Assembly (NCBI GenBank): GCA_029846755.1
Contig: JARWBI010000006.1
Span: 62,001 to 126,000 of the forward strand
Direction: 5' to 3'
Length of the DNA: 64,000 nt
Source of the DNA: Falsirhodobacter flavus
GTDB lineage: Bacteria > Pseudomonadota > Alphaproteobacteria > Rhodobacterales > Rhodobacteraceae
Positions 1-64,000 of this stretch are shown in pieces. Position numbers and translations under genes: made by a program. The first letter of the stretch is position 1. Every line of letters starts with the position of its first letter. Under the pieces are notes generated by a model. The model did no database searches, had not been told where the DNA came from, and worked only from the letters and a program-made list of their open reading frames with translations.

Positions 1-420
1 GGCATGATCGGCGCGGTATCGGTGCTGAAGGCGGTCTATATCGACCGGCGCGATCTGAAATGCGCCTGCGTCGGCGGGTCCAGCACCGTGCCGCTCGGGT
101 TCCTGTCCCTGACCGAGAACGTGATGATGGTGGCGATGGCCGTCTGGATGCTCGCGTCGCCCGCGATGGCCCAGCACGCGCATCACGACACGATGCAGGG
201 CTACATGACCCCGATGGACGACATGATGACGGCGATGGGCGGCATTCCTTCGACCGGAGACGCCGATGCGGATTTTCTGGCAATGATGATTCCGCACCAC
301 CAGTCGGCCATAGACATGGCTCGCGTGCTGCTGGGACAAGGCGACGATCCCGAAACCCGCGCCTTGGCGCAGGAATCCGAGATCGCGCGGATGCAGGCGA
401 TGCTGGACCGCCTGCGCTGA
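1..420 (+). CDS. DUF305 domain protein fused to a membrane segment, 5' end outside window
   Basis: The reading frame is open to the left edge, so the N-terminus is missing. The visible 138 residues have two parts. The first 50 or so ([15 protein letters not shown], then SLTEN and a hydrophobic stretch) look like the C-terminal end of a small membrane protein with a conserved CAC motif. The second part from about residue 85 is a DUF305 domain ([16 protein letters not shown]), a His/Met-rich helical fold often found with copper-handling proteins. The junction ends in ASPAMA-Q, which also resembles a signal peptidase site, so an internal start at the ATG at 124 giving a secreted DUF305 protein is possible. 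I see no good ribosome binding site there and favour the fusion. The stop TGA directly abuts the stop of the opposing small ORF. Confidence 0.65.
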
Positions 421-585
421 TCACTGCGGCAGCGCGCCGCAAAAGCCCCCGACCGCCGCCGTGCCGGAGCCGAGCGCCAGCATCGGCGGCGCGCGGTAGG
501 GGTTAAGGTCCGCCGTCGCGTGGTCGAACAGAAGCAGCAGTCCAAGCAGTGCGAGCGCCAAGGGGGTGGTGGTGCGGCGCGTCAT
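421..585 (-). CDS. Small 54-residue secreted or membrane-anchored ORF
   Basis: This short frame starts inside the stop of the YeeE permease (ATGA, 4-base overlap), which argues for translational coupling and a real product. The protein has a short basic start (MTRR), a hydrophobic stretch of about 16 residues (LALALLGLLLLFDHATA) and a tail LNPYRAPPMLALG with one cysteine (GGFCGALPQ). It could be exported or held in the membrane by its N-terminus. I do not recognise a family. Its place at the end of a permease-rhodanese operon suggests an accessory role in sulfur compound handling, which is inference only. Confidence 0.5.
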   Translation of the reverse strand: MTRRTTTPLALALLGLLLLFDHATADLNPYRAPPMLALGSGTAAVGGFCGALPQ

Positions 586-1664
586 GCCCGACCCTCCAGC
601 CCCAGCAGGGGCCGCAGCCGCACCCCGACGAACGACCCCGCGAACCCGGCGGCGAACCAGACCCAGCCATGCAGGCTTCCGGTCGAGATGCCGGAGAAGA
701 ACGCCCCCACATTGCAGCCGAACGCAAGCCGCGCGGAATAGCCCAGCACCAGCCCCGCAACTGCCGTCGCGATCCAGGCCCGCGGCGGCAGCTTCGGCAA
801 AGGCTGGTCCAGCCCCCGCCAGCTTGCGATCAGGAACGCCCCGCCGATCAGGCCAAGGTTGGTCAGCGTGGTCACATCGGTCAGGATGCTTGCCTCCAGC
901 CGCGCAGCATTGCCCGGCGCGGCCCAGAAGGCCGACCCCGACAGGTCCGCCCCAAGCGCAACCGCGCTCTTCGCCGCCCAAAGCCCGAGGCCATAGACGA
1001 CGCCCCAGGGCTGCCCCGACACGACAAGGTTCCCCACCGCCAGCGCCGCGACCAAAGCCGCCGCCAGCACCAGCCGCCCCGGCACCCTCCGCGTTCCCGG
1101 CGCAGCCAGCGCCAGCAGGACAACCGCCACCGCCGCCAGAAGGCCCAGCGTCAGCATCAGCCCACCCGTCCCCTCCAGCACCAGAACCGGCAGGGCGCCC
1201 AGCCCCGTCCACCACATCAGATGATAGGCCCCCGCAAAGCTGCCGATGGCAAAAAAGGGCAGCGCCAGCAGGCCGATCGGATTGCCGCTTCCGGCATTGA
1301 CCAGCGTGCCCGACCCGCAGCCCAAGACCACCTGCATCGCCGCGCCGAAGACGAAGGCACCGCCCGCCATGGCCCAGCCGATGGGGGCCGCCGCGCCACC
1401 CAGTTCGCCCGGATGGGCGGCGATCAGCGGAAAGGCCGCCAGCGCCACCAGCCCGATCGCCAGAAGCTGCGCGAGGATCCCCGCCGGATCGCGGCGCAGG
1501 ATCATCGCGCGCCACGGCCCGGCAAAGCCGAAACGCAGCCCCTCCAGCACCATGCCGAAACCGAGGCCGATGGCGAGCAGCAACCCGAACCGCGCGCCCG
1601 CGAACAGCGCGACGGCCAGCACCGCCGCCAGCGCGCCCGCGATCAAAGCCGGACGAGCAAGCAT
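582..1664 (-). CDS. YeeE/YedE (TsuA-type) thiosulfate/sulfur permease
   Basis: A 360-residue polytopic membrane protein of the YeeE/YedE (DUF395) family. Family members import thiosulfate or related sulfur species, using conserved cysteines to relay the substrate. Two cysteine motifs are clear: GCGSGTLVNAG near residue 105 and FGCNVGAFFSG near residue 325. At the N-terminal repeat, where a cysteine is usual, the sequence reads RFGFAGPWR with no cysteine. The start was placed at 1664 because the ATG overlaps the rhodanese stop by four bases (ATGA), and the C-terminal stop overlaps the next small ORF the same way. Gene order rhodanese, permease, small ORF implies one transcript for uptake and transfer of a sulfur compound. 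Confidence 0.8.
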   Translation of the reverse strand: MLARPALIAGALAAVLAVALFAGARFGLLLAIGLGFGMVLEGLRFGFAGPWRAMILRRDPAGILAQLLAIGLVALAAFPLIAAHPGELGGAAAPIGWAMAGGAFVFGAAMQVVLGCGSGTLVNAGSGNPIGLLALPFFAIGSFAGAYHLMWWTGLGALPVLVLEGTGGLMLTLGLLAAVAVVLLALAAPGTRRVPGRLVLAAALVAALAVGNLVVSGQPWGVVYGLGLWAAKSAVALGADLSGSAFWAAPGNAARLEASILTDVTTLTNLGLIGGAFLIASWRGLDQPLPKLPPRAWIATAVAGLVLGYSARLAFGCNVGAFFSGISTGSLHGWVWFAAGFAGSFVGVRLRPLLGLEGRA

Positions 1665-2572
1665 CAATTCCCCCGGATCTGGTTCACGAGGTTCTGAAAC
1701 AGCCCCGGCGTGTTCGCCATCTCGTTGCCCTGCTGCGACCAACCGACGACGGATTCCGGGTAAAGCTTCACATTGGGCACCCCGGCCAGTTCCGACAGCG
1801 CGAACCACTCGGTCGCGGCCCAATGGCCGGTGTTGCAGAAGGCCACGACCTCCCCGCCGTCCTTCAGGCCAAGACCGTCGGCGACGCGGGCGGCACCGGC
1901 GGCGTCCAGAACCTCGGTCGGGCCACTGAACCAGACGGAGTGTTCGACGCTTTCGGCCCCCGGCAGGGTGCCGGGCTTCGTCGCCGCAGGGTGCGACTGC
2001 TGCCCTTCGTAAAACGCCACGGGCCGCGCATCCAGCAGCCGCGCGGGGCGCTGGCCGCCGACGATCTGCGCCACCTCGTCGCCCTTGGCCAGCCAGCGGT
2101 CGGAAAATTCGATGTCGATGTCCGACGGCACCGGCTCGGCGACGCGCGTCTCCAGCGGCAGGCCCGCATCGGCCCATGCCGCCATCCCGCCGTTCAGGAT
2201 CGACAGATGCTCCAGCCCCGACGACTTCAGCGTCCAATACACCCGCGCCGCCGATCCGAAATCGGAATCGTCCTTGCCCTGATGCACGATCACGATGGGA
2301 CGGTCTGCCGTCACGCCCAAGGACCGCAAGGTGGCTTCAAGCTGATCCTCCGGCACCAGCGCGCCGGGGTTTTCGGCAGGGCCGCGGAACAGCGCATAGG
2401 GGGCGGCAACCGCGCCTGCGATATGGCCCTGCGCATAGGCCTCGCCACGGATGTCCAGCACCAGCGGCTGGTCCGCCGTCTGCAATTCCGCCGGGGTGAC
2501 CAGCGGTCCAAGATCGGCGGCGAAGGCCGCGCCGGACGAAAGAAGCATCGCCCCGAGGGTGAGGATCTTCAT
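1664..2572 (-). CDS. Periplasmic two-domain rhodanese sulfurtransferase
   Basis: A 302-residue protein with an N-terminal signal peptide (cleavage near AAFA-AD) and two rhodanese domains. Sulfurtransferases of this type move a sulfane sulfur through a persulfide on a catalytic cysteine. The active cysteine is in the C-terminal domain (AFCNTGHWA, near residue 230). The N-terminal domain has VHQGKDDSDFG in the equivalent place and no cysteine, so it is probably structural, as usual in tandem rhodaneses. An AAGGAG ribosome site lies 8 bases before the ATG. It leads an operon with a YeeE permease, so it may present sulfur to, or receive it from, the transporter at the periplasmic face. Confidence 0.85.
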   Translation of the reverse strand: MKILTLGAMLLSSGAAFAADLGPLVTPAELQTADQPLVLDIRGEAYAQGHIAGAVAAPYALFRGPAENPGALVPEDQLEATLRSLGVTADRPIVIVHQGKDDSDFGSAARVYWTLKSSGLEHLSILNGGMAAWADAGLPLETRVAEPVPSDIDIEFSDRWLAKGDEVAQIVGGQRPARLLDARPVAFYEGQQSHPAATKPGTLPGAESVEHSVWFSGPTEVLDAAGAARVADGLGLKDGGEVVAFCNTGHWAATEWFALSELAGVPNVKLYPESVVGWSQQGNEMANTPGLFQNLVNQIRGN

Positions 2573-2606
2573 GTCATCTCTCCTTCATGTCTGCGCTTGG
2601 CATCGC

Positions 2607-2651
2607 ACCGGGGGCGGCGCTTGGCAAGGGAACCTTGCGCCGCCCTTCCGG
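2607..2651. repeat. Strong imperfect inverted repeat between divergent genes
   Basis: Arms GGGCGGCGC (2612-2620) and GCGCCGCCC (2637-2645) are perfectly complementary. An inner AAGG/CCTT pair encloses a GAA loop, and an outer ACCGG/CCGGT pair extends the stem. It sits between the divergently transcribed rhodanese and the small secreted protein gene. It could be an operator, an mRNA leader hairpin for the plus-strand gene, or a roadblock. No U-tract follows, so it is not a classical terminator. Confidence 0.5.
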
Positions 2652-2680
2652 TTGCGTTCCCAGCAAGGAAAGGAAAACAG

Positions 2681-2899
2681 ATGCGACTTCAGCTTGCCGC
2701 GACGGCGATCCTTCTGGCCCTTGGCGGGGCCGCCCATGCCCAGGAACAGCCCGCCCCGCCACCGCCCCAGCCCGAAACGCAGCCGCAACCCGAGGTGGAA
2801 CAGCCCCCTACCCCGCACGAGGAAGGCGCCGGGCGCGGAAGCTCGGGCCAGCCCGAAGCAGCCCCCATGTCCCCGCCGGACGAGAAATCAGACGGCTGA
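2681..2899 (+). CDS. Small secreted proline/glutamate-rich protein, 72 residues
   Basis: A short gene with a good ribosome site (AAGGAAAGG) just before ATG. The product has a typical signal peptide (MRLQLAATAILLALGGAAHA-Q) followed by a low-complexity Pro/Gln/Glu-rich tail with no hydrophobic core. It would be exported and intrinsically disordered. I recognise no family or function. The 3' end overlaps the convergent epimerase gene by 12 bases. Confidence 0.6.
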   Translation: MRLQLAATAILLALGGAAHAQEQPAPPPPQPETQPQPEVEQPPTPHEEGAGRGSSGQPEAAPMSPPDEKSDG

Positions 2900-3694
2900 C
2901 ACTCGCAGATGCATGGCCCCCGAAAGCGTTTCGCCGGGGGCCAGCACATCCATCTGCGGCAGGTCCGGCCGGTTGATCGCATCGGGTAGGTGGCTCACCG
3001 GCTCGGCGCAGATGGCTTCGCGATGGGCGGGGTTGAAGACATGCAGATGCCGCAGCGCCCCGTCTGCCTTCAGATCAAGCACCGCATCCGGCCAGAGAAT
3101 GCGCGCGTGGCCGTTCCATCCGGTGAAACAGCCATCCAGATACGGGGGTGGATCGCCTGCGCGAAACTCCGGATGATCCCGACGTTCCGGTAGCGGCAGT
3201 CCCCTTTCATCGCGCAAATGCGCCCCGCCCGAAGCGAAGACCAGCCGCGTTCCCTCGGGCCGGAAGAACCACGGATGAAGGCCGATGCCGAAGGGCATGT
3301 CCGCATCTCCGGTGTTGTGCAACGAAAGCCGGATGGCGATCCCGCCGGGCGTGACCTCGATCCGTTGTTCGATCCGGAACGGCCAGTCGCCGCCGCAGTC
3401 CAGCACGAACACCCCATCGCCCGTCACCCGCCACGGATGGTCGCGCACGAAACCATGCCCGGCCATGCCCTCGTCCGGGCTGTTCAGCGGCAGATGCCAT
3501 TCCCGTCCGCGCCAAGTGAACCGCCCATCCGCGATCCGGTTCGCGAAGGGCGCCATCACGAAACAGCCGGACTTCATCTCTGGCCATCCCTCGGGCGGCA
3601 CGAGGATCGGCCTACCCCGCCATTCGGCGCGCAGGATGCTTGCGCCCCGTTCAGGCGCGACCTCCAGCCGGTAGTCTCCCGCCTCCAGCCACAT
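2888..3694 (-). CDS. Aldose 1-epimerase family protein
   Basis: A 268-residue protein of the galactose mutarotase fold, which interconverts alpha and beta anomers of aldoses. Recognisable pieces are MAPFANRIADGRF, GHGFVRDHPW (catalytic-type His), IGLHPWFF and the C-terminal AICAEPVSHLPDA with the glutamate expected to act as base. The start at 3694 overlaps the hydratase stop by four bases (ATGA). It is the last gene of an operon with an FAD oxidoreductase and a ketoacid hydratase, which suggests a small pathway for a sugar or sugar-acid derivative. The exact substrate cannot be read from the sequence. Confidence 0.85.
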   Translation of the reverse strand: MWLEAGDYRLEVAPERGASILRAEWRGRPILVPPEGWPEMKSGCFVMAPFANRIADGRFTWRGREWHLPLNSPDEGMAGHGFVRDHPWRVTGDGVFVLDCGGDWPFRIEQRIEVTPGGIAIRLSLHNTGDADMPFGIGLHPWFFRPEGTRLVFASGGAHLRDERGLPLPERRDHPEFRAGDPPPYLDGCFTGWNGHARILWPDAVLDLKADGALRHLHVFNPAHREAICAEPVSHLPDAINRPDLPQMDVLAPGETLSGAMHLRVSAV

Positions 3695-4428
3695 CAGACG
3701 GCCAGCGTCACTTCGCCGATCCGCTCGACCGCCGCGACAAGCCGCTGGCCGGGTGCGACCGGCATCGGCCCGATGCGCGATCCGGTAATGACGAACTGCC
3801 CCGCCCGCAGCCCGATCCCCCGGCGCGAGGCGTGGTTCGCAAGCCAGACCAGCGATTGCACCGTCTGCTCCACCGTCGCATTCCCGGAGGCGGTCGCAAT
3901 CGGCCCATCGCCCACCAGCGAGACGTTCAGCACGGTGAAGTCCAGATCCAGCCAGTCCGCCACGCCCGAGCCGATCACGACGCCGCCGCTGCTGGCGCGG
4001 TCTGCAAGCGCGGACACCTTTTCGGCATCCTTGCGGCTGACAAAGCGCGACTCGATCACCTCTATCGCGGCATGGGCGGGGCCAAGCGCGGCCAGAACCT
4101 CGGCCTCGTCGTAATCGCCCTCGCGCGGGGGCAGATCGGCATTGATGCGGATGGCGATCTCCACCTCGATCTCGGGCGCGCGCAGATGGGGCGGCAAGCT
4201 GCCCTCGATCACCATATCGTCCGAGATGGGCGAGGTTTGCAGCGGCCCCGGCGCGCGGATCGCGGCAACCTTCCACGCGGCGATGGGCAGATCGCCCAGA
4301 ACCGCGTCCTGAATGGCATAGGCCTGCGCCTCGTCCATTGGCACCAGCCCGTCGGGCAGGCGGTCAAGCTTGTCGCCGGTTTCGGCACGGCGCAGCAGTT
4401 CGGCGGCTTGGATCGCGATGTCTGACAT
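3694..4428 (-). CDS. 2-keto-4-pentenoate hydratase / fumarylacetoacetase-fold enzyme
   Basis: A 244-residue protein of the MhpD-like hydratase branch of the fumarylacetoacetate hydrolase superfamily. The metal-binding acidic motif is visible as EIEVEIAIRI, with a further acidic residue in AAIEVIESRF and the C-terminal GSRIGPMPVAPGQ. The family hydrates or cleaves 2-keto acids using a divalent metal. The start at 4428 has a strong GGGGGGA ribosome site; an upstream in-frame extension to 4545 lacks one. The gene sits between the FAD oxidoreductase and the epimerase, which it overlaps by four bases. Confidence 0.8.
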   Translation of the reverse strand: MSDIAIQAAELLRRAETGDKLDRLPDGLVPMDEAQAYAIQDAVLGDLPIAAWKVAAIRAPGPLQTSPISDDMVIEGSLPPHLRAPEIEVEIAIRINADLPPREGDYDEAEVLAALGPAHAAIEVIESRFVSRKDAEKVSALADRASSGGVVIGSGVADWLDLDFTVLNVSLVGDGPIATASGNATVEQTVQSLVWLANHASRRGIGLRAGQFVITGSRIGPMPVAPGQRLVAAVERIGEVTLAV

Positions 4429-4483
4429 GTTTCCCCCCTCTTGTCCGCCGCGAGGAAACAGTGCCAGCCGCGCCCATGCAAGA

Positions 4484-5812
4484 TCAAAAGCCAGTGACGA
4501 GCCGGATCGGGCTGCCGTCGGAAAAGCGCGACAGGCGGAAATCACGCGGATCGACCAGCGGAGCGCGCCCCGTGACCAGATCGGCCATCAGCCGCCCCGC
4601 TGCCGGGCCGATCCCGAACCCATGCCCCGAGAACCCGGTCGCGATGAAGAACCCCGGCACCGCATCCACCCCCGAGATCACCGGAACCGCATCCGGCGTC
4701 GCGTCGATATATCCCGCCCAACGCTGCGCCACCTGCGCCTGACCGAAGACAGGGAACGCCGCACACAGGTTTGCCAGCACGCGGTCCAGAATCCGGCGGT
4801 TCGGTTCGGGGTCCAGCACGCGGCACGCCTCGAACGGGGTTGCGCTGTCCAGCGACCAGCGCGTCGCCATGCGTGCCTCGTCCAGAAACTCCCTCCCGAT
4901 GCGCAGTTTCAGCGACCGCCATTCATGCCGCAGCGCCGGAAGGAACGGCAGGGCGTAGCGGAACGTCTTCGGCACGATGTTCACCACGTTCTCGTGCCCC
5001 GACGCGATGGTGTATCCGCCGTCCTGCCGCTTGCGGATCGCAAAGCCCATCGCCCAGATCGTATGCTCCGGCCCGTCCAGCGGCGCGGTGCGCATGACCG
5101 AGTTCAGCACCTTGAGCTGTGGCAGATTCACCCCGAGGTTCCCCGCGAACAGGTTCGACCACGCCCCACCCGCCAACACCACCGCACGGCAGCGGATGGT
5201 GCCGCGTTCGGTCACGACCGCGCTGACCGCCCCGGCAGAAGTCTCGATCCCCCGCACCGCGCAGCCGGTCAGCAGATGCGCGCCGCGCGCCCGCGCCGCT
5301 TCGGCAATCGCGGGCGCCGCCTTCTGCGGCTCGGCCCGCCCATCCTCGGGGGTATAGAGCGCGCCTTTCGGCGCAATCGTCCCGCCCGGATTCATCGCCG
5401 CGAACTCCGCCCCCGAGATCATCCGCGTCTCAAGGCCCCGGCCCGCGACATTGCCGATCCAGCCTTCGTGGTCGGCGTAGTCGCGATCCGTCATGCAGGT
5501 GAACATGATCCCCGCGCGGGTATAGCCGACATCGCGCCCCACGCGCGCGGCCATGCCCGACCACAGGCCCAGCGCCTCGGCCATCAGCGGCACCTCGCGC
5601 GGGTCGCGCCGGGTGATGCGGACCCAGCCCCAGTTGCGGCTCGATTGCTCGCCCGCGATCACGCCCTTTTCGCACAGGGCGACGCGCAGGCCCGCTTCGG
5701 CCAGTTCCAGCGCCGTGGAGGTGCCGATGATTCCGCCGCCGACGACCACCACATCGACTTCGCGCGGCAATGCCGCATCGCCGTGAACGGGAACGACCTC
5801 GGGTCCGGGCAT
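4484..5812 (-). CDS. FAD-dependent oxidoreductase (D-amino-acid dehydrogenase/DAO family)
   Basis: A 442-residue flavoprotein. The N-terminal Rossmann motif is VVVGGGIIGTSTALELAEAG, and the DAO-family C-terminal signature FFIATGFSGHGFGIGPAAG near residue 395 completes the FAD site. Such enzymes oxidise secondary or primary amines or D-amino acids. An AAGGAG site precedes the ATG at 5812. It begins a minus-strand operon with the hydratase and epimerase, and faces a MarR regulator. The mix of amine oxidation, ketoacid hydration and mutarotation would fit breakdown of an amino-sugar or glycated compound, but that is inference. Confidence 0.8.
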   Translation of the reverse strand: MPGPEVVPVHGDAALPREVDVVVVGGGIIGTSTALELAEAGLRVALCEKGVIAGEQSSRNWGWVRITRRDPREVPLMAEALGLWSGMAARVGRDVGYTRAGIMFTCMTDRDYADHEGWIGNVAGRGLETRMISGAEFAAMNPGGTIAPKGALYTPEDGRAEPQKAAPAIAEAARARGAHLLTGCAVRGIETSAGAVSAVVTERGTIRCRAVVLAGGAWSNLFAGNLGVNLPQLKVLNSVMRTAPLDGPEHTIWAMGFAIRKRQDGGYTIASGHENVVNIVPKTFRYALPFLPALRHEWRSLKLRIGREFLDEARMATRWSLDSATPFEACRVLDPEPNRRILDRVLANLCAAFPVFGQAQVAQRWAGYIDATPDAVPVISGVDAVPGFFIATGFSGHGFGIGPAAGRLMADLVTGRAPLVDPRDFRLSRFSDGSPIRLVTGF

Positions 5813-5883
5813 GGCAAGGCTCCTTCATGCGGGGGATGATTCCTGCTATCGCGGCGCGTAGCCAAAGACAACGGGAAGCCCGT

Positions 5884-6339
5884 GTGAGCCAGACGAAGTT
5901 CGACGACGACGATCCGCGCATCGCCCACAACCGGGTATGGTTCAACCTTGCGCGAATCCAGCGCAGCATCGGCCCCCGCATCGCCCGCGCGCTGAAGGCG
6001 ATCGGGATCGACGATCCGATCTGGTATGAGATCCTGCTGGAGGTCGAACGCGCGGGGCCGGACGGAATGCGCATGGCGGAACTGGAAGGCCGCCTGTTCG
6101 TGCCGCAATACGCCCTGTCACGCCACGTCTCGCGCCTGTGCGCCGCCGGGTTTCTGCGCAGCGCGCCGCTGCCGGGGTCGGGCCGCGCGCGCCAGCTTCA
6201 CCTGACGCCCGCCGGCACCGGGCTGCACGACCGCATCTGGCCCGCCTACATGGAGGCGATCCAGGCCGAATTCGCCCACCGCCTGACGGTGGACGAGGCC
6301 TATGATCTGTCGCGGATGCTGATCCGCCTTTATCCCTAG
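5884..6339 (+). CDS. MarR-family transcriptional regulator
   Basis: A winged-helix regulator of about 151 residues. The MarR pattern is visible: a dimerisation helix (VWFNLARIQRSIGPRI), a recognition region (MAELEGRLFVPQYALSRHVSRLCAAGFL) and a wing followed by LTPAGTGLHDRIW. I chose the GTG at 5884 because it gives the typical length; ATGs at 5827 and 5836 are alternatives with weaker ribosome sites. The gene is divergent from the FAD oxidoreductase operon, so it probably controls that operon. Its stop shares CTAG with the stop of the convergent receptor gene. Confidence 0.8.
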   Translation: MSQTKFDDDDPRIAHNRVWFNLARIQRSIGPRIARALKAIGIDDPIWYEILLEVERAGPDGMRMAELEGRLFVPQYALSRHVSRLCAAGFLRSAPLPGSGRARQLHLTPAGTGLHDRIWPAYMEAIQAEFAHRLTVDEAYDLSRMLIRLYP

Positions 6340-8291
6340 AATCGCATCTCGGCGGTCAGGCTGATCGTGCGGCCGGGCTCGCGCAGGGGTTCGAACTCGA
6401 ACACTTCGCTGTCGGCATAATCGACGCCATATGTGGCGCGGTCCGAATACTGCTGGTCGAACAGGTTGCCGACGCCAAGGCGCACGATCATGTCCGGCAG
6501 GGCCTGCGGAATGTATTCCGCAAACACGTTCACGACAGTATATCCCGGAATGGCAGCGGCTTCACCCCAGCGGTCGCCATCGGCGCGGTCATAGTCGAGA
6601 GCGGCGTCGATGCCGCCGCCCAGCGTCAGACCGGACGCGATCTGCTGCTCGACCTCGAACTTGACGACTTCGCCCAAGGGTGCGCCATAATCGACCGCGT
6701 CATAGCTGGCGGTGTCCACCCCGTTCAGCGTCACATCGCTGTTGGCATAGGTCAGGCGGGCAAAGCCGCCCTCCCAGCCATAGGTCGCGCCGAGGTTGAA
6801 GCCCTTGCTCTCGAAATCGAAATTCTCGCTTCCGCTGCGGGCATCGGCGATGCGCGTGCGGAACAGTTCGCCCCCAAGGCGCAGATCGCCCCGTTCCCAG
6901 TCGAACCCGAGCGTGACGTTGTTCGACCGCGCGGCCTTCAACCCGTCATAGCTTTCGATGCTGTCGAAGACATAGTTGTCCTCCAGCGTCACGCCGCCGA
7001 ACACGTTGGAGTACCCGGCGCGCAGCGTCAGATCGTCCGTCACGTCATATGCGACCGAGGCATTGCCCGACAGCCCGTCGTAATCTTCCTTGAACGTCGT
7101 GCGGGTATTGCCTTCGAAAGACTGGAAATCCGCCCGCGCGCCGAAGCTGAAGCGCAGCCGTTCCAGCGGCGAAAGGCGGGCCTGCGCGAAGACGCCGATG
7201 TTGCGGGCGGCCTCGTCGAAGGCGACGGCGCCCTCCCCCTCGAACACGCCCCGATATTTGCTTTCACGGTCATAGAAATCGACGCCCGCAACCACCGTAT
7301 TGCCTTCCGAGAAGGTGAAGGTGTTCTGCGCCGTTCCCGACAAGGCCGAGGACGTCCCGCGGCTTTGGGAAAACGCCGGGATATTCACGCGGCTTTCGGA
7401 CCAGCCGAGGCTGACCTTCGGGTCCCACATCCCCCCGTCCAGCGTGTTCTCATAGCTGATGGCATAGCTTTTGCGTGTCGTGTCATAAAAATTCAGCGCG
7501 CCCTTCGGCCCCCGTCCGGGAAAGCCGATATTTGCCCGTGCCGAACGATAGGAGGCGTCGTTCAACTGCTGCCCAGAAACCTCGAAACGGTGCCCCTCGG
7601 CCGATTCGAATGCGCCTTTCAGCAGATAGCTGGTCAGGTCCGCCTTGCTGCCATAGACCTCGTTGCCATTGCCGTCGTCATAGGCCTCGCCCGTGGCCCG
7701 CTTGAAATAGCCCAGCCATTCGAAGCCTTCATACATCCCGGCGACGGTCGCGGCGCCCTGCCAAGTGCTGCCATTGTCGGAATAACCGAGCCGCAGGTTC
7801 CCGCCCACGCTCTGCCCGTCGCGCAGGATGTCGGCGGCGTCCACCGTCTCCATCACCACCGCGCCGGCCAGCGCATTCGGCCCGGTATCGGCGGCGGCGA
7901 CCCCAGCATCGGCACGGACCTGCTTCAGCAGCCCCGGATCGATGGCATTCGCCGAAACGTGGTGGAAAGCGCGGTTGTTCTGCGCCACGCCGTCGATCTG
8001 CACCGACAGGTTCAGCATGTCGATCCCGTTGACGAAGATCTTCTGCGCCAGAGGGATCGCGCCGCCGACCGAAACCGAGGCGATGCCCGCGAAGACATCC
8101 TTCAGATCGCCCAGGCGCGCCCGCTCCAGTTCGGCATCGGCGACATAGACGGCGGTGGCGCGATCTGCTCCGCCGGACTGCTCATCTCGCTGTTCGACGA
8201 TGATCGGGTCAAGCAGGATGTCCTGCGCATGGACGGGAAGGGCAAGCAGCGTCAGGGCAGTGCCGGACAGAAGCCGGTTCAGGGAAATCAT
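6336..8291 (-). CDS. TonB-dependent outer-membrane receptor
   Basis: A 651-residue outer-membrane receptor: signal peptide (cleavage near PVHA-QD), a TonB-box-like DPIIVEQ at the mature N-terminus, a plug domain with QKIFVNGIDMLNLSVQIDGVAQ near residue 90, and a beta-barrel ending in SLTAEMRF with the usual terminal phenylalanine. The plug pattern (IFVNGI, VQIDG, HHVSANAIDPGLLK) resembles haem/iron-related receptors, but a substrate cannot be fixed. No ABC transporter is next to it. A short perfect inverted repeat lies about 85 bases upstream of the ATG and may be its operator. Confidence 0.85.
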   Translation of the reverse strand: MISLNRLLSGTALTLLALPVHAQDILLDPIIVEQRDEQSGGADRATAVYVADAELERARLGDLKDVFAGIASVSVGGAIPLAQKIFVNGIDMLNLSVQIDGVAQNNRAFHHVSANAIDPGLLKQVRADAGVAAADTGPNALAGAVVMETVDAADILRDGQSVGGNLRLGYSDNGSTWQGAATVAGMYEGFEWLGYFKRATGEAYDDGNGNEVYGSKADLTSYLLKGAFESAEGHRFEVSGQQLNDASYRSARANIGFPGRGPKGALNFYDTTRKSYAISYENTLDGGMWDPKVSLGWSESRVNIPAFSQSRGTSSALSGTAQNTFTFSEGNTVVAGVDFYDRESKYRGVFEGEGAVAFDEAARNIGVFAQARLSPLERLRFSFGARADFQSFEGNTRTTFKEDYDGLSGNASVAYDVTDDLTLRAGYSNVFGGVTLEDNYVFDSIESYDGLKAARSNNVTLGFDWERGDLRLGGELFRTRIADARSGSENFDFESKGFNLGATYGWEGGFARLTYANSDVTLNGVDTASYDAVDYGAPLGEVVKFEVEQQIASGLTLGGGIDAALDYDRADGDRWGEAAAIPGYTVVNVFAEYIPQALPDMIVRLGVGNLFDQQYSDRATYGVDYADSEVFEFEPLREPGRTISLTAEMRF

Positions 8292-8373
8292 ACGCGGACC
8301 TCAGGATCAGGTTTCAAATCTGGCTGAGCCGCGGGGCTTTGGCTGGCGCGGACCTAAACCCGACCGCGCCGTT

Positions 8374-8389
8374 TCATGCAAGTGCATGA
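8374..8389. promoter_or_regulatory. Inverted repeat TCATGCA-AG-TGCATGA upstream of TonB receptor
   Basis: Two perfect 7-bp arms with a 2-bp centre lie in the 145-bp gap between the nirC stop and the receptor start. Position and symmetry suit an operator for a dimeric regulator of the receptor. No U-tract adjoins it, so it is not an obvious terminator for nirC. The regulator is unknown. Confidence 0.45.
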
Positions 8390-8436
8390 TGATCGCGTGC
8401 CCAAATCCTCACGGGCGCGTGACCTTTGTGCCGCAG

Positions 8437-9273
8437 TCATTCGGCAGGCACGCCGGCGGGGGTGTGGGCCGCGCGTTTCGGTGCCGTCCGGTGATGCGTG
8501 GCGTAAAGCGTCAGCCCGACGAAGGCGAGCCCGCCCACGAGGTTCCCGGCCACGGTCGGGATCTCGTTCCAGATCAGGTAATCCATGACCGAGAAGTCGC
8601 CGCCCAGCAGGATGCCCGAGGGGAACAGGAACATGTTCACCACCGAATGTTCGAAGGCCATCGCAAAGAAAAGCATGATCGGCATCCACATCCCGATCAC
8701 CTTGCCGGACACGCTGGTGGACATCATCGCCGCCACGACCCCGGTGGACACCATCCAGTTGCAAAGCACGCCGCGGATGAACAGCGTCAGCATCCCCGCC
8801 GCGCCGTGATCGGCATAGCCGACGGTGCGCGAATGGCCAATCTCTCCGATCTTCTGGCCGACGGCATCGGGCGCCTGCGAGAAGCCATAGGTGAAGACGA
8901 TGGCCATCATCACCGCCACCGTGAACGCTCCGGCGAAATTACCGATGAAGACCAGACCCCAGTTCCGCAGAAGCCCCTGCATCGTGACGCCCGGCCGCTT
9001 GTCGATCAACGCCAGAGGAACCAGCGTGAACACCCCGGTCAGAAGATCGAACCCCATCAGGTAAAGCATGCAGAACCCGACCGGGAACAGGATCGCGCCG
9101 ATGATCGGCACGCCCGTCTGCACCGTGACGGTCACGGCGAACACCGCCGCCAGTGCAAGGATCGCACCGGCCATGAAGGCGCGGATCACCGTATCGCGGG
9201 TGGACATGAAGACCTTCGCCTCTCCGGCGTCGATCATCCGGGTCACGAAGTCCGAGGGTGGGACATAGGCCAT
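8437..9273 (-). CDS. nirC: Formate/nitrite (FNT) family transporter, probable nitrite channel
   Basis: A 278-residue membrane protein of the FocA/NirC pentameric channel family, with the six-helix pattern and signatures FMAGAILALAAVFAVTV, GNFAGAF, RGVLCNWMVSTGV and AFEHSVVNMF, whose central histidine is the conserved pore residue. Nitrite is the likely substrate because the gene abuts the nasT-nasS-nirBD cluster. The start was set at 9273: the AGGAGG site is 7 bases upstream of that ATG but only 1 base from the in-frame ATG at 9279. The same AGGAGG can pair with an upstream CCTCCT in the mRNA, suggesting translational control. Confidence 0.85.
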   Translation of the reverse strand: MAYVPPSDFVTRMIDAGEAKVFMSTRDTVIRAFMAGAILALAAVFAVTVTVQTGVPIIGAILFPVGFCMLYLMGFDLLTGVFTLVPLALIDKRPGVTMQGLLRNWGLVFIGNFAGAFTVAVMMAIVFTYGFSQAPDAVGQKIGEIGHSRTVGYADHGAAGMLTLFIRGVLCNWMVSTGVVAAMMSTSVSGKVIGMWMPIMLFFAMAFEHSVVNMFLFPSGILLGGDFSVMDYLIWNEIPTVAGNLVGGLAFVGLTLYATHHRTAPKRAAHTPAGVPAE

Positions 9274-9280
9274 TGGCATT

Positions 9281-9377
9281 CCTCCTGCCGTGATGGCTGC
9301 AAGGAGGACCGCATGGCGCAGCAGCGGAAAACCCTCCTGTGCAGCGCCATTGCCGTGATGGCCGCATCGTTGCGGCC
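9281..9377 (-). promoter_or_regulatory. nirC mRNA leader with alternative hairpins and an ANTAR-like hexaloop
   Basis: On the minus strand, reading toward nirC: a perfect hairpin GGCCGC-AACGAT-GCGGCC (9377 to 9360), whose six-base loop has A at position 1 and G at position 4, the pattern known for ANTAR-protein RNA targets. Then CTGCACAGGAGG (9344 to 9333), CCTCCTTGCAG (9307 to 9297) and the ribosome site AGGAGG (9286 to 9281). The middle segment can pair with the upstream one (11 bp, one bulge) or with the ribosome site (6 bp), but not both. This is read from sequence only; function is inferred from NasT being encoded next door. Confidence 0.45.
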
Positions 9378-9595
9378 CATGACCCATCCGTGGAATCGCA
9401 GCCCGGCGCCTTGCAACCTGCGCGGGGCCGTCCCCGGCCTGCGAACGCCTTGCTGCCGAAAATTTGGGCAAAACCGCCCACAACCTGCACGGCAGCGGGC
9501 AGCGAGCAGAAAACCGAGGCGCAGCGTCCGCCTGCAATTGCCCCCGCGCGTCCGGCATGGCCAGCAGGCATCAGGCCCCTTTTGCGGAACCCCGG
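9378..9595. other. Divergent promoter region between nirC and nasT, no gene
   Basis: No convincing reading frame occupies this part of the 322-base gap. A second weak hexaloop (TTCC-ACGGAT-GGGT on the minus strand, 9395 to 9382) precedes the nirC leader hairpin by a short linker. I could not identify a sigma-54 promoter or a clear -35/-10 pair for either gene. Confidence 0.4.
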
Positions 9596-10171
9596 ATGAA
9601 ACGTCTTTCCATCGTGCTTGTCGAAAAGCTGCCCGAACGCGCCGCCCTGATCGCCGAGGCGCTGGGCCGCGACCACGACCTGACCGTCATCGACACCGAC
9701 AAGGGTCTTGCCCGCCGGATCGCGGATCTTGCGCCGGATCTGGTGCTGATCGACCTCGCCAACCCTTCGCGCGATGTGCTGGAGGAGCTGAGCCTTGCAT
9801 CGTCGCCGATGGAGCGGCCCGTGGCGATGTTCGTGGACCGATCCGACCAGGGCCTGACCCGCGCGGCCATCGAGGCGGGCGTGTCCGCCTATGTCGTGGA
9901 CGGGCTGCGGGCGGAACGGATCACCCCGATCCTCGACGCGGCCATCGCACGGTTTCACATGTTCCAGCGCGTGCGCGCCGAACTTGCCGCCACCCGCGCC
10001 GCGCTGGAGGAACGCAAGATCATCGACCGCGCCAAGGGTATCCTGATGAAGGCCAAGGGCATCGGCGAGGATGAGGCCTATGCCCTCATGCGGCGCGGGG
10101 CGATGGACCAGAAACGCAAGATCATCGACATTGCCCAGGCCATCATCACTGCGGCGGAGCTGCTGAAATGA
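9596..10171 (+). CDS. nasT: NasT, ANTAR-domain antitermination regulator
   Basis: A 191-residue two-domain protein. The N-terminal receiver-like domain (LSIVLVEKLPERAALIAEAL, then LVLIDLANP) lacks the full canonical acidic pocket. The C-terminal ANTAR domain (LEERKIIDRAKGILMKAKGIGEDEAYALMRRGAM, about residues 130-180) binds paired hairpins in nascent RNA and prevents formation of a terminator. In NasST systems NasS holds NasT inactive until nitrate or nitrite is sensed. Its stop overlaps the nasS start (ATGA). Likely targets are the leader hairpin and terminator before nirB and possibly the nirC leader. Confidence 0.9.
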   Translation: MKRLSIVLVEKLPERAALIAEALGRDHDLTVIDTDKGLARRIADLAPDLVLIDLANPSRDVLEELSLASSPMERPVAMFVDRSDQGLTRAAIEAGVSAYVVDGLRAERITPILDAAIARFHMFQRVRAELAATRAALEERKIIDRAKGILMKAKGIGEDEAYALMRRGAMDQKRKIIDIAQAIITAAELLK

Positions 10172-11307
10172 GCCTCACGCCCATCTCGGTCGGCTTTCTG
10201 CCTTTGGTCGATGCCGCCCCCTTCATCATCGCGCGCAATCTGGGCTTTGCCGCCGAGGAAGGGCTGGACCTGTCCCTGACCCGCGCGCCCTCATGGTCCG
10301 CGCTGCGCGACCTTCTGGCCTTCGGGTCGGTGGACGCCGCGCATATGCTGTCCCCCGTGCCGGTCGCGGCCAGCCTTGGGATCGGCGGCATCCGAATGCC
10401 CATCGATGCGCTGATGATGACCTCGCAAGGGGGCGAGATGCTGGCCGTATCGCGCCCCGTCGCGCGGCGGATGCGCGATGCGGGATACGGGTTCGATTTT
10501 GCCGATGTTCCCGCTGCACGCGCGGCACTGGGCGCGGAACACTTGCGCATCGGCATTCCCTTTGCGCTGTCGCTGCATGTGGAACTCTTGCACCGCGCCT
10601 TCGGCGGTGCGCTTGATCTGCACACCGTTCCGCCCCCGCAGATGGCCGAGGCGCTGGACGCGGGCGAGATCGACGCCTTCATCGTGGGCGAGCCCTGGGC
10701 ATCGATGGCGGTGGAACGCGGCAAGGCGGAACTGCTGCTGCCCGGCACCGCCATCTGGCGCGGCGCGCCGGAAAAGGTGCTGGCCATGCGCCGCGACCGG
10801 GCCGACGAGGCGCCGGACCTGACCGCCCGCCTGATGCGCGCCGTCTGGCGGTCCTGCCGCTGGCTGGAAAGCCCCGCGAACCGCCTGCCCGCCTCCGAAA
10901 TCCTTGCCCGCCATATCGACGTTCCGCCCGAGGTGATCGAGCGCATCATGGCCCACCGCCTCGTCATCTCGCCCGACGGAGAGGAGCGCCGCGCACCGCA
11001 GTTCCTGCAATTCTTCGACGGATGCGCGACATTCCCGTGGCGCAGTCAGGCGGCGTGGATCGGGACCCGCCTTGCCGCACGGCACGGGCTGGACATCGCC
11101 ACCGCCAGAGGCACCGCCATGTCGGTGTTTCGCACGGATCTCTATCGCCGGAACCTCGGCCCCGCAGGCGCGGACCTGCCCGCCGCATCCTCGCGGCTGG
11201 AGGGCGCGGTGGGCGAACCCAGCCTGCATCCCGCCGCCGCCGGGCGCGTGATTCTGCTGCCCGATCCGTTCTTCGATGGCGCGGTTTTTGACCCCGAGGC
11301 GGGCTGA
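10168..11307 (+). CDS. nasS: NasS, nitrate/nitrite sensor of the NrtA fold
   Basis: A 379-residue protein related to the NrtA/CmpA periplasmic binding proteins but without a signal peptide, as expected for the cytoplasmic sensor NasS. Typical segments are VGFLPLVDAAPFIIARNLGFAAEEGLDL, FGSVDAAHMLSPVP, GIPFALSLHVELL, DAFIVGEPWASMAVERG and FPWRSQAAWIGTRL. NasS binds nitrate or nitrite and then releases NasT. It overlaps nasT by four bases and is followed after about 215 bases by nirB, with RNA attenuator structures in the gap. Confidence 0.9.
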   Translation: MSLTPISVGFLPLVDAAPFIIARNLGFAAEEGLDLSLTRAPSWSALRDLLAFGSVDAAHMLSPVPVAASLGIGGIRMPIDALMMTSQGGEMLAVSRPVARRMRDAGYGFDFADVPAARAALGAEHLRIGIPFALSLHVELLHRAFGGALDLHTVPPPQMAEALDAGEIDAFIVGEPWASMAVERGKAELLLPGTAIWRGAPEKVLAMRRDRADEAPDLTARLMRAVWRSCRWLESPANRLPASEILARHIDVPPEVIERIMAHRLVISPDGEERRAPQFLQFFDGCATFPWRSQAAWIGTRLAARHGLDIATARGTAMSVFRTDLYRRNLGPAGADLPAASSRLEGAVGEPSLHPAAAGRVILLPDPFFDGAVFDPEAG

Positions 11308-11370
11308 GCGCCTGAAAATCGGGCAACCGCCGCAAGCCCGCAGCCCCGCCGCCCCGCCGCGTTGACGCGA

Positions 11371-11460
11371 GCCCCCCGCGGGGCGAAAACGAACCAACCG
11401 GCAGGTGCCAAGGACGTCACCGCCGATTCCCCCGATGCCGAGGGTCTGAACCCGAGCAAC
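11371..11460 (+). promoter_or_regulatory. nirB leader hairpins, candidate NasT (ANTAR) target
   Basis: Three small stems are visible. GCCCC-CCGC-GGGGC lies at 11371-11384. GGTGCC-AAGGAC-GTCACC lies at 11404-11421; its six-base loop has A1 and G4 as in ANTAR targets and its stem has one mismatch just below the closing pair. CCCCC-GATGCC-GAGGG lies at 11429-11444, with the same stem geometry and loop size but G at position 1; an alternative GGGT-CTGA-ACCC (11442-11453) overlaps it. A terminator hairpin follows directly, which is the layout expected for ANTAR-controlled antitermination. Confidence 0.55.
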
Positions 11461-11503
11461 GCCGCTCGACTGCCGCCGAAAGGTGGCCAGTCGCGTGGCT
11501 TTT
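11461..11503 (+). terminator. Intrinsic terminator (attenuator) immediately upstream of nirB
   Basis: A long stem runs from 11461 to 11499. GCCGC pairs with GTGGC (one G-U), CGACTG with CAGTCG, and CCGCC with GGTGG (one G-U), around a GAAA tetraloop at 11478-11481, with one mismatch and one bulge. It is followed at once by TTTT (11500-11503). The hairpin ends about 20 bases before the nirB ATG, so it would stop transcription before the gene unless antiterminated. With nasT/nasS just upstream, this is the expected control point. Confidence 0.7.
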
Positions 11504-11524
11504 CGTCATTTCAAGGAACGCATG

Positions 11525-13939
11525 ATGACCCAGAAACTCGTCGTCATCGGTGCGGGCATGGCCTCGGGCCGGATGCTCGAACACCTGACCGATACCGATC
11601 CAGGCGCATATGACATCACGCTTTTCAACGCGGAACCGCGCGGAAACTACAACAGGCTGATGCTATCCCCGGTGCTGTCGGGAGAGAAGACCTATGCCCA
11701 GATCGTGACACATGACGAGCCGTGGTATGCCGCCCGCGCCATCGACATCCGCTTTGGCGAGCCGGTGGTAAAGATCGACCGCCGCAACCGCACGGTCGTC
11801 TCCGCCTCGGGCGGGGTGCCTTATGACAAGCTGGTCATCGCCACCGGATCGGCCCCGTTCATCATCCCGGTGCCGGGGCGCGATCTGCCCGGCGTCGTCA
11901 CCTTCCGCGATCTGGACGATACCGATGCGATGACGGCGGCGGCGGCCAAGGGCGGCCATGCGGTCGTGATCGGCGGCGGCCTTCTGGGGCTGGAGGCTGC
12001 GGCGGGCCTGCGGATGCTGGGGATGGAGGTGACCGTCATCCACCTGATGGGCCACCTGATGGAACGGCAGCTTGACCCCGCTGCCGGATACCTGCTGCAA
12101 AAGGATCTGGAACGCCGGGGCATCAAGGTCCACTGCAAAGGCGCGACCAAGGCGATCCTTGGCGATGGTCGGGTCGAGGCGGTGCTGCTGGAGGACGGCA
12201 CCACCTATCCCGCCGATCTGGTCTGCATGGCCGTCGGCATCCGCCCGGAAACCCGCCTTGCCACCGATGCAGGGCTGGATGTGGCGCGCGGCATCACCGT
12301 TTCGGACGCGATGGAAACCTCGGACCCCGCGATCTTTGCGCTGGGCGAATGCGTCGAACATGACCGCCAGCTTTTCGGCCTTGTCGCGCCGCTTTACGAT
12401 CAGGCGAAAGTGCTGGCCGATACGTTGCTGGGCCAGCCGGCTGCCTTCCGCCCCGTCCAGACCGCGACCAAGCTGAAGGTCACCGGCTGCGATCTGTTCA
12501 GCGCGGGCGATTTCGCCGAAGCCGAAGGGCGCGAGGATATCGTCTTCCGCGACCCCGGGCGCGGCATCTACAAACGTCTGGTGCTTGAAGGCGACCGCCT
12601 TGTCGGCGCGGTCATGTATGGCGACACTGCCGACGGTGCGTGGTTCTTCGACCAGATCCGCAGCGGCGCGGATATCGCGGACAAGCGCAACACGCTGATC
12701 TTCGGCCCGTCCGCTGGCACCGCCGACCCGCTGGCTGCGGTCGCCGCCATGCCCGACAGTGCCGAGATCTGCGGCTGCAACGGCGTCTGCAAGGGCCGCA
12801 TCGTCCAAGCCATCAAGGACGGCGCGACCGATCTGGACGCCGTGCGGGCAACGACCAAGGCCAGCGCCTCCTGCGGGACCTGCACGGGGCTGGTGGAACA
12901 GGTCATGTCGCTGACGCTTGGCGATACGTTCCAGATGCCGACCGCGAAACCGATGTGCAAATGCACCGATCACACGCATGAAGACGTCCGCCGCCTGATA
13001 AAGTCGATGGGCCTGAAATCCATCCCCGCCGTGATGCAGGAACTGGGGTGGACGACGGCGGGCGGCTGCGCGTCGTGCCGTCCGGCGCTGAACTACTATC
13101 TGATTGCGGATTGGCCGCTGGAATACCAGGACGACCGCCAGAGCCGCTTCGTGAACGAACGCAACCACGCCAACATCCAGAAGGACGGCACCTATTCCGT
13201 GGTTCCGCGCATGTGGGGGGGCGTGACCACCCCGACCGAACTGCGCGCCATCGCGGACGCTGCCGACAAATACAACGTGCCGATGGTCAAGGTCACGGGC
13301 GGGCAGCGCATCGACCTTCTGGGCGTGCGCAAAGAGGATCTGCCCGCCATGTGGGCCGACCTGAACGCCGCCGGGATGGTGTCGGGCCACGCCTATTCCA
13401 AGGGGCTGCGGACGGTGAAGACCTGCGTGGGGTCCGAATTCTGCCGCTTCGGCACGCAGGACAGCACGGGCCTTGGCATCAAGCTGGAAAAACTGCTTTG
13501 GGGATCATGGACGCCGCACAAGGTGAAACTCGGCGTCTCGGGCTGCCCGCGCAACTGCGCCGAGGCGACCTGCAAGGATGTGGGCATCATCTGCGTTGAC
13601 AGCGGATACCAGATCAGCGTCGCAGGCGCTGCGGGGATGGAGTTGAAGGAGACGCAGCCCCTCGCCCTCGCCACGACCGAAGAAGAAGCGATCGAGCTGA
13701 CCACCGCCTTCATCCAGCTTTATCGCGAACACGCGAAATACCTCGACCGGCCCTATAAATGGGTGGCGAAGGTGGGCCTCGACTGGGTGATCGCGCAGGT
13801 GATGGAACACCGGACCGCGCTTGTTGAACGGTTCGAGGTCAGCCAGTCGGTCTATCGCCGCGACCCTTGGGCCGAACATGCGGCAGAGGCCACGAAATGG
13901 GCCCCCATGGCCGACCTGACGCTGGAGGCAGCAGAATGA
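11525..13939 (+). CDS. nirB: Assimilatory nitrite reductase, large subunit
   Basis: An 804-residue NAD(P)H-dependent nitrite reductase that reduces nitrite to ammonium. Order of domains: FAD/NAD-binding module (KLVVIGAGMASGRMLEHL at the start, HAVVIGGGLLGLEAAAGLRMLG near residue 145), BFD-like [2Fe-2S] region (CGCNGVCKGRI ... CGTCTGL near 415-460, and a second CKC...CASCR set), then the sulfite/nitrite reductase core with the sirohaem-[4Fe-4S] cysteines TCVGSEFCRFG and GCPRNCAEATCKD near 640-690. ATG at 11522 or 11525 is possible; AAGGAA spacing favours 11525. It overlaps nirD by four bases. Confidence 0.95.
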   Translation: MTQKLVVIGAGMASGRMLEHLTDTDPGAYDITLFNAEPRGNYNRLMLSPVLSGEKTYAQIVTHDEPWYAARAIDIRFGEPVVKIDRRNRTVVSASGGVPYDKLVIATGSAPFIIPVPGRDLPGVVTFRDLDDTDAMTAAAAKGGHAVVIGGGLLGLEAAAGLRMLGMEVTVIHLMGHLMERQLDPAAGYLLQKDLERRGIKVHCKGATKAILGDGRVEAVLLEDGTTYPADLVCMAVGIRPETRLATDAGLDVARGITVSDAMETSDPAIFALGECVEHDRQLFGLVAPLYDQAKVLADTLLGQPAAFRPVQTATKLKVTGCDLFSAGDFAEAEGREDIVFRDPGRGIYKRLVLEGDRLVGAVMYGDTADGAWFFDQIRSGADIADKRNTLIFGPSAGTADPLAAVAAMPDSAEICGCNGVCKGRIVQAIKDGATDLDAVRATTKASASCGTCTGLVEQVMSLTLGDTFQMPTAKPMCKCTDHTHEDVRRLIKSMGLKSIPAVMQELGWTTAGGCASCRPALNYYLIADWPLEYQDDRQSRFVNERNHANIQKDGTYSVVPRMWGGVTTPTELRAIADAADKYNVPMVKVTGGQRIDLLGVRKEDLPAMWADLNAAGMVSGHAYSKGLRTVKTCVGSEFCRFGTQDSTGLGIKLEKLLWGSWTPHKVKLGVSGCPRNCAEATCKDVGIICVDSGYQISVAGAAGMELKETQPLALATTEEEAIELTTAFIQLYREHAKYLDRPYKWVAKVGLDWVIAQVMEHRTALVERFEVSQSVYRRDPWAEHAAEATKWAPMADLTLEAAE

Positions 13940-14265
13940 TGATCGACATCGGACCCCTTTCGGACATCCCCCGCCAAGGCGCACGCGTGGTGAAGACCCC
14001 TCATGGCTGCGTCGCGGTCTTTCGCACCGCCACGGATCAGGTCTTCGCCATCGACGACGCCTGCCCGCACAAGGGCGGCCCGCTGTCCGAAGGGATCGTG
14101 CATGGCACCTCCGTCACCTGCCCGCTGCATTCCTGGGTGTTCGATCTGAACACCGGCATGGCGCAGGGCGCGGACGAAGGCACCGTCGCCACCTATGCCG
14201 TGATGGTCGAGGACGGGCGCATCCTGCTGGACGCCGCATGGCTGCGCGAAAGGAGCGCGGCATGA
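13936..14265 (+). CDS. nirD: Nitrite reductase small subunit with intact Rieske cluster site
   Basis: A 109-residue partner of NirB. It has the complete Rieske [2Fe-2S] ligand set CPHKGG and CPLHSW (CxH and CxxH) near residues 43 and 62. Some enterobacterial NirD proteins lack these ligands, so this one probably carries electrons rather than being purely structural. The start overlaps the nirB stop (ATGA) and its stop overlaps cobA, so the three genes should be translated in concert. Confidence 0.9.
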   Translation: MMIDIGPLSDIPRQGARVVKTPHGCVAVFRTATDQVFAIDDACPHKGGPLSEGIVHGTSVTCPLHSWVFDLNTGMAQGADEGTVATYAVMVEDGRILLDAAWLRERSAA

Positions 14266-15020
14266 GCTTCCTGCCCCGCTTCCCCGCCATGGGCCAGATC
14301 GCGCTGGTCGGCGCCGGCCCGGGCGCGGCGGACCTGCTGACCATTCGCGCCCTGCGCCGGATCGAGGCTGCCGACGTGATCTTCCACGACCGCCTGATCG
14401 ACCCCGAGGTGCTGGCCTTGTCCCCCGCCCGCAAGGTCTTCGTCGGCAAGGAAGTCGGCGCGAACGCGTGGCCGCAGACGCGCATCAATGCCGTCATCAC
14501 CGCCGCCGCCCTGTCGGGGCTGAAGGTCGTGCGCCTGAAATCGGGCGATCCGTCGATCTTTGGCCGCGCCGCCGAGGAGTTGGACGCCGCCCGCGCCGCC
14601 GGAATTCCGATCGAGATTGTCCCCGGCATCACCGCCGCCAGCGCCGCCGCATCGGCCCTTGGCCGCCCGCTGACCGAACGCGGGCAGACCGAGCGACTGG
14701 TGATCGCCACCGCCACCTGCCGCCCCGGCACCGTCGCGACGCTGGCGATCGCCCCCGGCACGACCCTTGCGCTCTACATGGCGATGCACCGGCTGGCCGA
14801 GGTGGAGGCGGAACTGATGGCCATGGGTGTGCCGCCCGAGTCCGATGTGCAGATCGTGCAATCCGCAGGCTGCGAGAACCAGCGCATCGTGGAATGCACG
14901 CTGCATGGCATGGCCAACGCCGCCGCCGGCTTTGCGAACCCCGCCATTGTGCTTGTCCGCTGGACCGCGCCTGCTATGGTCGGCGAATGGACGATGCAAC
15001 GCTCCTCGATCACCTGCTGA
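14262..15020 (+). CDS. cobA: Uroporphyrinogen-III C-methyltransferase
   Basis: A 252-residue SAM-dependent methyltransferase that makes precorrin-2, the precursor of sirohaem, needed by NirB next door. Signatures: VGAGPGAADLLTIRALRRIEAADVIFHDRL at the start, VRLKSGDPSIFGRAAEE near residue 95 and VPGITAASAAASALGRPLT near 125. It is a single-function CobA/SumT, not a CysG fusion; no dehydrogenase/ferrochelatase partner is seen in the window. It starts in the nirD stop (ATGA). Confidence 0.92.
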   Translation: MSFLPRFPAMGQIALVGAGPGAADLLTIRALRRIEAADVIFHDRLIDPEVLALSPARKVFVGKEVGANAWPQTRINAVITAAALSGLKVVRLKSGDPSIFGRAAEELDAARAAGIPIEIVPGITAASAAASALGRPLTERGQTERLVIATATCRPGTVATLAIAPGTTLALYMAMHRLAEVEAELMAMGVPPESDVQIVQSAGCENQRIVECTLHGMANAAAGFANPAIVLVRWTAPAMVGEWTMQRSSITC

Positions 15021-15556
15021 CGGCGCTGGAACGCGATATCCTGCCGCTGACCGAACGAGGCGTCGCGGCGGGCAACAAGATCTTCGGCGCCGCGCTTCTG
15101 GACAAGCGCACCGGCGCCACCATCCTTGCCGGGACCAACAACGAGACGGAAAACCCGCTTTGGCACGGCGAGGTTCATACGATCAAGCTGTTCCACGAAC
15201 TGCCGACCCGCCCGGACCCGAGAGATCTGATCTTCCTGTCCACGCACGAGCCGTGTTCGATGTGCCTGTCCGCGATCACATGGGCGGGGTTCGACAACTT
15301 CTTCTATTTCTTCAGCCACGAGGATTCGCGCGACGCCTTCGCGATCCCCCACGATCTGAAGATCCTGAAGGAGGTCTTTACCCTTGATCCCGGCGGATAC
15401 CGCAAACAGAACGCCTTCTGGACCGCGCGGGTGATCCCGGAGATGATCCGCAGTCCCGAAGACGACGCCCGCGCGGCCCGCATCCGCGCCGAATACGATC
15501 GCCTTTCGGATCTTTATCAGCAGGGCAAGGCGGCGAACGACATCCCGCTGAATTAA
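14987..15556 (+). CDS. Zinc-dependent nucleoside/cytidine deaminase family protein
   Basis: A 189-residue protein of the CMP/dCMP deaminase superfamily. Zinc-binding residues are visible as LWHGEVHTI (His-x-Glu) near residue 58 and EPCSMC near residue 83. The rest (AITWAGFDNFFYFFSHEDSRDAF) is unlike guanine or tRNA-adenosine deaminases and the substrate is unclear. The start overlaps the end of cobA by 34 bases; I chose the ATG at 14987 as the one that keeps the first helix complete. It may simply ride on the nir transcript. Its stop TAA shares TTAA with the convergent gene. Confidence 0.75.
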   Translation: MDDATLLDHLLTALERDILPLTERGVAAGNKIFGAALLDKRTGATILAGTNNETENPLWHGEVHTIKLFHELPTRPDPRDLIFLSTHEPCSMCLSAITWAGFDNFFYFFSHEDSRDAFAIPHDLKILKEVFTLDPGGYRKQNAFWTARVIPEMIRSPEDDARAARIRAEYDRLSDLYQQGKAANDIPLN

Positions 15557-16140
15557 TCGGGCGCGTTCAGTTCCAGACTGCCGCCGCGCAGGTTGAACGC
15601 CTCCAGCCGCGCCCCACCCGCAGGATAGGCCAGCACCGTCATGCTGCCCGGCCCCACCGGAATGATGCGCGAGGGCTGGAGCTCCAGCGCCGCATCCAGG
15701 GCGGCGCGGATCACGCCGCCATGGCAGACCAGAACCGCGGTCCGTTCCGCCGCCGCCAGCGCGTCGCGCATCGCCAGCGCCACGCGGGCGCGGAACACGG
15801 CCCATGTCTCGGCCCCTTCGGGAACGAACTGACCCGCACGCCACGCCTGATATTCGCCTGCATCCAGACCGGCGATGTCGCGCCCCGACCAGTCGCCCAG
15901 GTCCTGTTCGCGCAGCCGGGGTTCGGACTGCGCATCAACGCCCAGAAGCACAGCCGTTTCCGCCGCACGCTTCAGATCCGACGCCACCGCCAGATCGGGC
16001 GCGAGCCCGGCGACCATCGGCGCAAGCGCGCGCGCCTGCCCCCGCCCCCGGTCGTTCAGCGCGATGTCCGTCTGCCCCTGCAAGCGGCGCAGCGCGTTCC
16101 ATTCGGTTTCCCCATGGCGGACCAGAACAAGACGTTTCAA
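15553..16140 (-). CDS. Histidine phosphatase (phosphoglycerate mutase-like), TTG start
   Basis: A 195-residue member of the histidine phosphatase superfamily. The catalytic loop is VRHGETEWN at the N-terminus and the second histidine is in LVCHGGVIRAA near residue 140. The start is a TTG at 16140 that overlaps the ATPase stop (TTGA), preceded by AAGGA. Such enzymes remove phosphate from small molecules. Being translationally coupled to an ABC importer suggests it acts on the imported, phosphorylated substrate or a derivative. Confidence 0.82.
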   Translation of the reverse strand: MKRLVLVRHGETEWNALRRLQGQTDIALNDRGRGQARALAPMVAGLAPDLAVASDLKRAAETAVLLGVDAQSEPRLREQDLGDWSGRDIAGLDAGEYQAWRAGQFVPEGAETWAVFRARVALAMRDALAAAERTAVLVCHGGVIRAALDAALELQPSRIIPVGPGSMTVLAYPAGGARLEAFNLRGGSLELNAPD

Positions 16141-17159
16141 ACGGGTTTTCCTTCGCTATCGAATATCGCCGCAGGCGCGGCAGGCAGCGCGACATGCAGC
16201 ACATCGGGCAGCGCACCAAAGGCCGGGGCCACGACCGACAGGCGCATCCCATCGGCCCGCACGGTTACCAGCCGCCGCCCGACCATCGGGATCGCCTCGA
16301 CCAGCTCGGCCTGAACGGTGCGCGGGCCGGGATCGGCCAGCGACAGATCCTCGGCCCGGACCATGGCGTGGCCCGTCGCGCCGCGCAGGGCGGCATCGGG
16401 CAGCCGCGCGAACCATGCGCCGTCCCGCACCGGGATCAGGTTGGCGGGCGGCGTTCCGACGAACCCGGCAACGAAGCTTGACGCCGGCCGCGCCAGCAGA
16501 TCCTCGGGGGTGCCGAACTGTTCGACCCGCCCCGCCCGCATCACGGCGACATGGCTTGCCAGCGTCATCGCCTCGGTCTGGTCATGCGTGACATAGACCG
16601 CCGTCGCCCCTGTCATGCGGTGGATGCGCGCGATCTCGTGCCGCATTTCCACGCGCAAAGTGGCGTCGAGGTTCGACAGCGGCTCGTCGAACAGCATGTA
16701 TTTCGGCCGCGCCGCGATCATCCGCGCCAAGGCGACGCGCTGCTGCTGCCCGCCCGAAATCTCGGAAGGATAGCGTTCGGCCAGCGCGCCCAGACCCATC
16801 ATCTTCAGCGCCTCGGCCACCAGGGTGGCGCGGTCTTGCACATGGCCGACCTTCAGCGGCCAGTCCACATTCCCCGCCACGGTCATATGCGGCCACAGCG
16901 CATAGGACTGGAACACCAGTCCCGCCCCTCGTTTCTCTGGCGGCATCGACATGCGCCCATCCGCCACCACACGGCCCCCGAAACGGATCGCGCCGCTGCT
17001 GGGCCCTTCCAGCCCCGCCAGCATCCGCAGCATCGTGCTTTTGCCGCAGCCCGACGGACCCAGCAGCACCAGAAATCCGCCCTCGGGCACGGTCAGCGAC
17101 ACATCCTCGACAGCGAAGGCCGTGTCGAAACGCTTGGTCAGGTTTTCAATCGATATCAT
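16137..17159 (-). CDS. ABC importer ATPase (CUT/POT-like, with TOBE region)
   Basis: A 340-residue nucleotide-binding subunit. Walker A is GPSGCGKST near residue 35, signature SEISGGQQQR near 135, Walker B MLFDEPLSNLD near 157, and the switch histidine lies in VTHDQTEAM. The C-terminal third is the beta-rich domain typical of FbpC/PotA/UgpC-type ATPases. It overlaps the permease stop by four bases and the phosphatase start by four bases, so the four genes form one unit. Confidence 0.88.
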   Translation of the reverse strand: MISIENLTKRFDTAFAVEDVSLTVPEGGFLVLLGPSGCGKSTMLRMLAGLEGPSSGAIRFGGRVVADGRMSMPPEKRGAGLVFQSYALWPHMTVAGNVDWPLKVGHVQDRATLVAEALKMMGLGALAERYPSEISGGQQQRVALARMIAARPKYMLFDEPLSNLDATLRVEMRHEIARIHRMTGATAVYVTHDQTEAMTLASHVAVMRAGRVEQFGTPEDLLARPASSFVAGFVGTPPANLIPVRDGAWFARLPDAALRGATGHAMVRAEDLSLADPGPRTVQAELVEAIPMVGRRLVTVRADGMRLSVVAPAFGALPDVLHVALPAAPAAIFDSEGKPV

Positions 17160-18844
17160 TTCCCGCGCCCCTTCAGCGCATTCGCCAGAACCGTCGCCAG
17201 CACCGAAATCAGCAGGATCACCAACGTCACCGCATTGGCGAATTGATGGAACCCGTCCGAGGCATAGCGATAGGACAGCACCGAGAGCACCGGCACCTGC
17301 GGCGTGTAAAGCAGCACGACGATGGCCAGATCGCCGATCACGTTGACGAAGGCCAAAAGCGCCCCCGCGATCATCCCTTTGGACGCCAGCGGCAGGGTGA
17401 TCGCAAACAGCCGCCGCACGAACCCCGCCCCGGTCATCCGCGCCGCCTCGTCCACATCGCCGGAAATCTGCGCCACCGTCGCGCGGCCCGTCTGCACGGC
17501 GAAGGGGAGCGTCGCCGCCACCAAGGCCAGCGCCAGAAGCCATGGCGTGCCATACAGCGCCGGAAGCGGCCCGATCGGCGCACCATAAAGCGCGATATAA
17601 GCCGCGCCGAACGCGATCCCCGGCAGCAGCATCGGCAGGAAGGCCAGCTGGCTGACCGCCTCGGTCAGCACGGGGATGCGCTTGCCATTCAGCACCACCG
17701 CCGCCAGCAGCCCGATCAGCACCGACACCACCGCGACGCCTACGCCCAAGGCCAGCGTCATCCAAAGCGCGGTCATCAGCTGCGGGTTGCGGAAGATGCC
17801 AGCCTGTCCGCGTGCGAAGGCGGGATCGGACACCCCCACCCAGAAATGCAGCGTCCAGTTCGAAAACAGCGCCGATCCCTGCGGCGCCAGTGACGCCGCC
17901 GCCAGAAGGATGATCGGCAGCACGGTCGTGATGAAACACACCGCCAGCGCCAGCGCGCAAAGCGGGCCGCGCGCACCGCCAAGGGTCATCCGTTTCGCCC
18001 GCGCGCCTTTGCCGCCGATGGTCGCGAAACTGCGCCGCCCCGCCAGCAGCCGGTTGCCCGCGCCCAAAAACACCGCCGACACCACGATCAGCAGCATGGC
18101 AAGGATATATCCCCGCTCGGTCTGGCCGATCTCGACCATGCCGAACAGGCGGGTCGAAAGCGTCTGCATCCGCACTGGCAGGCCCAGAAGCGCGGGCGCG
18201 GCGAAATTCGACACCCCCGCCGCAAAGGCGAGGGACCCGCCCGCCAGCAGCGCCGGCGTCACCATCGGCAGCACGATCCCGAACACGATGCGGCGGCGCG
18301 AGGCCCCCGCCATCTGCCCCGCCTCGACCACGTCGCCATTCAGCGACGCAAGCGAGGCCGCAACGACCGTGAACGCCAGCGCGAAATATTGCGAGATCAG
18401 CACGAATGCCGTCGGCACCATGCCCCAGGCCAGCCAATCGGGCACGGACATGCCCCACCCTTCCAGCATCCCGATGCTGCCGCCCGCCCGGCTGTTGCGG
18501 AACAGGCTGCCCCACGCGAGCGCGGTGGCAAAGCTGGGGATCATGAAAGGCAATGTCGCCAGCACCCCTAGCGTCCGACGGAACGGCACGTCCGTCATCA
18601 CAACCAGCCAGGCAAGGAAGCCGCCGATCAGGACCGATCCCAGTGCCGTCGCCAGCCCGAGGATCATCGTGTTCTTCAACGGCACCCAGGTCAGGTTGCG
18701 CGACAGGTTCGATCCCAGAACCTCGCGCCATGCCGGGCTGCCGGCGGTATCAAGAAGGATGGTCGCCAGTGGCGCCGCAACCAGCGCCGCCAGCAAGGCC
18801 AGAACGCCAAGCGTCAGGCCGAAACCACGGGGAAAGATCGTCAT
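17156..18844 (-). CDS. ABC importer permease, two permease domains fused
   Basis: A 562-residue integral membrane protein with two binding-protein-dependent transport domains in one chain, as in the FbpB/AfuB/ThiP layout. The cytoplasmic coupling loops can be seen as EAGQMAGASRRRIVFGIVLPMV near residue 180 and EAARMTGAGFVRRLFAITLPLA near residue 485. It imports whatever the downstream-encoded binding protein captures, driven by the coupled ATPase. The start lies 18 bases after the binding-protein gene. Confidence 0.88.
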   Translation of the reverse strand: MTIFPRGFGLTLGVLALLAALVAAPLATILLDTAGSPAWREVLGSNLSRNLTWVPLKNTMILGLATALGSVLIGGFLAWLVVMTDVPFRRTLGVLATLPFMIPSFATALAWGSLFRNSRAGGSIGMLEGWGMSVPDWLAWGMVPTAFVLISQYFALAFTVVAASLASLNGDVVEAGQMAGASRRRIVFGIVLPMVTPALLAGGSLAFAAGVSNFAAPALLGLPVRMQTLSTRLFGMVEIGQTERGYILAMLLIVVSAVFLGAGNRLLAGRRSFATIGGKGARAKRMTLGGARGPLCALALAVCFITTVLPIILLAAASLAPQGSALFSNWTLHFWVGVSDPAFARGQAGIFRNPQLMTALWMTLALGVGVAVVSVLIGLLAAVVLNGKRIPVLTEAVSQLAFLPMLLPGIAFGAAYIALYGAPIGPLPALYGTPWLLALALVAATLPFAVQTGRATVAQISGDVDEAARMTGAGFVRRLFAITLPLASKGMIAGALLAFVNVIGDLAIVVLLYTPQVPVLSVLSYRYASDGFHQFANAVTLVILLISVLATVLANALKGRGK

Positions 18845-18862
18845 GGCCTCGGCCTGCCCGTC

Positions 18863-19963
18863 TTATTGCAGCGTCAGGATCAGATCGGCGACTTCGGCGC
18901 GGATCTTTGCGGTTTCAGCGGCATCGATGGTCCAGCCGTTGAAATTGTCCAGCGCGATCGCATCGGGATGCGGTGCGATGTCGGTGCGCGTCGCCCAATC
19001 GCCCGCGACATAGAAGGGTTTGAACCCGTCGCCGCCGGTTTCGGTATCGTCGCCCATCATGAAGTCGATGGCCAGACGCGCCGCCGCCGGATTCGCAGCC
19101 TTCGGGTTCACCGCCAGAAGCGCCGGGAAGACGATCCCGTTCGCGGGCGCGACCTCGTTCGCCACCTGCAGCGCCCAGCCCTCGTCCTCGTTGTCGCGGC
19201 GGTCGGAATAGGAGGTGAAACCGATCGGTGCCGCCTCCTGCCCCTTGGCACCGATGGCCGCGTTCACGTCATCGGTCGAACCGACCAGCACCAGGTCGTT
19301 GGCGAACAAATCCGCGATGAACCGCTTGCCCGCATCCTCGCCCGCGGGCAGCGCCTCGCCGAACTCGGTCTGATAGGCCGCCGCCATTTCATCGCTGCGC
19401 AGCACGATCTCGGTCATCAGATCCAGATAGTCGCCGCGCTGAAGCGGGTCGACCATGATGACCTTGCCTGCCCATTCCGGTTTCGTCAGATCCCAGAGGC
19501 TGTCCACCGGCGCACCGTCGGGATGGCTTTCCTCGTTATACATCAGCACCTTGGTCGACAGGCGCTGTGCCAGAAGCGGCGATTTCAGCGCTTCGGGCAC
19601 CAGCCCTTCGACGCGCGGCGGAACATAGGGTGCGACCAGCCCCGCCTCGAACAGTTCCGTCAGCACCACCGGCGCATCCGAGATATAGACGACATCCGCC
19701 CCCGCGATCCCCGCCCCCGCTTCGGCCTTGATCCGCGCGATCTGCTCGGTCGAGGACATGTCGAAGCTGACCATGTCGATGCCGGGATAGGCGGCTTCGA
19801 ACGCCGCTTCGACCCGCCCGATCCGGCTGGTGAAGGCATAGACGGTGACCGTGCCCTCGGCCTCGGCCAGGGGTTTCAGATCGGCGGCGGAAAGCGTGTC
19901 CAGATCCTGCGCCCAGACGGGCGTGGTCATGGCAAGCGTGGCAAGAAGCGGCAGAAAACGCAT
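18863..19963 (-). CDS. Periplasmic substrate-binding protein, FbpA/AfuA-like
   Basis: A 366-residue type-2 binding protein with a signal peptide (MRFLPLLATLAMTTPVWA-QD). The fold is recognised from VTVYAFTSRIGRVEAAFEAAYPGI, ADVVYISDAP, MYNEESHPDGAPVDSLWDLTKPEWAGKV and the C-terminal region. I do not see the adjacent tyrosine pair that iron-binding FbpA proteins use, and the neighbours are a phosphatase and a sugar-phosphate-type regulator. A hexose-phosphate-like substrate, as for AfuA, is therefore more likely than iron. The ATG at 19963 has a GGGGA ribosome site; an upstream in-frame extension lacks one. Confidence 0.8.
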   Translation of the reverse strand: MRFLPLLATLAMTTPVWAQDLDTLSAADLKPLAEAEGTVTVYAFTSRIGRVEAAFEAAYPGIDMVSFDMSSTEQIARIKAEAGAGIAGADVVYISDAPVVLTELFEAGLVAPYVPPRVEGLVPEALKSPLLAQRLSTKVLMYNEESHPDGAPVDSLWDLTKPEWAGKVIMVDPLQRGDYLDLMTEIVLRSDEMAAAYQTEFGEALPAGEDAGKRFIADLFANDLVLVGSTDDVNAAIGAKGQEAAPIGFTSYSDRRDNEDEGWALQVANEVAPANGIVFPALLAVNPKAANPAAARLAIDFMMGDDTETGGDGFKPFYVAGDWATRTDIAPHPDAIALDNFNGWTIDAAETAKIRAEVADLILTLQ

Positions 19964-20008
19964 GTGATTCCCCAAGGGCTGCTGTGTCCATGCCATCGGT
20001 AGCCGCAA

Positions 20009-20044
20009 CTTGCAACATTTCTATGACATGCAAGCTATCTTGCA
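20009..20044. promoter_or_regulatory. CTTGCA/TGCAAG inverted repeat, candidate RpiR operator
   Basis: CTTGCA at 20009-20014 and TGCAAG at 20029-20034 form a perfect 6-bp inverted repeat 14 bases apart, about 45-70 bases upstream of the binding-protein ATG. A third CTTGCA follows at 20039-20044 inside the end of the regulator gene. The spacing suits a dimeric RpiR-family regulator. This is inferred from position and symmetry. Confidence 0.5.
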
Positions 20045-20898
20045 AAGCTGGTTTCGAAACTTTCGATCAGCGTGCCCAAACGGTCCAGCGGCTCCATGGT
20101 AGCTCCCTGCCCTGCCGCGCCCAGCGCGAGGATCAGCGCGTTCGTCACCAGCATCGGCACGGTCAGCGTCTGGAAGCCCTCCGCCAGCCCTGCGCGCGGC
20201 GCGGCCAGCAGAAGCTCGGGCGCGGGACGAAGCTGCGCGCCGACCGTGTCGGAAATTGCCAGCGTGGCGGCGCCCACATCCGCCGCCAGCCGCATCAGCG
20301 GTGCATAACCCTGCGGCTGCCGCCGGAACGCGAACAGCAACAGCGCATCCCCCGCCCGCATCGGCAGCGCCTGTTCCGCCAGATCGCGGGCATTGCCCCG
20401 CAGGCTGCGCGTGTCGATACCCATGCGCCGCATTCGCCGTTCGGCCATGTCGGCCAGCGAGGTGGCATGACCATGCGCGAAGACAAAGACCCGCCGCCCG
20501 TCCAGCATCGCCGCCGCCTCGGCGATGGCACGGTCGCTCACATGATCGGCGACCGAGGCAAGCGCCGCCATCTCGCTTGCCACCAGATGCGCCAGGTGAT
20601 CGCCCTCCGCCGCCTCCAGCGTCAGCGACAGCCGATCGGCAGCCTCGCTGCGCTGGACGTATTCCTGCCGCAACGCATCGCGGAACGCGGCATAGCCCGA
20701 AAAGCCCAGCTTGCGTGCAAGGCGCGAGGTCGTCGCCTCGTGCACGCCCACGCGCGCCGCGAATTCGGCCGAAGTGACCAGCGCGATCTCTCGCGGCACG
20801 CGCATCAATTCGCTGACCAGCCGCGTTTCGCTGGGCGTCAGCGCATCCGACTGCGCCTGTATCCGTGCGACCATGCGCCCCGACCTGCCGTCCATCAT
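20035..20898 (-). CDS. MurR/RpiR-family regulator with SIS domain
   Basis: A 287-residue regulator. The N-terminal HTH_6 domain (LTPSETRLVSELM ... FAARVGVHEATTSRLARKLGFSGYAAFRDAL) spans about residues 12-85, followed by a SIS domain (RVFVFAHGHATSLADMAERRMRRMG ... GDALLLFAFRRQPQGY) from about 125. SIS domains in this family sense phosphorylated sugars. The gene lies directly upstream of, and on the same strand as, the ABC importer, so it is the likely controller. ATG at 20898 or 20895. Confidence 0.85.
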   Translation of the reverse strand: MMDGRSGRMVARIQAQSDALTPSETRLVSELMRVPREIALVTSAEFAARVGVHEATTSRLARKLGFSGYAAFRDALRQEYVQRSEAADRLSLTLEAAEGDHLAHLVASEMAALASVADHVSDRAIAEAAAMLDGRRVFVFAHGHATSLADMAERRMRRMGIDTRSLRGNARDLAEQALPMRAGDALLLFAFRRQPQGYAPLMRLAADVGAATLAISDTVGAQLRPAPELLLAAPRAGLAEGFQTLTVPMLVTNALILALGAAGQGATMEPLDRLGTLIESFETSFAR

Positions 20899-21053
20899 CC
20901 CGCCCTTTCCGGAACCCGTGCGGGCGCAGCTATGGCCATCGCGCGCGCCTTTGCAAGCGCCCGCATCACCCCCGGCAAATGCACGCCGATGGCGGAAACC
21001 AATGCCGCCCTCCGCCCGTTCCCCTTGCGCAATACCCAGACAGGAGCAGGAAT

Positions 21054-21401
21054 ATGAAGGTCCGATGCTACACCGTCGCGGATGCCCGGTTCGAACGATC
21101 CCCCGATCAGCAGGGCGAGGTCTTCACCGCGAACCTTGTCGACGAACGCCACGATGCGCCCGTGACCATCGGCTACGGGCGCTATGCCCCGGGCCATGGC
21201 CTGACCGAGACGATGGCCGTGGACGACGTGATGATCCTGCTGGAGGGCAGCCTTTCGATCACAGCGAACGGCACGACCACGCAGGTGGCCCCCGGCGGCA
21301 TCGTCCACATGCCCAAGGGCGAGGAAGTGACGATCGTCGCGGGCGAGGATGGGGCGCTGACCGCATACGTCACCCATCCCCATTGGCGCGAGGCGCGGTG
21401 A
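21054..21401 (+). CDS. Small cupin-domain protein
   Basis: A 115-residue single cupin, with segments VTIGYGRYAPGHGLTETMAVDDVMILLEGSLSITANG and VAPGGIVHMPKGEEVTI, the pattern seen in EutQ-like cupins. The usual metal ligands are only partly kept (one histidine in GHGLTE, one in VHMPKG), so enzymatic activity is uncertain. A GGAGCAGGA ribosome site precedes the ATG. Its stop overlaps the start of the GST-like gene by one base, so the two are co-translated. Confidence 0.75.
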   Translation: MKVRCYTVADARFERSPDQQGEVFTANLVDERHDAPVTIGYGRYAPGHGLTETMAVDDVMILLEGSLSITANGTTTQVAPGGIVHMPKGEEVTIVAGEDGALTAYVTHPHWREAR

Positions 21402-22063
21402 TGGCCGATTACACGCTTTATTACTGGCCGGTCCCGTTTCGCGGAGAGTTCGTCCGCGCCATCCTTGCCCATCAGGGCGCAAGCGTGGACGAGCCGGACA
21501 GCGACGCGATCGCGGCGATGATGGCCGCAGACCCGCAGGATCAGCCCATACCGCACATGGCCCCGCCGATGCTGGTGCAGACCGCCACCGGCAAAGCGGT
21601 CGCGCAGATGCCCGCCATCTGCCTCTGGCTTGGCCGGACCTTGGATCTGCTGCCAAGCGATCCGCACGAGGCCGCATGCGCAATCAAACTGGCGGGCGAT
21701 GCGAATGACGTGCTGGACGAGATGACGCTGGATGGCGGCAAATCCATGTGGACCGCGCAGACCTGGGCGGATTACCAGCCCCGACTGCGCCGCTGGATGG
21801 GGATATGGGAAGCGAGCCCCCTCGCCGATCCCCTGTCGCAGATCCTTGCGGCCACGCTGTGGGGCACGATGACCGAACGCCTGCCCGCGCTGCGCCCCCT
21901 GCTGGAAGCCGAGGCCCCGGGCGTTGCGGCGCTGGCGGACAGGCTGCGCGCAGAGCCCGCCCTTGCCGCGCAGGCCAAAGACAGCCGCAAAAGGTTCGGC
22001 GATGCTTGGTGCGGCGGCGAGATCGAGAAATCTCTCCGCCATGTCCTTTCGATTGGCCAATAG
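21401..22063 (+). CDS. Glutathione S-transferase-like protein
   Basis: A 220-residue protein with an N-terminal thioredoxin-like GST fold (YTLYYWPVPFRGEFVRAILAHQG, then PPMLVQTATGKAVAQMPAICLWLGRTLDLLP with the cis-proline region) and an all-helical C-terminal domain. The role of the N-terminal tyrosine or serine in catalysis cannot be assigned. Coupled to the cupin gene through a TGATG junction. Substrate unknown. Confidence 0.75.
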   Translation: MADYTLYYWPVPFRGEFVRAILAHQGASVDEPDSDAIAAMMAADPQDQPIPHMAPPMLVQTATGKAVAQMPAICLWLGRTLDLLPSDPHEAACAIKLAGDANDVLDEMTLDGGKSMWTAQTWADYQPRLRRWMGIWEASPLADPLSQILAATLWGTMTERLPALRPLLEAEAPGVAALADRLRAEPALAAQAKDSRKRFGDAWCGGEIEKSLRHVLSIGQ

Positions 22064-22129
22064 AACAACCTGTGCTTGCTTTTTCCGCCAACTATAACAA
22101 CCGAAAGATGTTGAGAGAGAGGGCCGGGT

Positions 22130-23686
22130 TTGGACGTCATCAGCGCAAACGAAGAAGATGCGGCCCGGGACGCCCTTGGCGTTACGGACCGCGTCAGGAT
22201 CTGGGAGGTCAGCCAGGAAATGCTGATGGTCTCGGACCTGAACGGGGTCTGGACCAACGTGAACCCCGCTTGGGAAAGGGCCACGGGCTGGACGCGCGAC
22301 GACCTTCTGGGCCGCACCTCGGAATGGATCGAGCATCCCGAAGACATCGCCAAGACCCGGAGGGAGATCGAAAGCCTCGCCTCGGGACAGGCGACCCTGA
22401 AATTCGAGAACCGGATGCGGACCAGGGATGGCCGCTATCTCCATCTGGCGTGGCATGCGGTGTCATCAGGCGATCACCTTTACTGCTCGGCCCGCGACGT
22501 GACCGAGGAACGCTGCCGCAGCGACGCTCTGGTCGAAGCGCAGGCCCGTCTGCGCCAAGCCCAGAAGATGGAGGCGGTCGGCCAATTGACCGGCGGAATC
22601 GCGCATGACTTCAACAACCTGATCGGCGGCATCTCGGGGCTGGTCGATCTGGCGCGCAACCGCATCGCCCAGCAAAGACCGTCCGAGGCGGTGCCGCTTC
22701 TGGACGCGGCGGAGGCCACCATCGACAAGGCGGCGGCGCTGACCCACCGGCTTCTGGCATTCTCGCGCAAGCAGGCGCTGCAACCACGGCAGATGAACGT
22801 CGCGCGGCAGGTGGAGGGATTTCTGGACCTGATCCGCCGCTCCATCGGGCCGACCACAAGCGTCGAATTCACCTGCGAATGCCCGGAGCTGACGATCTTC
22901 GCCGATGCCAACCAGTTCGAGAATGCGCTGCTGAATCTGTGCCTGAACGCGCGCGATGCGATGCCGCGCGGCGGGACCGTTGCCATCACCTCGCATCGCG
23001 AAACATCGGCGCAGGCCTCGGATGACGAGCAATATGTCGCGATCTCGGTCGCCGATACCGGGATCGGGATGTCGCCCGAAACCTCGGAAAAGGCGATCGA
23101 GCCGTTCTTCACCACAAAACCCGTCGGGGCCGGAACGGGTCTTGGGCTGTCGATGGTCTACGGTTTCGTCGAACAGTCGGGCGGCACGCTTTCCATCACC
23201 TCGCAGCCCGGCAGCGGCACCTGCGTGCAGATGCTGTTCCCGGCCGGACCGCTTCCCCTGCAGGGCACGCAGGAGCCGATCCCGCCCGCCGGCGGGGGAT
23301 CGGCCGCCTCGCCCCACCTGATCCTGATTATCGACGACGAGCCGGTGATGCGGATGATCCTGAACACCGTCCTGCGCGATGCCGGTTACCGCACGATCGA
23401 AGCGGCCGACGGTCCAAGCGGCCTCGCCCTCCTCGCCTCTCACCCAGAGATCATGATGCTGGTTTCCGATATCGGGCTGCCGAACGGCATGTCGGGCCTT
23501 GACGTGGCGCTGGCCGCCCGTGCGCTGCGGCCCGGCCTTCCGATCCTGCATGTGACGGGCTATGCTCCCGATGACGTGGCCCAGCGGGGCACCATCGTCG
23601 ACGGCGCCGCGATCCTGTCGAAGCCGTTCCGGAATGCGGCGCTTGTCGCAGCGGTCGAGGAGGTGCTGGCGGCAGCCCGCTCATGA
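22130..23686 (+). CDS. Hybrid sensor histidine kinase, PAS-HisKA-HATPase-REC, TTG start
   Basis: A 518-residue soluble hybrid kinase. A PAS domain covers about residues 25-130 (MLMVSDLNGVWTNVNPAWERATGW). The dimerisation domain holds His159 in GGIAHDFNNL, then come the N-box LNLCLNARDAMP, G boxes VADTGIGM and GTGLGLSMVYGF, and a C-terminal receiver domain (LIIDDEPVMRMIL, phospho-acceptor Asp in LVSDIGLPNG, Lys in LSKPFR). No membrane segment is seen, so the signal is cytoplasmic. The start is TTG at 22130 with GAGAGGG upstream. No partner gene is adjacent. Confidence 0.85.
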   Translation: MDVISANEEDAARDALGVTDRVRIWEVSQEMLMVSDLNGVWTNVNPAWERATGWTRDDLLGRTSEWIEHPEDIAKTRREIESLASGQATLKFENRMRTRDGRYLHLAWHAVSSGDHLYCSARDVTEERCRSDALVEAQARLRQAQKMEAVGQLTGGIAHDFNNLIGGISGLVDLARNRIAQQRPSEAVPLLDAAEATIDKAAALTHRLLAFSRKQALQPRQMNVARQVEGFLDLIRRSIGPTTSVEFTCECPELTIFADANQFENALLNLCLNARDAMPRGGTVAITSHRETSAQASDDEQYVAISVADTGIGMSPETSEKAIEPFFTTKPVGAGTGLGLSMVYGFVEQSGGTLSITSQPGSGTCVQMLFPAGPLPLQGTQEPIPPAGGGSAASPHLILIIDDEPVMRMILNTVLRDAGYRTIEAADGPSGLALLASHPEIMMLVSDIGLPNGMSGLDVALAARALRPGLPILHVTGYAPDDVAQRGTIVDGAAILSKPFRNAALVAAVEEVLAAARS

Positions 23687-24319
23687 GGGCAGCGGCGGAT
23701 AGGCGATCCCCCGCAGCGCCGGAAAATCCGCATGGCGCGCCGCCCGGTCCGAAGGCGGCACATCGCCGGGTCGGTGGATGCGGCGCTGCGGCCCGATCCA
23801 GGACGATATCCGCTTTTCGGGCTGTTCCCGCCACGCCAGATTGAACGCGGCCCGTTTGGGAAAGAACGTGACGGCGTGGAAGTCGAGGTGGTCGAACAGC
23901 CACCACGCTAGATCGCGCCAGTCCCGCCCCCGGTCATACTGATCCGCGAACCACGGGACGACCACGCTGGTGCAGGCGCCGCAGCGCCCTGCGGCATCGC
24001 GCCGGTCCCAGATGTGATCCGCGCGGCTCGCCTCGTTCGACGCGCAGCCGAGCCCGTGCCGCGATCCATAGGCATTTACCGCAGGCGAACGATAGGCCGA
24101 TCGTATGGCGATGGGGCCGAACGTCTCCACCAGCGGATCCAGCAGTTCAGAGGCCAGCATCCGGCCGACATGCAGCGCCAGTTCCGGATCATCGGGGATG
24201 TTCTGGATGCCGCGGAAATTGCCGATCTCGGAATAAAGGAAATCGCGCATGAAGAAATGGCGCGAAAGACGCTCGCGCCCCAATGCCTCCAATCCGCGAA
24301 CGCTTCCGGGCTTGCGCAT
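23681..24319 (-). CDS. Uncharacterised protein resembling peptidase M15-type domains
   Basis: A 212-residue protein with a good AAGGAGG ribosome site. The region SAYRSPAVNAYGSRHGLGCASNEASRADHIWD resembles the zinc-binding stretch of peptidase M15/hedgehog-like proteins (RSxxR..., then a His/Asp pair), but the usual SxHxxGxAxD spacing is not exact, so activity is doubtful. No signal peptide is visible. The stop overlaps the stop of the convergent kinase in TCATGA. Function unknown. Confidence 0.55.
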   Translation of the reverse strand: MRKPGSVRGLEALGRERLSRHFFMRDFLYSEIGNFRGIQNIPDDPELALHVGRMLASELLDPLVETFGPIAIRSAYRSPAVNAYGSRHGLGCASNEASRADHIWDRRDAAGRCGACTSVVVPWFADQYDRGRDWRDLAWWLFDHLDFHAVTFFPKRAAFNLAWREQPEKRISSWIGPQRRIHRPGDVPPSDRAARHADFPALRGIAYPPLPS

Positions 24320-24446
24320 CCTGCCTCCTTCACGGGGGATCGTCGCCCCGGTGCGGAGCACCGTCAAGCGTTGCGGCAAAATCGCCACTTTCTGCAACTG
24401 CGAAGGCGTGCTTAGCTGCACCCGGTTTATTTGAGTAACGAGTATC

Positions 24447-25439
24447 ATGAACGCCAATTTCCCCACCGGGCAGGCTTCGGCGCTGCCTGCGCCCTTTCTC
24501 CAGTTCTCAAGCGGATCGACGCCATTCGATGTGGTCCTCGTCACCCGCAACCGCCCCGAGGCGCTGGCCTTTGCCCTGCCCCTTCTGATCGCGCAGTCCG
24601 AACAGGCGCAGCGCATCATCGTGATCGACAGTTCGGACGATGCCGATCCCGTGCAGCAGCTCATCGCGCAGCAAGATGTTTCCATCGTCCACGAACATGC
24701 CGCGCGGGGATCGTCGCATCAGCGCAACTTGGGCCTTCGCCATGTGACTGCGCCGGTCGTGTTCTTTCCGGGTGACGCCGCGCGATGCCATCCGGGCACG
24801 ACCGAGGCGATGATGCGGATCTACAGCCGCGACGCCGATCACCGCATCGCAGGGGTCTGCGCCGCGGGTGCTGGCCCGATCAGCGGCCCCGTCCCGTTCC
24901 ACGAAATGGCGCACATCCTCCAACGCGCGCAGTCCCGACCAGACTGGCTGGCGCAAGAGGATGCGGCCCCGGCCCCATGGCTGCCCGCGCCACGCATGTC
25001 GTTCCGGACCGACGCCATCGTTGACGAGGGTTTCGACGAGACCTTCCGCAGCCATGACATTCATGCCGATGTAGATGCGAGCTTCAAAGCCATGCGCCAT
25101 GGAATACTGGTCGAAGCAAGCCGCGCAAGGATCGACCCTCATCCGGTCCCGGCCGAGCGGACGGTTCCGTTCAACGCCGCGCTGATGTCGGCGCTGAACC
25201 TTGCCTTCGTGATGGCCCGCCACTCCGCCGACCTGCCCGAAGCCGCGGCCATTCGACGGGCAACGAAAAGCCATCTCCGGGCGAGGATGCGGATGCTGGT
25301 GCCGAAATTCGGATCAAGGCGCGGGCGGGCCGAGTTTCACGGAACCCGCACGGCACTTGCGGCTTGCGACGCATTGTTCGATGCGCCGCAAGATTTGAGC
25401 CGGACTTATGCCGCGCTGCACGACCAGTTGCTGAAATGA
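24447..25439 (+). CDS. Family 2-type glycosyltransferase
   Basis: A 330-residue protein with the GT-A glycosyltransferase start FDVVLVTRNRPEALAFALPLLIAQ, the IIVIDSSDDADP sugar-nucleotide region and a conserved RGSSHQRNLGLRHVTAPVVFFPGDAARCH where a DXD-like acidic motif is expected. It would transfer a sugar to a surface polymer or lipid. The C-terminal third is helical and unfamiliar. It stands alone, next to the partition module, with no other surface-polysaccharide genes nearby. Confidence 0.7.
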   Translation: MNANFPTGQASALPAPFLQFSSGSTPFDVVLVTRNRPEALAFALPLLIAQSEQAQRIIVIDSSDDADPVQQLIAQQDVSIVHEHAARGSSHQRNLGLRHVTAPVVFFPGDAARCHPGTTEAMMRIYSRDADHRIAGVCAAGAGPISGPVPFHEMAHILQRAQSRPDWLAQEDAAPAPWLPAPRMSFRTDAIVDEGFDETFRSHDIHADVDASFKAMRHGILVEASRARIDPHPVPAERTVPFNAALMSALNLAFVMARHSADLPEAAAIRRATKSHLRARMRMLVPKFGSRRGRAEFHGTRTALAACDALFDAPQDLSRTYAALHDQLLK

Positions 25440-25466
25440 TCCTCAACCGTTGCATTTCAAAGTGTT

Positions 25467-25500
25467 AAAGGGAAAATTGCCAGTTGGCAATTATCCCTTT
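25467..25500. repeat. 34-bp near-perfect inverted repeat containing candidate partition site
   Basis: Sixteen-base arms (25467-25482 and 25485-25500) match at 15 of 16 positions around a GT centre. The core ATTGCCA-GT-TGGCAAT (25476-25491) recurs upstream of parA and just after rep. The repeat spans the TAA stop of parB. It may act as a centromere-like ParB site, a terminator hairpin, or both. Confidence 0.6.
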
Positions 25501-26453
25501 CGCGCTTCGAAGAACTGCTCGAAGGCCACACGAAGCGCGTCTTCGGACAATGTTTCGGCAAATTCCAGCGTTACCTTCCCACCCTTGCGCGTCATCCGAA
25601 CCCCGCTTTCATGGATGTTGCGGCGGAACACCTGCGCAGGCTTTGCACGTTTCGGCGCTGCCGCCGACGCCTTGAGCCGGGCAAGGACCTGGGCCGCCGC
25701 CAGCGGTTCCCCCTCCCCCGCCCGCGCCGCGACCTGCTCCGCCGACAGTTTCGCCGCCGCATCCATCACGGCATCCCTGGTCTTCGGATCGGCGAGAAGC
25801 GGCTTCAGCACGCGTGCATGCAGTTCCTTGATCTCGCGCAACGACCCATACGCCGCGATGATACACTCCGGCAGCTTCGCGAGTTGCAGATAGCGCGAAA
25901 GCCAGCCCTCCGACACTTCCAGCCGTTCGGCCATCGCCTTTTGGCGGCCGCCGTAATAAGCCTCCAGCGCCTGGGCATAGTCGCGCGCGCGTTCGTAATC
26001 CGAGATATCCTCGCGGTCGCGGTTCTCGATATCGGCCAGCCGGAAGGCTTCCTCATCCGTCAGGTCACGCACATCCACCAGATAGCGGAACTGGGGATAG
26101 TTGTTGGCCCGCAGCCAGCTGACGGCGAAATGCCGGCGCGCACCACAGATGACCTCATACCCCTGCCCCTTGCGTCGCACGATCGCTGGAAATTCCTGCC
26201 GCCCCTGCGCCTTGATCGAGTTGATGAGATCGGCGCAGTTTTGTTCGGTCAGCAGAGCATATTCCCGGTTGTGACGTTCCCACATCACGCATTGCGCGGG
26301 GTCCACCCAACGCAGGACCTTCTCCTCGCGCTCGCCAGTTTCGGCGAGCGCGTTCGAGCGTTTCAGGAACCGCGCACCCGCCTTTTCCTCGGGCGCGGCG
26401 GTGGGCTCGAATCCCTTGAGGATATCGTCGATGGCATCGTGACGTTTGCTCAC
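25491..26453 (-). CDS. parB: ParB/RepB-family partition protein, GTG start
   Basis: A 320-residue DNA-binding partition protein. The ParB N-terminal nuclease-like domain is seen in VICGARRHFAVSWLRANNYPQFRYLV (GxRRxxA box near residue 105), then the helix-turn-helix region GGRQKAMAERLEVSEGWLSRYLQLAKLP near residue 170, and a C-terminal dimerisation segment. The start is GTG at 26453, overlapping the parA stop (GTGA), so parA and parB are co-translated. It would bind the nearby inverted repeats and segregate the replicon. Confidence 0.9.
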   Translation of the reverse strand: MSKRHDAIDDILKGFEPTAAPEEKAGARFLKRSNALAETGEREEKVLRWVDPAQCVMWERHNREYALLTEQNCADLINSIKAQGRQEFPAIVRRKGQGYEVICGARRHFAVSWLRANNYPQFRYLVDVRDLTDEEAFRLADIENRDREDISDYERARDYAQALEAYYGGRQKAMAERLEVSEGWLSRYLQLAKLPECIIAAYGSLREIKELHARVLKPLLADPKTRDAVMDAAAKLSAEQVAARAGEGEPLAAAQVLARLKASAAAPKRAKPAQVFRRNIHESGVRMTRKGGKVTLEFAETLSEDALRVAFEQFFEARKG

Positions 26454-27649
26454 AGCAGTCCCTCCTTGCGAAGTGCCTTGTGGTGGCTGGGCCAGGTCTT
26501 GCGCGCCAGAAGCTCCACCTCGCGCCCCACCGCATCAAGATAGGCGCGGCAGCGTTTGTGCGTTTCGGTTCTGGTGGCGGGCCCGGTCAACTCATACACC
26601 GTGGACAGATTCGCGGTCGCGTTGTCAATCTCGGCGCTGTCCTTCAACGTGGCTTGCAGCATGTCCTGCGGAAAGACCGCGTCCATCATTCGCTTGATCG
26701 CCAGGTGCGCCGATTTCTGATCGTTCATCTTTGACGCAAGAATCTTGACGAAACTATACTCGCGCGCACCCCCGTGCTGCGCCAGTTCCGAAAGCGTCGC
26801 TTCCATCATCTTGAGGAAATGCGCGGTCGAGGCGAAGTCGATATTGTTCGGCGGTGCCGGGATCAGCAGAGCATTCGCGGCTCGCAGCACCGAGAGTGAC
26901 AGCATCCCGAGCGCTGGCGGCGGGTCGAGAAGGATGACGTCGAACTGGTCCGCGATGCTTTCGACCCCGTCGCGGAGCCGGTCGAGGATAAACGTCGGCT
27001 CCCGCGCCATCCGCGCTGCAAACTCGTATTCGGCGTCGTAAAGGCCCAAGTTCGCCGGGATCAGCGCGATGCTTGGCCAATAGGTCGCCCGGAGCGCATA
27101 ATGGAGCGATTTGGGCCCGCCATGGCGGAGGAAAGGATAGAGCGTGTCTTCCTCCTCATCCACATCCACGTCGGGGTTCATCCCGAACATCGCGGTCGTG
27201 GAGGCCTGGCTGTCGCAATCGATCACGCAGACCCGATATCCGCGCAAGGCGAAATACTGTGCAAGGTGGCAAACCACCGTGGATTTGCCCACGCCGCCTT
27301 TGAAGTTCTGCACCGCCATGACCAGCGCCGGATCTTCCGGCGCGCGGTGTGGAAGCGTGCCAAACACCTCGCGCATGAGGTTCACCTGCCCGAGTGTATA
27401 GCCGGTGCGGCGCTGTGTTTCACTGTCCTTGTCCGGCTCGGGAAGACGGCCGTCCCCCTCGGCATCGCGGATGGCCTTTTCAGTTCGCCCGACCATCTCC
27501 GCCGCCGTGCGCACATTAAACCGGATATCGAGACGCTTCTCATTTCCCGGCGCAAAGACGCGTTCCCGCAGGCGTTCGATAACGGTGCTGGCACGGCGGG
27601 TGAGTTGGGTCAATTCGCCCAAGGTAACGGGAGGAAGGACAGAAGTCAT
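26450..27649 (-). CDS. parA: ParA partition ATPase, type Ia with N-terminal HTH
   Basis: A 399-residue Walker-type ATPase. An N-terminal winged-helix/MerR-like region (FNVRTAAEMVGRTEKAIRDAEGDGRLP near residues 50-80) is followed by the deviant Walker A motif NFKGGVGKST near residue 120, DCDSQAS near 150 and VILLDPPPALGM near 240. The N-terminal DNA-binding extension is the mark of type Ia ParA proteins, which also repress their own promoter. The start at 27649 follows a GAGG site. A copy of the 16-bp inverted repeat lies 64 bases upstream. Confidence 0.9.
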   Translation of the reverse strand: MTSVLPPVTLGELTQLTRRASTVIERLRERVFAPGNEKRLDIRFNVRTAAEMVGRTEKAIRDAEGDGRLPEPDKDSETQRRTGYTLGQVNLMREVFGTLPHRAPEDPALVMAVQNFKGGVGKSTVVCHLAQYFALRGYRVCVIDCDSQASTTAMFGMNPDVDVDEEEDTLYPFLRHGGPKSLHYALRATYWPSIALIPANLGLYDAEYEFAARMAREPTFILDRLRDGVESIADQFDVILLDPPPALGMLSLSVLRAANALLIPAPPNNIDFASTAHFLKMMEATLSELAQHGGAREYSFVKILASKMNDQKSAHLAIKRMMDAVFPQDMLQATLKDSAEIDNATANLSTVYELTGPATRTETHKRCRAYLDAVGREVELLARKTWPSHHKALRKEGLL

Positions 27650-27712
27650 GAGGCCTCGCAAACTTGCGCTGGTTATCATGATGCAACTGGCTGCTTGGGT
27701 AAAGTTCGGAAA

Positions 27713-27728
27713 ATTGCCAAGTGGCCTG
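27713..27728. promoter_or_regulatory. Degenerate third copy of the partition-type repeat, upstream of parA
   Basis: ATTGCCA-AG-TGGCCTG matches the left arm of the 16-bp repeat fully and the first four bases of the right arm. It lies in the parA promoter region, where ParA or ParB could bind to control the operon. Confidence 0.5.
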
Positions 27729-27834
27729 AAAAAGGCGGAAGTCGGGCGCGATGACCGTCATTTGCGTATTATCAGCCCCGTCGGTGCTTCGATGGCATCC
27801 AATTTGTAAGGTTACCGATCCGCTACTGCTAAAC

Positions 27835-27843
27835 TGTGAATAA
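27835..27843 (-). promoter_or_regulatory. Perfect DnaA box
   Basis: TGTGAATAA on the plus strand reads TTATTCACA on the minus strand, a full match to the DnaA box TTATNCACA. It adjoins an AT-rich stretch (27830-27930) and the iteron array, as in iteron-type plasmid origins. Confidence 0.7.
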
Positions 27844-27928
27844 ATAAAACCCCTGTGTTCAAGGATTCTATTAGATTCAGTGTTCGGCTACGGTAACATA
27901 CGGATTTAAGGGAGTAATTCTGTTTAAT

Positions 27929-28138
27929 CCTTACTGATTGGGTGCCAATTCTTACGGTTGGGGGAGGTTTGGCTTACGAATCGGGGCGATTCCCCTTACG
28001 CATCGGGACGATTCGACGCCTTACTTCTTGGGCGTGCGGAAAACTGAGTGTTCAGGCGAAATATAATTGTGCGTTTACATGGTGTTGCGCTGATTGTAAC
28101 CAGCCGTCCCTTCGTCAAACCTTACGTATCGGGTGCCC
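27929..28138 (+). repeat. Iteron array of the replication origin
   Basis: Six direct repeats share the core CCTTACGNATCGGGNCGAT. Their TTAC positions are 27931, 27952, 27974, 27996, 28021 and 28122. The first five are spaced 21, 22, 22 and 25 bases, about two helical turns, and the sixth stands apart. Copies 3, 4 and 6 fit best. The array lies between the AT-rich DnaA-box region and the Rep gene, which defines the likely origin of replication. Confidence 0.8.
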
Positions 28139-28168
28139 GACGTGAAATGTATCGGGAAACGCTTGAAA

Positions 28169-28212
28169 CCTTACGCGAACGCGCCTACAAAAGTAAGGAT
28201 ATCGAGGTAAGG
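28169..28212. promoter_or_regulatory. Inverted iteron half-sites at the rep start, candidate autoregulatory operator
   Basis: CCTTAC at 28169-28174 faces GTAAGG at 28193-28198, and a second GTAAGG at 28207-28212 overlaps the region just before the rep ATG. These are halves of the iteron in inverted arrangement. In Rep_3-type systems Rep dimers bind such sites to repress their own gene while monomers bind iterons; here that is inferred. Confidence 0.55.
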
Positions 28213-28214
28213 AC

Positions 28215-29222
28215 ATGGCCGAGAAATCCTATCGCACCGTCGAAGCGCGGCCTAATGCCGAAAGCCTTATCAAACCTGGCGAGCTTGTCGACCTCATTGA
28301 GGTCACCCCGCTGACCCTCAACGACCGCCGCATCTACAACCAGCTTTTGGAGAACGCATGGGAGGCGATCGACAAGCCGGTCAGCCATGTGATTGCCAAG
28401 TCCGCGCTGCGCGGATCACATAATTCAAACGACCGGATCGGCGAGAGCATCGAGCGCCTGATGTCGGCCATCGTCAAGGTCGCCGTGACTTGGGACGGGG
28501 AATCCGCCATCGAAAGGGTTCAGCTTCTGGGCGGCAACGTCGAGGCGAACCGTTCGGACGGGTTGTTCGAATATGAGATACCTGCGCGCCTCCGTCGAAT
28601 CATCGGCAATTCCACCGTCTTTGCGCGGCTGCAGCGCGAGGTCATGTTCGCGCTGTCGTCGAAATATGCGCTAACCCTATACGAGATGGTGCAGAAGCGC
28701 GGCAATCTGCGCTGGCGTAGTTCCGAGCGGTTCGCCCTGGAAGCGCTGCGCGGGGTGCTTGGGGTTCCGAAAGGCAAGCTGACCTCATGGTCCAACCTGA
28801 AGCTCCGCGCCATCGATCCTGCGGTTGCCGAAGTCAATGCGCTGTCCGATTTCATGGTCGCAATCGATCCGATCAAGACCGGCCGAAGTGTGACCCATGT
28901 GGAACTTCGCTGGTGGCGCAAGGACGACGACGCGGCAGGTGCCGCCGATCGGGCGCTGCAATATTCTAAGGTCGGGCGAAAGGTCCGGGCAGAGGAGCGG
29001 GCGGCGCCGCAGGGCAGGGCGCGCCCCGGCTGGCTCGATGCGCGGGGGCAGGCACTTCGGACGGAAACCTATGAAACCGCGCGCATGCGCCATGCCGGCT
29101 ACGACATCTATTTCGTCGAGGGCGAATGGCGGGCCTGGGCTGCTGGAAAGCCAGAGGCCGCGGACCCGGACAAGGCCTATCTGGCGTTCTTCCGCAAATA
29201 TGCCGAGGCAAATCCTCTTTGA
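28215..29222 (+). CDS. Replication initiator protein, Rep_3 family
   Basis: A 335-residue plasmid initiator with two winged-helix domains. Characteristic segments are LTLNDRRIYNQLLENAWEAI near residue 35, SNDRIGESIERLMSAIVKV, LFEYEIPARLRRII near 115, FALSSKYALTLYEMVQKR near 150, and the second domain LEALRGVLGVPKGKLTSWSNLKLRAIDPAVAEVNALSDF near 180-220. It should bind the iterons upstream and open the origin with host DnaA. The C-terminal 90 residues are basic and variable. GAGG sits 7 bases before the ATG. The TGA stop touches a perfect copy of the 16-bp repeat. Confidence 0.88.
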   Translation: MAEKSYRTVEARPNAESLIKPGELVDLIEVTPLTLNDRRIYNQLLENAWEAIDKPVSHVIAKSALRGSHNSNDRIGESIERLMSAIVKVAVTWDGESAIERVQLLGGNVEANRSDGLFEYEIPARLRRIIGNSTVFARLQREVMFALSSKYALTLYEMVQKRGNLRWRSSERFALEALRGVLGVPKGKLTSWSNLKLRAIDPAVAEVNALSDFMVAIDPIKTGRSVTHVELRWWRKDDDAAGAADRALQYSKVGRKVRAEERAAPQGRARPGWLDARGQALRTETYETARMRHAGYDIYFVEGEWRAWAAGKPEAADPDKAYLAFFRKYAEANPL

Positions 29223-29237
29223 TTGCCAATTGGCAAT
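29222..29237. promoter_or_regulatory. Perfect 16-bp palindrome directly after rep, candidate partition site
   Basis: ATTGCCAATTGGCAAT is fully palindromic and begins on the last base of the rep stop codon. It is the best copy of the repeat also found at the end of parB and upstream of parA. Confidence 0.6.
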
Positions 29238-29305
29238 TTCCTGAAAAATATCGAATTTACATGGAGATAGGATGCCCTTGGCCAGCGGGCCAAGGGCCGG
29301 GCAAT

Positions 29306-30742
29306 TTACCCGAGCCGGGTGACCAGCTTCGTTTCCAGATAGGCCTCCACTGCCTCTGAGCCGCCCTCGGTGCCATAACCGGAATCGCGGATGCCGCCGA
29401 AGGGCAGTTCCGGCAACGCAAGACCAAGGTGATTGACCGACAGCATTCCTGCCTCGATCTCGTTCCCAAGGCGCGTCGCGGTGGCGCCCGATCCGGTAAA
29501 GGCATAGGCGGCAAGGCCGAAGGGCAGGCGGTTCGCCTCGGCGATGGCGTCGTCCAGATGTGAGAACCGGTTGATGATGGCAACCGGGCCGAACGGCTCC
29601 TCGTTCATGATCCGCGCTTCGGTGGGGACATCCGCCAAGACGGTCGGCTCGAAGAACCAGCCGGTATTGCCGATCCGGCGACCACCCGTCAGCAGTCTGC
29701 CGCCGTGATCGACGGCATCGTTGACCAGTTTTTCCAGCGCCGGGATGCGGCGATCATTGGCCAGAGGGCCCATCTGCGTGTCCGCGTCCATGCCCGGACC
29801 CACCTTCAAGGCCTTGGCCGCAGCGGTAAATCCCTCGGTAAACCTGTCGAACGCTGCCTCTTCGATCAGGAACCGGGTGGGTGAAACGCAAACCTGTCCG
29901 GCGTTGCGGAATTTGTGGGTCGCCATCAGATCGACTGCCTTGGCGATATCAGCGTCGGCGGTGACGATGACCGGGGCGTGACCGCCCAGTTCCATCGTGG
30001 CGCGTTTCATGTGCTGGCCGGCAAGGCCCGCCAGCATCTTGCCGATGGGCGTCGATCCGGTGAACGAGATTTTGCGAATGGTCGGGTGCGGGATCAGGTA
30101 TTCAGACACCTCGGCCGGGATGCCATAGACGAGGTTAACGACCCCCGCCGGAACGCCTGCATCGACGAAACAGCGGATCAGCGCGGCGGGCGATGCCGGC
30201 GTCTCCTCCGGGGCCTTGACGATGATCGAACAGCCGGTCGCCAGCGCGGCCGACAGCTTGCGCACCACCTGGTTGATCGGGAAGTTCCACGGCGTGAAGG
30301 CCGCGACCGGACCGACCGGCAGCTTCAGCGTCATCTGGATCACACCGGGGGCGCGGGCGGGGATGATCTGGCCATAGGTGCGGCGGGCTTCCTCGGCGAA
30401 CCAGTCGATCGTGTCGGCGGCGCCGAGGGTTTCCATTTTCGCCTGCGCCAGCGGCTTGCCCTGTTCCAGCGTCATGATCGGCGCGATGGCCTCGACCCGC
30501 TCGCGCAGCAGTTCGGCGGCCTTGCGCATGATCCTGGCACGCTCGAAAGCGGAGGTGGCCTTCCAGACCGCGAAGCCTTTTTCGACCGCGGCAAGGGCTG
30601 CGTCCAGATCGGCAGTCGCGGCATGGGCCACCGTTCCGATCTCTGCGCCCGTCGCGGGGTTGAGGACGGGGATCGTCTTGCCGGAAAGGGCAGGGCGCCA
30701 TTCGCCGTCGATCAAAAGCTGGGTGTCGGGATAATCGGTCAT
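29306..30742 (-). CDS. NAD(P)-dependent semialdehyde dehydrogenase, probable 2-oxoglutarate semialdehyde dehydrogenase
   Basis: A 478-residue aldehyde dehydrogenase of the succinate-semialdehyde type. Visible features: [33 protein letters not shown] near residue 150, [11 protein letters not shown] near 230, catalytic glutamate in [10 protein letters not shown] near 253 and catalytic cysteine in [11 protein letters not shown] near 287. GGAGG lies 5 bases before the ATG. The neighbouring island makes 2-oxoglutarate semialdehyde through KdgD, so this enzyme is the natural last step to 2-oxoglutarate. A succinate semialdehyde role cannot be ruled out from sequence. Confidence 0.85.
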
Positions 30743-30869
30743 GGCTGCCTCCGGGATGCCGTTATGCGGGTCTGATCTATGGGCAGGGGCGCATGGGTTC
30801 CAGAGGCGCGCGCGGAACTTCCGCCGCCGCGCGCCGTTTTCCCGGCAGGACGATCACAAGGAGGAAACC

Positions 30870-31166
30870 ATGGACCATTCGAAACATATCCGCCTGAATG
30901 CGGCGGAGTTGACCGAAGCCAAGCTGATGGGCGCCACCGTCTATGGCGCCGAGAACGAGAAGGTCGGCACCGTCTCGCACATGCACGGCATGGGGACGGG
31001 GGCCGAGGTCATCATCGACGTCGGCGGCTTTCTGGGCATCGGCGCGAAGCCGGTCGCGGTTCCGGTCAGCCAGCTGGACTTCATGTATGACGAAAGCGGC
31101 GATGTTCACGCCGTCACGTCATGGACGAAAGACGACCTGAAGCAACTGCCGGAACATCATCACTAA
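30870..31166 (+). CDS. PRC-barrel (DUF2171-type) small protein
   Basis: A 98-residue soluble protein: TEAKLMGATVYGAENEKVGTVSHMHG, GAEVIIDVGGFLGIGAKPVAVPVSQL and a His-rich tail LPEHHH. The PRC-barrel is a small beta-barrel, often seen in stress-related or unknown-function proteins. A strong AAGGAGG precedes the ATG. The stop is shared in CTAA with the convergent gene. No functional link to the neighbours is evident. Confidence 0.75.
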   Translation: MDHSKHIRLNAAELTEAKLMGATVYGAENEKVGTVSHMHGMGTGAEVIIDVGGFLGIGAKPVAVPVSQLDFMYDESGDVHAVTSWTKDDLKQLPEHHH

Positions 31167-32476
31167 TGCGCGTGGATCGCCGCCAGCCTTGCCGCCTGTT
31201 CGCGGATGTCGGGGATGGCGGTGATCTCCCAAAAGGCCGCGCGTGAAACGGGGCCGAGGGCGAGAATGCGGTCCACAGGATCGCCTTTTGCATCAATCAG
31301 GCGGCAATCGAGGCCCACGTCAAGACCGATGCGCAGCGGGTCCATCCGCGCGACCCCTTGTGCCAGCAGCCCGCGGATCAGTGGGCTGCCATGCGTTGCC
31401 AGATCGCGCAGGATGCCGCGGCAATCGATGATCCGGGTTGCGGGCAGGGTTTCCTGCGCCCCGTCTGCAAGGCGCATATGAGCGATCCGCGTCTCGCCCT
31501 CGCGCGTGACATGGCTGAAAGTGCCCCGACGGATGACAAGCTGGCGGCGAGTCAGGGCGTCCAGAACGGTTTCCCAGGATGCGGGCGGGATGCGGTGACG
31601 GTGGACGCCCCACCACGACGCGGCATGGCGCATGAAGCGACGGCGCTGGTCCGTGGACATTGCACGCCACAGGCCATGCGCATGGGGGCGGATGCTGTCA
31701 ACGGCATCGCGCCACGATCCACCCTCCGCCTCGGCCTCGCGCGCAAGGCGGCGGGCCCAATGGAGAAGATCACTGACCTCGGTGCCCAGGGGCGGCTCGA
31801 CCGGACGAGGGCGGGGCAGGGCATGGCCGTGGGCCAGCGGCAAAAGGCCGTGACGCGAAAGCGACACGATCTCGCCCCGGTGACCGGCCTTGAGCAGCGA
31901 GAGCGTCTGGTCGATCATGCTGAGGCCCGAGCCGACGATCAGCACCCGCCCGTCGTGATCCACATCGCCATTAAAGCTCCACGCGCTGTCGAGGTCCGGC
32001 TGCGGATCGGGCACGGCATGGCCGGTGGCAAGGATCGCCCGCCCGGCATGAACAGCCTCGCCCGTTGCAAGGCGTGCGATCACCCCGCCGCCGTCAAGGG
32101 CGAGCGATACGATCTCGCCCCGGCGGATCACAAGGCGGTCGTCATCCTGCCATGGGGCAAGAAGGTCGCTCATGTAATCGCCATAGGTGGACCGGCTGAC
32201 GAAGCCGTTCGGACCGGGATCGGTTCCACGCTCGATCAGCCAGTCGTGGAAATGATGCGGGCGGTCCGGAAACGCGCTCATGTTATGGACGCGCGTGTTG
32301 AGGATATGGTCGGGATCGGTCGTGGAATAGGCAATGCCGCAGCCCAGAAGGTCGCCCTTTTCCACAAGTGTCACGCGGGTGCCGCCTTGAAGCAGAAGAT
32401 GCGCGGCCATCAGTACTCCACTGGCCCCGCCACCGATGACAAGGATGTGGGATGCGGGGGAGGAGAGGTCCTTCAT
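31163..32476 (-). CDS. FAD/NAD(P)-binding protein (NAD_binding_9 type)
   Basis: A 437-residue flavoprotein. The dinucleotide motif HILVIGGGASGVLMAAHLL opens the protein, followed by GIAYSTTDPDHILNTRVHNMSAFPDRPHHFHDWL, characteristic of the HcaX/FAD-NAD(P)-binding family. A second nucleotide motif VLIVGSGLSMIDQTLSLL lies near residue 178. The reaction and substrate are unknown. It stands between the aldehyde dehydrogenase and the uronate island and may or may not belong to it. Confidence 0.75.
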   Translation of the reverse strand: MKDLSSPASHILVIGGGASGVLMAAHLLLQGGTRVTLVEKGDLLGCGIAYSTTDPDHILNTRVHNMSAFPDRPHHFHDWLIERGTDPGPNGFVSRSTYGDYMSDLLAPWQDDDRLVIRRGEIVSLALDGGGVIARLATGEAVHAGRAILATGHAVPDPQPDLDSAWSFNGDVDHDGRVLIVGSGLSMIDQTLSLLKAGHRGEIVSLSRHGLLPLAHGHALPRPRPVEPPLGTEVSDLLHWARRLAREAEAEGGSWRDAVDSIRPHAHGLWRAMSTDQRRRFMRHAASWWGVHRHRIPPASWETVLDALTRRQLVIRRGTFSHVTREGETRIAHMRLADGAQETLPATRIIDCRGILRDLATHGSPLIRGLLAQGVARMDPLRIGLDVGLDCRLIDAKGDPVDRILALGPVSRAAFWEITAIPDIREQAARLAAIHAH

Positions 32477-32649
32477 GCGTTCGTCCTCGGTTCCGTGGCC
32501 TTAACGATGGACAGCGGGAATTGATCCTGAAAATAATATCTAGCAACCTGGTCGTGTTTCCAAAAGGATGGGGCGGGGCCGAAGAGTTTTCAAGAGAAAT
32601 TCGTTCCTGATCGCGAAGCGCGCAGGGAAACATTTTCTGGGAACGCGCT

Positions 32650-32690
32650 GCCGCCGAGAAAGGCGGCCTCAATACGAGCCTGTATGACGG
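32650..32690 (+). promoter_or_regulatory. Hairpin and TATGAYRG element in the region upstream of the cupin gene
   Basis: The 281-base gap 32477-32757 holds no gene. It contains a perfect 6-bp hairpin GCCGCC-GAGAAA-GGCGGC at 32650-32667 and, just after it, TGTATGACGG at 32681-32690. The latter belongs to a small set of similar elements upstream of other genes of this island. An AATAC about ten bases before it may be a weak opposite arm. Confidence 0.4.
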
Positions 32691-32757
32691 CTTTCTTGAT
32701 CTTGCCAGACCTTTGCCTCATGACTTCGCCAATACGGGTGGAATCGGAGGGAGACTC

Positions 32758-33102
32758 ATGCAAATCGTCGATGAGAGGGATGTGCGCCGCGAGGAGCCTG
32801 TGCCGCATGGTCGCATCGGCATGTCAACCGCATGGCGGCTGACGGCGGATGTGCCGCGGCGGACGATGGAGTTCCGTCGCCGCGCACTTCATGTAGGGGC
32901 GGCGATCGGACTGCACCTGATCGACCATGACGAAGTTTACTATGTGATTTCAGGGCGTGGCGAGGTGGTCGCCGATGGCCAGCGCCGAGTGCTGGAGCCG
33001 GGGATGATGGCTTATCTCTATGCGGGAGAGGAGGTCGGGATCTGGCAGCAGGGCGAGGAGGAACTGAACATGATCGTGTCCTACCCATTGGCTGGGAATT
33101 GA
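32758..33102 (+). CDS. Small cupin protein, possible KdgF-like function
   Basis: A 114-residue single-domain cupin. The cupin motif is HVGAAIGLHLIDHDEVYYVISGRGEVVADGQRR and VLEPGMMAYLYAGEEVGIW, with histidines and a glutamate placed as metal ligands. KdgF cupins, which open unsaturated uronates, have this size and sit in uronate gene clusters, which makes that role worth considering; the sequence alone does not prove it. The start at 32758 has GGAGGGAG upstream; an extension to 32713 lacks support. Confidence 0.7.
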   Translation: MQIVDERDVRREEPVPHGRIGMSTAWRLTADVPRRTMEFRRRALHVGAAIGLHLIDHDEVYYVISGRGEVVADGQRRVLEPGMMAYLYAGEEVGIWQQGEEELNMIVSYPLAGN

Positions 33103-33115
33103 CAGGCGCGTCTTC

Positions 33116-33146
33116 GTATGACAAGCATTGCAGACATGTATGACAG
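33116..33146 (+). promoter_or_regulatory. Direct repeat GTATGACA upstream of ABC permease operon
   Basis: GTATGACA occurs at 33116-33123 and 33138-33145, exactly 22 bases apart (two helical turns) and about 40-65 bases before the permease start. The elements match the TATGAYRG set seen upstream of the cupin, udh and solute-binding protein genes. Confidence 0.45.
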
Positions 33147-33182
33147 GACTGCAAGGCAGGCTTGCGTGCCGGGGAGGGAAAT

Positions 33183-34262
33183 TTGCGAAGATCGAAAATC
33201 GCCCGCTGGGGTCTGCTCCCGGCTGCGGGGGAGGTGCCGGCCCCGAGGCGCAAGCTGAATCTGCGGCCCATCGGTGCGCAGCTTTTCACCGTTGCCGTGA
33301 CCTTGTTCGGTCTGCTGGTGTTGACTTTCGTGATCGGGCGCATGATGCCTGCCGATCCGGTGCGCGCCATCGTGGGCGAGGATGCGACGCGCGAGACATA
33401 CGAGATGGTGTTCCGCCAGCTTGGCCTCGACCGGCCGATCTGGGAGCAATTCTTCATCTATCTGCGCGATGTTCTGACCGGGAATTTCGGCGTGTCGATC
33501 CGCACCGGCCAGCCGGTGATCCAGGATATCCTGCACGTTCTGCCCGCCACGATCGAACTTGCGACCTTCGCCATCCTGATCGGGGCGACGCTGGGCGTGA
33601 CGCTGGGCGTCGTCGCAGCCGTCAACAAGGACCGTTGGCCGGACCATCTGGTGCGCGTGTTCAGCCTGATGGGCCATTCAATGCCGATCTTCTGGACCGG
33701 GATGATCGGGCTGCTGCTGTTCTATGCCTATTTCGGCTGGGTCGGCGGATCGGGGCGGATGGAGTCGTTCTATATCGGCCTCGTGGATGATGTGACCGGG
33801 TTCCTGCTGATCGATTCGATCATCGCGGGGGACTGGGACGTGTTCTGGTCGGCGCTGAACCACCTGATCCTTCCGGCGTCGATCCTCGGCTATTCGTCCT
33901 CGGCCTATATCACGCGGATGACGCGCAGCTTCATGCTGGACCAGATCAACCAGGAATACATCACCACCGCCCGCGTAAAGGGATTGTCGAGCCGTCAGAC
34001 CATCTGGCGCCACGCCTTCCTGAACATCCGCGTGCAGCTGGTGACTATCGTGGCGCTGGCCTACGGCTCGCTGCTTGAGGGTGCGGTGCTGATCGAGACG
34101 GTGTTCGCCTGGCCGGGCTTCGGGCAGTATCTGACGTCGAACCTGCTGATCGGGGACATGAACGCGGTGATGACCTGCGTGCTGATCGTGGGCGTGATCT
34201 TCATCGCGCTGAACCTGATCTCCGACATGCTCTACCGCATTTTCGATCCGAGGACGCGATGA
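33183..34262 (+). CDS. ABC importer permease, dipeptide/oligopeptide (DppB-like) type, TTG start
   Basis: A permease of 359 residues. Features are the N-terminal helix LFTVAVTLFGLLVLTFVIGRMMPADPVRAIVGEDA with the DppB-type extracellular loop, then the EAA-like coupling region YITTARVKGLSSRQTIWRHAFLNI near residue 255 and GAVLIETVFAWPGFGQYL. I chose the TTG at 33183, which follows GGGGAGGGAA at good distance; a TTG at 33162 is the alternative. The context of uronate genes suggests import of uronates, aldarates or small oligouronides rather than peptides. Confidence 0.85.
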   Translation: MRRSKIARWGLLPAAGEVPAPRRKLNLRPIGAQLFTVAVTLFGLLVLTFVIGRMMPADPVRAIVGEDATRETYEMVFRQLGLDRPIWEQFFIYLRDVLTGNFGVSIRTGQPVIQDILHVLPATIELATFAILIGATLGVTLGVVAAVNKDRWPDHLVRVFSLMGHSMPIFWTGMIGLLLFYAYFGWVGGSGRMESFYIGLVDDVTGFLLIDSIIAGDWDVFWSALNHLILPASILGYSSSAYITRMTRSFMLDQINQEYITTARVKGLSSRQTIWRHAFLNIRVQLVTIVALAYGSLLEGAVLIETVFAWPGFGQYLTSNLLIGDMNAVMTCVLIVGVIFIALNLISDMLYRIFDPRTR

Positions 34263-35143
34263 CCGCACAGATTGCAAAATCCTCCATTCCCGGCCCCATG
34301 CAGGCGCTTTGGAACATCGTCCGCTTCTTGCTGAAAAGCCCGACTTCGGCCTTTGGCCTGATCGTGATCTCGGTTCTGGTGGTCGTGGCGCTTCTGGCAC
34401 CGTGGATCGCGACGCACGACCCCTATGCGCAGGATCTGCAGAACGTGTTGCAGGCCCCCGGCGGCGCGCATCTGTTCGGCACGGACGAGCTTGGCCGCGA
34501 CATCTTCAGCCGCATCGTCTGGGGCACGCGGATCACGCTGACGATCATTTTCCTCGTCTCCATCGTGGTCGGGCCGATCGGTCTGGCCGTGGGGACGACC
34601 TCCGGCTATATCGGCGGCAAGTTCGACACGGTAATGATGCGGATCACGGACATCTTCCTGTCCTTCCCGTCGCTGATCCTGTCGCTGGCCTTCGTGGCCG
34701 CGCTTGGGCCAAGCCTCAACAACGCCATCATCGCGATTGCGCTGACCTCGTGGCCGCCGATTGCGCGCTTGGCACGGGCCGAGACGCTGACCTTCCGCAG
34801 CGCCGACTACGTCGCGGCGGCACGGCTTCAGGGCGCATCGACCGGGCGGATCATCTTCAAATCCATCGTCCCGATGTGCCTGCCTTCAGTTCTCATCCGC
34901 ATAACGCTGAACATGGCGACGGTGATCCTGACTGCGGCGGGGCTGGGCTTTCTGGGCCTTGGCGCGCAGCCGCCGATGCCGGAATGGGGCGCGATGATCG
35001 CGATGGGCCGCCGCTACATGATCGACAGCTGGTGGCTGGTGACCTTCCCCGGCATCGCGATCCTGTGCGTCAGCCTTGCCTTCAACCTTTTGGGCGACGG
35101 GCTGCGCGACGCGCTGGACCCCAAGCAGATGAACCGGAAGTAG
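34259..35143 (+). CDS. ABC importer permease, DppC-like
   Basis: A 294-residue permease with the DppC pattern: a first helix after a short cytoplasmic tail, FGTDELGRDIFSRIVWGTRITL near residue 70, and the coupling loop ADYVAAARLQGASTGRIIFKSIVPMCLP near 185. It overlaps the first permease by four bases (ATGA) and pairs with it to form the membrane channel. Confidence 0.88.
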   Translation: MTAQIAKSSIPGPMQALWNIVRFLLKSPTSAFGLIVISVLVVVALLAPWIATHDPYAQDLQNVLQAPGGAHLFGTDELGRDIFSRIVWGTRITLTIIFLVSIVVGPIGLAVGTTSGYIGGKFDTVMMRITDIFLSFPSLILSLAFVAALGPSLNNAIIAIALTSWPPIARLARAETLTFRSADYVAAARLQGASTGRIIFKSIVPMCLPSVLIRITLNMATVILTAAGLGFLGLGAQPPMPEWGAMIAMGRRYMIDSWWLVTFPGIAILCVSLAFNLLGDGLRDALDPKQMNRK

Positions 35144-35147
35144 GGCC

Positions 35148-35995
35148 ATGAGCGATACCATTCTGGATGTGAAGAAGCTGTGCGTCAGCTATCGCGGCGA
35201 GGGCGGATACAATCACGCGGTCCGCAATGTCAGCTTCACGCTGGGGCGCGAGAAGCTGGGCATAGTCGGGGAATCCGGCTCGGGCAAATCCACGGTTGGC
35301 CGCGCGCTGCTGCGTCTGCTGCCGACGGCCGAGATCACCGCCGAAAAGCTGCGGTTCGAGGAGCTGGACGTTCTGGCGCTGCGCGAGAAGGAAATGCTGA
35401 AGGTGCGCGGGCGACGGATGTCGATGATCCTGCAGGACCCGAAATTCTCGCTGAACCCGATCCGCCGCGTGGGCGAACAGGTGGCCGAGGCGTATCTTAC
35501 GCATTTCAAATGCTCCAAGGCCGAGGCGCGGGCCAAGGCGATCTCCATGCTGGAAGCTGTGCAGATCCGCGACTGCGAACGGGTCTATGATCTTTATCCG
35601 CACGAGGTTTCGGGCGGGATGGGCCAGCGGATCATGATTGCGATGATGCTGCTGACCGACCCCGATCTGGTGATCGCGGACGAGCCGACCTCGGCGCTGG
35701 ACGTGACCGTGCGGCTGCAGGTTCTGAACATCCTCGACAAGCTGGTCAGCGAGCGGGGGATCGGCCTCATCATGATCTCGCACGATTTGAACCTGGTGCG
35801 TAATTTCTGTGACCGGGTGCTGATCATGTATGCCGGGCAGGTGGTCGAAAGCCTGAAGGCGTCGGAGCTGCATCTGGCGCAGCATCCCTATACCCAGGGG
35901 CTGCTGGCGGCGCAGCCGCGCATCGGCGGCGGGCGCGGGCGGCTTTCGGTGCTGAACCGCCGGCCCGAATGGAAAGAACCGATCGAGGTGCAGGC

Positions 35996-35999
<4 letters not shown>
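35148..35999 (+). CDS. ABC importer ATPase, DppD-like
   Basis: A 283-residue ATPase: Walker A GESGSGKST near residue 41, signature VSGGMGQRIMIAMML near 152, Walker B LVIADEPTSALD near 170 and ISHDLNLV with the switch histidine. The C-terminal oligopeptide/dipeptide extension is short and the usual iron-sulfur cysteines of some DppD proteins are not obvious. It starts 4 bases after the permease stop and overlaps the second ATPase by four bases. Confidence 0.88.
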
Positions 36000-36737
<738 letters not shown>

Positions 36738-36754
<17 letters not shown>

Positions 36755-37673
36755 GGCGATGCTGCCCTTTCTGGCCGAAAGGCTGGAAAGGGCGCAGTCA
36801 TTGGCGTTTCACCCGCCGTTCGACGAATGGCAGGCGCAGGTGCGTCATCTTTGGCAGGGGTTCCTGCCGCAGGGTGTGACCTCTGCGGAGGGCGGTCTGC
36901 TGCGCCATGTCACGGGCGATGTGGGCGAATTCGTCCTGATGCGCCCCAAGGGCGACGCCCCCCATCCCGCGATCATCCTGCTGCACGATCACGGCGGGCG
37001 GTTCGACATCGGCTGGCGCAAGATGGTTGCCGGGCGGGGCAGCGATGCCGCGCTTTACGGAGGGCGGCATCTGGCGGATTGGCTCGTCTCGCGCGGCTAT
37101 GCGGTGCTGTGTCATGACGCGCTCGGCTGGGGATCGAGGTTCGCGGGCGGCTATGACGGGCAACAGGCGCTGGCGGCGCAGGCGATGCAGGCGGGCTGGT
37201 CTCTGGCCGGGATCACCGCCGCCGAAGATGTCGGCTGCGCCGAATGGCTGGCCGCGCAGCCGGGGATTGATCCGGCGCGGATCGGCGCAATGGGCTTCTC
37301 CTTCGGCGGTTTCCGCGCATGGCAGCTTGCGGCGCTTTGCCCGCGTGTTCGCGCCACGGTCAGCATCGGCTGGATGGGTCGCCGCGCGGACCTTCTGCAT
37401 GACGGAGGAACGCTGGTGCGCGGTCAGTCGGCCTTCCACACGCTGCACCCATATCTGGACGCCGATTATCCGGACCTTGCCGCGCTTGCCTGCGACCGTC
37501 CGATGTTCATGCGCGTCGGCGATGCGGATCGGCATTTCCCCCGCCCCGAGGCCGCCTTCGACCGCATCCGCGAGATCGCGCCCATCGACGCCGAGACCTT
37601 CTCCGGCGCACATGTCTTCCCGATTGCGCAACAGGAAATGGCGGTCGATTTTCTCGACCGCCACTTGCGCTGA
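36738..37673 (+). CDS. Alpha/beta hydrolase of the dienelactone hydrolase/acetylesterase type
   Basis: A 311-residue hydrolase. The nucleophile elbow is GFSFGGFRAW near residue 193 (GxSxG), the oxyanion region IILLHDHGGRFDIGW near 80, an aspartate in FMRVGDADRHFP near 258 and the catalytic histidine in FSGAHVFP. The start overlaps the ATPase gene by 17 bases; an ATG at 36759 is an alternative. Being last in the importer operon, it may remove ester or acyl groups from imported uronides. There is no signal peptide, so it acts in the cytoplasm. Confidence 0.75.
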
Positions 37674-37723
37674 AGCCGCCACTGCGGCGCGGGTGAGGGG
37701 GGCTCGATGCCCCCCGAGGCCGT

Positions 37724-38875
37724 TTACGCTGTGGTCAGGTTGTTCTCGATGAACTCGAAGTTGATATCCTCGCCAATGCCAGGGCGGTCGGACACGTGGA
37801 CATAGCCATCCGCGTCCATCGGGTCCGACAGCTGGTTCAGGTAATCGTGTCCGTCATCGTATTCGAGGAACGGGTGCAGCAGACCGCGCTCGTACCAGCG
37901 GCAGTTTTTCGACGCGGCCACGACCATCAGGTTCATCGCCGTGTTGCCGTGGACCTCGCAATCCATGCCGAAGGCTTCGGCCAGCCGCATCGACTTCAGC
38001 GCCGGGGTGATGCCGCCCACGTCGTTCACGCCGGTGCGCAGAATATCCACGGCGCCCGAGGTGATCCACTCCGCGCGGTGCCAGTGTTTGCCGCCCATGC
38101 TTTCCGGTCCCAGAACCGGAATATCCAGATTGTCCGCCAGCCATTTGTAGGAGGACATGGATTGCTCGTCCATCGACTCCTCGATCCAGTCGAAGCCCAG
38201 CTTTTCGAGGCCCCGGCCCAGTTCCAGCGAATCCACGCGGCTATACCAGTGGAAGGCGTCGATCATCAGGTGAATGTCCGGCCCGACCGCCTCGCGCACG
38301 GCGGCGCAGGCCTTCAGGTCCATCTTGACGTTCGGCGCCCAGGACACCGGCGGCATCCAGGTGTGCAGCTTGATGCCCTTGTAGCCGCGCTTCACCAGCG
38401 TTTCGGCAAAGCGCCCGTAATCCTCGGGCGTCGCGAGACCGCCTTCCAGCTCGTCCCCGCACATGATCGAGCCATAGGCGAGGACTTTGTCACGGTAAGC
38501 CCCGATCAGCTTGTGGACCGGCTGGTTCAGCGTCCGGCCCGCAAGATCCCACAGCGCAACATCGACTGCGGCCAGCGTGCGGTCGGTCAGCTGCGCCGCC
38601 GATCCGCGCTGCCAATGCGCCAGATCCTGCCACAGCCGTTCGCGGTCGCGGTGGTCCTGCCCAATCAGCACCTTCTTGACGAATTTCTCGATCAAATGCG
38701 GGCGGACGATTTCCGGTGCGGTGAAGGAATGGCCCTCGTGCCCGTCCTCGGTCCGGATGGTCAGGATCGCCTGCTTGACCTTGTGCGCCGGGCCGGGATG
38801 GGCGTGGCCCGCGCTGTCGGAATGGCGGCGGGTGGTGGTGTTGAAGATGCGGACCGAAACGTCGGTGATAATCAT
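37724..38875 (-). CDS. Enolase-superfamily (mandelate racemase group) enzyme, unusual active site
   Basis: A 383-residue member of the MR/MLE enolase superfamily. The barrel metal ligands are visible: Asp in LMIDAFHWY near residue 215, Glu in DWIEESMDEQ near 240, Glu in LGPESMGG near 268, and the late histidine in CEVHGNT near 315. Where related enzymes have KxK, this one reads GIKLHTW (KxH), so its base chemistry differs from Gci two genes upstream. It probably dehydrates or cyclises a sugar acid. The ATG at 38875 was chosen over an in-frame extension because the family starts there. Confidence 0.8.
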   Translation of the reverse strand: MIITDVSVRIFNTTTRRHSDSAGHAHPGPAHKVKQAILTIRTEDGHEGHSFTAPEIVRPHLIEKFVKKVLIGQDHRDRERLWQDLAHWQRGSAAQLTDRTLAAVDVALWDLAGRTLNQPVHKLIGAYRDKVLAYGSIMCGDELEGGLATPEDYGRFAETLVKRGYKGIKLHTWMPPVSWAPNVKMDLKACAAVREAVGPDIHLMIDAFHWYSRVDSLELGRGLEKLGFDWIEESMDEQSMSSYKWLADNLDIPVLGPESMGGKHWHRAEWITSGAVDILRTGVNDVGGITPALKSMRLAEAFGMDCEVHGNTAMNLMVVAASKNCRWYERGLLHPFLEYDDGHDYLNQLSDPMDADGYVHVSDRPGIGEDINFEFIENNLTTA

Positions 38876-38888
38876 GGTCGGGTCTTTC

Positions 38889-39749
38889 TTACAGCTTCGG
38901 GAGGCCGAACAGGTCTTCGGGGTTTTCGACAAGCGCCTTGTGCATCGCGTCTTCGGACGGGAACCACGACAGCACGGTATCGGTCAGCGCCGCGTCGTCG
39001 GGATATTCCTCGGTCGTCTTGGCAAGGTTGTGCGGCCAGTTGGTGCCCCAGACGATGCGTTCGGGTGCATGGGCGGCGATGGTGCGGGCGGTCTCGGCGA
39101 TGTCGTCGTAAGGCGCGCCGGTCTTGGACGACTCGTAGCAGCCCGCGAATTTGAACCAAGCGTTGCCTTGGTCGATCAAGCCTTTCAGCGCATCGACATG
39201 GGCAGGGGTGATCCCGTCGAAGAATTTGCCGTGATGGTCCAGCATCCAGCGGGATTTCAGCTTCTGCAGCCGGGGCAGGTGGGTCAGCAGGTCAGATCCG
39301 TTGAACTGCACGGCCAGCGCCCAGCCCATATCGGCGGCCAGCGCATCGACGCCTTCCAGCGCCTCCAGCCCGATTCCGCCGCCCGGAAGGTCCATGATCC
39401 GCGCGCCCACGATCCCGGCATCGGCCAGCGATGTCAGCTCGGCTTTCGGCGTGTCGGGCGTGATGACGGCCACGCCGCGCGCGACATCGCCCATCTCGCG
39501 CACGCAGGCGACGAGGTTCGCGTTGTCGCGCTGATGCGCGTTGCCCTGGGTGATGATGACCCGGTCGATGCCCAGCCATTTCATCAACTGGCGGTATTCG
39601 GCGGGGCCGGGCAGGGTGCCGCCCGGAAGCGGCGGCCCGCCCTCGCGCGCCGGGTATCCGGGCAGATACATATGCATCTGCGCATCGACGGTGCCTTTGG
39701 GCAGACGGGTTTTCGGAGGCTCTCCGGTCAGCTTGCGGGTGATCGTCAT
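38889..39749 (-). CDS. gli: D-galactarolactone isomerase (amidohydrolase superfamily)
   Basis: A 286-residue amidohydrolase-2 protein that in the Agrobacterium pathway converts D-galactaro-1,5-lactone to the 1,4-lactone. Features are VDAQMHMYLPGYP at the start, DRVIITQGNAHQRDNANLVACV, ARIMDLPGGGIG, WMLDHHGKFF and RIVWGTNWPHN near residue 230. The assignment rests on fold plus its position directly between gci-type and kdgD-type genes. The start overlaps the gci stop (ATGA). Confidence 0.85.
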   Translation of the reverse strand: MTITRKLTGEPPKTRLPKGTVDAQMHMYLPGYPAREGGPPLPGGTLPGPAEYRQLMKWLGIDRVIITQGNAHQRDNANLVACVREMGDVARGVAVITPDTPKAELTSLADAGIVGARIMDLPGGGIGLEALEGVDALAADMGWALAVQFNGSDLLTHLPRLQKLKSRWMLDHHGKFFDGITPAHVDALKGLIDQGNAWFKFAGCYESSKTGAPYDDIAETARTIAAHAPERIVWGTNWPHNLAKTTEEYPDDAALTDTVLSWFPSEDAMHKALVENPEDLFGLPKL

Positions 39750-40881
39750 GCGTCCTTCATCCTGTATTCCTTGAGTGCGTCGCGGTCGATCTCGATCCCC
39801 AGCCCCGGTGCATCGGGAATGTGGACGATGCCGTTCTGATGCTCCAGCGGCGTCGTCGTCACCGCCTGCCGGAAGGGGTTGTGCGTGCGGTCGAATTCGA
39901 GGATCGGCTCCAGCGGCTTGCCGCGCACGGGGTCCGGCACCATCGCCGCCATGAACTGCAGCGCCGCCGCGATCTGCACCGCCGTTCCCCATACATGCGG
40001 AACGACCCGGACACCGTGCAGCGAGGCCAGATCGGCGATCCGCTTCGCCTCGGATATGCCGCCGCAGCCGCAAAGGTCGGGTTGGATGATGTCCACCGCG
40101 CGCGTCTCGATCGGCTCGCGCATGCCCCAGCGGGTGTGCCATGTCTCGCCCCCGGCGACGGCGATGGGCTGGCGGGCGCGGACCTCGCGATAGGCGGCGA
40201 GTTGTTCGGGGACGACGGGTTCCTCGAACCAGTCGATCTCGTATTCGGCGGCCTCGTTCCCGACGCGGATCGCCTCGGTCGCGGTGTAGCCATGGTTGGC
40301 GTCGATCATCAGGCGCATGTCCGGGCCGATGGCCTCACGCACCGTGCGGATGACGTGCAGGTCTTCGGCAGGATCGAAGCCGATCTTGATCTTGCAGGCG
40401 TGGAAGCCGGCGTCGCGGTGGCCTGCCATCTCGGCGGCGTTGTCCTCGATGCGATCCACCCCGTCGCGCTTGAAGCTGCCGGTGGCATAAGCGCGGACGG
40501 AATCGCGGAAGCGCCCGCCCAGCAGCGTGGAAATCGAGGCGCCGAAATGCTTGCCCTTGATGTCCCAGAGCGCGATATCGATGCCCGAAAGCGCGGTGAT
40601 CGTCAGCCCCCGCTGGCCCTGATCGCGCAGCGCGTTATAGAGCGTCGCCCAGATCTTCTCGTGCTCCAGCGGGTTCTGACCGATCAGCCAGTTCGCATAT
40701 GTCGCCACCACGGCGGCATTCGCGCGGGCGGGGCCGAGGCATTCGCCCCAGCCCACGGTCCCATCGTCGCAGATGACCTCGACCAGCACATGCGCGCGGG
40801 TGTCGAAACGCATGGATGCGCTTTCGAACGCGGTTTCCAGCCGGTGCTCCAGCAGGTGCGTGCGGATCGAGGCGATCTTCA

Positions 40882-40882
<1 letters not shown>
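39746..40882 (-). CDS. gci: D-galactarolactone cycloisomerase
   Basis: A 378-residue enolase-superfamily enzyme, strongly similar in remembered sequence to Gci of Agrobacterium (start MKIASIRTHLLEHRL, GWGECLGPARANAAVV). Catalytic KxK is in HACKIKIGF near residue 165, metal ligands in LMIDANHGY, DWFEEPVVPEQ and VAGGETWH, and the histidine in VPHVWGT near 297. It converts galactaro-1,4-lactone (and glucaro-lactone) to 3-deoxy-2-keto-hexarate. It overlaps kdgD upstream and gli downstream by four bases each. Confidence 0.92.
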
Positions 40883-42010
<1,128 letters not shown>

Positions 42011-42802
42011 GTGAAGCGACTTCTGATCACCGGCGCGGCAGGCGGTCTTGGCAGCGTGATGCGCCAGCGCCTTGCCTCGCGCGCCGAGATCCTGCGCCTG
42101 TCCGACATCGGCGACATGGGAGAAGCCGCCCCGAACGAGGAGATCGTGACCTGCGATCTGGGCGATGCCGCCGCAGTGGACCGGCTGGTCGAAGGCTGCG
42201 ACGCGATCATCCACCTTGGCGGCGTGTCGGTCGAGCGGCCCTTCGATCAGATCCTGAACGGCAATATCGTCGGGATGTACAACCTGTACGAGGCGGCGCG
42301 GGCGCATGGGCATCCGCGCATCCTGTTCGCCAGCTCCAACCACACGGTCGGCTTCTATCGTCAGGACGAACAGATCGACGTGACGGCGCCGATGCGTCCC
42401 GATGGGCTCTATGGCGTGTCCAAATGCTTCGGCGAGGCGCTGGCGCGGCTCTATTTCGACAAGTTCGGGCAGGAGACGGCAATCGTCCGCATCGGGTCCT
42501 GCTTCCCCGAGCCGAAGAACCATCGGATGCTGTCCACATGGATGTCCTACGACGATTTCGAATCGCTGGTGGATGCAGTCCTGCGCACGCCGATGCTGGG
42601 CTGTCCGATCGTCTGGGGCATGTCGGACAATGATTCGTCCTGGTGGGACAATGGCCATGCCAAGTTCCTTGGCTGGAAGCCCAAGGACAACGCCGAAGGG
42701 TTTCGCGCGACGCTGGAGCAGTCGGTCGAACGGCCAGCGCCGGATCACCCGAACGCGATCTTCATGGGCGGGCCTTTCACGCAAGACCCGATCTTCAAAT
42801 GA
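42011..42802 (+). CDS. udh: Uronate dehydrogenase, GTG start
   Basis: A 263-residue short-chain dehydrogenase of the extended type that oxidises galacturonate or glucuronate to the aldarolactone with NAD. The NAD motif is LLITGAAGGLGSV at the start, IIHLGGVSVERPFDQILNGNIVGMYNLYEAARA near residue 70, SSN and the YGVSK catalytic pair near 136-140. Similarity to Agrobacterium Udh is clear (FLGWKPKDNAE, RIGSCFPEP). The GTG at 42011 has GAGGAG upstream. It is the entry step to the pathway encoded divergently. Confidence 0.92.
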   Translation: MKRLLITGAAGGLGSVMRQRLASRAEILRLSDIGDMGEAAPNEEIVTCDLGDAAAVDRLVEGCDAIIHLGGVSVERPFDQILNGNIVGMYNLYEAARAHGHPRILFASSNHTVGFYRQDEQIDVTAPMRPDGLYGVSKCFGEALARLYFDKFGQETAIVRIGSCFPEPKNHRMLSTWMSYDDFESLVDAVLRTPMLGCPIVWGMSDNDSSWWDNGHAKFLGWKPKDNAEGFRATLEQSVERPAPDHPNAIFMGGPFTQDPIFK

Positions 42803-42804
42803 AA

Positions 42805-42824
42805 AGGGGCCCCTCGGGGCCCCT
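42805..42824. terminator. Bidirectional terminator hairpin between udh and solute-binding protein gene
   Basis: AGGGGCCCC (42805-42813) and GGGGCCCCT (42816-42824) form a 9-bp perfect stem with a 2-base TC centre, preceded by AAAA on the plus strand (a T-run for the minus strand). It sits exactly between the convergent stops. Confidence 0.7.
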
Positions 42825-42829
42825 GTCGT

Positions 42830-44434
42830 TCAGCGGTTCTTGGTGACCGTTTCGAACCGCGTGATCCACGGGTTCACGACCAGCCCTTCGATATCGTCGC
42901 GATATGCGGCGGTATCGACCACCTCGGAAAACGGCAGGATCGAGGGCACCACGTCTTCGATATAGACTTGGATTTCCTCGTAATCCTTCGCTTGCTGCGC
43001 GTCGTCCTGTTCCAGCAGCGCATCCACGATCATCGTGTTCAGCTTTTCGTCATAGAAGCTGGTGCGCCATGCCTGATAGTTAGTCAGCCCCGCCTCGTCC
43101 GAGTTGTCGGGGTTGTAGGCCATCGACCGCAGGTTCGAATCCGGGTGCGGCTGCTGGCCGCCACCGCCGCGACCGACGATCAGCTCGAAGTTCCGCTCGC
43201 GCATCGCGCCATAGATCTGGTCGCCCGACCCGGTGATGATCTCGGCTTGGATGCCCGCCTGGGCCAGCGTCGCCTGAATTGCGGTGGCAATGTTCAGGAA
43301 AGGCGGCTCGGACAGGGCGCGCAGGGTGACGCGCATGCCGGATTCGAAACCAGCTTCGGCCAGCAGGGCCTTGGCCTTTTCCACATCCAGCTTGTAGCCC
43401 GGATCGGGCAGCAGGCCCTTGACGCCCGAAGACAGCGGGCGCTGGTGCGGCACGCCATAGAAGGGCATGACGGCGGTGTTGATGCCGTCGTAGTCGATCA
43501 GGTAACGCAGCGCCTCGCGCACCTTGGCATTGGCGAAACGCTCGTCCTTCATCGACACGGCAAGGTAATAGAAGCCCGCGCCGGGGGTCGTTTCGACCTC
43601 GATCCCGTCGGTGTTCGACAGCGCTTGGAGGTCGGCTGCCAGGAGGGCGTAGGCCACGTCGATATCGCCGCGTTCCAGTTGCAGGCGCTGCGACTGCGAT
43701 TCCGGCAGGTGGCGGATCAGCACGCGGCGCATGGCCGGCTCCTCGCCCCAGTATTCGTCGTTGCGGTCAAGGATGACGTATTCGTTCGACCGCCATTCGC
43801 GCAGATTATAGGCCGAGGACCCCGCCGAATTCGTCTTCAGCCAGGCCGCGCCCAGATCGCCGTTCGCCTCGTTTTCCAGCGCCAACTTGCTGTCGATGAT
43901 CGAACCGGGGCCGGCTTGCGACAGAACCATCATGATGAAGTTCGGATCGTCGGCCTGCGGCAGGTTGATGCGGAAGGTCTGCGGGTCCACCACCTCGAAC
44001 GAGGCATCGGCATTGTCCGCGCTGAAACCACGCGTCTTCAGGAATGAGGCCTGCGCGAGGTTCAGCTTCATCAGCCGCTTGAACGACCACGCCACATCCT
44101 CGGCGGTGAATTCGTTGCCCGAGGCGAAGGTGACGCCTTCGCGCAGATGGAAGGTGATCGAGGAGCGATCCTCCGAAACCTCCCAGCTTTCGGCAAGGCG
44201 GGGCAGGAATTCGGTCCGGTTTTCCGGATTTGGAACGATCAGGTTGTCATAGACGCTGGTCAGCACCTGCACCGCATCGCGCCCGGTGATCCCGGCGGGG
44301 TCGAGCGTCAGGATGTTGGTCATCGACAGGGCGATGACCAACTGGTTGTCCGGCGTTTCCGCCAGCGCGGGACGGCCTGTCGTCAGGCAAAGGCCCAGCG
44401 CGACGGCAGCGACCGTGGAAAGAAGATGTTTCAT
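42830..44434 (-). CDS. Periplasmic solute-binding protein, dipeptide/nickel (SBP_bac_5) type
   Basis: A 534-residue binding protein with a signal peptide (MKHLLSTVAAVALGLCLTTGRPALA-E). The family pattern is clear: NRTEFLPRLAESWEVSEDRSSITFHLREGVTFASGNEFTAEDVAWSFKRLM near residues 70-120 and DPGYKLDVEKAKALLAEAGFESGMRVTL near 350. It is the expected partner of the two-permease, two-ATPase importer at 33.2-36.8 kb, which has no binding protein of its own. GGGAGG precedes the ATG at 44434. A perfect inverted repeat lies about 60 bases upstream. Confidence 0.88.
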   Translation of the reverse strand: MKHLLSTVAAVALGLCLTTGRPALAETPDNQLVIALSMTNILTLDPAGITGRDAVQVLTSVYDNLIVPNPENRTEFLPRLAESWEVSEDRSSITFHLREGVTFASGNEFTAEDVAWSFKRLMKLNLAQASFLKTRGFSADNADASFEVVDPQTFRINLPQADDPNFIMMVLSQAGPGSIIDSKLALENEANGDLGAAWLKTNSAGSSAYNLREWRSNEYVILDRNDEYWGEEPAMRRVLIRHLPESQSQRLQLERGDIDVAYALLAADLQALSNTDGIEVETTPGAGFYYLAVSMKDERFANAKVREALRYLIDYDGINTAVMPFYGVPHQRPLSSGVKGLLPDPGYKLDVEKAKALLAEAGFESGMRVTLRALSEPPFLNIATAIQATLAQAGIQAEIITGSGDQIYGAMRERNFELIVGRGGGGQQPHPDSNLRSMAYNPDNSDEAGLTNYQAWRTSFYDEKLNTMIVDALLEQDDAQQAKDYEEIQVYIEDVVPSILPFSEVVDTAAYRDDIEGLVVNPWITRFETVTKNR

Positions 44435-44490
44435 AGTGCCTCCCGAAACCACGGCCAGAGCGGGGGCCGCGTTGAGGGTCAGAAAGCCAG

Positions 44491-44518
44491 ATATGATAGC
44501 ATCTGTCAATTATCATAT
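44491..44518. promoter_or_regulatory. Perfect inverted repeat ATATGATA-N12-TATCATAT
   Basis: Two identical 8-bp inverted arms (44491-44498, 44511-44518) lie in the promoter region of the solute-binding protein gene, overlapping the end of the upstream SGNH hydrolase gene. The left arm continues as TATGATAG, matching the element found before udh and the permeases. It is a strong candidate operator. Confidence 0.6.
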
Positions 44519-45133
44519 AAGTTGGGAAACCATTGGGGCAAGCGCGCGGCCCAAGGCTGCCGTGGCCTGCGCGTCCAGATGCACGCCGTCCAGCGGCGAC
44601 GCCTTTGCCGCGCTGCCGCCGTCGAAGAAGGCGCAGCCCGTCTCGGCCGCCAGCGCGGCATAAAGCGGGGCGATGGCTTCGGCCTCGGGGATCGAGCGGC
44701 CCTGTGCGGGGCCGCCAGTGGCCGTGTTCACGCAAGGGGGCGGCGCGACGATCAGGATCCTCGGCCGTCCTTCCTTGAATGGATAAGTCTGCACGATCTG
44801 GACAAGACGGCGCATCCCGGCCACCGCGCCCAGCGCCGTGCCGCACAGGAACGGTTTCAGATCGTTCGTGCCCAGCATGATGATGACGAGATCCAGCGGC
44901 TGATGCGCGCCCAGCGCCGTCGGCAGATCGCGCGCGCCGCTGCGAAGGGTCGGCCCGGTCGGGTCGTCATAAACCGTCGTGCGCCCGCCAAGCCCGTCGG
45001 CGGTGACGCGGGCGCGGCCCTCCAGCGCCTCGGCCAGCGTGTTCGGCCAGCGCGCGGCAAAGGAATGGCGCGGCCCGCCCGCCGGATCGGCGCCCCATGT
45101 CAGGCTGTCGCCGAATGCGAGGATTTCCTTCAT
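44513..45133 (-). CDS. SGNH/GDSL-type hydrolase
   Basis: A 206-residue esterase. Block I ILAFGDSLTWG (catalytic Ser) is at the start, block II glycine in GLGGRTTVYD, block III IIMLGTNDLK near residue 82, and block V DGVHLDAQA with Asp and His near 185. No signal peptide, so cytoplasmic. It overlaps the SMP-30 gene by four bases. In this island it probably deacylates a uronide or sugar derivative. Confidence 0.82.
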   Translation of the reverse strand: MKEILAFGDSLTWGADPAGGPRHSFAARWPNTLAEALEGRARVTADGLGGRTTVYDDPTGPTLRSGARDLPTALGAHQPLDLVIIMLGTNDLKPFLCGTALGAVAGMRRLVQIVQTYPFKEGRPRILIVAPPPCVNTATGGPAQGRSIPEAEAIAPLYAALAAETGCAFFDGGSAAKASPLDGVHLDAQATAALGRALAPMVSQLI

Positions 45134-45981
45134 GCGATGTCCTTTTCGATCACGATGGGTTCCGGCAGGCCGCGGATGCCGAGGGCCAGCGCAACCGTGC
45201 GGCCATCGTCGTTCTGCGGGTTTTCGCCAGCAATGCTGGTGACATAGATCGTGCTCAGATCCTCGCCGCCGAAGGCGATCTTGGTCGGGCGTGTCATCGG
45301 CACAGGAACGCGGCGCTCGATCGCGCCGTCCGGGTCCAGCCGCAGAAGTTGGGCCGCGCCGATGGCCGCGCACCAATAGAAGCCTTCGGCATCGACGCAG
45401 CCGCCATCGGGGCGGCCCTCCTCCGGCGTCAGTTTGCGGAAGATGCGGCGGTTTGAAATCTCGCCCGTGGCGGGGTCGTGGTCGAACCGCCAGATCGTCG
45501 CCACCGCCGCCCAGGAATCGGACATATACATCGTGCGGTCGTCGGGGCTGAAGGCCAGCCCGTTGCCGACATGCAGCCCGTCCAAGAGTTGCACCGGGCC
45601 GCCCGCATCCAGCCGGTGCAGGGCGGCCAAAGGCTGATCGGGCGGGCCCGCGACGCTGGCGGCAAAGAAGCGACCCCCGCGCGACACCGCGCCGTCGTTC
45701 AGCCTGTTCGCGGGGCGGCCCGGTTCCGGCGCGGACAGAAAGCGCGTCGATCCATTCGCCGGATCGAACAGCGCGAACCCCGTCTTCAGCCCAAGGATGA
45801 GCCTGCCGCGATCCGTCAACGCGATGGGACCGACCGGCTGGTCCAGCTGCCAGCTGTGCAGCGCCCCGTCGAAGCGGTGCAGACGCATCCCGGTGATGTC
45901 CACCCACCACAGGCTGGCCGTTGCGGAACACCAGAGCGGGCTTTCCCCCGTTTCGGCCCGATGCGGATGAATGGCTGCCAT
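45130..45981 (-). CDS. SMP-30/gluconolactonase-family lactonase
   Basis: A 283-residue six-bladed propeller of the SMP-30/LRE family. Metal ligands are visible: Glu in ETGESPLW near residue 10, Asn in ANRLNDGAVSRGGRF near 95, Asn in HVGNGLAFSPD near 145 and Asp in YMSDSW near 158. It would hydrolyse sugar-acid lactones, which fits a pathway passing through aldarolactones. The start at 45981 follows GGGGGGA; a longer start is unsupported. The 109-base gap to aroQ holds TCATATGA at 46005-46012. Confidence 0.85.
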   Translation of the reverse strand: MAAIHPHRAETGESPLWCSATASLWWVDITGMRLHRFDGALHSWQLDQPVGPIALTDRGRLILGLKTGFALFDPANGSTRFLSAPEPGRPANRLNDGAVSRGGRFFAASVAGPPDQPLAALHRLDAGGPVQLLDGLHVGNGLAFSPDDRTMYMSDSWAAVATIWRFDHDPATGEISNRRIFRKLTPEEGRPDGGCVDAEGFYWCAAIGAAQLLRLDPDGAIERRVPVPMTRPTKIAFGGEDLSTIYVTSIAGENPQNDDGRTVALALGIRGLPEPIVIEKDIA

Positions 45982-46090
45982 GCGTCCCCCCATGTTGCAG
46001 CCCATCATATGACTCGTGGCGGCGATGCCAAGCCGCTTGATCTGCCGCACGATCCGGGCGAGGAGTTGTAACCCACCCCCGGAGGCGCGC

Positions 46091-46528
46091 ATGAAACCGA
46101 TCTTTGTCCTGAACGGCCCGAACCTGAACCTTCTGGGCAAGCGCGAGCCGGAGATCTATGGCGCCGAGACGCTGGCCGATGTCGAACGCGATTGCGCGGC
46201 GCTGGCGGCAGAACTGGGCCACAGGCTGCTATTCCTGCAATCGAACTGGGAGGGGCAGATCGTCGACTGGATCCACGAGGCGCGGGGCGAGGGCGCGGCC
46301 ATCGTCATCAACCCTGCCGCGCTGACCCATACTTCGGTCGCGGTTCTGGATGCGCTGAACGCCTTCGACGGCCCGGTGATCGAGGTCCACATCTCGAACG
46401 TGCACAAGCGGGAGGCGTTCCGGCACCATTCCTATGTCTCACAGCGGGCGGACGGGGTGATCGCGGGGCTGGGCACCGAAGGATACCGTCTGGCACTGCG
46501 GCGTGTCGCCACGCTGCTGGCCGGTTGA
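46091..46528 (+). CDS. aroQ: Type II 3-dehydroquinate dehydratase
   Basis: A 145-residue AroQ. Signatures: [18 protein letters not shown] with the catalytic tyrosine near residue 23, [12 protein letters not shown] near 76, [20 protein letters not shown] near 100 with the catalytic histidine, and [15 protein letters not shown]. It interconverts 3-dehydroquinate and 3-dehydroshikimate. Its location beside catabolic genes, away from any other shikimate gene, suggests a second copy used for quinate-type compounds, which is inference. CCGGAGG lies just upstream. Confidence 0.9.
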
Positions 46529-46618
46529 CATCGCAAGGCGGCTCGGGAAAAAGCCGGGCACGAAGCCAGCGGGCCTTTGCCTGCCAAGCGAATGGTCCCC
46601 CGCTCTGGGCATTTCGGT

Positions 46619-47107
46619 ATGACGCAGGACAGCCACCCGGTCGCGGATATGGTGATCCGCCTTTACCCGCAACTGCTGGCGCGTCTGCGCCGCAGGATGT
46701 CGGCGGACCCGGAGGATCTTGTGCAGGACCTGTATCTGCGTCTGCGCCGGCTGCCGCGCGATGAGGAAGTCCGCCAGCCCGGCCCCTATCTTCTGCGCGC
46801 CGCCGACCACGCCGCCATCGACAACCACCGGCGCGAAATGCGACAGCGGACCGAGGAGCTGGCCGAGCCGGAAGACCCCGCGCCCGATGTCGAACGCCAG
46901 ATCGACGCGCGCCGCCGCCTTGCCGTTCTGCGGGCCGCGGTCGAGGGCTTGCCCCGCCGCCAGCGCGACGCTTTCGTTCTGGCGAAGTATCAGGGCATGA
47001 CGCAGGACCGGATCGCCGCCCATATGGGCATCAGCCGCAGCGCGGTGGAAAAGCTGCTGGTGAAGGCGATGGCCACCTGCCGCGCTGCGGTGGAGGAAGC
47101 GCCGTGA
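46619..47107 (+). CDS. FecI-type ECF sigma factor
   Basis: A 162-residue sigma factor. Region 2 (LYPQLLARLRRRMSADPEDLVQDLYLRL ... GPYLLRAADHAAIDNHRR) and region 4 (LPRRQRDAFVLAKYQGMTQDRIAAHMGISRSAVEKLLVKAM near residues 110-150) are complete and match the iron-transport group. ATG at 46619 is chosen for length; no strong ribosome site is seen. The fecR-like gene starts inside its stop (GTGA). It should direct transcription of the receptor gene two genes on. Confidence 0.85.
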   Translation: MTQDSHPVADMVIRLYPQLLARLRRRMSADPEDLVQDLYLRLRRLPRDEEVRQPGPYLLRAADHAAIDNHRREMRQRTEELAEPEDPAPDVERQIDARRRLAVLRAAVEGLPRRQRDAFVLAKYQGMTQDRIAAHMGISRSAVEKLLVKAMATCRAAVEEAP

Positions 47108-47892
47108 GCCGTTTCTTCGACCGCCGGGATGAGACGGCGGAGCGAATCTGGACGGATCTGGACGCGTTGCCGGAACTGGCCGCACTGGCCCCGCCGCCGC
47201 GCCGGTCGCGGCGCGCGGTGATGCTGGGCGGGGCGGGGCTGGCGGTGGCGGCGGGGCTGGCGGCACTGCCCCGCGCCGATCTTGCCACCGCGCGGGGAGA
47301 GGCGCGGGCGGTGACGCTGCCCGACGGATCGCGCATGGTGCTTGACGCGGCCAGCAGCGCCGATCTGCGGTTTCAGGGCGATGCCCGCGTGCTGCATCTG
47401 CACGAGGGGCGGGCGGATTTTCAGGTGGCGGCGGCGGCGCGGCATTTCGTGATCCTGTCGGACTCGGGTCGGGTCATCACGAGGGGTGGTGCGCTGACCG
47501 TGCATCTGTGGGATGCCGAGATGACGGTCGCCTGCCATTCCGGCGCGGTTACGGTCACGGGCAGCAATGGGGGCGACATCCTTCTGGCCGGGGGGCAGGA
47601 GGTGACGGTGGGGCCGTCGGGCAACGATCCGATCCGCGCCGCCTCGGCTGCCGAACGGGAATGGCAGGCGGGGCGTCTGGTGTTCGAGGATCGACCGCTG
47701 CGGCAGGTGGTCGCCGATCTGGGGCGCCACCGCAGCGGCAGGATCGTGCTGCGGGGCGAGGGGATCCGTGAATTGCGGGTGACGGGCGTCTTCGATGCCG
47801 CCCGCAGCGACGCCGCGCTTGACGTCATCGCAGGGGCGCTTCCGGTGCGGCGGCGCGACCTTGGCCCGGTGACGTTTCTGACCCCGGCATAA
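47104..47892 (+). CDS. FecR-type anti-sigma/signal-transducing protein, GTG start
   Basis: A 262-residue protein with a short cytoplasmic N-terminal part, one membrane segment (RAVMLGGAGLAVAAGLAAL near residue 45) and a periplasmic FecR domain (GEARAVTLPDGSRMVLDAASSADLRF ... LHLHEGRADFQVAA) followed by the C-terminal region EREWQAGRLVFEDRPLRQVVADLGRH. It carries the receptor's signal across the inner membrane to the sigma factor. The cytoplasmic part lacks the usual W-rich helix, or has it shortened (ERIWTDLDALPEL). Confidence 0.85.
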   Translation: MSRFFDRRDETAERIWTDLDALPELAALAPPPRRSRRAVMLGGAGLAVAAGLAALPRADLATARGEARAVTLPDGSRMVLDAASSADLRFQGDARVLHLHEGRADFQVAAAARHFVILSDSGRVITRGGALTVHLWDAEMTVACHSGAVTVTGSNGGDILLAGGQEVTVGPSGNDPIRAASAAEREWQAGRLVFEDRPLRQVVADLGRHRSGRIVLRGEGIRELRVTGVFDAARSDAALDVIAGALPVRRRDLGPVTFLTPA

Positions 47893-47924
47893 TTCCCGAC
47901 AGATTTTTTCAACTTTGGGGGTGG

Positions 47925-47954
47925 GGAAAATCTGCGCCCGGACGTCTCTGTTTC
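47925..47954 (+). promoter_or_regulatory. Possible ECF promoter of the receptor gene
   Basis: GGAAAAT (47925-47931) and TGTTTC (47949-47954) are 17 bases apart and end 43 bases before the receptor ATG. GGAAAAT-like -35 elements are typical of FecI-group sigma factors. A TTTTTT run at 47904 after the fecR-like stop may mark partial termination. The assignment is tentative. Confidence 0.35.
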
Positions 47955-47997
47955 AAGGGCACCTGAAAACAGGGCCACACGGGACAGGAGCAAGACG

Positions 47998-50325
47998 ATG
48001 AAGACGACCTTCGCGGCGGCCATGGTGGCGGCGATGATTCCGGCGGCGATCCATGCGCAACAGGCGCTGGACGTGCGGCCCGGCCCTCTGGGGGCGGCGC
48101 TGACCGATCTTGGGCTGCGGGCGGGGGTTCAGATCGTGGTGCCTGCGGCGCTGGTCGCGGGGCGCAGCACTCCGGGCGTGACGGGTGCGCCGTCGGTGGC
48201 GGCGGCGCTGGACGGTGCGCTGGTGGGCACCGGGCTTGGCTGGCGCGAAGTCGGGCCGGGGGCGATCACGCTCTATCCGCTGGCCGCCGGGGACGAGGGG
48301 GCGACCCTGCTGGCCCCCATCGTCGTGGCGGGGGGCGTCGGATATCGCCCCGGCACCGGGTCGACCGGCACCCGCACCGACACGCCGCTGCGCGACGTTC
48401 CGCAGACCGTCGACGTCGTGGCGCGCGAGCAGATCGAGGAGCGGCAGGCGACCAGCCTGACCGCCGCGCTGGAAGGCGTGCCGAACGTGACCGAGAACTC
48501 CACCTCCGGCAACCGGGGCGAGACCTATATCCTGCGCGGGTTCGAGGCGGGGAATTACGCCATCGACGGCACGGTCCTGAATGCCACCGGCGACCGGCCC
48601 GAAGTGATGGCCGACCTTGCCGGGGTCGAACGGGTCGAGGTGTTGAAGGGTCCGGCTTCGGTCCTTTACGGGCGCGGGCAGCCGGGGGGGATGATAAACA
48701 TCGTGACCCGCCGCCCCGATGCCGTGCCGGGGGCCGAGATCGGCCTGCAGGCGGGCAGCTATGGTTTCGGGCGGATCGAGGGCACCGCGACGGGGGCGCT
48801 GTCCGACACGGTCGCCGCCCGCATCACCGGCGCGGCGCAAACGGATGACGGCTTCATCGACGGCCGCCCGAAAAGCGAACGGCAATACCTTGGCACCGTT
48901 CTGGAATGGACGCCCGGCGACGCCACCCGCCTGAACTTCGGGCTGGAGCGAACGCATATGAAGCAGCCCTTCGACCGGGGCGTGCCGGTGCTGAGCGACA
49001 ACACCGTGCTGGAGCCCTACGACACCTGGCTGGCCGAAGGTTGGGCGATGATCGACGCAAAGAAGACCCGCGCGACCATCGGGGCCGAACATGACGTGAA
49101 TGCGGGGCTGACGCTGCGCGGCAACCTTGCGCTGGACGATGCGCTGGTCCACGACACCGGGATCGACCACGAGGGGATCGACGACCGCGCCGACGGCTCC
49201 ACATGGCTGAACCGCCGCTATACCGACCGGACCGAGGATACGCGCAACCTCGACGCACGGCTGGAGGCGGAGCTGCGTTTCGCGACGGGCGCGGTCGATC
49301 ACACCCTGCTTCTGGGCGCGCAGTTCACCGACAGCCGGATGGAGTTCGACAGCGCCCGGTCGAACCGCATCGACGACCCCGCCCATACGCTGCCGCCGAT
49401 CAACGTATACGACCCTCTTCATGGCGCGGAAAAGCCGCTGACCCAGCCGAATAACAGCTATGACGAACGGGTTCTGGCGCGCTCGGTCTTTGTGCAGGAC
49501 CAGATCACCTTTTCGCCGGAATGGAAGGCGCTGGTGGGTCTGCGCTATGACGACGTGCGCACGACCAACCTTGCCTATGACCCGATCGCGCAAACGCCGG
49601 ACGGGCTGGAAAACCGCAGCGACGACGCGCTGACCGCGCGGGCGGGCGTGGTCTGGCAGCCGCGGGCAGACCTGTCGCTCTATGCCAGCTGGGCGCAGAG
49701 CTTTGCCCCGCAATCGGGCGTCGACCGCAGCGGCGACACGCTGAAAGCCGAGGAGGGCGAGCAGTTCGAGATCGGCGCGAAATGGGACGTGACCCCGGCG
49801 ATGACCGCGAACCTGTCGCTGTTCCAGATCACCAAGACCAACGTCGCCGCCGACGATCCGGACTTCGAGGATGCCTCGATCCTGACCGGCGAACAGCGTG
49901 TGCGCGGCATCGAAGCGGATGTCAGCGGCCAGATCGGCGGCGGGTGGATCCTTCGCGCCTCGGTCGGGCTTCTGGACACCGAAGTGACGAAGGACGAGAC
50001 CGAGATCGAGGGCAATCGCCTGAACGGCGTCGCGAATGTCACCGCCAGCCTCTGGACCACCTATGAATCGCAAAACGGCGCGCGTGTCGGCGCGGGGCTG
50101 ATCCATGTCGGCAGCCGCAAGGGCGATCTGGACAACTCGTTCGAGGTGGACGGATATACCCGGCTGGACGCGATGGCCTCGTGGCCGCTGTCCGACCGGG
50201 CCGAGATTTCGGTCGTCGCGCGCAACCTGACGGACGAGGACTACATCGTCTCCGTCGCCGGGCGGAACGAGGCGCATCCCGGCGCGCCGCGTTCGGTCAT
50301 GGCCAAGCTGGATTACCGCTTCTGA
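47998..50325 (+). CDS. FecA-type TonB-dependent siderophore receptor with signalling domain
   Basis: A 775-residue receptor. Signal peptide (cleavage near IHA-QQ), N-terminal STN signalling domain (LDVRPGPLGAALTDLGLRAGVQIVVPAALVAG, about residues 22-100), plug domain (DTPLRDVPQTVDVVAREQIEERQATSLTAALEGVPNV ... VEVLKGPASVLYGRGQPGGMINIVTRRP near 130-240) and a beta-barrel ending in KLDYRF. The STN domain contacts the FecR-type protein, so binding of the siderophore turns on transcription. The barrel type resembles FhuA/FpvA-like receptors rather than true FecA; the ligand is unknown. Confidence 0.9.
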   Translation: MKTTFAAAMVAAMIPAAIHAQQALDVRPGPLGAALTDLGLRAGVQIVVPAALVAGRSTPGVTGAPSVAAALDGALVGTGLGWREVGPGAITLYPLAAGDEGATLLAPIVVAGGVGYRPGTGSTGTRTDTPLRDVPQTVDVVAREQIEERQATSLTAALEGVPNVTENSTSGNRGETYILRGFEAGNYAIDGTVLNATGDRPEVMADLAGVERVEVLKGPASVLYGRGQPGGMINIVTRRPDAVPGAEIGLQAGSYGFGRIEGTATGALSDTVAARITGAAQTDDGFIDGRPKSERQYLGTVLEWTPGDATRLNFGLERTHMKQPFDRGVPVLSDNTVLEPYDTWLAEGWAMIDAKKTRATIGAEHDVNAGLTLRGNLALDDALVHDTGIDHEGIDDRADGSTWLNRRYTDRTEDTRNLDARLEAELRFATGAVDHTLLLGAQFTDSRMEFDSARSNRIDDPAHTLPPINVYDPLHGAEKPLTQPNNSYDERVLARSVFVQDQITFSPEWKALVGLRYDDVRTTNLAYDPIAQTPDGLENRSDDALTARAGVVWQPRADLSLYASWAQSFAPQSGVDRSGDTLKAEEGEQFEIGAKWDVTPAMTANLSLFQITKTNVAADDPDFEDASILTGEQRVRGIEADVSGQIGGGWILRASVGLLDTEVTKDETEIEGNRLNGVANVTASLWTTYESQNGARVGAGLIHVGSRKGDLDNSFEVDGYTRLDAMASWPLSDRAEISVVARNLTDEDYIVSVAGRNEAHPGAPRSVMAKLDYRF

Positions 50326-51095
50326 TGGATCCGCTGCGGCTGGACGGCGCATGTTTCGGCTATGGTTCGCATCGTGTTCTGCACGATGTGTCCTTTTCCG
50401 TGCAGGCGGGCGAGTTTCTGGCAATCGTCGGCCCGAACGGATGCGGCAAAAGCACGACGCTGCGGCTGCTGGCCGGGCTGGAACGGCCGGATGCCGGGCG
50501 GGTGCTGGTGATGGGGCGCGAGGCCGCGTCCTATTCCCGCCGCGCCTTCGCTCGCCATGTCGCGCTGCTGACGCAAGGGGTGGGTGTGCCGCCCGCGCTG
50601 GTCGCGCGCGATATGGTCGCGATGGGGCGTCACGCGCGGCAGGGCTTTCTGAACCGCCGCTCGCGCGAGGATGACGCCGCCATCGACCGCGCGCTGGAGG
50701 AGATGGAGGTCGCGGACCTTGCCCATCGCCGGATGGGAGAGCTTTCGGGCGGACAGGTCCAGCGGATGCGGATGGCGATGGTGCTGGCGCAAGGCGGCGA
50801 TGTGCTGCTGCTGGACGAGCCGACGACGTTCTTGGACCTGCGCCATCAATACGGCCTGCTGCGCCGTGCCCGCCGTGCCGCCCGCGAAGGGCGGGCGGTG
50901 GTGGCGGTGCTGCATGATTTCACGCAGGCCTCACTTTATGCCGACCGGATCCTGCTGATGCATGAAGGGCGCGTGGCGGGGCATGGCACGCCCGGCGGGG
51001 TGCTGACGGAAACGGCCATTCACCGCGTCTTCGGCGTCCGCACGCGCGGGGTCCAGATGGGCGGCGCGGTCTTCCACATCCCGGCAGAGCCATGA
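50325..51095 (+). CDS. Iron-siderophore ABC importer ATPase (FecE/FepC-like)
   Basis: A 256-residue ATPase: Walker [10 protein letters not shown] near residue 38, signature [15 protein letters not shown] near 138, Walker [17 protein letters not shown] near 160 and [13 protein letters not shown]. The DLRHQ sequence after Walker B is characteristic of ferric-siderophore ATPases. Its ATG overlaps the receptor stop by one base (TGATG). Confidence 0.88.
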
Positions 51096-52075
51096 GGGTC
51101 GTGATCCTGCTGGCGTTTCTGTTGCCGATCCTTGCGCTGGCACAGGTATCGCTGGGCGCGGTGCATATCCCGATGCGAAGCGTCATCGCCGCGCTGATCC
51201 AGCCCGAGGGCGATTTTCTAGCCACGATCGTCAGGCAGCAGCGCCTCCCGCGCGTGGGCGTCGCGATCTTCGTCGGGGCCTGTCTGGGCGTGTCGGGGCT
51301 GATCTTGCAAAAGGTGATGCAGAACGTGCTCGTCTCGCCTTCGACGCTTGGGATCAACGCGGGGGCGACGCTGGCTGTGGTCCTGTCGGTGTTCTTTCTG
51401 GGGCTGGACGGGCGGTCGCTGTTTCTGCCCGGGCTGCTGGGCGGCATCGCGGCGATGGCGCTGACGTTGATGGCGGCACGGCTGATCGCGGGGCAGGGCG
51501 ACCGGCGGCTGGATGTCGTGCTGGCGGGGTCGATGGTGGGTATCCTGTGCTCCTCGGCCTCGACCTTTGTGATGACGCTGGATTCGGATGCGTTCGGGAC
51601 CATGATCGGCTGGCTGGTGGGCGATATCGGCAATTTCGACCATCTGATGCTGCCGATGGTGGCGCTGCCTGCCGGGGCTGCGCTGGCGGGAGCCTTTCTG
51701 TTCTCTCGCCATCTGGACGTGATGGTGACGGGAGACGATCAGGCGGCGCTTCTGGGCGTCGATGTGCGGCGGGTGCAGGCGCTGGCGGTGGGGATCGCGG
51801 TGGTGCTGGCGGTTTCGGCGGTGGTCGTCGTTGGGCCGATCGGGTTTCTGGGGCTGGTGGTGCCGCATCTGGTCAAGCTGGCGTTGGGCGAGACGGGGCG
51901 CGCGACGCTTCTGGCGGCGATGCTGGCGGGGCCGTGCATCCTGATGCTGGCCGATATCGCCGCGCGGGTCGCGGTCGCGCCGCGCGTCTTGCCCGTCGGG
52001 ATCGTGATGGGGCTGGCGGGGGGCGTGCTGTTTCTTGGGATGGTGTTGTCGATGACGCGGCGGGGGCGGGCATGA
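51092..52075 (+). CDS. Iron-siderophore ABC importer permease (FecCD family) 1
   Basis: A 327-residue FecCD permease with about ten hydrophobic segments. Characteristic stretches: RQQRLPRVGVAIFVGACLGVSGLILQKVMQN near residues 50-80, TLGINAGATLAVVL, and GPIGFLGLVVPHLVKLALG near 250. It starts in the ATPase stop (ATGA) and its stop overlaps the next permease the same way. Confidence 0.88.
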   Translation: MRVVILLAFLLPILALAQVSLGAVHIPMRSVIAALIQPEGDFLATIVRQQRLPRVGVAIFVGACLGVSGLILQKVMQNVLVSPSTLGINAGATLAVVLSVFFLGLDGRSLFLPGLLGGIAAMALTLMAARLIAGQGDRRLDVVLAGSMVGILCSSASTFVMTLDSDAFGTMIGWLVGDIGNFDHLMLPMVALPAGAALAGAFLFSRHLDVMVTGDDQAALLGVDVRRVQALAVGIAVVLAVSAVVVVGPIGFLGLVVPHLVKLALGETGRATLLAAMLAGPCILMLADIAARVAVAPRVLPVGIVMGLAGGVLFLGMVLSMTRRGRA

Positions 52076-53073
52076 TCGTCCGGACAGGCGCGATTTCTTT
52101 CACGGTGTCGGGCCGGTTTCTGCTGATGTTTCCGGCGCTGACGCTGCTGGTTCTGGCGCTTGCGTGGGTCGCGCTTGGGGCGGGGCTGACGGAAACCTCG
52201 GCGGCCGAGCGCCTGGCCGCGTTGCGGGGCGAGGGGATGCTGGCCGAGCTGCGTCTGCCGCGCATCCTCGTGGCGCTTCTGGGCGGGGCGATGACGGCGG
52301 CGTCGGGGATGATCCTTCAGATCGTGTCGCGGAACGGGCTGGCGGATCCGGGGCTGCTTGGCCTGTCGCAAGGATCGGTCGTGGCGATCCTGCTGGGCGG
52401 GGTGGTGTTCGGGCTTGGGCCGCAGGCGCTGGTCTGGGCGGGGCTTGCGGGGGCGCTGGCCGTGTCGCTGCTGGTTCTGGGCCTTGGGCGCGGAATGATG
52501 GCGGGGGGCGGGATCGTGATGGTCGGCCTTGCCGTCAATATCGTGCTGGGCGCCGTGACGGAAATCGTGATGACATCGGGAGATGCGGCGCGGTTCGCGC
52601 GGCTGGCGGTCTGGTCGCGGGGGACGCTTTCGGGCGTGTCGAACGGGGATGTGGCGCTGATCGCCGTCTGGGCGGCGGGATGCCTTCCGGTGCTGGCGCT
52701 GCTGGGCCGCAGTCTCGGGCCGCTGGCGCTGGGCCATGACACTGCGCGCGCGGTGGGGATCGACACGCGCTGGCTGCTGCCGGTGCTGGTGATGCTGGCG
52801 GCCTGCCTGTCCGCCCCGGTGGTCGCGGTCTGCGGTCCGGTGTCCTTCCTCGGGCTGATCGCGGGCTATGTCGCGCGGCGGCTGGTGGGAGACGCCCCGC
52901 AAGAGGTGCTGGCGACCGGCATGCTTCTGGGCGCGGGCGTGCTGCTTCTGGCCGATACGGCGGGACGCGCCTTGCTGCCGCCATTCGTGATTCCGGCGGG
53001 GCTGATGACCTCCTTCGCCGGGGTGCTGGTCTTTCTTCTTGCCATCGCGGCCGAGCGCCGCCTGAACCGATGA
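52072..53073 (+). CDS. Iron-siderophore ABC importer permease (FecCD family) 2
   Basis: A 333-residue second FecCD permease: LRLPRILVALLGGAMTAASGMILQIVSRNGLADPGLLGLSQGS near residues 58-100 and GPVSFLGLIAGYVARRLVG near 263. It pairs with the first permease to form the channel. Four-base overlaps on both sides. Confidence 0.88.
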   Translation: MIVRTGAISFTVSGRFLLMFPALTLLVLALAWVALGAGLTETSAAERLAALRGEGMLAELRLPRILVALLGGAMTAASGMILQIVSRNGLADPGLLGLSQGSVVAILLGGVVFGLGPQALVWAGLAGALAVSLLVLGLGRGMMAGGGIVMVGLAVNIVLGAVTEIVMTSGDAARFARLAVWSRGTLSGVSNGDVALIAVWAAGCLPVLALLGRSLGPLALGHDTARAVGIDTRWLLPVLVMLAACLSAPVVAVCGPVSFLGLIAGYVARRLVGDAPQEVLATGMLLGAGVLLLADTAGRALLPPFVIPAGLMTSFAGVLVFLLAIAAERRLNR

Positions 53074-53999
53074 GGCGGCCCATGCTGCGCTATGCCCTTG
53101 CCTTCCTTCCCCTGCCGCTGGCCGCTGCCGAAGTGACCGACCATGCCGGGTTCGCCGTGACCGTGCCGGATGCACCGCAGCGGGTCGTTTCGCTGCATGA
53201 CTGGGTCGCCAGCGTCATGGCGGCTGAACTGGATGTGCCGCTGGCCGGATCGTCGGCGCGGGTCACGGACGACGGCGATTTCTACATCCGTTCGGGGTTC
53301 GAGCTGTTCGGGCTGACGGTCGACAATACCCCGCTGGCATCGGTCCATGGGCAGACCGACCCGGAGAGGGTGGCGAGCCTGAACCCAGACCTCATCATCG
53401 GCAATTCGGGCGACAATCTTCAGCAGCGCGAACAGCTTGCCAGCATTGCCCCCGTGTTGATGATGGACCCTGAAAACGGCATGCCGCCGCTGGAGATCTA
53501 TCGCGACTTTGCGGACTGGACCGGGCGGCGCGATGTGTTCGACGCCAAGCTGGCAGCGTTCCAGGCGCAGGCGGATCGCATGGCGCAGGGGCGCGATCTG
53601 TCGGGCTGCACCTATCTGCCGCTTCTGGTGAACGGGCGGGACGGGACGCTGACCATTGCGTCCGATTACGGCGGCGTCAGCCTTGCGATGGATGCGCTGG
53701 GCGCGGTCCCTGCCGAGGCGACGGCCCTGATCCCCGACGGCGTTGCCCGCGCCAATGTCAGCGCGGAAATCGCCGGAAGCCTGACGGCCGGTGTGCTGAT
53801 CCTGACCCATCTGCAAAGCCGGGACGAGACGGCGGAAACCACCCGCGCGGAATTCGAGCAGGTGGTGCCGGGGTTCCTCGATCATCTGTCGGGACAGGGG
53901 ACGGTGATCCTGAACCTGCCGCGCGAGCGGGTCTATCCCACCAGCTTCAAGGGCGCGGCCGAAGTGCTGGCCGCGCTGCCAGTCGGGTTCTGCGGCTAG
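53070..53999 (+). CDS. Periplasmic iron-siderophore binding protein
   Basis: A 309-residue class III binding protein with a short signal peptide (cleavage near LAAA-E). Pattern: DHAGFAVTVPDAPQRVVSLHDWVASVMAAELDVPLAGSSAR near residue 25, ERVASLNPDLIIGNSGDNLQQREQLASIAPVLMM near 105, and the mid helix. It completes the receptor-to-cytoplasm uptake route. Starts at 53070 (ATGA with the permease) or at the ATG at 53082. Its TAG stop is shared as CTAG with the convergent permease gene. Confidence 0.85.
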   Translation: MRRPMLRYALAFLPLPLAAAEVTDHAGFAVTVPDAPQRVVSLHDWVASVMAAELDVPLAGSSARVTDDGDFYIRSGFELFGLTVDNTPLASVHGQTDPERVASLNPDLIIGNSGDNLQQREQLASIAPVLMMDPENGMPPLEIYRDFADWTGRRDVFDAKLAAFQAQADRMAQGRDLSGCTYLPLLVNGRDGTLTIASDYGGVSLAMDALGAVPAEATALIPDGVARANVSAEIAGSLTAGVLILTHLQSRDETAETTRAEFEQVVPGFLDHLSGQGTVILNLPRERVYPTSFKGAAEVLAALPVGFCG

Positions 54000-55462
54000 T
54001 TTCGCGTCGAATCCCCATGGTGTTCGGCAAGCGCGTCGATGTCTTCAAGGCTGCCGGGATGCGGCTTGTGGGTGACGCGGTTCCAGATCCACGTCGCCAG
54101 CCACAGGACCACCCCGATCGCCAGAAGCCACGCGGCGACGCGGTATTGCCCCATCTGCGCCGGGCTTCGCGCCCATGGCCCGACAAGGAAGGCGCAGGTC
54201 GCGGCCCCCAGCCACGGCAGCAGGGCGGGGGTGCGGAAATGCTCATGCTTCACCGGCACGCGCCGCAGCACCAGAAGCGAGATGTTGACCACGGTGAACA
54301 CGCCCAGCAGCAGAAGCGAGGTCGTGCCGCCCAGAAGGCTGACGGCGGGCGTGTCGGACCGCGTCACGACGAAATAGATCAGTCCGAAGGCCAGCGCCGT
54401 GGTGAACAGGATCGCAACCCAGGGCGTGCGCCGCTGGTGATGGACAAGGCCCAGCGCATGCGGCAGCACTCGCTGGCGGGCAAGCCCGTACAGAAGTCGG
54501 CTGGCCATCATCATGTTGATAAGCGCGGAGTTCGCGACCGCGAACATGCCGATGAACGGGAAGATCGTATCGAAGGGCAGGTTCGGCGCCCCCGCCCGCA
54601 CCACCTGCGTCAGCGCCGACCCCTTGGACGGGTCCGACAGATCGCCCACGGGAACCAGCGCGACGGCGGTGATCGACACCATGACATAGATGACGCCCGT
54701 GATGCCAAGCCCGGTCAGCATGATCTTGGGGAAGATGCGGACGGGGTCCTTCACCTCCTCGGCCATGTTGACTGAATCCTCGAAGCCGACCATCGCGAAG
54801 AAGGCAAGCGCGGTCGCCGCCGACAGCGACATGAAGGCGCTTTTCTCCTCGGACGAGGTGAAGATCATCACTTCGGAAAAATCGGCGCGGCCCTGGCTCA
54901 TCGCCCAAAAGCCGATGAAGATGATCATCAAAAGGCCCGTCAGCTCTACGCAGGTCAGCACCACATTGGCCTTGACGCTTTCGCCGACGCCGCGGAAATT
55001 GATCGCCGCGACCAGCGCCATGAAACCGAGCGCTATCAGAAGGATGCCCGGTCCGCCATCCTCGAAGCCAAAGCCGAAGCCGTCGTTCATGAACCCCGCA
55101 AAGGCATTCGACGCCGTGGATGCCGAGGTGATCCCCGAGCACATGACGGTGAAGGCCACGAGGAAGGTCAGGAAGTGGATACCGAAGGCACGGTGGGCAT
55201 AAAGCGCCGCCCCTGCTGCCTGCGGATATCGCGTGACCAGTTCCAGATAGGACATGGCCGTGATGGTCGCGACGATGAAGGCGACCAGGAACGGCGCCCA
55301 TGCCGCGCCCCCGACCTCGCCCGCGACGGTGCCGGTCAGGGCATAGACGCCGGTGCCAAGGATGTCGCCCACGATAAACAGCAGAAGCAGTTTCGGGCCC
55401 ATGACCCGCTGCAGTTCAGGCTGACCGGACGCCCCGGTCTGCGGCTGGTTCGTGCCTGCCAT
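53996..55462 (-). CDS. APC-superfamily amino-acid permease
   Basis: A 488-residue transporter with about twelve membrane helices. The first helix LLLLFIVGDILGTGVYALTGTVAGEVGGAAWAPF holds the G-[STAG]-G-like substrate loop of the APC family, and MSYLELVTRYPQAAGAALYAHRAFG follows, with FFAMVGFEDSVNMAEEVKDPVRIFP near residue 230. It likely imports an amino acid or amine by proton symport. GGGAGGG lies before the ATG at 55462. An upstream in-frame extension to 55699 is not supported. Confidence 0.85.
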   Translation of the reverse strand: MAGTNQPQTGASGQPELQRVMGPKLLLLFIVGDILGTGVYALTGTVAGEVGGAAWAPFLVAFIVATITAMSYLELVTRYPQAAGAALYAHRAFGIHFLTFLVAFTVMCSGITSASTASNAFAGFMNDGFGFGFEDGGPGILLIALGFMALVAAINFRGVGESVKANVVLTCVELTGLLMIIFIGFWAMSQGRADFSEVMIFTSSEEKSAFMSLSAATALAFFAMVGFEDSVNMAEEVKDPVRIFPKIMLTGLGITGVIYVMVSITAVALVPVGDLSDPSKGSALTQVVRAGAPNLPFDTIFPFIGMFAVANSALINMMMASRLLYGLARQRVLPHALGLVHHQRRTPWVAILFTTALAFGLIYFVVTRSDTPAVSLLGGTTSLLLLGVFTVVNISLLVLRRVPVKHEHFRTPALLPWLGAATCAFLVGPWARSPAQMGQYRVAAWLLAIGVVLWLATWIWNRVTHKPHPGSLEDIDALAEHHGDSTRN

Positions 55463-55679
55463 CAGTCCCTCCCTCGGATGATCCTCTGGTTGAGGAAGTG
55501 GGGCCCGCCAATGCCTTGGCAAGTCCGGGCGATGCGGCGGGTTCCGGCCATGAGCCCGGCAGCGGGGGTTTTCGCGGCACCGGAACTCGTTGATAAGAGC
55601 GGCATTCGCATGATTCCGCGAGGTGGAGACGAAAGATGGCCAAGTTCGTGACCCGTGCGCGTCGGGCGGGAGCAGCAGC

Positions 55680-56702
55680 ATGACCCGCCATATCCTCACC
55701 CCGCTTGTCGCACTGGCCGGGCTTGGCGTGTTCCTGATCCTGGGCCTGCCGCTTCCGTTCCTGTTCGGTCCGATGTGCGCCTGCCTGATCGCGGCGCTCG
55801 TGGGGCTGCCGCTTCGGGGGCTGGGTCAGATCTCGGTCGCGGCCCGCACCGTGCTGGGCATCGCGGTCGGCACCTCGATCACGTCGGCACTGCTGATGAA
55901 ACTGCCGACGATGGCGATGTCGGTGATGCTGGTCCCGGTTTATATCGCCGTGATCGCCATGATCGGGGTGCCGTTCTTCCGGCGGGTCTGCGGTTTCGAT
56001 CCGATCACCTCCTTCTATGCCTCGATGCCCGGCGGGGCCGCGGACATGACCATCTTCGGGCAGGAGGCCGGGGCGAATGTCCGCCAGCTTTCGCTGGTCC
56101 ATGTCACGCGGATGCTGGTCATCGTGACGGTGGCGCCGGTCGTGCTGTCGCAGATTTACGGCGTCACGCTGACCAATCCGGTCGGTGCGCCCGCATCCGA
56201 ACTGCCCCTGCATGAAATGGCCATCATGGTCGTCGTTGCCATCGTTGGATGGAAGCTGGGGGAACGGGTGGGGCTTTTCGGGGCGGCGATCATGGGGCCG
56301 CTGTTCCTTTCGATGGCGCTGTCGCTGTCGGGCGTCCTGCACACACGCCCGCCGCAGGAGGCGCTGCTTGCGGCACAGTTCCTGATCGGGATCGGCATCG
56401 GGGTCAGCTATGTCGGGGTCACCCTGCGCGAGCTGCGCGTGACGGTCATGTCCGGCGCGGCCTTCGTGCTGATCCTTGCGCTTCTGGCGGCGATGTTCAC
56501 CGAATTCGTGACGCTGACCGGACTTGCCCCGCCGGTCGAGGGGTTTCTTGCCTTCGCGCCGGGCGGGCAGGCCGAAATGGCGATGCTGGCCATCATCGCG
56601 GGGGCCGACCTCGGCTTTGTGGTCGTGCATCATCTGGTGCGCATCTTCATCGTCATCCTGGGCGCACCGCTGGCTGCCCGATGGATGATGTCCCGACGCT
56701 AG
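55680..56702 (+). CDS. AbrB-family (YkgG/AmoR-like) integral membrane protein
   Basis: A 340-residue membrane protein of the AbrB (ammonia monooxygenase regulator-like, PF05145) family, with two similar halves: GLPLPFLFGPMCACLIAAL near residue 22 and GLAPPVEGFLAFAPGGQAEMAMLA near 275, and the conserved SFYASMPGGAADMTIFGQEAGANVRQLSLVH near 105. The PGG-x-x-(D/E)M motif appears in both halves, as is typical. Function in the family is unclear, possibly transport. GGGAG precedes the ATG at 55680. Confidence 0.8.
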   Translation: MTRHILTPLVALAGLGVFLILGLPLPFLFGPMCACLIAALVGLPLRGLGQISVAARTVLGIAVGTSITSALLMKLPTMAMSVMLVPVYIAVIAMIGVPFFRRVCGFDPITSFYASMPGGAADMTIFGQEAGANVRQLSLVHVTRMLVIVTVAPVVLSQIYGVTLTNPVGAPASELPLHEMAIMVVVAIVGWKLGERVGLFGAAIMGPLFLSMALSLSGVLHTRPPQEALLAAQFLIGIGIGVSYVGVTLRELRVTVMSGAAFVLILALLAAMFTEFVTLTGLAPPVEGFLAFAPGGQAEMAMLAIIAGADLGFVVVHHLVRIFIVILGAPLAARWMMSRR

Positions 56703-57376
56703 TCGGCGTAGATCATCCGGCGCGTCATGCCGCCGTCCAGCGTCAGGACCTGCCCGGTCACGAAGCCAGCGCCGGCAAGATAGAGGACGGCATCGGCCAC
56801 GTCGTCGGGGCGGCCGACGCGGCCGGCCGGATGCTGGGCATGATCGACGGGGCGAAGATCGTCCCCCGCATCGATCCATCCCGGCGCGATGGCATTCACC
56901 CTGATCCGAGGGCCAAGGCTGACCGACAGCGCATGTGTCAGGGCGGCCTGCCCGCCCTTGGATGCGGCATAGGCCTCTGTATCGGGTTCCGACATGAAGG
57001 CGCGGGTGGAGATCATGTTCACGATGCTGCCGCCTTCGCGCATCAGCGGTACCGCCGACCGGGTCATGAGGAAGGTGCCAGTCAAGTGGCTGTCCACGAC
57101 GCGGCGCCAGTCTTCCAGCGCAAGCGCGGCGATGGGACCGGATACAGGGTCGGCGATCCCGGCATTGTTGACCAGCAGGTCGATACCGTCCCAGCCCAAC
57201 TCGACGAAGGCCGAGGCGACCGAGTCCTCGTTCCCGACATCGCAGCGCACATTCATTGCATCAGCAGATGTGGGATTCAGGTCGAACGAAGCGACGCGCC
57301 ATCCGGCCTTTGCAAGCGCCGTGCAAATGGACGCGCCGATCAGCCCGGCCCCGCCGGTGACGATAGCCTGCTTCAT
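56699..57376 (-). CDS. Short-chain dehydrogenase/reductase
   Basis: A 225-residue classical SDR: NAD(P) motif TGGAGLIGASI at the start, NNAGIADP near residue 70, catalytic serine in NMISTRAFM and YAASKGG near 135-139. The fingerprint aspartate at the end of beta-2 (SFDLNPT) points to NAD. It follows the receiver gene by four bases in the same direction, so it is probably co-transcribed with it and the kinase. Substrate unknown. Stop shared as CTAG with the convergent gene. Confidence 0.82.
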   Translation of the reverse strand: MKQAIVTGGAGLIGASICTALAKAGWRVASFDLNPTSADAMNVRCDVGNEDSVASAFVELGWDGIDLLVNNAGIADPVSGPIAALALEDWRRVVDSHLTGTFLMTRSAVPLMREGGSIVNMISTRAFMSEPDTEAYAASKGGQAALTHALSVSLGPRIRVNAIAPGWIDAGDDLRPVDHAQHPAGRVGRPDDVADAVLYLAGAGFVTGQVLTLDGGMTRRMIYAD

Positions 57377-57380
57377 GCGA

Positions 57381-57776
57381 TCACAGCTCCTGGCCGGGGG
57401 CCAGTTCGATCCCGTTCAAGGCATGGTGAAGTGCGGTCTCCACCGTTTCGGCATTGTAGGGTTTGCGCAGGAACAGGCTTTTCAAACCCATTCCCTCAAG
57501 CTCGGACGCTTCGTATCCCGATGCGATGACGGTGGGCACATTCGCAGTCTGGAGCGCTTCCACGACTGGACGGGCCGACGATCCGCCAAGATTGGCATCC
57601 ACGATCGCCGCGTCGGGCGGGATGGGCAGATCGCCAAGGATCGTCAGGGCCTGATCGACCGATGCCGCCGGGCCTATGACGCAATAGCCCATGTCCTCGA
57701 TCATCGCCTCCAGATCCATGGCGATAAGGGCCTCGTCCTCGACAAGCAGCAATCGGAGCGGTTCAGTCCTGAGCAA
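57381..57776 (-). CDS. Single-domain response regulator receiver, TTG start
   Basis: A 131-residue stand-alone receiver domain: acidic pocket LLLVEDEALI, phospho-acceptor Asp in AAIVDANLGG near residue 60, Thr/Ser position in VIASGYEA and Lys in LFLRKPY. No output domain. The TTG at 57776 lies inside the end of the kinase gene (14-base overlap) and follows AGGA; the longer open frame upstream is a shadow of the kinase. It is the obvious phosphorylation partner of the HWE kinase. Confidence 0.8.
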   Translation of the reverse strand: MLRTEPLRLLLVEDEALIAMDLEAMIEDMGYCVIGPAASVDQALTILGDLPIPPDAAIVDANLGGSSARPVVEALQTANVPTVIASGYEASELEGMGLKSLFLRKPYNAETVETALHHALNGIELAPGQEL

Positions 57777-60700
57777 TGGTCGCCGTCCTTTCAAGCGGGA
57801 AGGAGATGCGGCAGTTGACGCCTTGCGGCGCGAAGTCGAGTTCCAGCTCTCCGCCCAGTTCGCGGGCAACGCTGGCGAGCATCCTGCCTCCGAACCCCTT
57901 CCGGGTTGGCGGGATAACTGCGGGACCGCCCGTTTCGTTCCATGCGACATGCAACCCGCGGTCGTCCTGCATCCAGGACAGCGCAATCTTGCCCGAGGGT
58001 GTCGAAAGCGCGCCGTATTTCATGGCATTCGTGGCCAGTTCATGAAGCGCCATGGCAAGCGAGATGCTGGCATTTGGCGGAACGCGAAGCGCCGGCCCGT
58101 CCATCCTGATCCTGCGCGTGCCATGGGCGAAGCTGTCCAGCACCGAGGTTGCAAGCTCGCGCAGGTCGGAGCCGCCCCAATGGTCCTGCGTGAGCAGGCC
58201 GTGAGCGCGGGCAAGGGCGGCAAGGCGCTGGCTGAAGGCTTCGGTGAAGCCTTCGGGGTCGGGGGTGGTGCGAAGCGTCTGGCGGCAGATGGATTGCACC
58301 ACCGCCAGCATGTTCTTCACGCGGTGGTTCAACTCGGCCACCATCAGTTCCCGCTCGTCCGTATGGCGCTTGCGGACCGTCACGTCCTGGAACACGATGG
58401 CCAGGCGGCTGGTGCCGACGCGTGATACGCCCACCTCGAACCAGCGGCCAAGGGGTTTGGCCCAAAGCTCTCGTCTTTCGCTCGTGCCGTCCTTCAGCAC
58501 CCGCTCGGCCAGTTCGAACCACGGATCGTCCAGATGCGGCGCGATCTCGGACAGGCGGCGACCGATGGGGTCGCTGCGCACAAGACGGCGCGCGGCGGGG
58601 TTGGCGTCGTGGATCAGGATATCCGCTGGCCCGCTGCCCGGCCCGTGCAGCGGTTCGGCCAGCAGGTATCCTTCGTCCATCGCATCGAACAGCCCGCGAT
58701 AACGCGCCTCGCTTTCGCGCAACCGCTCCTCGATCTCGCGCCGCGCACTGATGTCGACGAAGCTGAGCACCACGCCTTCGATCTTGCCGTTCACGGTCAG
58801 ATAGGGGCGCAGCCGCATCATCAACCAGCGCCCATCGCGGGTCGACACCTCGGCCTCGATCGGGGCGTGGTCGCGCAACACGCGCGCGGCGTCGCCTTCG
58901 ACGCCATCAAGGTTCAGCTTGTGCGTGAAATCGGAGATCGGGCGCCCGATGTCGGTATCCGTCACGCTGAACAGCCGTTCGACTGCCGGGGTCAGCATCT
59001 TGATCCGCAGATCGGTGTCGAGGAACAACGTCCCGATCTCGGTCGCGTTGATGAGGTTCTGAAGGTCGCTATGGGCCGCCGCGATGGCGTCGAGCTTGCT
59101 CTCAAGCTCTCCGTTCACCGTCGAAAGCTCCTCGTTGATAAGCTGGAGTTCTTCCTTGCTGGTCTCCAGCTCCTCGGCGGTCAGGCGGTATTCCTCGTTG
59201 ATCGACTGGAGTTCCTCGTTCGCGACCCGCAGTTCCTGTATCGCGCCCTCGTGTTCGCGGCGGCTGGCGCCGAGGCGTTCCTGCGTGGTGCGAAGCTCCT
59301 CCTCGATGCGGCGCAGGCGGTCATCACCCTCGGATCCGGTTCCGGGCTCTGCATCGGTCGGCGTCTGGACCGCACCGGCATCCATGAACAGCACCAGTGC
59401 CTGAGGGGCGATACGGTCGTCGCCTGTCAGGGGGGCCACATGCATGATGACCCGCCGCGTCGCGCTTTCAAACTGCACGTTCACGGGCAGGGTCAGTGTC
59501 GGCTCGCGCGCAGCAAGCGCCCGGTCCAGCGCGCGGCGCAACTCGGCCCGAAGCTCCGGGCGCACCAGTTCGGGCAGAAGGATGCTGATCGGCCCTTCGG
59601 GGGGCTGGATGTAACGGCCGGCATTCTTGGACAGGTTCAGAACGCGCTGTTCCTCGTCCACCAGCGCACTGGGCGGAGCGACTTCCTCCAGAGCGATCTT
59701 GTGGGCGACGGGCGGGGGCGATCCGGTGCGGTCGCGCCCCTCGGCGGGCATGCGCGGAAAGATGGTCGGGCGGTGTTCGCGCGGCTGCTGGGTCAGAAGT
59801 TCGACCCCCCGGACGGCACGGGGCCGGGCCTTGAAGACGCGCGCTTCGCGGTCTTGCGCCGCGAACAGTTCGGGCGTCGTGTCGATGCTTTCGGCCGACC
59901 CCAGGAACAGGTATCCGCCCGGCCGCAGCGCATAATGGAACAGCGACAGAAGCTGGCGCTGCATATCCCGCTCCAGATAGATCAGCAGGTTGCGGCAGGC
60001 GACCATGTCCAGATGCATGAAGGGCGGATCCTTCAGCGCGCTGTGATGGGCGAACAGCACCATGTCGCGCAATTCCTTACGGATGCGGTAATGGGTGCCG
60101 TCATCGACGAAGAAGCGCCGCAGCCGGTGTTCGGTCACGTCGCCGTCGATGGTCTTGGGATATCGCCCCTCGCGCGCGGTCGCCAGCGCCGCCTCGTCCA
60201 GATCGGTGGCGAAGATCTGGATCGAGGGCGAGACCTGCCGCCGCTCGGCCTCCTCCAGCAGCATGATGGCAAGGCTGTAGGCTTCCTCGCCCGTCGCGCA
60301 GCCGGCGGACCAGATGCGCAGGTTGCCTTCGTCCTCCAGATTGTCGAACAGGACGCGGACCGCTTCTTCGCCCAATGCCTCGAAGGCCGCCGGATCGCGG
60401 AAGAAGGCGGTGACCGAAATCAGCAGATCGCCGAACAGGTCATGCGCCTCCTCGGGATTGTCGCGCAGATAATCGTGATAGGCGGCCAGCGTATCGACCC
60501 GCGTGACCTGCATCCGCCGCATCACGCGCCGCATCACCGTCGCGCGCTTATACGAGGAGAAGTCGTGCCCGGTGCGCGAGCGCAGGAAGCTGACGATGCG
60601 GCGAAGATCCTCCTCGGCCTCGTCTTCCTCGATCTGCTGGATGGCCTTCTTGCTTCGCGCCACCTCGGCCACGCGGTTGACCATGCGGGGGATGGGTTCG

Positions 60701-61236
60701 ATGAAATCGGCCACGCCTGTTGCGATGGCGCTGCGCGGCATCATGCCGTATTCGGCCTCCAGCGGGTCCTGGACGAGGATGACGCCGCCCGCCTCCTTGA
60801 CCTTGCGCACGCCAAGCGCGCCATCGGAATTGGCCCCGCTCATGACAACGGCCATTCCGTCGCCCCGGCCCGTGGCGGCGGAATGGAAAAAGCCGTCGAT
60901 CGGTGCCCGCTTCCCCCTCGGTTCGGTGAAGGGCAGCGCCTTGATCGCGTTGCCGTCGATGATCAGCTCGCGGTCGGGCGGGATGACATAGACGTGGTTC
61001 GCCTCCAGCACCATGTCGCTGTCCACCTGAAACACGGGCATGCGGGTGCGGCGGGCGATGATCTCGCTCAGCTGGCTTTCGTGCTCGGGCGACAGGTGGA
61101 CGATGACGACATAGGCAAGACCGAGCTGGTCGTCGATCCGTCCGAAAAATTCCTGAAGCGCGTGAATGCCGCCCGCCGACGCCCCGATCGAACAGAGGGG
61201 GACGACGGGAAGCTGCCGCATTTTCGCTTTCGTCAT
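57763..61236 (-). CDS. CheB-CheR-PAS-HWE histidine kinase fusion
   Basis: A 1157-residue soluble signalling protein. A CheB methylesterase domain (Ser in SIGASAGG, His in VIVHLSPEHES, Asp in MSGANSDGALG) covers about residues 10-195. A CheR methyltransferase domain (SYKRATVMRRVMRRMQ, SAM motif IWSAGCATGEEAYSLA) covers about 210-480. Then come a glutamate-rich coiled coil (EELRTTQERLGASRREHEGAIQ, near 650-730), two PAS domains, and an HWE/HisKA_2 kinase (LNHRVKNMLAVVQSICRQTLR near 930, AMALHELATNAMKYGALS near 1040). The start at 61236 follows AAGGAA. The receiver gene overlaps its end. Confidence 0.9.
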   Translation of the reverse strand: MTKAKMRQLPVVPLCSIGASAGGIHALQEFFGRIDDQLGLAYVVIVHLSPEHESQLSEIIARRTRMPVFQVDSDMVLEANHVYVIPPDRELIIDGNAIKALPFTEPRGKRAPIDGFFHSAATGRGDGMAVVMSGANSDGALGVRKVKEAGGVILVQDPLEAEYGMMPRSAIATGVADFIEPIPRMVNRVAEVARSKKAIQQIEEDEAEEDLRRIVSFLRSRTGHDFSSYKRATVMRRVMRRMQVTRVDTLAAYHDYLRDNPEEAHDLFGDLLISVTAFFRDPAAFEALGEEAVRVLFDNLEDEGNLRIWSAGCATGEEAYSLAIMLLEEAERRQVSPSIQIFATDLDEAALATAREGRYPKTIDGDVTEHRLRRFFVDDGTHYRIRKELRDMVLFAHHSALKDPPFMHLDMVACRNLLIYLERDMQRQLLSLFHYALRPGGYLFLGSAESIDTTPELFAAQDREARVFKARPRAVRGVELLTQQPREHRPTIFPRMPAEGRDRTGSPPPVAHKIALEEVAPPSALVDEEQRVLNLSKNAGRYIQPPEGPISILLPELVRPELRAELRRALDRALAAREPTLTLPVNVQFESATRRVIMHVAPLTGDDRIAPQALVLFMDAGAVQTPTDAEPGTGSEGDDRLRRIEEELRTTQERLGASRREHEGAIQELRVANEELQSINEEYRLTAEELETSKEELQLINEELSTVNGELESKLDAIAAAHSDLQNLINATEIGTLFLDTDLRIKMLTPAVERLFSVTDTDIGRPISDFTHKLNLDGVEGDAARVLRDHAPIEAEVSTRDGRWLMMRLRPYLTVNGKIEGVVLSFVDISARREIEERLRESEARYRGLFDAMDEGYLLAEPLHGPGSGPADILIHDANPAARRLVRSDPIGRRLSEIAPHLDDPWFELAERVLKDGTSERRELWAKPLGRWFEVGVSRVGTSRLAIVFQDVTVRKRHTDERELMVAELNHRVKNMLAVVQSICRQTLRTTPDPEGFTEAFSQRLAALARAHGLLTQDHWGGSDLRELATSVLDSFAHGTRRIRMDGPALRVPPNASISLAMALHELATNAMKYGALSTPSGKIALSWMQDDRGLHVAWNETGGPAVIPPTRKGFGGRMLASVARELGGELELDFAPQGVNCRISFPLERTATIAQD

Positions 61237-61469
61237 CGCCGTTCCTTTTCCGTAGGCCGCGTTCACCGTTCCTTGATCCATCGGTAACAGTCTTTTACCT
61301 CCATGCGGAAGGGTCATTCGCCCCTTCCGGCAAAAGCATGCCTTCCGCGAAGACGCTTGATCGCGCGTTGATTTTGCCGAAGGCTGGCCTAAGGATCGCG
61401 TGTCACATGATTGTCTTGTTCTTCGCTCATGCGGATCGGCAAGGCTTTTTCCAAAATGGGAGATTCGGC

Positions 61470-62591
61470 ATGACTGGCTTCAACAGACGTGGGCTTCTGA
61501 AAGGTGGCGCGGCGGCGGCGGGGCTTTCGCTGGCTGCTCCGTTCATCGCCCGCCGCGCGATGGCGCAGGGCGGAACGGTCAACATCTTCGCATGGGCGGG
61601 ATATCTGAACGACGAGATTCTGGGCGCGTTCCAGAAGGCGACCGGCATCACCCCGAACTTCACGCCCTATGGCACCAACGACGAACTGCTCAATCAGCTT
61701 CGCGCCAACAACGGTGGCGGGTTCGACCTGATCTGGCCGACGGTGGACCGGGTTCCGAACTATGTCGAATACGGGCTGATCCAGCCGCTGGACGAATCGA
61801 AGATCGAGGTTGCCAAGGTTCTGCCCAGCGCGTGGGAAAACTCGGTCAACCTTGGCGCGGTCGTGGACGGCAAACGCTATCAGGTGCCGACCGACTGGGG
61901 CACCGAGGCCGTGGCCTTCGACCGTGACCAGATGCCGCTGGAATACGGCACCGCCTCCTATGGCGACATCTGGGGCGAACAGGCGGCGGGCATGGCAACC
62001 GTGCGCGCCCATTCCAGCCTTGTGGGCCTTGGTCTGTGGCTGGAGGCCGAGGGCAAGCTGCCGCGCCCGCTTCTGGATGCGTTCAAGACCCCGGAAGCCC
62101 AGATCGAGGTGTTCGACGTGATCGTGGCCGAGGCCATCGCGCGCAAGGGCAACATCATCCAGTTCTGGAACAACGAGAACGAGGCGCAGGGCGCGTTCCG
62201 CGTGAACGGCGCGGCTGTCGGCCAGACGTGGGATTCCACCGCCGCCGCACTGGCGCGCGAGGGGCTGCCGGTCGGCTTCATCGCGCCGAAGGAAGGCGCG
62301 CTGGCATGGATGGAAGGTCTGTCGATCCCGGCGGGAGCGGCCAACCTCGATGCGGCCTATGCCTTCATCAACTGGTTCCTGACGCCGGAAGCGGGCGCGA
62401 TGTATACCAACGCGACCTCGATCAATTCGACTGCCGTGGGATCGGCGGACCTGACCTCGGACGAGGCGAAGGCGTTCTTCGCCGCCGCCTATCCCGATGA
62501 TGCGCTTCAGAAACTCTGGTGGTGGCCGATCCAGGAAAGCTGGTATGTCACCAAGCGCAACGAATATCAGGACCGTTTCCTTTCGGCCTGA
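61470..62591 (+). CDS. Periplasmic polyamine/spermidine-type binding protein with Tat-like signal
   Basis: A 373-residue binding protein of the PotD/PotF family. The signal is twin-arginine-like (FNRRGLLKGGAAAAGLSLAAPFIARRAMA-Q). Motifs: NIFAWAGYLNDEILGAFQKATGI, FDLIWPTVDRVPNYVEYGLIQPLD, VPTDWGTEAVAFDRD and the C-terminal WWPIQESWYVTKRNEYQDRFLS. It begins an importer operon with the ATPase and permease that follow. GGGAG precedes the ATG at 61470. The 233-base gap upstream, toward the kinase gene, holds no gene. Confidence 0.85.
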   Translation: MTGFNRRGLLKGGAAAAGLSLAAPFIARRAMAQGGTVNIFAWAGYLNDEILGAFQKATGITPNFTPYGTNDELLNQLRANNGGGFDLIWPTVDRVPNYVEYGLIQPLDESKIEVAKVLPSAWENSVNLGAVVDGKRYQVPTDWGTEAVAFDRDQMPLEYGTASYGDIWGEQAAGMATVRAHSSLVGLGLWLEAEGKLPRPLLDAFKTPEAQIEVFDVIVAEAIARKGNIIQFWNNENEAQGAFRVNGAAVGQTWDSTAAALAREGLPVGFIAPKEGALAWMEGLSIPAGAANLDAAYAFINWFLTPEAGAMYTNATSINSTAVGSADLTSDEAKAFFAAAYPDDALQKLWWWPIQESWYVTKRNEYQDRFLSA

Positions 62592-62638
62592 CCTGACAGG
62601 GGCGGGCAAGGTCCCGCCCCCAACCTGACGAGGGATCT

Positions 62639-63691
62639 ATGTCGCATTCGGTGGAACTGTCCGGCATCGGCATGACGTTCGGGACGACCCGCGCGGTCGC
62701 CGACGTGAATTTCAAGGTCGAAGCGGGGGAGTTCTTTTCGATCCTCGGCCCGTCGGGCTGTGGCAAGACGACGATCCTGCGGATGATCGCGGGGTTCATC
62801 CACCCGACCGAGGGCCGCGTGCTGATCGGCGGCGAGGATATGGCCGGGCGCGGCCCGAACCAGCGCCCGACGGCGATGATCTTTCAATCGCTGGCGCTGT
62901 TTCCGCTGATGCCGGTCTGGGAAAATATCGCCTTCGGGCTGGAGGCGCGAGGCGTGGGAAAGGCCGAACGGCGGCGCAAGGCCGACGATCTGCTGCGACT
63001 GATCGCGCTGGAGGGTTACGGCGACCGCATGCCGGGGGAATTGTCCGGCGGGCAGCGGCAGCGCGTGGCGATCGCGCGCGCCCTGGCGGTCGAACCCGGC
63101 GTTCTGCTGCTGGACGAGCCGCTTTCGGCGCTCGATCTGAAGCTGCGCCAGCACATGCGGGCGGAGTTGCGCGCGTTGCAAAAGCGCACCGGCGTCACCT
63201 TCATCTACATCACCCATGACCAGTCCGAAGCGCTGGCCATGTCGGACCGCGTCGCGGTGATGAGTGCCGGGGTCCTGCAACAGGTCGCGACCCCGCGCGA
63301 GCTGTATGAAAACCCCGCCACCCCCTTCGTCGCCCGTTTCGTGGGCGAGACGAATGCGATCAAGGGCCGGGCCGTCGCGTCCGAAGGCGGGATCGTGACG
63401 CTGGACACGCCGCTGGGCAGCTTGCGCGGGCGCGGGTCCGTGGCGGCAGGGCAGGGGGCGACGCTGTTCGTCCGCCCCGAGGCGCTGATCCCCGGCGGCG
63501 GCGCCCTGACGGCGCAGATCGACCGCGTGGATTTCGAGGGCGCCTTCGCGCTGGTTCACGGGCGGCTTGGCGACGGCAGCGCGCTGACCGCCTCGGTCGG
63601 CAGCACGGATCTGGCGCATGCGCCCGAACCCGGCGCGCAGGCCAGCTTCGGCTTTGCGCCCGAACATGCGGTGGTACTGGCCGATGCGTGA
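62639..63691 (+). CDS. ABC importer ATPase, PotA-like
   Basis: A 350-residue ATPase: Walker A GPSGCGKTT near residue 40, signature LSGGQRQRVAIARAL near 136, Walker B VLLLDEPLSALDLKLRQ near 158, ITHDQSEAL, and a C-terminal TOBE domain from about 280. GAGGGA lies before the ATG. The permease gene begins 7 bases inside its end. Confidence 0.88.
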   Translation: MSHSVELSGIGMTFGTTRAVADVNFKVEAGEFFSILGPSGCGKTTILRMIAGFIHPTEGRVLIGGEDMAGRGPNQRPTAMIFQSLALFPLMPVWENIAFGLEARGVGKAERRRKADDLLRLIALEGYGDRMPGELSGGQRQRVAIARALAVEPGVLLLDEPLSALDLKLRQHMRAELRALQKRTGVTFIYITHDQSEALAMSDRVAVMSAGVLQQVATPRELYENPATPFVARFVGETNAIKGRAVASEGGIVTLDTPLGSLRGRGSVAAGQGATLFVRPEALIPGGGALTAQIDRVDFEGAFALVHGRLGDGSALTASVGSTDLAHAPEPGAQASFGFAPEHAVVLADA

Positions 63692-64000
63692 TCTTTACGC
63701 ACGGTTCGGCGGCGGGCTTGCGACGGTGTTCCTGACGCTGGTGCTGCTCTGGGTCGCTGCGATGATCGTCGCGCCGAACCTGATGATGCTGGATTACGCG
63801 CTGCGCCCCAACCTGCCCCCTGCCGAACTGGGCGGGCCGCGCGACGTGCGCTCGCTGGACAACATCATGTATCTGGCGAATGAGGCGACGCACCGCGCGA
63901 TCTTCTTCAAGACGGTCTGGGCGTCCGCGCTGGTGGCGTCGGTCACGCTGGTCGTCTGCTATCCCATCGCCTATTGGCTGGCGCAGAACGCAACGCCACG
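63684..64000 (+). CDS. ABC importer permease, PotB-like, 3' end outside window
   Basis: The frame from the ATG at 63684 stays open to the right edge, giving 105 residues. It starts MRDLYARFGGGLATVFLTLVLLWVAAMIVAP with a first membrane helix, has a periplasmic loop (DNIMYLANEATHRAIFFKTVW) and a second helix ending in CYPIAYWLAQNA, which is the PotB/PotC pattern. It overlaps the ATPase gene by eight bases and continues the operon. Confidence 0.75.
   Translation, partial: MRDLYARFGGGLATVFLTLVLLWVAAMIVAPNLMMLDYALRPNLPPAELGGPRDVRSLDNIMYLANEATHRAIFFKTVWASALVASVTLVVCYPIAYWLAQNATP

Follow-up and report, generated by a model that had tools for sequence, protein, structure and literature searches.

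The 214-nt gap between nasS and nirB very probably carries a leader RNA that acts as a NasT-dependent transcription antitermination switch. We located it in the window, the whole 64,000-nucleotide stretch of Falsirhodobacter flavus DNA analysed here, in which the leader and the genes that it connects lie on the forward strand. A preliminary description, made from the letters of the DNA, had proposed an ANTAR-type antitermination leader with an intrinsic terminator at 11371-11524 and NasT as its regulator. The hexaloops, the overlap between the last hairpin and the terminator, and the covariation uphold that reading; the element itself occupies 11402-11503. The description's placement of nasT and nasS directly upstream and nirB downstream agrees with the matches to PF03861, PF13379 and TIGR02374.

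Genomic context of the leader

Upstream of the leader, nasT (9593-10171, +) encodes a response-regulator-like protein with a C-terminal ANTAR RNA-binding domain (PF03861, 72.3 bits) and is followed by nasS (10168-11307, +; PF13379, NMT1_2 family, 168.7 bits). We assigned the name nasS from gene context and from published NasTS systems, and its product is probably a cytoplasmic nitrate/nitrite sensor. Downstream, nirB (11522-13939, +, with its ATG at 11522) encodes the large subunit of nitrite reductase (TIGR02374, 887 bits) and is preceded by AAGGAA (11513-11518, +), which we read from the sequence as the likely nirB ribosome-binding site. Next come nirD (13936-14265, +; TIGR02378, 97 bits) and a uroporphyrinogen-III methyltransferase gene (14238-15020, +; TIGR01469, 224 bits). 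Divergent from nasT is a formate/nitrite-family transporter gene (8437-9558, -; PF01226, 214.7 bits) that probably serves nitrite uptake beside nirBD; these are the bounds of the open reading frame as listed, and the true start may be less far upstream. The nitrite cluster is flanked by a TonB-dependent receptor gene (6336-8291, -; PF00593) and by an ABC transporter operon (16137-20008, -) whose translations resemble those of an iron-type one.

NasT is the likely regulator because the order is nasT-nasS-leader-nirBD and because NasT is the sole ANTAR (PF03861) match in the 4.02-Mb source genome at E<=0.001. The genome also holds one match to the covariance model R1 described below, the leader itself; no second match was found at E<=1 among the 150 of 1644 first-look candidates that were scored. 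Residues Y163 and M171 of NasT align with Tyr164 and Met172 of EutV, which contact the loop, given an inferred two-residue offset between the chain and the published numbering. Elsewhere in the source genome (C1:66291-68855, L216) we read a NasA-like nitrate reductase homologue with 61% identity to that of the same-genus genome G004. It contains one in-frame TAA and may be a broken gene or reflect a sequencing error, and no R1 match was found at that locus at E<=0.05.

Hairpins and terminator

The leader comprises three candidate hairpins and a terminator. The first hairpin, P1 (11402-11423, +), pairs 11404-11407 with 11418-11421 and closes its loop AAGGAC (11410-11415) with C11409-G11416; the loop has A at position 1 and G at position 4 (A1/G4), and the helix covaries in relatives. 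The middle hairpin, Pm (11430-11444, +), reads CCC-C[GATGCC]G-A-GGG, with G1 and G4 in its loop (11434-11439), and the aligned G4 is conserved. Fold and conservation support the third, the candidate antiterminator hairpin P3 (11453-11468, +), which reads CGAGC[AACGCC]GCUCG, has an A1/G4 loop at 11458-11463 and closes it with C11457-G11464, so that P1 and P3 both show the C:G closing pair expected of ANTAR targets. The intrinsic terminator (11461-11503, +), identified from its fold, has a stem at 11461-11499, a GAAA loop at 11478-11481 and UUUU at 11500-11503, and the nirB ATG follows 18 nt after the last T. Its 5' arm takes in the 3' half of the P3 loop together with the complete 3' arm of that hairpin; since P3 and the terminator use the same stretch (11461-11468), they are mutually exclusive. 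The U-run, UUUUCGUC, has five U in eight positions and is weaker than that of most relatives, 91 of the 108 aligned leaders having 6-8 U in eight downstream of the terminator. With thresholds that we set ourselves, a search of both strands of the 64 kb finds a single place, this one, where two A1/G4 hexaloops are paired and the second alternates with a U4 terminator.

The AAGGAC hairpin, the weak GATGCC hairpin and the long stem with its GAAA loop and TTTT are present as the preliminary description had them. It took the GATGCC hairpin as the partner of P1, overlooking the AACGCC hairpin P3, which is the actual partner, and it suggested that the A1 rule might be looser here. Position 1 is indeed relaxed, mostly in the Pm loop; the switch itself needs no looser rule, since P3 has A at position 1.

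The three loops start at 11410, 11434 and 11458, in steps of 24 and 24 nt. If Pm is counted, each of the two linkers (11422-11429 and 11445-11452) spans 8 nt, inside the range of the eut leaders, whereas the P1-P3 linker without Pm is 31 nt (11422-11452) and falls outside it. Besides the C:G closing pairs and the overlap with the terminator, the leader shows two further features of an ANTAR dual-hexaloop target, a pair of A1/G4 hexaloops (P1 and P3) and a cognate ANTAR protein (NasT), and another, a short linker, is lacking between P1 and P3; Pm rescues the spacing but does so without A1. We therefore class the leader as a variant and not as a plain ANTAR dual-hexaloop member. Rfam (4227 models) gave no match over the window at the gathering threshold and none at E<=5 for 11300-11540.

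On its own, the terminator reaches -30.0 kcal/mol (z -6.0; 0 of 200 shuffles) and P3 reaches -6.4 kcal/mol (z -2.9; 3 of 200 shuffles), while P1 (z -0.38) and Pm (z -1.17) show no unusual stability against shuffles by folding alone, and the segment 11402-11471 is no better than shuffles (z +0.31). The support for P1 and Pm accordingly comes from comparison and not from energy. In the range that the preliminary description had named, 11308-11524, the best fold contains a rival hairpin, GGGU[CUGA]ACCC (11442-11453), that overlaps Pm, whereas in that of 11402-11505 the Pm core is retained and the terminator wins over P3. This last result implies that P3 must be held if nirB is to be read, as in the ANTAR mechanism. 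The Pm fold in the window is marginal, and its loop G1 is predicted to pair with C6. When the middle segments were searched simply for their best hairpin, the loops obtained measured 3-10 nt and the window yielded the rival hairpin; evidence on the G of the middle loop was taken from alignments and not from this search.

Two simple scans were negative. A simple terminator scan missed the terminator at 11461-11503, probably because it looks for an unbroken hairpin (loop of 3-8) immediately before a T-run and this stem contains mismatches. A consensus scan found no promoter for the leader, and sigma-70 matches of at least 9 of 12 just upstream of P1 occurred in 4 of 108 leaders, against a shuffle mean of 2.5 and maximum of 7. 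The mean consensus score over the 108 leaders was 6.45 compared with 5.82 for shuffled sequence, and we claim no promoter.

Conservation and covariation in the Rhodobacteraceae

With a cut-off of E<=1e-60, 152 of 394 family genomes hold NasS (152 of 393 genera), and with E<=1e-20 it has matches in 40 of 121 genomes, the source genome included. We extracted 132 regions downstream of nasS, 127 from the family and 5 from other families. A scripted search found a P1/P3 pair in 120, and 108 of these, including the window, were aligned with MAFFT, blind to structure, to give alignment A1. Twelve were left out (L011, L017, L020, L024, L027, L028, L030, L032, L041, L059, L099 and L131): some had spurious pairs, L027, L028 and L030 do not belong to the family, and L011, L017 and L041 are real leaders of another layout. 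Rows were picked by A1/G4 in P1 and by A or G at position 1 with G4 in P3, so the conservation of these two loops in the alignment is partly due to selection, a bias that R1 inherits; Pm played no part in the selection.

The stems are conserved in related leaders and covary, the comparison on which the earlier reading had been staked. In the alignment 85.2% of helix cells pair, against 71.0% when shuffled and 30.6-44.5% when slid; the covariation score is 0.430 against 0.177, and changes on both sides of a pair occur in 288 cells against 110. The model-fitted sets A2 and A3 gave the same outcome. Pairs with both-side changes number seven of eight in P1, two of five in P3 and three of four in the Pm stem, and for Pm most of the signal (22 of 25 such cells) falls in one outer pair. 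The loop-closing pair is C:G in 107 of 108 leaders for P1, in 108 of 108 for P3 and in 69 of 108 for Pm. Position 4 of the Pm loop is G in 99 of 108, and position 1 holds A in 57 leaders, G in 35, and U and C in 8 each. P3 and the terminator overlap in 105 of the 108 aligned leaders, the window among them; for the exceptions (L019, L039 and L121) the script may have taken the wrong U-run.

The covariance model R1 was built from the 108 aligned rows and scores the window leader, itself a training row, at 51 bits. At E<=0.01 it matches 118 of the 129 family loci offered and misses L003, L011, L017, L024, L025, L034, L059, L092, L099, L110 and L124. By reading, L034, L092 and L110 bear hexaloop arrays, L003 has no leader and L025 meets a contig edge. 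Among the 118 matches P1 has G4 in 118, A1 in 114 and G1 in 4, and P3 has G4 in 118, A1 in 115 and G1 in 3, counts that are not independent since R1 was trained on such leaders. In a class-wide sample with stricter filters (17 candidates per genome scored among those listed), R1 has a match at E<=0.01 in 4 of 289 genomes, of which two lie outside the family, and weaker matches also occur outside it. The triple form, as modelled, appears to be mainly a family trait.

Proposed mechanism and known systems

We propose that, with neither nitrate nor nitrite present, NasS would keep NasT, the terminator (11461-11503) would form and transcription would halt before nirB. Nitrate or nitrite would free NasT, which would bind the A1/G4 loops as they emerge. 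By holding P3 (11453-11468), which takes up the terminator's 5' arm, it would keep the terminator from forming, and nirBD would be transcribed. Pm may be a further, weaker NasT contact between P1 and P3. The model joins the sequences, conservation, covariation and P3/terminator overlap observed here with NasT binding, its release by nitrate or nitrite, and read-through, which we infer from work on NasST in other species.

In the openly available parts of the sources cited here, the ANTAR-target literature describes two hairpins. For EutV, genetics of the eut leaders supports the A1/G4 rule, a distance of 24 nt separates the eutP loops (A29 and A53), and linkers in eut leaders measure 5-12 nt (PMC3369931); a survey of actinobacterial ANTAR targets accepted linkers of 2-25 nt. 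The EutV dimer is proposed to contact one hexaloop at a time, cycling from the first to the next; lengthening the linker by 20 nt abolished antitermination; and G4 stacks on Tyr164 while A1 has no specific contact (PMC8934654). The eutP leader of Enterococcus faecalis thus resembles the window leader in its A1/G4 hexaloops, in a last hairpin that overlaps the terminator and in the 24-nt loop step, and differs in having two hairpins where the window has three candidates at 24+24 nt. The nasF leader of Klebsiella oxytoca is alike in A1/G4, C:G closure and a nitrate or nitrite signal, SELEX with NasR having returned A1/G4 hexaloops on C:G closing pairs; there, however, full binding of NasR requires no more than two hairpins, and sensor and ANTAR domain reside in one protein (PMC7496416).

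A parallel in gene order is the nasA leader of Paracoccus denitrificans, which spans about 200 bp with hairpins directly downstream of nasTS and whose RNA is bound by NasT (PMC3795266, PMC5424462). In that species NasT leaves NasS on nitrate or nitrite (PMC3795266). Replacing hairpin HI prevented growth on nitrate, and a 3-base change in HII hardly altered expression with nitrate and doubled it with ammonium (PMC5424462). The HI-HII distance of 46 nt fits the P1-P3 spacing; the equation of HII with P3 and the terminator is mapped by distance only, and the HII result could follow if the change breaks both. The target there is nasABGHC and not nirB, and the parts of these papers available to us describe HI and HII without a middle hairpin. 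Antitermination within nirBD-PA1779-cobA of Pseudomonas aeruginosa is already in print, a system that we liken to ours, with antitermination before nirBD and cobA in the operon, by its title alone (in the references of PMC6759348). Antitermination before nirBD is known in kind, and the recurrent triple array is an architectural variant; no third hairpin in a NasT leader was found in the openly available literature searched.

Role of the middle hairpin and alternative readings

A passive spacer is a serious contender, to which we give slightly short of an even chance: Pm would do no more than fold up the linker and bring P1 near P3, never being touched by NasT. The Pm loop interval between the paired arms is 7 nt in 106 of 118 R1 matches, so most Pm loops are not strict hexaloops, and in the window G1 and C6 are predicted to pair. 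The P1-P3 loop distance is 40-63 nt in 116 of the 118 matches and 27-28 nt in the other two (L041 and L109), with none between. Among the 116 long-spaced leaders, G4 together with at least three of four stem pairs is found in 83, leaving about a quarter without both, and a freer test (three Watson-Crick pairs, a loop of 5-8 and G at loop position 4) finds Pm in 96. Leaders from G004 and from two Gemmobacter loci, with P1-P3 at 40-41 nt, have it absent or degenerate. A spacer, however, requires no loop sequence, yet the aligned Pm has G4 in 105 of the 116 long-spaced leaders and a purine at position 1 in 101 of 118 matches (A in 64, G in 37). Also against a spacer, the 15 aligned leaders of loci that we label Rhizobiales-type (L187-L212) have a hairpin with an ANTAR-like loop, AAYGAN in 9 of 15, 18-21 nt upstream of the last. 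Pm G4 is rarer where P1 and P3 are 40-45 nt apart (9 of 14) than where they are more than 45 nt apart (96 of 102; Fisher p 0.004), an association that is not independent proof because loss of Pm itself shortens the distance.

Within the reading of Pm as a weaker NasT contact, one specific form is a three-step relay, in which a single NasT dimer would be handed from P1 to Pm to P3, each step near the eut distance. We hold it tentatively and consider it doubtful on present evidence. The stacking of EutV Tyr164 on G4, with A1 free of specific contact, fits a Pm that keeps G4 and relaxes A1. If the relay is true, a Pm that relaxes A1, conserves G4, is common where P1 and P3 lie far from each other and is missing at a distance of 27-28 nt would furnish natural evidence for the cycling model. 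More generally, the triple leaders bear on how an ANTAR dimer uses two loops while apparently binding singly, and natural three-loop leaders together with relatives that have closed the gap without Pm are ready constructs for separating hand-over from simultaneous binding.

An improbable alternative is that Pm and P3 form the true ANTAR pair and P1 is accessory. Their loops lie 20-22 nt from each other in 78 of 105 leaders, comparable to 18-21 nt in the Rhizobiales-type leaders and 24 nt in eutP. P1 is nevertheless the better-kept hexaloop, with A1 in 114 of 118 against 64 of 118 for Pm (though P1 was selected by A1/G4) and closing C:G in 107 of 108 against 69 of 108. L041 and L109 keep P1 and P3 without Pm, and the P. 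denitrificans hairpin HI, essential in vivo, stands 46 nt upstream of HII, which is the P1-P3 distance. It is very unlikely that the stem serves only to end the nasTS transcript and that the small hairpins have no role. The stem does lie directly 3' of nasS and fold strongly, but the hexaloop array, with its covariation and the P3/terminator overlap, is found again in other genomes of the family, and the G004 array stands before an operon that is not located behind nasS. Least likely of all is that NasT recognises P1 and the GATGCC hairpin under a looser rule with a separate terminator, since that hairpin, although it can form and conserves G4, does not overlap the terminator, so binding there alone could not exclude termination, whereas P3 overlaps it and obeys the rule.

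Leaders of other layout

Several leaders dispense with Pm. L041 and L109 are, by reading, direct P1-P3 pairs at 27-28 nt, and loci from Litoreibacter and Sulfitobacter (L180, L181) have direct pairs at 28 nt, again without Pm. At longer distances, a Tabrizicola leader (L184) has P1 and P3 38 nt apart with a middle loop AAAAUC and no clean Pm, the two Gemmobacter leaders (L169, L170) stand at 41 nt with no clear Pm, and L183 stands at 40 nt with no clean Pm. The same-genus G004 leader (L143) has P1 and P3 40 nt apart with only a C run between. Its R1 match (32.6 bits; L143 12226-12480, -) precedes an operon that we read as cobA-narK-nirB-nasA, and the G004 nasTS genes are on another contig, followed by a gene that reads as deaminase-like, with no R1 match beside them. 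The position of this leader, apart from nasTS and before the nas operon, indicates that the leader travels with the operon; NasT in G004 would act in trans on it. Search models with two hairpins, and the lack of a matching Rfam family, can leave leaders like that of the window unannotated in nitrate/nitrite-assimilating Rhodobacteraceae.

In the Rhizobiales-type loci the last hairpin, GGC[AANGCY]GCC, switches with a U-run terminator, and, unlike the window leader, these leaders lack a P1 some 48 nt away. An extra upstream hairpin, GGGUCC[AGAGG]GGAC or near it, which is possibly a third ANTAR-like loop, stands in five of these 15 loci (L187, L193, L196, L198 and L201). Two same-genus leaders between nasS and nirB, L011 (G006) and L017 (G005), show three hexaloop hairpins, with loops AACGUC and AAGGAU followed by GAUGAA or GAGGAA. 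They have no U-run directly after a stem by reading and no R1 match at E<=0.01, and they may use another mode of termination or act on translation. Outside the family, L164 (2775-2830) and L148 (2921-2990) each carry three consecutive A1/G4 hexaloops before a U-run terminator, in steps of 28+19 and 37+22 nt, respectively.
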